From Desulfurococcaceae archaeon (GTDB taxonomy: Archaea; Thermoproteota; Thermoprotei_A; Sulfolobales; Desulfurococcaceae), in contig JAJHRJ010000004.1 in the NCBI GenBank assembly GCA_020832865.1, forward strand, positions 1-15,097: DNA of 15,097 nt, given 5' to 3'. The notes under the pieces were generated by a model. That model saw only the letters and a program-made list of their open reading frames with translations. It was not told the origin of the DNA and ran no database searches. Each line of letters starts with the position of its first letter. Position 1 is the stretch's first letter. Shown one piece after another: positions 1 to 15,097 of the stretch. A program made the translations under genes and the position numbers.

Positions 1-290
1 AGTTTCACCTTGAGCAGCCAATGTACCATATTAAGCCAACAATGCCCGTCTCCTCCGGCGGCTTACACCCAGGTACACTACCACTAGTAATAGAGGCTCT
101 CGGAACAGACCTAGTAATACAAATTGGGGGTGGAGTAATAGGACACCCAGATGGCCCACGTGCAGGCGCCATAGCTGTTAGACAAGCACTAGAGGCTATT
201 AGTAGGGGTATACCACTAGAAGAGCACGCTAAGACACACCGTGAACTAGCAAGAGCACTCGAAAAGTGGGGTACTACAAAGCCAATCTAA
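1..290 (+). CDS. rbcL: Form III RuBisCO large subunit, C-terminal part (5' end outside window)
   Basis: Only the last 95 codons are present; the reading frame is open to the left edge and stops with TAA at 288-290. The phosphate-binding loops of the RuBisCO barrel are visible: MPVSSGG (nt 45-65) and IGGGVIGHP (nt 123-149). The end, ALEKWGTTKPI, resembles archaeal form III enzymes rather than plant or bacterial forms I/II. RuBisCO carboxylates ribulose-1,5-bisphosphate to two 3-phosphoglycerates. In archaea the form III enzyme usually works in AMP/nucleoside degradation with AMP phosphorylase and ribose-1,5-bisphosphate isomerase; neither is in this window. The gene converges on the ribosomal cluster, so it is a separate transcription unit. 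Family assignment is firm; the pathway role is inferred from the family. Confidence 0.93.
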   Translation, partial: FHLEQPMYHIKPTMPVSSGGLHPGTLPLVIEALGTDLVIQIGGGVIGHPDGPRAGAIAVRQALEAISRGIPLEEHAKTHRELARALEKWGTTKPI

Positions 291-291
291 C

Positions 292-311
292 ACTCACGAA
301 GAGCAGTGAGT
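292..311. repeat. Inverted repeat just after the RuBisCO stop
   Basis: ACTCAC at 292-297 and GTGAGT at 306-311 form a 6-bp stem with an 8-base loop directly after the RuBisCO stop codon. No T-run follows on the plus strand, so a terminator role is uncertain. The rest of 312-410 shows no gene or clear signal; it is the convergent intergenic space between RuBisCO and tRNA-Ser. Confidence 0.3.
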
Positions 312-410
312 ACCCGAAAGCTCTCATGAGAAATAACCGCTAAATACCAAGTACTGATAATGGTGCTAATAATAGTGTTGAGTACATGTAGACATTTTAA
401 TCTCATTAAG

Positions 411-494
411 CGCCGGGGGCGGGATTTGAACCCGCGCGGGGATATCCCCACCGGCTCTCAAGGCCGGCCCCTTAGTCCGCTCGGGCACCCCGGC
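411..494 (-). tRNA. tRNA-Ser (anticodon UGA)
   Basis: A full class II tRNA folds from the minus strand, 84 bases, without an encoded CCA and without an intron. The acceptor stem is GCCGGGG/CCCCGGC with discriminator G. The D stem is CCC/GGG. The anticodon stem is CCGGC/GCCGG with loop CTTGAGA, giving anticodon TGA. The long variable arm contains GGGG-ATAT-CCCC, and the T arm is GCGGG-TTCAAAT-CCCGC. The long variable arm, the anticodon and the G discriminator all point to serine rather than leucine. It lies only 7 bases after the stop of the methyltransferase gene on the same strand, so it is either co-transcribed or uses a promoter inside that gene's 3' end. Confidence 0.96.
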
Positions 495-501
495 TCTACT
501 A

Positions 502-1083
502 CTATACTTCTACATATAGGATAATATAACCCTTTTTACTAGTGGTCTTTACGCTCCTATATACTTCTCTAGCTCTACTAGCTAAATACTCTCCCCCCTT
601 AGCTAGGACAAACTGCGCGAAGCCGTTATCAACTAGGTGTTCTCTAGCACCTAGCACGATATCTTCAACTATGCTCATGCCAGCAGATAGTGGTGGGTTT
701 GAGTATATTGCGTTGAATTTTAAGCCTTTTACAGGCTTATACCTGTCTCCCTGTAGAACTACGACTCTGCTATCCACGTTATTTAATCTAGCGTTAATTC
801 TCGCTATTTTGACACATAGTGGATTAATATCTGTCATATAAACTCTGAGCCTGGGGTTTAACTTCGCGACAGTAATACCTATTACCCCGTAGCCGCAGCC
901 CACATCTAGTACGCTGCCCTCTTCGGGTAGCACAATGCTCTCTAGTAGTAGCCTCGTGCCCTCATCTACCTCCGTACCAGAGAAGAGACTAGTATATGAT
1001 ATAAACTGGAGAGTGACTCCCCGTATAAATAGGGGGATTAAGACCTTCTTTCCACGGGCTTCACTCTTGTAGTAGTGTGTCAT
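502..1083 (-). CDS. RsmC-like class I SAM-dependent methyltransferase (probable RNA guanine-N2 type)
   Basis: A 193-residue protein with a Rossmann-fold methyltransferase core. The SAM-binding motif I is VLDVGCGYGVIG (58-69), the acidic loop is MTDIN (83-87), and the catalytic motif IV is NPPLSAG (129-135). The NPP signature with this spacing is typical of the RsmC/MTS small-domain family and of archaeal MJ0882-like proteins, which modify exocyclic amines of bases in rRNA or tRNA. The protein has only the catalytic domain, without the duplicated inactive N-terminal domain of bacterial RsmC. Its ATG overlaps the cbf5 stop (ATGA, 4 bases), so it is translationally coupled to the pseudouridine synthase, which supports an RNA-modification role. 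The exact substrate cannot be read from the sequence. Confidence 0.85.
   Translation of the reverse strand: MTHYYKSEARGKKVLIPLFIRGVTLQFISYTSLFSGTEVDEGTRLLLESIVLPEEGSVLDVGCGYGVIGITVAKLNPRLRVYMTDINPLCVKIARINARLNNVDSRVVVLQGDRYKPVKGLKFNAIYSNPPLSAGMSIVEDIVLGAREHLVDNGFAQFVLAKGGEYLASRAREVYRSVKTTSKKGYIILYVEV
523..540 (-). promoter_or_regulatory. Possible TATA box/BRE for tRNA-Ser inside the methyltransferase gene
   Basis: On the minus strand an A-rich element (AAAAAGGG, 537-530) precedes TTATAT (529-524), whose centre is about 32 bases upstream of the mature tRNA 5' end. This is near the spacing expected for an archaeal BRE/TATA box with a short 5' leader. The sequence also encodes the end of the methyltransferase, so its composition may be coincidental. 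Confidence 0.35.
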
Positions 1084-2157
1084 TTAGATAACACCGTGCT
1101 TGTTTTTCTACGCTTCCAGTAATCGGGGTAAACTCCGCGTGGCATTATGACTCTTGTAGTTTTAACTACAATGCCCTTTTCCATTTTAGCAATCTCCTCA
1201 GCATCCCTGAGGGCCCTGCCGAGTGCTACTAGTTCTCCTTTTAGCGTGAATATCGCGACTCTATTGTTAGCTTTAACGTCACTAGTGAGCATTACTACAC
1301 CTGGCACCGCGAGGTCTGCTCCATGTGCAATAGCGTCTACAGCAGTGTCCATTATGACTATTTTAGGTAAGTGCACTACAGATACTTCAACTGGTAACAC
1401 ATATCTTCTTAAAAGGTCTTCTCTACCATTAGTCCTCCACAGGTAGAGTGCTTCACTAATGGTTTGAAGCCTCACGAGTGTCTCGTCTTCTCTGAAGGGC
1501 CCTGTCCTCGTCCTCCTTAGCTCTCTCATGTGTGCCCCTACTCCTAGGATCAATCCGAGATCGTGTGCTAGCTTTCTCATGTATGTCCCGGGATCGCACA
1601 GTACTCTCATTAGCACGTACTTTTCATAGTGATCTAGGATCTCGATCTCATATATGGTCTTCACTCTCACAGTCCTCTTAACACTTGACCTCAATGGGGG
1701 CTTCTGGTATATTTTACCTTTAAAGTTCTCAATAGCTCTTTGAATATTTCCTAGAGGCGTGTACTCGTGTAGCTGTATTAGCATTACATACTCTTTTACA
1801 CTGTGAATTACACTCCCAATAACCTTGGTACTATTAGCTAGACCTACAGGGAGAACGCCAGTCACTTTGGGGTCTCCCCACCCCTCAGATGAGGGGTTCT
1901 AGGGTACCCCCATGACCGGCTTTACTCACATTAAATATCTTCTTAATCCACGCGACTACTTCATGACTTGTAGGCCCAGGAGGTTTATCTAAGTTTATAA
2001 CACCAAATCGTATAAGGTCTTCAATTTTCCTATCAAGCGGGAACGTGCCATAATCCAGACAGGTATCCGCCTCTCGAAGCTTAATCCAGTTGTTCTCATA
2101 TCCAGCCCTCCTAGTGATCTCGTTAATAAAACGCAGGCCTTTTTCCACTAAACTCAT
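1080..2157 (-). CDS. cbf5: tRNA/rRNA pseudouridine synthase Cbf5 (dyskerin), two exons
   Basis: Cbf5 is the catalytic protein of archaeal H/ACA RNPs and also makes tRNA pseudouridine-55. Exon 1 is 2157-1899 and exon 2 is 1873-1080, both minus strand; joining them gives 1053 bases, 350 residues, normal for the family. The N-terminal extension leads into the TruB core: GVINLDKPPGPTSHEVV (52-68), then AGHGGTLDP with catalytic Asp87, then KVTGVLPVG. The PUA domain covers roughly 254-345. Unspliced, the frame stops after 90 codons and the second part lies in another frame. The missing junction residues are restored exactly by removing 25 bases (1874-1898). The start ATG is preceded by GGGGT (2168-2164) and a TATA-like box. 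The stop overlaps the methyltransferase start. Confidence 0.95.
1874..1898 (-). other. 25-nt bulge-helix-bulge intron in cbf5 mRNA
   Basis: The RNA folds into a splicing-endonuclease substrate. The inner stem is ACCCCUC (1897-1891) with GAGGGGU (1886-1880), closed by an AUCU loop. The central 4-bp helix is CCCU (1904-1901) with GGGG (1879-1876). Two 3-base bulges, both AGA, lie at 1900-1898 and 1875-1873. An outer pairing is possible between GGGG (1911-1907) in exon 1 and CCCC (1872-1869) in exon 2. Cutting after the second base of each bulge and ligating gives CUA GAC CCC AAA, i.e. L-D-P-K, the conserved Cbf5 sequence. The intron shifts the frame (25 is not a multiple of 3) and holds an in-frame UGA. 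Archaeal introns of this kind in cbf5 are established knowledge for Desulfurococcales and Sulfolobales. Confidence 0.93.
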
Positions 2158-2237
2158 ATACTTACCCCGAAAAACGTGAGTTCATAGAGGCTTATAACTG
2201 TAGTAGCAATTAAGATGAGTAGGTCTGTTTTGAGCAT
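2154..2237 (-). CDS. Possible 27-residue hydrophobic small ORF upstream of cbf5
   Basis: In the 125-base gap before cbf5 an ATG at 2237 opens 27 codons ending in a TGA that overlaps the cbf5 ATG (ATGA). The predicted peptide is hydrophobic: a short MLKTD start is followed by LLILIATTVISLY, enough for one membrane helix. It has no clear Shine-Dalgarno site. A TTTTTAA box (2275-2269) could allow a nearly leaderless transcript. The same bases include the TATA-like box proposed for cbf5, so the ORF may be chance. I do not recognise the peptide. Confidence 0.2.
   Translation of the reverse strand: MLKTDLLILIATTVISLYELTFFGVSI
2191..2200 (-). promoter_or_regulatory. Possible TATA box for cbf5
   Basis: TTATAA at 2197-2192 (minus strand) lies about 26 bases before the G-tract at 2168-2165. 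Initiation there would give an 11-base leader GGGGTAAGTAT before the cbf5 ATG. The 125-base gap to L14e is one of the two largest in the cluster, which supports a local promoter. A second AT-rich box, TTTTTAA (2275-2269), lies further upstream. Confidence 0.35.
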
Positions 2238-2282
2238 ATATGTGCGTTAAAACACTAATATCTCTAAGTTAAAAATTCTATC

Positions 2283-2573
2283 CTATATCTTACTTAACTC
2301 AGGCTTTACTGCTTCCTTCATGTATTCAACTAAACCACTTTTCTCTAGTGATTTTAAAACCTCGTCGTCACTAGCTCCTCTAGGTATTTCTATAGTCTTG
2401 TCTGTTGGCTCTATGTGTTTTATGTTAACTCTGCGCCTCTTAACTCCTGTTAATTGCTTTGGTCCAGTAATGAGAACGAAGTTCTCGTCAACTATGTCAA
2501 CTATGACGCATTTTCTCCCAGCTTCTCTCCCAGCTACTTTGACACATATTCTGCCTATTTCTATAGCTGGCAC
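2283..2573 (-). CDS. rpl14e: Large subunit ribosomal protein L14e (eL14)
   Basis: A 96-residue archaeal/eukaryotic-type 60S/50S protein. The N-terminal half is an SH3-like barrel: [19 protein letters not shown], then [31 protein letters not shown] follows. The GTG at 2573 is chosen as start because GAGGTG (2585-2580) is a Shine-Dalgarno site 6 bases upstream and the family begins MPAIE. A GTG at 2582 lies inside that site and would add three residues. L14e between cmk and cbf5 is a standard archaeal arrangement. Gap to cmk 50 bases, to cbf5 125 bases. Confidence 0.95.
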
Positions 2574-2623
2574 TGGAAACACCTCTTTATTAGCCTACAC
2601 TTTTAGACATCAACTAGTAGTTT

Positions 2624-3151
2624 TTAAACATCATTTTCTATAACCTTCCTGATAATCTTAAAGGCTCTCTCAGCATTAATGTTCTTTGTGTTTACAACAA
2701 CGTCAAATATTGATAAGTCACTCACATCTATTCCATAAAACTCCATAAAGCGCCTCTTCTGGCTTACTTCTCTTATTAGGGTCTCTCTGAGAGCCCTCTC
2801 CACGGGTATGTTATCCCTAGTAGCAATTCTCAAGACCCTGAGGGCAAAGGGGGCTGTTACATATACTTTAATATCGACAATATCGCCTACAATCCAGGCA
2901 CCTAAATGCGCGTCTATTACAATGTTGTCTTCATGTGCTATCTCAAAGGTCTTCTTGTCAACTTCAATGTCGATGCTAGGGTCTCTAGTAGCGAGAACGC
3001 TTAGCTCGTCTACTCCAACACCACGTTTTAACGCTATTTCACGAAACACTCTTCCCGCTGAGAAGTACTTTAATTTAAAGTGCTCAGCTATAAGCTTAGC
3101 CTGCGTGGTTTTACCGCTACCTGGAGGACCGCTAACGACTACTCTCACCAC
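2624..3151 (-). CDS. cmk: Cytidylate kinase (archaeal type)
   Basis: A 175-residue P-loop kinase that phosphorylates CMP/dCMP to the diphosphates in pyrimidine nucleotide metabolism. The Walker A loop is SGPPGSGKTT (7-16). The NMP-binding region follows with YFSAGRVFREIA, which resembles archaeal CMP kinases rather than adenylate kinases. The sheet strand NIVIDAHLGAW and the lid-region arginines near ETLIREVSQKRR fit the family. The GTG start has GGTG 6 bases upstream. The gene sits between L34e and L14e, its usual place in crenarchaea. Confidence 0.92.
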   Translation of the reverse strand: MVRVVVSGPPGSGKTTQAKLIAEHFKLKYFSAGRVFREIALKRGVGVDELSVLATRDPSIDIEVDKKTFEIAHEDNIVIDAHLGAWIVGDIVDIKVYVTAPFALRVLRIATRDNIPVERALRETLIREVSQKRRFMEFYGIDVSDLSIFDVVVNTKNINAERAFKIIRKVIENDV

Positions 3152-3192
3152 TTGTCACACCAGTAACTATACTTAGAGAAGAGTAGCTTATG

Positions 3193-3498
3193 CTAGGATA
3201 AGCCAGTTGCCTCGGTTGAGAACGTGTAAAGCGATAGCCGCACACTCTCTCTTAACCCCCTTGCAAGACAGCGAGGGCAAATCACACCTCCATACATTCT
3301 TTCAGGTCTCTTCATAGTTTTCGCGAGTTTACTCAGTTTAAATGATCTAAGAGCTGGAACACCATTTAGCTCTCTACCACAAATAGCACACCGAGCTCTA
3401 CTAGGACGCTTCTTCTCATAGTGTACTGTGACATCTCCTCTTGGAGTAACTCTTTTAACTCTCCTCCAACCCCTTGACCTGTACATGGGTCGAGGCAT
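3193..3498 (-). CDS. rpl34e: Large subunit ribosomal protein L34e (eL34)
   Basis: A 101-residue zinc-ribbon ribosomal protein. It starts MPRPMYRSRGWRRV, the family's usual beginning, and has two CxxC pairs (CAIC at 37-40 and CPRC at 74-77). The ATG at 3498 has GAGGTG 9 bases upstream (3513-3508); an in-frame GTG at 3510 lies within that site and is rejected. The 63-base gap to the DUF106 gene carries a hairpin and a TATA-like element, so L34e may begin its own transcript together with cmk and L14e. Confidence 0.95.
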   Translation of the reverse strand: MPRPMYRSRGWRRVKRVTPRGDVTVHYEKKRPSRARCAICGRELNGVPALRSFKLSKLAKTMKRPERMYGGVICPRCLARGLRESVRLSLYTFSTEATGLS

Positions 3499-3535
3499 TA
3501 TTAAGCACACCTCTACACTTCATACTTTGCACATA

Positions 3536-3552
3536 AGGCTCTTAAAATAAAC
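3536..3552 (-). promoter_or_regulatory. Possible TATA box upstream of L34e
   Basis: On the minus strand TTTATTTTAAG (3551-3541) lies about 48 bases before the L34e ATG. Transcription starting 25-27 bases downstream of it would give a leader of about 20 bases containing the GAGGTG site. Spacing is plausible, but AT-rich matches are common in this genome. Confidence 0.35.
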
Positions 3553-3566
3553 TAGTTTTAACTAGT
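3541..3566 (-). terminator. Hairpin plus T-rich tract after the DUF106 gene
   Basis: ACTAGT (3566-3561) and ACTAGT (3556-3551) are self-complementary arms around a TAAA loop, and TTTATTTT follows on the minus strand. The first arm includes the DUF106 stop codon. This may end the secY-DUF106 message, although the 6-bp stem is AT-rich and weak at high temperature; the T-rich tract alone could terminate archaeal RNA polymerase. Confidence 0.35.
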
Positions 3567-4011
3567 CTAATTTCGCCTCTCTTATAAATATATAGAGCAC
3601 ACCTGTGAGAATTAATATTGTGTTTACGTAGATGGGTATAACGAAGTAGCCTGATTCTGTGTCGAGAAAGCTCAGCAGTGGTAATCCCACTGGTGACTTA
3701 GTGAAAAACGTGTTAAATACTGACCCAATAAGCCAGGTTATAGTTAAACTCGCTAGGTAGAACACTAGGAATAAGAGTGTGTATACTAGTGTAACTACTA
3801 CTGCTCTTCTGCGAAGTGACTTAATGTATGGTTTGAGCTTCCTGTATTTTCTCACGTCTCTCTTAGATCTAAGCTCCTGTGGCACCCCTGTTAGCACTTG
3901 GCGGAGAGAACAGATTTCTCTATAAAACCGTGTCTTCTTGAATAGCCTAACCAGGAACACGTATATGGCTACTAAGAATATGATAGACGCTGTGAGGAGA
4001 ATAGTGATCAT
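3562..4011 (-). CDS. EMC3/TMCO1-like (DUF106) membrane protein, Oxa1 superfamily
   Basis: A 149-residue membrane protein with three predicted hydrophobic helices, at about 2-24, 71-96 and 122-143. Between the first two is a highly basic cytoplasmic segment (residues 40-70, with RSKRDVRKYRKLK and LRRR). This layout matches the archaeal DUF106 family, relatives of the eukaryotic membrane insertases EMC3 and TMCO1 and of YidC/Oxa1. The gene starts 5 bases after the secY stop, with GGAG in the end of secY as ribosome site, so it is probably translated with secY. A role in helping membrane proteins insert next to the SecY channel is inferred from family and context. Archaea often have adenylate kinase between these two genes; it is absent here. 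Confidence 0.82.
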   Translation of the reverse strand: MITILLTASIIFLVAIYVFLVRLFKKTRFYREICSLRQVLTGVPQELRSKRDVRKYRKLKPYIKSLRRRAVVVTLVYTLLFLVFYLASLTITWLIGSVFNTFFTKSPVGLPLLSFLDTESGYFVIPIYVNTILILTGVLYIFIREAKLD

Positions 4012-4016
4012 AGTTA

Positions 4017-5441
4017 TTATTCTCCAATAAATCTCCTTAGCAGAGGATACGCCTCAAGAGCTCTCTCGTAAGCTATTGCCGCGTAATACTGCTGTAGTAT
4101 ACCAATTGCTAAGAGGAGCCCCATACCTGTACCGTAAGCCCCTAATATATCCGCGATAATAGCTATAACTGCTACAATTATTGATGAGAGAATTGTTAAT
4201 GGGTAAATATACCTCGCAAGAATATGCTCTAGTATCTTAGGGTTACGTCTAAGCCCAGGCACCTCGAAACCACTGTCTATGAGTTGCTGAGCCTGAGCAG
4301 GTGGATTTAGACCTGCCACCTCAACCCACATTAGTCCAAACATAATAGCGAACACTATGACGAGTACGCTGTATATAATTGTGTGAACAGGATCGTGTGC
4401 TGCACTATAGACGCCGCTGGGCCCCGACAAGTAGTATGCTAATCCACCAGTTACCCTGCCTTGTGCATCGTACTGAACTAAGAAGTTTACTACACTAGCA
4501 GGTACAATATTGCGTAGGTAATTCCTTATTAACGCAGCAAACACTATTATATTGGAATAGAGTATACCTATGAATAGCACTGGTATGTTACTAACGTAGA
4601 GAAATTGCAGTGGGACTCTACTTTTAATTGTGTATAGTCTAGGAGATGTTATTGGTATTTCTACTCTCATACTGCTAAGGTAAACTAGTAGTATTGCAAT
4701 AGTAATAGTCGCGAGTAGCCCTACGAGGTCTCTTCCACCAGGCCTAATAAACACGTTGGCGAGGTCTCTACGGTTGAACACGGCGTCTACGAGGTATGGT
4801 ATAAATCCAACGTATTCTCCTTGAACTCTAAGTGGACTAAATGTGTTCCAGAAGACGGTTGTAGCTACACCAGCTAGAATAAAGAGTGAAACTCCTGAGC
4901 CTATCCCCCACCCCTTTTGCACCATTTCATCGAGGATCATTATGAGAAACGTCGCTAAGAATAGTTGAAGCGCAACAGCTACTCTAATACTTGAGGACGC
5001 AGTACAGTGCGTAATTGGGTTTCCAGCGAAATTCCAGTATCTACACGCGAGAGAGTACATTGCAGCTTGAAATGCCGTGAGGACTATTGCTAGTGTTTTC
5101 TGCGCCATTGTAAACTCTCGCCGCTTCTCTGGGTCAGTTAGGTCAATATCTACTATCTTCGCCCCCGCCAAGATCTGCATTATTAACCCAGCAGTAACTA
5201 TAGGTCCTATACCGAGCTCCATTAAAGTCCCACTGTGAGCAGCAAAGATTACTTGGATTAGTAGAAATTGCTCAGGCCCTGTGACCTGTATGCCATATAG
5301 TGGTGTGTGAGCCATTAATAAGTATACGAGTAGTGCGAGAAAAGTCCAGGCTAATCTCTCTCCAAGGCTTGGCCTCCTCTTAGGTTTAGGCACAGTTGGT
5401 ACATACTTCGCTACCGTGGCCATTGCTGAAAGTACTCCCAT
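4017..5441 (-). CDS. secY: Preprotein translocase subunit SecY
   Basis: The channel subunit of the SecYEbeta translocon in the cytoplasmic membrane, 474 residues, normal for crenarchaea. A basic N-terminus (PKPKRRPSLGERL) leads into ten hydrophobic helices, beginning at about residue 28 and ending near 455. Recognisable parts are the second-helix segment GIGPIVTAGLIMQILAG (77-93), the loop DPEKRREF, the fifth-helix start GWGIGSGVSLFI, and the conserved loop GFEVPGLRRNP before helix 9. The ATG has AGGTGA 6 bases upstream (5453-5448). The 125-base gap before it suggests an extra promoter separate from that of the upstream ribosomal genes. Confidence 0.97.
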   Translation of the reverse strand: MGVLSAMATVAKYVPTVPKPKRRPSLGERLAWTFLALLVYLLMAHTPLYGIQVTGPEQFLLIQVIFAAHSGTLMELGIGPIVTAGLIMQILAGAKIVDIDLTDPEKRREFTMAQKTLAIVLTAFQAAMYSLACRYWNFAGNPITHCTASSSIRVAVALQLFLATFLIMILDEMVQKGWGIGSGVSLFILAGVATTVFWNTFSPLRVQGEYVGFIPYLVDAVFNRRDLANVFIRPGGRDLVGLLATITIAILLVYLSSMRVEIPITSPRLYTIKSRVPLQFLYVSNIPVLFIGILYSNIIVFAALIRNYLRNIVPASVVNFLVQYDAQGRVTGGLAYYLSGPSGVYSAAHDPVHTIIYSVLVIVFAIMFGLMWVEVAGLNPPAQAQQLIDSGFEVPGLRRNPKILEHILARYIYPLTILSSIIVAVIAIIADILGAYGTGMGLLLAIGILQQYYAAIAYERALEAYPLLRRFIGE

Positions 5442-5510
5442 GCTATTTCACCTTTTACTCAAAGCTAACCGTATACAGCTCTTTAACTAAGTTTCTATAG
5501 ATATTTCCCA

Positions 5511-5524
5511 GTTAAAATTTATCT
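5511..5524 (-). promoter_or_regulatory. Possible TATA box upstream of secY
   Basis: GATAAATTTTAAC (minus strand, ending at 5511) is the most TATA-like sequence in the 125-base gap between L15 and secY. Initiation about 26 bases downstream would leave a leader of roughly 48 bases. A second, weaker candidate (TTAGTTAAAG, near 5490-5481) lies closer to the gene. The rest of the gap (5442-5566) holds no ORF I can support. Confidence 0.3.
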
Positions 5525-5566
5525 CTACTGCAATAGGTTATTTTCTCAAATGAGCTCTTAAACTCC

Positions 5567-6022
5567 TTACTTCGCGTTTTCAACTAAGACTACTACGCCT
5601 CCCTGCTTCTCGATCTTCTTCTTGGCTTTCTCCGAGATACTCTTAGTTATGACTTTTAGTGGTATTGTTACTCTTCCTCTACCAAGGACCTTATCATATC
5701 CCATTTCAACAGTGTCTATGACAATGAGCTCGTTTTCTCTTACAGCACGATTCTGTGAGAGTAGCTGTAAAGCAAGCTCATTTAAATCCCCTACATTAAT
5801 AGTCTTAGTTTCTCCTCGAAGTTGGCGCGGGCTTACAAAGCCGTGTTTACCATACCAGTTTGGAGCATGCTTTATAAGCCATATCCACTTGTGTTTGTGG
5901 AAACCAACAGCGCCAAAGCCTCCTCTTGACCCGCTTTTTCTGTGTTGTCCTATTCTACCCCAGCCCATTGTTCTCGTTCTACCACGTAACTTGCGGCTCT
6001 TTTTCTCACGTCTCACAACCAT
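5567..6022 (-). CDS. rpl15: Large subunit ribosomal protein L15 (uL15)
   Basis: A 151-residue protein of the 50S subunit. The basic, glycine-rich N-terminal extension ([21 protein letters not shown], then [14 protein letters not shown]) threads into 23S rRNA in known ribosome structures. The C-terminal globular part ends [23 protein letters not shown] with a typical nucleic-acid-facing strand. It follows L30 by 10 bases and is the last gene before the secY gap. Confidence 0.97.
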
Positions 6023-6032
6023 GTAAGCTCAC

Positions 6033-6542
6033 CTAGATCATTCTCTTTAAGAGCTCATTTATGGCGAGGCCTCTATAGCCGAGCTCTCCACCTTGACTAA
6101 ATAGTTTTCTTGTGGATCTCTTAAATCCCCCGTGAGGTGGGTGTAGTCTAAAGACCGGTTTAACTAAGTGATCTACTTTGTGCAACATCACTTTTCCCTG
6201 TAAGATAGCGTCTGCTAGTGCTTCTATACCTCCTTGTACACCATACTGAGCAAAGTACTTATCTACGTAGTCATCTGTGAGCTTTTTGTTTCCAGGCGTA
6301 GTACCACGCTCTCTGAGTAGTAGAATTAGGGTTTCCCTGTTGATCTCGCCCCAGGTAGCCCAGTTAGCTACTTTCAATAACATGTTCTTTAACCCAGGAA
6401 GAGACGCGGGATATAGTACACAGTGGTATTTTCTGTGTAAGCGTAGTAGTTTTAGGGTGTAGTTAACATCGTATGGACTGTTAACTACACCGCGGATTCT
6501 AATAATCGCGTATACAGGGATGAGTTCTCCTGTAATAGCCAC
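6033..6542 (-). CDS. rpl30: Large subunit ribosomal protein L30 (uL30)
   Basis: A 169-residue archaeal-type L30, longer than the roughly 60-residue bacterial protein because of a C-terminal extension. The core YAIIRIRGVVNSPYDVNYTLKLLRL is at 11-35. The extension contains VDKYFAQYG and the conserved FRLHPPHGGFKRSTR near 131-145. The start is GTG with GGTGAG 5 bases upstream. It sits between S5 and L15 as in other archaea. Confidence 0.96.
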   Translation of the reverse strand: MAITGELIPVYAIIRIRGVVNSPYDVNYTLKLLRLHRKYHCVLYPASLPGLKNMLLKVANWATWGEINRETLILLLRERGTTPGNKKLTDDYVDKYFAQYGVQGGIEALADAILQGKVMLHKVDHLVKPVFRLHPPHGGFKRSTRKLFSQGGELGYRGLAINELLKRMI

Positions 6543-6562
6543 GCATACTCACCGCTAGACTT

Positions 6563-7216
6563 TTACGCTTTAATCCAGTCTAGTGGTGTAATGAACTTGT
6601 ACGTGTTGTGAAGAGCGTTAACAACAGCTTTTGCAAAATTTAGTGTTGTTCTAGTCTCCCCCATACTCTGTGTCCAGACATCTCTAATACCGGCTAATCT
6701 AAGTGCAACTTTTGCTATGTCTCCAGCTACTAGTCCTGTGCCCTTTGGTGCTGGTTTTAGAGTAATTCTCACACTCCCAGAGGAGCCTGTAACAGTAAAT
6801 GGTACAGAGTGAGGTTCTCCACATCTACACTCCCAGCTACCACAGCCTCTCCTAATAGGCCTAATATTCAGCTTTGCGTCTCGAAGAGCCTTTGCTAAAG
6901 CATCTGTGTACTGGCGGGCTTTACCTATCCCAATACCCACGTAGCTACTCTCATCTCCCACTATAACTATTATCTGAATCTTTGTTCTTCTACCAGCATC
7001 TGTCATTTTCTGGACGTGTTTTCGGTCTACGACAGCGTACTTTAAATTAGATAAAAGGTAGTCTACTATTTCGGGCTCTAGTAGAGGTAGATTTTTACTG
7101 AATATTTCATTTAAACTAGTTATTTTCCCCTCTAATACTAGTTTACCTGTCCTCGTACGCGGAGTCCACTTCTCTAGAGCTGCCTTATCAAGTGCTGACA
7201 TGAGAGAGTATGACAT
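6563..7216 (-). CDS. rps5: Small subunit ribosomal protein S5 (uS5)
   Basis: A 217-residue protein of the 30S decoding centre region. The double-stranded-RNA-binding-like N-domain lies about 48-110 with VVDRKHVQKMTDAGRRTKI and VGIGIGKA. The archaeal insert GCGSWECRCGEPH has Cys125, Cys130, Cys132 and His136, a possible metal site typical of archaeal S5. The C-domain has KGTGLVAGDIAKVALRLAGI. The ATG has AGGTG 8 bases upstream. Confidence 0.97.
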   Translation of the reverse strand: MSYSLMSALDKAALEKWTPRTRTGKLVLEGKITSLNEIFSKNLPLLEPEIVDYLLSNLKYAVVDRKHVQKMTDAGRRTKIQIIVIVGDESSYVGIGIGKARQYTDALAKALRDAKLNIRPIRRGCGSWECRCGEPHSVPFTVTGSSGSVRITLKPAPKGTGLVAGDIAKVALRLAGIRDVWTQSMGETRTTLNFAKAVVNALHNTYKFITPLDWIKA

Positions 7217-7227
7217 AGCGTATACAC

Positions 7228-7842
7228 CTACTCGCCTCCTCTTACATTGATTTTCGAGCTGTGAGAGGCTAGAATGGCTTTTTTAACCTCGTCGAAGTGA
7301 GATGGAAGAGTTTCAGGGTCTAATCCCCTCTCATAGTACTTTGAAAATCTAGTCTTATCTAAGCCTCTCTCTTTTAGCATTTTAGCGTACTCGGCGATGT
7401 GAACACCCCTAATTCTATCTAGCGAGGGCGCTACTTCCTCGCTCATGGGGACTTTTAACCCTACATCATTAGCTGCTTTAATAGCAGCAAAGACCATGCT
7501 ACCCCTAGTTGGCCTGTGTAGCCCGATGTCTGGAACAGCGTATTTAATGTTCTTCTCGAGAGCACGTAGAGCTGCTAGTAGCCCAGTCAAGTAGGCTGCT
7601 GGAGTATTAGCTGTACCACCCTTCCACCCAAATTTCTTGACGAGCTCTCTCGAGTGAGCCGCCGCTAATATATAGTCTCCCTCGGGCTTAGCTACTGCTA
7701 CTTGAACCCATATGTAATTCAGTGTTTTCCTAACGACGAATCTCGGGTGTCCTGAAAGCACCATTCTATAGCGCTTATAGTAGTTGGTTTTCCCCTCACG
7801 CCTTCTTCTACGTGGAACCTTATATCTAGGGCCTCGTGCCAT
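7228..7842 (-). CDS. rpl18: Large subunit ribosomal protein L18 (uL18)
   Basis: A 204-residue 5S rRNA-binding protein. The N-terminus [20 protein letters not shown], the core [17 protein letters not shown] and the segment [20 protein letters not shown] are standard for archaeal L18, which is longer than bacterial L18 and aligns with eukaryotic L5. The ATG has AGGTG 5 bases upstream. Gap to L19e 10 bases, to S5 11 bases. Confidence 0.97.
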
Positions 7843-7852
7843 TTAATCACCT

Positions 7853-8308
7853 TTACGTCTCTTTTAGTACACCGCTCTCTTTGAGATATAGTCGAAGTGA
7901 GCTGAGAGAAGAAAAGTACCCGCCTTTCGCTAGCATGTAAATACGTCGATACGTCTTCCTGTCTAGAACGCCGTGGTTTCTCAAGTATCTCAAATAGCGC
8001 CTAATCTTCCTAATTCTACTCATCCACGCCCTCTTCGGGTCGCTCCTCGCGTATTTGCCCCCTTCACGCTTACCGTGCCCCCTACTTCGCCCCTTTACAC
8101 GCTGCCTACTTCTAATCCTAGATGAGTACCCTGCTACTCCGTGCTCTTGCTCAGCCCAAATAGCCCCGTTTTTAATTAGCTTCTTCACGTCTTCTCTCGT
8201 AATTGCCTGTGCAACATCGCTGACTCTAGCGGGGTCTATTCTGATCCTGGAAACACCTACACCGAGGATCTCCGCGGCGAGCCTTTTCTGCAGTGTGAGA
8301 TCACTCAT
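7853..8308 (-). CDS. rpl19e: Large subunit ribosomal protein L19e (eL19)
   Basis: A 151-residue archaeal/eukaryotic-specific protein. It starts SDLTLQKRLAAEILGVGVSRI, then an arginine/glycine-rich linker (SRQRVKGRSRGHGKREG), then a helical C-terminus RIRKIRRYLRYLRNHGVLD, all hallmarks of the family. GGTGATTAAGT precedes the ATG. It lies between L32e and L18, its usual archaeal position. Confidence 0.97.
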   Translation of the reverse strand: MSDLTLQKRLAAEILGVGVSRIRIDPARVSDVAQAITREDVKKLIKNGAIWAEQEHGVAGYSSRIRSRQRVKGRSRGHGKREGGKYARSDPKRAWMSRIRKIRRYLRYLRNHGVLDRKTYRRIYMLAKGGYFSSLSSLRLYLKESGVLKET

Positions 8309-8320
8309 ACTTAATCACCA

Positions 8321-8731
8321 CTATGAAGCCTCAACAACTCTTGGTGGGTTAGCCACTTTAAAGCCTTTTTCAACCGCCCTCTTGTAGATTAAAGTAGCTT
8401 TTTTTAAGCTAACAGTACTCCCAATATACACTATGTGATCACTTGGACTATAGTTATCCAGCTCTCTAACACTGTAAACAACTACTGGTTTAAGGCCACT
8501 CGGGTGAAGACCTCTAACCACTACTGGTACTCGATATCCGACTTTAACTAGTGGAGGATATCCTTTAAGCTGTAATCTCATTTTATTATCTACACCTTTA
8601 GGTTTACGCCACTTAGGGTCATTTTTAAACTTCGGTTTTTTCCACCATAAGTGCCTGAGAAACTTAGGCATTTTCTGCTTTATTTTCTCACGTAGTCTTA
8701 AGTAGTAGTTAAAGTCCCTAGTCTCAGCCAT
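8321..8731 (-). CDS. rpl32e: Large subunit ribosomal protein L32e (eL32)
   Basis: A 136-residue archaeal/eukaryotic ribosomal protein with the conserved blocks FLRHLWWKKPKF, WRKPKGVDNKMRLQLKGYPPLVKVGYR and HIVYIGSTVSLKKA. The ATG at 8731 is chosen: GGTGAG in the last codons of L6 is a proper Shine-Dalgarno site, and L6 stops 1 base before it. A longer reading starting at 8779 would add 16 residues encoded within L6 and is unlikely. Confidence 0.95.
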   Translation of the reverse strand: MAETRDFNYYLRLREKIKQKMPKFLRHLWWKKPKFKNDPKWRKPKGVDNKMRLQLKGYPPLVKVGYRVPVVVRGLHPSGLKPVVVYSVRELDNYSPSDHIVYIGSTVSLKKATLIYKRAVEKGFKVANPPRVVEAS

Positions 8732-8732
8732 A

Positions 8733-9290
8733 CTACTCACCGGCGATCTCTCTACTATAAATGTATATACCGTCAGCAAAAACCCTCCTATCGAGGTCTC
8801 TTACTCGTGTAGCCCTCTCTATTGACGCTGCTGTTAACCCAACCTCCTCTATGTCTACACCCTCCACTATTACGTCGTTTCCTTCAACGCGCACATCTAC
8901 ATTGCCATATACTCTCGCAACGCGGTCAGCTTTTTCACCTAGAAAGTTTTTTATTCTCACAACCCTGTTCTGCTTATCGTAGACAACTGTTACCGGGAAG
9001 TGTGAATACACTATTTTCAGCTTATACCTATACCCCTTAGTAACACCAGTAATCATGTTCCTTATGTGTGAAGCAATTGTTCCAACGAGGGCTTTAATCC
9101 TCCTATTAGCCATATATGCCTCTACGACTAATTCGCCATCTCTAAGAGATATGAGAACACCCCTCGCGTGTGAAAAGTCTTTCTCAACAACTCCACGAGG
9201 CCCCTCAACACGTACTCTCATATTATCTACTTGAACTCTAACACTCCCTGGGATTTGAACTCGCTCTTCGACGTGAATAGACCTCGCCAT
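8733..9290 (-). CDS. rpl6: Large subunit ribosomal protein L6 (uL6)
   Basis: A 185-residue protein near the GTPase centre of the 50S subunit. It has two repeated alpha/beta domains: the first contains VEGPRGVVEKDFSHARG, the second KNFLGEKADRVARV and VEGNDVIVEGVDIEEVGLTAASIE. The ATG at 9290 is preferred over the in-frame GTG codons immediately upstream, because GGTGG (9300-9296) can act as the ribosome site. The coding end carries the L32e ribosome site. Confidence 0.95.
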   Translation of the reverse strand: MARSIHVEERVQIPGSVRVQVDNMRVRVEGPRGVVEKDFSHARGVLISLRDGELVVEAYMANRRIKALVGTIASHIRNMITGVTKGYRYKLKIVYSHFPVTVVYDKQNRVVRIKNFLGEKADRVARVYGNVDVRVEGNDVIVEGVDIEEVGLTAASIERATRVRDLDRRVFADGIYIYSREIAGE

Positions 9291-9309
9291 CACCACCACC
9301 TTTCTACGA

Positions 9310-9711
9310 CTAGTAGCAGTATGCTAAAAGCACACCCCCGATTTTCCTCTCAATCGCCTCCCTGTGGGACATTACACCCTGTGAAGTAGAGACTATTAGT
9401 ATGCCGATATTGTATGATGGGAGGTATTTTTTCAGCCAGTGAGGAGGATTCACTAAGTCCTCATACTTAACCGGGTACCTGGGCTTTATTACTCCTATCT
9501 TGTTTATTCTGCCCAGTAGTTGAACCCTGATCTTACCCCACCTGCCGTCATCAATGTACTCGAACTCACCGATGTAACCCTCTCTCTGTAGAACCTTTAA
9601 GACGTTTAGTATTAGCTTAGAGGCGGGCCAAGTGACTACTTCTTTCTTAGCTCTAACCTCGGCGTTGTATATAGCAGAGAGGGTATTCGCTAAGGAGTCC
9701 ATTGTCACCAT
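9310..9711 (-). CDS. rps8: Small subunit ribosomal protein S8 (uS8)
   Basis: A 133-residue protein that binds 16S rRNA helix 21 early in assembly. It begins [38 protein letters not shown] follows, and it ends with the S8 signature region [17 protein letters not shown]. The ATG at 9711 is chosen because AGGTG (9723-9719) is 7 bases upstream. The open frame runs further upstream, but that stretch is the S14 gene read in another frame. Confidence 0.96.
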
Positions 9712-9724
9712 GCTTAAACACCTA

Positions 9725-9889
9725 CTAGCTGTACTTCTTAAAACCAAGTGTAGTAGCAATTTCCCTAAAGCACTGCCTACAGAGATATATTCCGTAAGCT
9801 TGTATAACAGCGTCTTTAGAACCACACCTCCTACACTCCTGAACGCCTCGTCCATACCTGTACTGCTTAGGCTGCTTAAATTTAGCCAT
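9725..9889 (-). CDS. rps14: Small subunit ribosomal protein S14 (uS14), zinc-ribbon type
   Basis: A short 54-residue gene between L5 and S8. Translation from the ATG at 9889 gives [19 protein letters not shown] with CRRC at 19-22, IYLCRQC with CRQC at 37-40, and the end [10 protein letters not shown] before TAG. The two CxxC pairs form the zinc ribbon of the archaeal/eukaryotic S14 (human uS14 type). AGGTG lies 5 bases before the ATG. It is easily missed because a longer overlapping frame belonging to S8 covers it. Confidence 0.97.
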
Positions 9890-9900
9890 AAGCACACCTA

Positions 9901-10461
9901 TTACTCAACAATTTCAACTCCAAAGAGGTTTTTAAGTAGAATCATAGACTCTAATCTCTTCACTCTATGTCTTTTAGGTATAGTGGATCTACAGCGCCTT
10001 CTACGCATAACTCTGTAGCCAGGTCTCTCAATAGTTATACAGACATCCATGCCGAAGATCCCTATTTCCGGGTCATATTTTACCCCGGGGAGGTGTATGT
10101 GCTCTTTAACGCCAAAACACACATTGCCATAATCGTCAAAACTAGAGGCTTTGAGACGGTATCCAACAGCATCTAGAGCTCTCTTCAAGAACTCTACTGC
10201 GCGATTCCCTCGCAACGTGACCGCTGCAGCTATATAGTCTCCTTTCTTCACACCGAATTCTCTAATAGTTCTTTTTGCTCTTCTAAGCGATGGCTTTAAC
10301 CCTGTTATTTCCTCTAGTACGCTGGCGATCCTCTTTAACCTCTCAAAATCCGGATTAATACTCACGTTAATAGTGACCTTAGATATTCTCGGCTTGAGCA
10401 TTGGATTACTCTCCCACTTCTTAAGAATCTCACTTTCAACCTCCGGTGTTAAAGCTGTCAT
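9901..10461 (-). CDS. rpl5: Large subunit ribosomal protein L5 (uL5)
   Basis: A 186-residue 5S rRNA-binding protein of the central protuberance. Conserved blocks are [46 protein letters not shown] and [18 protein letters not shown]. The ATG at 10461 is preferred: it overlaps the S4e stop as ATGA and has GGGTG 7 bases upstream (10473-10469). An ATG two codons earlier (10467) would leave the site only 1 base away. Confidence 0.95.
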
Positions 10462-11222
10462 TGCCATGCACCCTCATAGAGGGAAATAGCCGGCTTCTCA
10501 ACGCCTATAGGAAACACGTATTCTAGACTCGTCTGAAATCTTCTACCAGCACTATCTTCTAATGTTACAATGTGCTTCTTCTTCTTAAGAGCACTAGGTA
10601 TAATCTCAACTACCCTTCCCACGCGGCCAACATTTCTACCACCAGTAACAATAACAATGACTCCCTCTTTAAGGGGTATATAGCTGAGCATACTCTTATC
10701 TCTGAGCGAAATAATAACCGTGCCCATAGTCTCGTAGACGTCTTCTACAGGGTTGCGTGGATCAGCTACTCTTATGAGTATATTTCTGCCGTCGTGTAAA
10801 TTGAGCTGTATATGTCCCCCTTTTACAGTTGTCTTATCTCTTATTTGACACGGCTTAATAGAGGCCTCCTCTACCGGTATTTTGTGAGGCCATAGGATCT
10901 TAGTGGGGGTTGGTAGAACCCTATACACCTCGCCTGTATCAATAACCTCAACTACGTCCATTAATCCTACTGGGAACTTGTAGTCTCTTATCGCTCTACC
11001 ATCGATTTTAAAGTGGCCTTCAGCTATAAGCTTTCTCGCCTCTCTCCCAGTCCCCGCGTACCTGAAGACATCACGTACTAGAATGAGGAGAGGTATACAC
11101 CGCTCAATGGGATGTGGACCCGGGCTAGGCTTAACAACCCACTTATACTCCTTTCTCAGTATAGGCCAGAACTCTGGTGCTGCAAGTGCCTTTAAGTGTC
11201 TAGATCCACTCATTTTAGTCAC
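10458..11222 (-). CDS. rps4e: Small subunit ribosomal protein S4e (eS4)
   Basis: A 254-residue archaeal/eukaryotic protein. The N-terminal region has SRHLKALAAPEFWPILRKEYKWVV; an S4-type RNA-binding domain follows (about 45-105, with REARKLIAEGHFKIDG), and a KOW motif lies near 188-215 (EGVIVIVTGGRNVGRVGRVV). The GTG at 11222 has GAGGTG 7 bases upstream and begins 2 bases after L24. The ATG three codons later lacks well-spaced support. The stop overlaps the L5 start. Confidence 0.95.
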   Translation of the reverse strand: MTKMSGSRHLKALAAPEFWPILRKEYKWVVKPSPGPHPIERCIPLLILVRDVFRYAGTGREARKLIAEGHFKIDGRAIRDYKFPVGLMDVVEVIDTGEVYRVLPTPTKILWPHKIPVEEASIKPCQIRDKTTVKGGHIQLNLHDGRNILIRVADPRNPVEDVYETMGTVIISLRDKSMLSYIPLKEGVIVIVTGGRNVGRVGRVVEIIPSALKKKKHIVTLEDSAGRRFQTSLEYVFPIGVEKPAISLYEGAWQ

Positions 11223-11224
11223 TA

Positions 11225-11641
11225 TTAGCCACCTCCCTGCTCTTTCTCTTTACTCTCACCAGTAATCTCAGTTCTCGCTTTCCTCCGCTCAATTATCCTT
11301 AACCTGTATTTATCTGAGAGATCTAGCTTTACAATCATGACTTTACTTGGATGTATAGGGTAGTAGACGGGGGTTCCATCTGCTTTCTTAATCTGTACTC
11401 CCTCTACAAATATCCTAATACGCTTTAAATCAACATTGACGACTTTTCCCTCTGTGCCAGTGAAATCACCCCTCATTATTCTAACTATATCACCAACTCT
11501 CACAGGGAGTCTTTTAACTCCATACTTCTCACGTAGCTCACTTGAAAGAGGCGCATTAAAGAGTCTGTGTCTCAAGTGATTAGGCATTGTGTATAGGCGT
11601 TTTCTCTGTACTTTAGGTTGAGTAGAGGACCTTAAGGGCAC
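11225..11641 (-). CDS. rpl24: Large subunit ribosomal protein L24 (uL24)
   Basis: A 138-residue 23S rRNA assembly-initiator protein. The KOW domain (about 46-78) reads [25 protein letters not shown]. The N-terminal RNA-facing part has [20 protein letters not shown], typical of archaeal/eukaryotic L24 (L26e). It starts with GTG 11 bases after the L14 stop; the ribosome site (GGGCGAG) is weaker than in neighbouring genes. The C-terminus is a charged tail ending KEKEQGGG. Confidence 0.95.
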
Positions 11642-11652
11642 AAGAACTCGCC

Positions 11653-12081
11653 CTACACTATTATTGACGCCGCGTTAGCGACTTGAGGCCACCTCTCAGC
11701 AGCCTCTTTAGCCACGGGTCCACGTATCTCAGTGCCCTTCAACATACCCTCAGGCGTTAATAGCACAACGGCGTTGTCCTCAAAAGCTATCCACGTTCCA
11801 TCAGGTCTTCTGTACGGTCTCCTCTGCCTCACAACTACTGCTTTAAATACTTTTTTTCTAACCTCGGGAGTGCCTTTTTTAACACTAACAACTACGATAT
11901 CCCCTACACACGCTGGCGGGACTCTTCTAAGTCGACCATGATAGCCGGGGACACCTATAATTACCGCCTCCTTTGCGCCACTATTATCAGTAACTTTAAC
12001 TCTAGACATAACTTGAAGCCCACTAGCTAAGTGTCTCCTGGAGTAAGTGGGTTTTCCAGCAGCAGCTCTCTTAGCACCCAT
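11653..12081 (-). CDS. rpl14: Large subunit ribosomal protein L14 (uL14)
   Basis: A 142-residue five-stranded barrel protein at the subunit interface. The signature [19 protein letters not shown] is followed by [24 protein letters not shown] and the end region [17 protein letters not shown]. The ATG has GGGTGAT 6 bases upstream. It lies 12 bases after S17, the order found in most archaea. Confidence 0.97.
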
Positions 12082-12093
12082 TTAAGCATCACC

Positions 12094-12462
12094 CTAGCTA
12101 CTCTCCTTTTTCCTAAGGACACTTATAACTACAAATGCAACAGTCTTAGCTAGTGGACGAGTCTCCGCAATTAGAACTCTGTCTCCTTCTCGGACATCGA
12201 TACAGGGGGGCACACGGACATGTATTTTTCTCCTTCTACGCTCATACCTCATATACTTTGAGACGTAATGTAGGTACTCGTGTAGTACAACAGCTGTTTT
12301 GCGACCACGAGCTTTCACAACTGTGCCTTCTATTAGTATGCCTCTTACTTTTAGGTGACCGTGCCAAGGACACCTAGGATCACTACACGTCTTCTCCGGG
12401 GGCTTTACTCCGGGGATTCCTATATTACGTGGCGTTTTAGATGCACCTCCTAGTGTGCTCAT
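12094..12462 (-). CDS. rps17: Small subunit ribosomal protein S17 (uS17)
   Basis: A 122-residue OB-fold protein that binds 16S rRNA. The N-terminal archaeal extension has NIGIPGVKPPEKTCSDPRCPWHG with Cys26, Cys31, His34 and His36, a typical possible metal-binding cluster. The OB-fold follows with GILIEGTVVKARGRKTAVVLHE and IDVREGDRVLIAETRPLAKTV. GGGTG at the end of the Rpp29 gene is the ribosome site; only 3 bases separate the two genes. Confidence 0.97.
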   Translation of the reverse strand: MSTLGGASKTPRNIGIPGVKPPEKTCSDPRCPWHGHLKVRGILIEGTVVKARGRKTAVVLHEYLHYVSKYMRYERRRRKIHVRVPPCIDVREGDRVLIAETRPLAKTVAFVVISVLRKKESS

Positions 12463-12465
12463 AAA

Positions 12466-12756
12466 TCACACCCTGCACTTCTCAATGTTTCTCTTAAGCC
12501 TATCCCAAGGCCTACCAATAATGTCTACGCCCACAACATCGATCTCTTCACCACTAGGTAACCTAAACGAGAACACACCATTAACCTTGAAGACGCGTAT
12601 TCTCCTTCCATTGCTTTTCTCAATAACTAGAGACTTAAGTGTCTCGTCTACAACTACGCCCAGTAGCCCCACTAACCTAGAGTCAGTATACTGTTTAACC
12701 TTAACCTCGAGGCCTATTAGTTCATGGCAGAGTATATTACCTGGAGCTACTCTCAT
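12466..12756 (-). CDS. rnp1: Ribonuclease P protein component 1 (Rpp29/Pop4)
   Basis: A 96-residue protein subunit of archaeal RNase P, which removes tRNA 5' leaders. The Sm-like barrel is visible from HELIGLEVKVKQ (11-22) through GLLGVVVDETLKSLVIE to FKVNGVFSFRLPSGEEIDVVG; the C-terminal helix is WDRLKRNIEK. In archaea Rpp29 pairs with Rpp21 on the specificity domain of the RNA. It sits between L29 and S17, a conserved archaeal position, so tRNA processing is made in step with ribosomes. Gaps are 6 bases to L29 and 3 to S17. Confidence 0.94.
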   Translation of the reverse strand: MRVAPGNILCHELIGLEVKVKQYTDSRLVGLLGVVVDETLKSLVIEKSNGRRIRVFKVNGVFSFRLPSGEEIDVVGVDIIGRPWDRLKRNIEKCRV

Positions 12757-12762
12757 GTAAAA

Positions 12763-12969
12763 TCACTCTTTAACATGCTCATCTTCGCGCTCCTCTCGCA
12801 TTATCGTTAAAATGCGGGCAATATCTCTTTTTACACTCTTAATCCTAGCCGTATCTTTCAGCAAGCCCATTTTAGCCTGTAGTCTAAGCTTAACTAGCTC
12901 TGATCTTAACTCATCAAGTCTCCTAAGTCTTTCCTCCCGGCTCATTTCCCGTATTTCACTCGGCTTCAA
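12763..12969 (-). CDS. rpl29: Large subunit ribosomal protein L29 (uL29)
   Basis: A 68-residue, almost entirely helical protein near the exit tunnel. The sequence KPSEIREMSREERLRRLDELRSELVKLRLQAKMG matches the family. The start is TTG at 12969, overlapping the end of S3 by 14 bases, with GAGGTG 10 bases upstream inside S3. The next ATG (codon 9) would cut into the conserved first helix. Confidence 0.94.
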   Translation of the reverse strand: MKPSEIREMSREERLRRLDELRSELVKLRLQAKMGLLKDTARIKSVKRDIARILTIMREEREDEHVKE

Positions 12970-13618
12970 GAAGCCCCTTCACCTCTTCTTTTATCTTATC
13001 AATCTCAGTGGGTGGAAGCTCCCTCATAGCAATCTGGTCTGGTAACTGCGTAGTAGGCCTAACTATAATTACCTCTACTCCGTAAACACCAGGTTTAAGA
13101 AGAGCGTGTGCCACAGCCCTATCAACTATGTGGTCAACTATTTCGCCAGCTTTGTAGACCTTCCCCGCGCGGAGCTTCTCGAAAGACGCTCTCTCACCTC
13201 GCAGCTTACCGCTTATTACTATTTCACACCCCAGAGCACCAGCCTCCATTACTCTTCTTAGCGTGAACAGCATTAACCTCCTATAAGGAATTCCTCTTTC
13301 AAGGAGTCTCGCTATTCTAAAAGCCACTACTCTGGCATTGAGATCTGGATTAACAACCGGAGATACAGTGATACTCACATTTTCTAAGCCTGCTCTAGCC
13401 TGAAGAACCGCTGCTATTTTTCTTAAAACAGACCCTCCGCGGCCAATAAGCCTCCCGGGGTGTTCAGCGTAAATGACTATTCTGTAGCCAAGTGGAGTTT
13501 TGTATATCTCCACATCGGCATACCCAGAGTCCTTGAAGTAGTGTGCTAAGATCTCGTCAACCATTATCTTCATTAAGCCAAGTGTTAAGAAGTAGTTCTT
13601 TATCTTAGGTCCAACCAT
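12956..13618 (-). CDS. rps3: Small subunit ribosomal protein S3 (uS3)
   Basis: A 220-residue protein at the mRNA entry. The type II KH domain carries the GxxG loop in HPGRLIGRGGSVLRK (loop about residues 58-62). The C-domain has ARLLERGIPYRRLMLFTLRRVMEAGALGCEIVISGKLRGERA, the S3 signature. The ATG at 13618 has GAGGT 8 bases upstream within the end of L22, whose stop is 1 base before it. A TTG at 13627 would add three residues and is less likely. Confidence 0.96.
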   Translation of the reverse strand: MVGPKIKNYFLTLGLMKIMVDEILAHYFKDSGYADVEIYKTPLGYRIVIYAEHPGRLIGRGGSVLRKIAAVLQARAGLENVSITVSPVVNPDLNARVVAFRIARLLERGIPYRRLMLFTLRRVMEAGALGCEIVISGKLRGERASFEKLRAGKVYKAGEIVDHIVDRAVAHALLKPGVYGVEVIIVRPTTQLPDQIAMRELPPTEIDKIKEEVKGLLEAE

Positions 13619-13619
13619 A

Positions 13620-14093
13620 CTAGTCAACCTCTTTGACTACTACTTCGAGGTGACTTGTCCTCCTGTATTTTGGGGTTGAACGGCCATGTGCTCTCGGCAT
13701 GTATCTTTTCAGCGTAGGGCCCTTGTGAGCTGATATGTGAATAATGACTAGCTTCTCTACGTTTAACCCCTTGCTCTCAGCATTGGCTTTAACGTTTCTG
13801 AGTACCTTTAGAGTATATTTAGCCCCCTTTACTGGGTACCTGCCAATAGGCCAAGCGAACCTGTCGGCTAAACCTCGTTTATGGCTTACTTTTCCATGAT
13901 ACCTCCTGAATGGAACTGCCTGTTTAAGCTTAATCACATCCTCAAGGAACTTCTCCGCTTCACTGAGCCTCATACCCTTTAAAGTGGCTGCGATTTCTCT
14001 CATGTACTTTATTGACACTGGTATATCAAAGGCTACTCCTTTCACTATTTTAGTCTCATCTCGCAGTTTTAGAGAGTAATGCCATGTAGGCAT
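13620..14093 (-). CDS. rpl22: Large subunit ribosomal protein L22 (uL22)
   Basis: A 157-residue protein lining the peptide exit tunnel. Conserved parts are the N-terminal core (SIKYMREIAATLKGMRLSEA), GRYPVKGAKYTLKVLRN, and the C-terminal hairpin region HKGPTLKRYMPRAHGRSTPK, whose loop reaches into the tunnel. The ATG has AGGTG 8 bases upstream. It begins 11 bases after S19. Confidence 0.97.
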   Translation of the reverse strand: MPTWHYSLKLRDETKIVKGVAFDIPVSIKYMREIAATLKGMRLSEAEKFLEDVIKLKQAVPFRRYHGKVSHKRGLADRFAWPIGRYPVKGAKYTLKVLRNVKANAESKGLNVEKLVIIHISAHKGPTLKRYMPRAHGRSTPKYRRTSHLEVVVKEVD

Positions 14094-14104
14094 TTCATAA
14101 GCAC

Positions 14105-14557
14105 CTACTTCATAGATATAAACCTACTACTCCTAGTGGCCTTGAGTCCCGGCTCTCCGTGAGTAACCTTCTTAGTTGTAGGACTGAATTCCCCAAGATA
14201 GTGTCCAATCATCTCCGGTGTAACCTTAAACTGTACGTACTCTTTACCATTATACACAGCGAAAGTTAATCCCACCATCTCTGGGAGTATTATCATGTCT
14301 CTAACGTGTGTTTTCAGGACCTTCTTCTTAGCGAGCTCTGGATCCCTAATAATCCTCCTTATCTTAGCTAGAAGTCTTATCTGGGCCTTTGTAAATCCAC
14401 GTGTGAGACTTCTCCTCTGCCTAGCTGGGAGAAGCCTAACAAAGTCGTCTAGAGACATGCTAAGCAACTCCTCTAGAGTCTTACCTCTATATCTAAACTT
14501 CCTCCACTCAGGTGGTGCGTCTTGTAAGTGTGGGGGTAAACTAGGTGCCTGGCTCAC
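14105..14557 (-). CDS. rps19: Small subunit ribosomal protein S19 (uS19)
   Basis: A 150-residue protein of the 30S head. The archaeal N-terminus [22 protein letters not shown] is followed by [13 protein letters not shown]. The C-terminal S19 signature is [22 protein letters not shown]. The GTG at 14557 is the preferred start: GAGG and GGTG lie within 14 bases upstream, and it fits the predicted transcription start. An upstream in-frame GTG at 14578 would add seven residues and has no ribosome site. The 76-base gap to L2 contains a TATA box and a palindrome. Confidence 0.94.
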
Positions 14558-14598
14558 TAAACACCAGCCTCTAAGCACGCAATTAGAGCTACAATTGG

Positions 14599-14614
14599 TA
14601 TAAAAGCGCTTTTA
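14599..14614 (-). promoter_or_regulatory. TATA-like box within a 14-bp palindrome upstream of S19
   Basis: In the L2-S19 gap the minus strand reads CGCTTTTATA (14608-14599). Initiation 25-27 bases downstream falls near 14575, leaving a leader of about 18 bases before the S19 GTG at 14557. The box overlaps TAAAAGCGCTTTTA (14601-14614), a perfect 14-bp palindrome, which could be a regulator site. Cotranscription from L2 is also possible. Confidence 0.35.
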
Positions 14615-14633
14615 GTTCTAAACATACTCATCA

Positions 14634-15097
14634 CTACTTACTCTTCCTCCTACCTGTTCTCCTCGCTGCAATGTGACCAACTTTTCTGCCAGGTGGTGCA
14701 TTACGAGATACCGTTGTAGGTCTACCAACATGTCTACCTCCTCCATGCGGGTGAGATGCAGGGTTCATTGCAAGTCCTCTAACACGTGGCCACCAGTGAC
14801 TCTTAGCACTCCACTTCCAGTACGCTGCCCCGGCTTTTAGTAAGGGCTTCTCTAGTCGACCTCCACCAGCAACTACACCTACTGTTGCCCTAGCCATCGC
14901 TGAGACCTCTACAACTTTTCCACTTGGTAGTAGAACTTTCACCTTATCCCCCGACTTACCCATGACCACCGCGTAAGTCCCACTAGATCTCGCATATCTA
15001 CCACCATCACCAGGCGTTTTCTCAACGTTAGCCACTTGAACACCCTCCGGTATAGCTCCTAGTGGTAAAATGTGACCATTAGCTACTCTAGCCTGAG
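14634..15097 (-). CDS. rpl2: Large subunit ribosomal protein L2 (uL2), C-terminal part (5' end outside window)
   Basis: The frame is open to the right edge, so about 154 C-terminal residues are present, beginning [19 protein letters not shown]2 is one of the most conserved 50S proteins, close to the peptidyl transferase centre. The signature [14 protein letters not shown] includes the conserved histidine region implicated in ribosome activity; the basic tail ends [10 protein letters not shown] start at 15035 should not be used, since conserved L2 sequence continues upstream of it. Genes such as L23, L4 and L3 are expected beyond the window edge in archaea. Confidence 0.97.

Follow-up and report, generated by a model that had tools for sequence, protein, structure and literature searches.

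The crenarchaeal cbf5 intron was reportedly described by Watanabe as early as 2002. According to the available portions of a later study (Yokobori 2009, PMC2738675), published cbf5 introns measure 16-44 nt, interrupt the codon of the catalytic Asp, and have probably been lost at least twice; spliced cDNA (partly unpublished) and endonuclease evidence are reported there for relatives of the organism considered here. The cbf5 gene analyzed in the present work occupies the minus strand of a 15,097-nucleotide stretch of archaeal DNA (the window) and is almost certainly interrupted by a member of this family. The interruption is a 25-nt archaeal pre-mRNA intron, within the published length range, which as judged from sequence would adopt a relaxed bulge-helix-bulge (BHB) fold, be cut by EndA, and have its flanking exons joined by RtcB.

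As it stands in the genome, cbf5 is split into an ORF of 90 aa (2157-1885, minus strand) and another of 261 aa (1865-1080, minus strand). Without splicing, translation would yield GGTLEPLI and end at 90 aa, lacking the Asp. Excising 1898-1874 produces a single 350-aa frame with GHGGTLDPKVTGVLP spanning the junction, and places the intron inside the Asp codon of GGTLDP, split as G^AC (Table 1). With the NCBIfam Cbf5 model NF003280 (cut-off 242), the joined protein reaches 444.9 bits and the separate pieces 85.3 and 335 bits; the joined protein also exceeds the cut-off of TIGR00425. Alignment with the solved archaeal Cbf5 2hvy covers residues 25-344 at 363.2 bits and crosses the junction without a gap.

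The wider window resembles a crenarchaeal ribosomal-protein cluster, with almost all ORFs on the minus strand and the genes other than cbf5 named by eye. A tRNA-Ser (TGA) at 410-494, the sole match in an Rfam scan of the window at gathering thresholds, lies between a methyltransferase-like gene downstream of cbf5 (by eye) and positions 3-290, which by eye hold the C-terminal end of an ORF resembling the large subunit of archaeal (form III) RuBisCO.

Table 1. Segments of the interrupted cbf5 gene and elements of its predicted RNA fold, in window coordinates
Feature	Position	Strand	Basis and remarks
cbf5 exon 1, 259 nt	1899..2157	-	ORF; final base is base 1 of the Asp codon; Cbf5 N-terminal match 85.3-87.7 bits, residues 23-88
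25-nt intron	1874..1898	-	Frame restoration, structure, same site in 122/150 cbf5 genes
cbf5 exon 2, 794 nt including stop	1080..1873	-	Starts at base 2 of the Asp codon; ORF, splice-join, profile match
Central helix, 5' strand CCCU, in exon 1	1901..1904	-	Fold; pairs 4/4
Central helix, 3' strand GGGG, in intron	1876..1879	-	Fold; 4/4 pairs in 120/122 introns
Bulge 1, A1900 G1899 ^ A1898 (AG^A)	1898..1900	-	5' cut at 1899/1898
Bulge 2, A1875 G1874 ^ A1873 (AG^A)	1873..1875	-	3' cut at 1874/1873
Intron hairpin, 7-bp ACCCCUC/GAGGGGU, loop AUCU	1880..1897	-	Fold; 7/7 pairs; first pairs covary in relatives
Outer exon helix, 5' strand GGGG	1907..1910	-	Fold; partner CCCC 1872-1869
Outer exon helix, 3' strand CCCC	1869..1872	-	Fold
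Distal exon-exon pairing, GCCGGUCAU (1920-1912) with GUGACUGGC (1865-1857)	1857..1920	-	9/9 in window

The protein alone does not fix the cut coordinates, because four placements of the 25-nt cut (shifts of -2, -1, 0 and +1) yield an identical mRNA. It is the structure that settles the register given in Table 1: all four central-helix pairs form, each bulge is AG^A, and each cut follows base 2 of a 3-nt bulge flanking the 4-bp central helix. The minimum-energy fold of 1930-1845 reaches -46.7 kcal/mol (z = -4.78), a stability equaled by 1 of 200 shuffles. Facing bulge 2 on the outer side are U1906 and A1905, of which U1906 pairs with A1873 in the minimum-energy fold, leaving a 1x2 loop. Because of these two extra outer-loop bases, the motif is a relaxed rather than a textbook BHB. 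The accessible text of Yokobori 2009 (PMC2738675) applies the word unconventional to such relaxed forms, which all except two of its seven newly folded species show. An earlier note on this DNA had placed the two parts of Cbf5 in different frames, with removal of 25 bases restoring the family sequence, and had predicted that automatic annotation would show the gene as split or frameshifted. The 350-aa frame and its profile score bear out the former, and a plain ORF call, which gives two broken ORFs, agrees with the latter. Its description of a BHB with standard cuts stands for the cut sites in both bulges and needs amending at the outer loop.

A first scan gathered 31 loci, the nearest of them from a Desulfurococcaceae MAG with 89% identity across exon 2. 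A search of 214 genomes of the window's order gave a match in 208, and cbf5 loci were obtained from 149 of the best 150. G125, whose match starts at a contig end, and 58 lower-scoring genomes fall outside the sample, which is biased toward the window's kin. The motif was present in 171 of the 181 rows scanned; two rows were cut off (L025, L095), and the eight without it are GHAGTL variants, six with the intron and two with none. Removal of 27 duplicates, together with L028 and L029 (labelled Methanomassiliicoccus and Thermoplasmata, both intronless), left a final set of 150 cbf5 genes, namely those of 149 relatives and the window, including the first-scan loci L030 and L031. The intron scan across relatives was confined to the window's one cbf5 site.

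An intron occurs at exactly the same site in 122 of these 150 genes (the window and 121 of the 149 relatives), and 28 read through uninterrupted. After joining, TLDP is present in 150/150, and the frame stays open for 255-278 residues past it in 148, the other two reaching contig ends. Among the 122 carriers, intron lengths span 13-57 nt and are a multiple of 3 in 38. Left unspliced, the split codon would read as Glu in 113 carriers, Asp in one and Gly or Val in eight, with a stop reached a median of 5 codons further on. The window's two nearest tree neighbors also have a 25-nt intron, the closest being 86% identical. The nearest loci are labelled Desulfurococcaceae MAGs and are likewise nearest in the trees, which fits a host within Desulfurococcales/Sulfolobales.

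Several relatives extend the range of forms. Introns of 57, 52 and 47 nt (L127, L182, L110) exceed the upper length of 44 nt, and 13-nt introns in L174 and L181 (genomes G008 and G007) fall below the lower length of 16 nt, that the consulted portions of the 2009 study report (PMC2738675). In L174 and L181 the intron helix is almost absent and the exon helix is long; in their minimum-energy folds, base pairing runs across the position of bulge 1, which counts against a BHB there. The intronless L121 and L148 share a well-supported six-row group with these two. L017 (= L076), from a MAG labelled Pyrodictiaceae, carries the intron. That family is said, in the part of PMC2738675 at hand, to be without it. 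L017 lies outside the intronless group holding the other Pyrodictiaceae-labelled rows (L020 = L086, L022 = L088), and its label may be broad or wrong.

Conservation of the pairing differs among the elements of the fold. The central helix forms all four pairs in 120 of 122 introns and two pairs in L068 and L073, and its sequence hardly varies among carriers. Sliding it by 1-3 bases keeps four pairs in at most 3 introns, and a slide of 1 base still leaves three of the four in 116-117 of the 122. Because runs of G and C tolerate such a slide, the central helix alone is a weak discriminator of register, amounting to one pair. In the intron helix, the four leading pairs form at a rate of 98.3%; 1000 shuffles average 42.4% and never exceed 49.9%, and sliding the helix gives 43-58%. 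These pairs covary through exchanges among G-C, A-U, U-A, C-G and G-U, and the loop varies in both sequence and length. One Thr codon contributes C's to the central helix, and it is ACC in 119/122 carriers versus 9/28 non-carriers (Fisher p 1.6e-14, relatedness ignored). Among the remaining Thr codons, ACC makes up 20% (carriers) and 30% (non-carriers); the ACC constraint therefore tracks the intron. The distal exon-exon pairing was considered as a conserved extension of the motif and rejected. It scores 6.54/9 for own exons versus 6.45 for crossed exons in the 122 carriers, with the same near-equality in the 28 non-carriers (6.64 versus 6.58), and probably arises as a side effect of the coding sequence.

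The tree built from the 150 proteins requires at least 7 changes of the intron trait, six of them forced by well-supported branches. Absence is clustered, giving 7 changes versus a shuffled mean of 25.9. Two long branches meet in this tree, and a long-branch artefact was checked as the source of the count and rejected. Omitting the five intronless rows of one long branch gives 6 changes on 145 rows (that lineage itself being gone), without the six carriers on the other the count is 7 on 144 rows, and a mixture-model tree of 94 rows selected from the 150, including 22 of the 28 intronless ones, gives 7 (5-95% bootstrap range 7-7). The trees themselves do not separate gain from loss; the roughly seven changes are most simply read as mostly losses, because the site is identical and the structure conserved. 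The window falls among the carriers, with intronless L057 and L030 just outside its wider group. Together with the protein tree, the identical site and a consensus shared by 122 introns, partly coding, point to descent of the window's intron in common with the other cbf5 introns.

Two readings dispense with splicing altogether. An error in sequencing or assembly, or a pseudogene with a frameshift, would explain why the cbf5 ORF is broken in the genome, and has next to no probability here. Because 121 of 149 relatives are interrupted at exactly the same site, chance or sequencing error is excluded, and these interruptions vary in length and sequence while their pairing is conserved; exon 2, moreover, is open for 255-278 residues in 148/150 genes, the remaining two being cut by contig ends. 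Translational bypass has precedents elsewhere, and ribosomes crossing the 25 nt of an unspliced RNA by bypass or programmed frameshift could make use of the stable hairpin. Such a course is extremely improbable, since lengths of 13-57 nt, with 38 of 122 a multiple of 3, form a spread beyond the reach of any single frameshift; the geometry of bulges and central helix suits EndA, and spliced cDNA is reported for relatives in the accessible parts of PMC2738675.

Two further proposals accept the intron and give it a role. The intron's discoverers, in the available text of PMC2738675, suggested that it acts as a brake, with splicing efficiency setting the amount of active Cbf5. That a real intron is also kept for this purpose appears unlikely. 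Retention in 122/150 genes over a deep tree speaks for it, as does the position on the catalytic codon, where an unspliced carrier message ends a median of 5 codons later; about seven trait changes, most simply losses, nevertheless mark the intron as dispensable, its loop varies in sequence and length, and exact deletion may simply be rare. A broader proposal treats the cbf5 intron as a conserved control point, its catalytic-codon position tying active Cbf5 to the tRNA splicing machinery and pseudouridylation to splicing capacity, with about seven separate escapes by exact deletion and one lineage in which erosion has left 13 nt and hardly any intron helix. This idea is quite unlikely.

Under the preferred reading, a spliced pre-mRNA intron, the cbf5 transcript would fold as a relaxed BHB, a splicing endonuclease built as a heterotetramer of alpha and beta EndA subunits would cut each bulge behind its second base, and RtcB would ligate the exons, restoring the GAC codon of the catalytic Asp. 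The same machinery also serves tRNA introns. For the source organism, we infer cutting and joining from sequence, structure and conservation combined. Two EndA-type genes occur in every one of the 4 genomes searched from relatives, the weaker match in the nearest relative scoring 26 bits, under the Pfam cut-off of 27. RtcB was found in 3 of the 4; no RtcB match was found in the possibly incomplete genome of intronless L030, though two EndA genes are present there. Because this intronless relative also has two EndA genes, the presence of machinery genes does not discriminate carriers. At L192 (G001:C71), a single gene, histidyl-tRNA synthetase-like by eye, separates the weaker EndA-type gene from rtcB, which is encoded on the same strand; the EndA and rtcB matches are about 1.5-1.6 kb apart in G001 and G002 and 2.0 kb apart in G003.

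For annotation, the consequence is that one intact gene shows as two broken ORFs, at a site interrupted in 122/150 genes examined. For evolution, the 150-gene set offers a good case for repeated exact intron loss and for a minimal archaeal splicing-endonuclease substrate. The 25-base intron that the earlier note placed at 1874-1898 is upheld by the same site in 121/149 relatives and by the conserved pairing, and its assignment to the known type of Desulfurococcales/Sulfolobales is supported, as site, structure, cuts and clade match the published cbf5 intron. The rarity claimed there holds for archaeal protein genes in general but not for cbf5 in this order.

The BHB introns of archaeal tRNA and rRNA, as set out in the available part of PMC7714728, have the same motif and would share their kind of endonuclease and ligase with the cbf5 intron, yet those lie in stable RNAs, whereas the cbf5 intron interrupts an mRNA that encodes a protein. 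In Haloferax, the HVO_1309 mRNA undergoes BHB processing by the splicing endonuclease; unlike the cbf5 site, this one is located in a 5' UTR and is haloarchaeal (same source, same portion). The cbf5 introns of Desulfurococcales and Sulfolobales, as presented in the accessible sections of Yokobori 2009 (PMC2738675), are the same intron in other species. Relative to that account, the wider survey contributes introns of 13 and of 47-57 nt as well as additional losses, a modest extension when set against the open-access literature (about seven changes versus at least two published, and 13-57 versus 16-44 nt). The intron in the window is an expected finding, a new instance of an already described intron.
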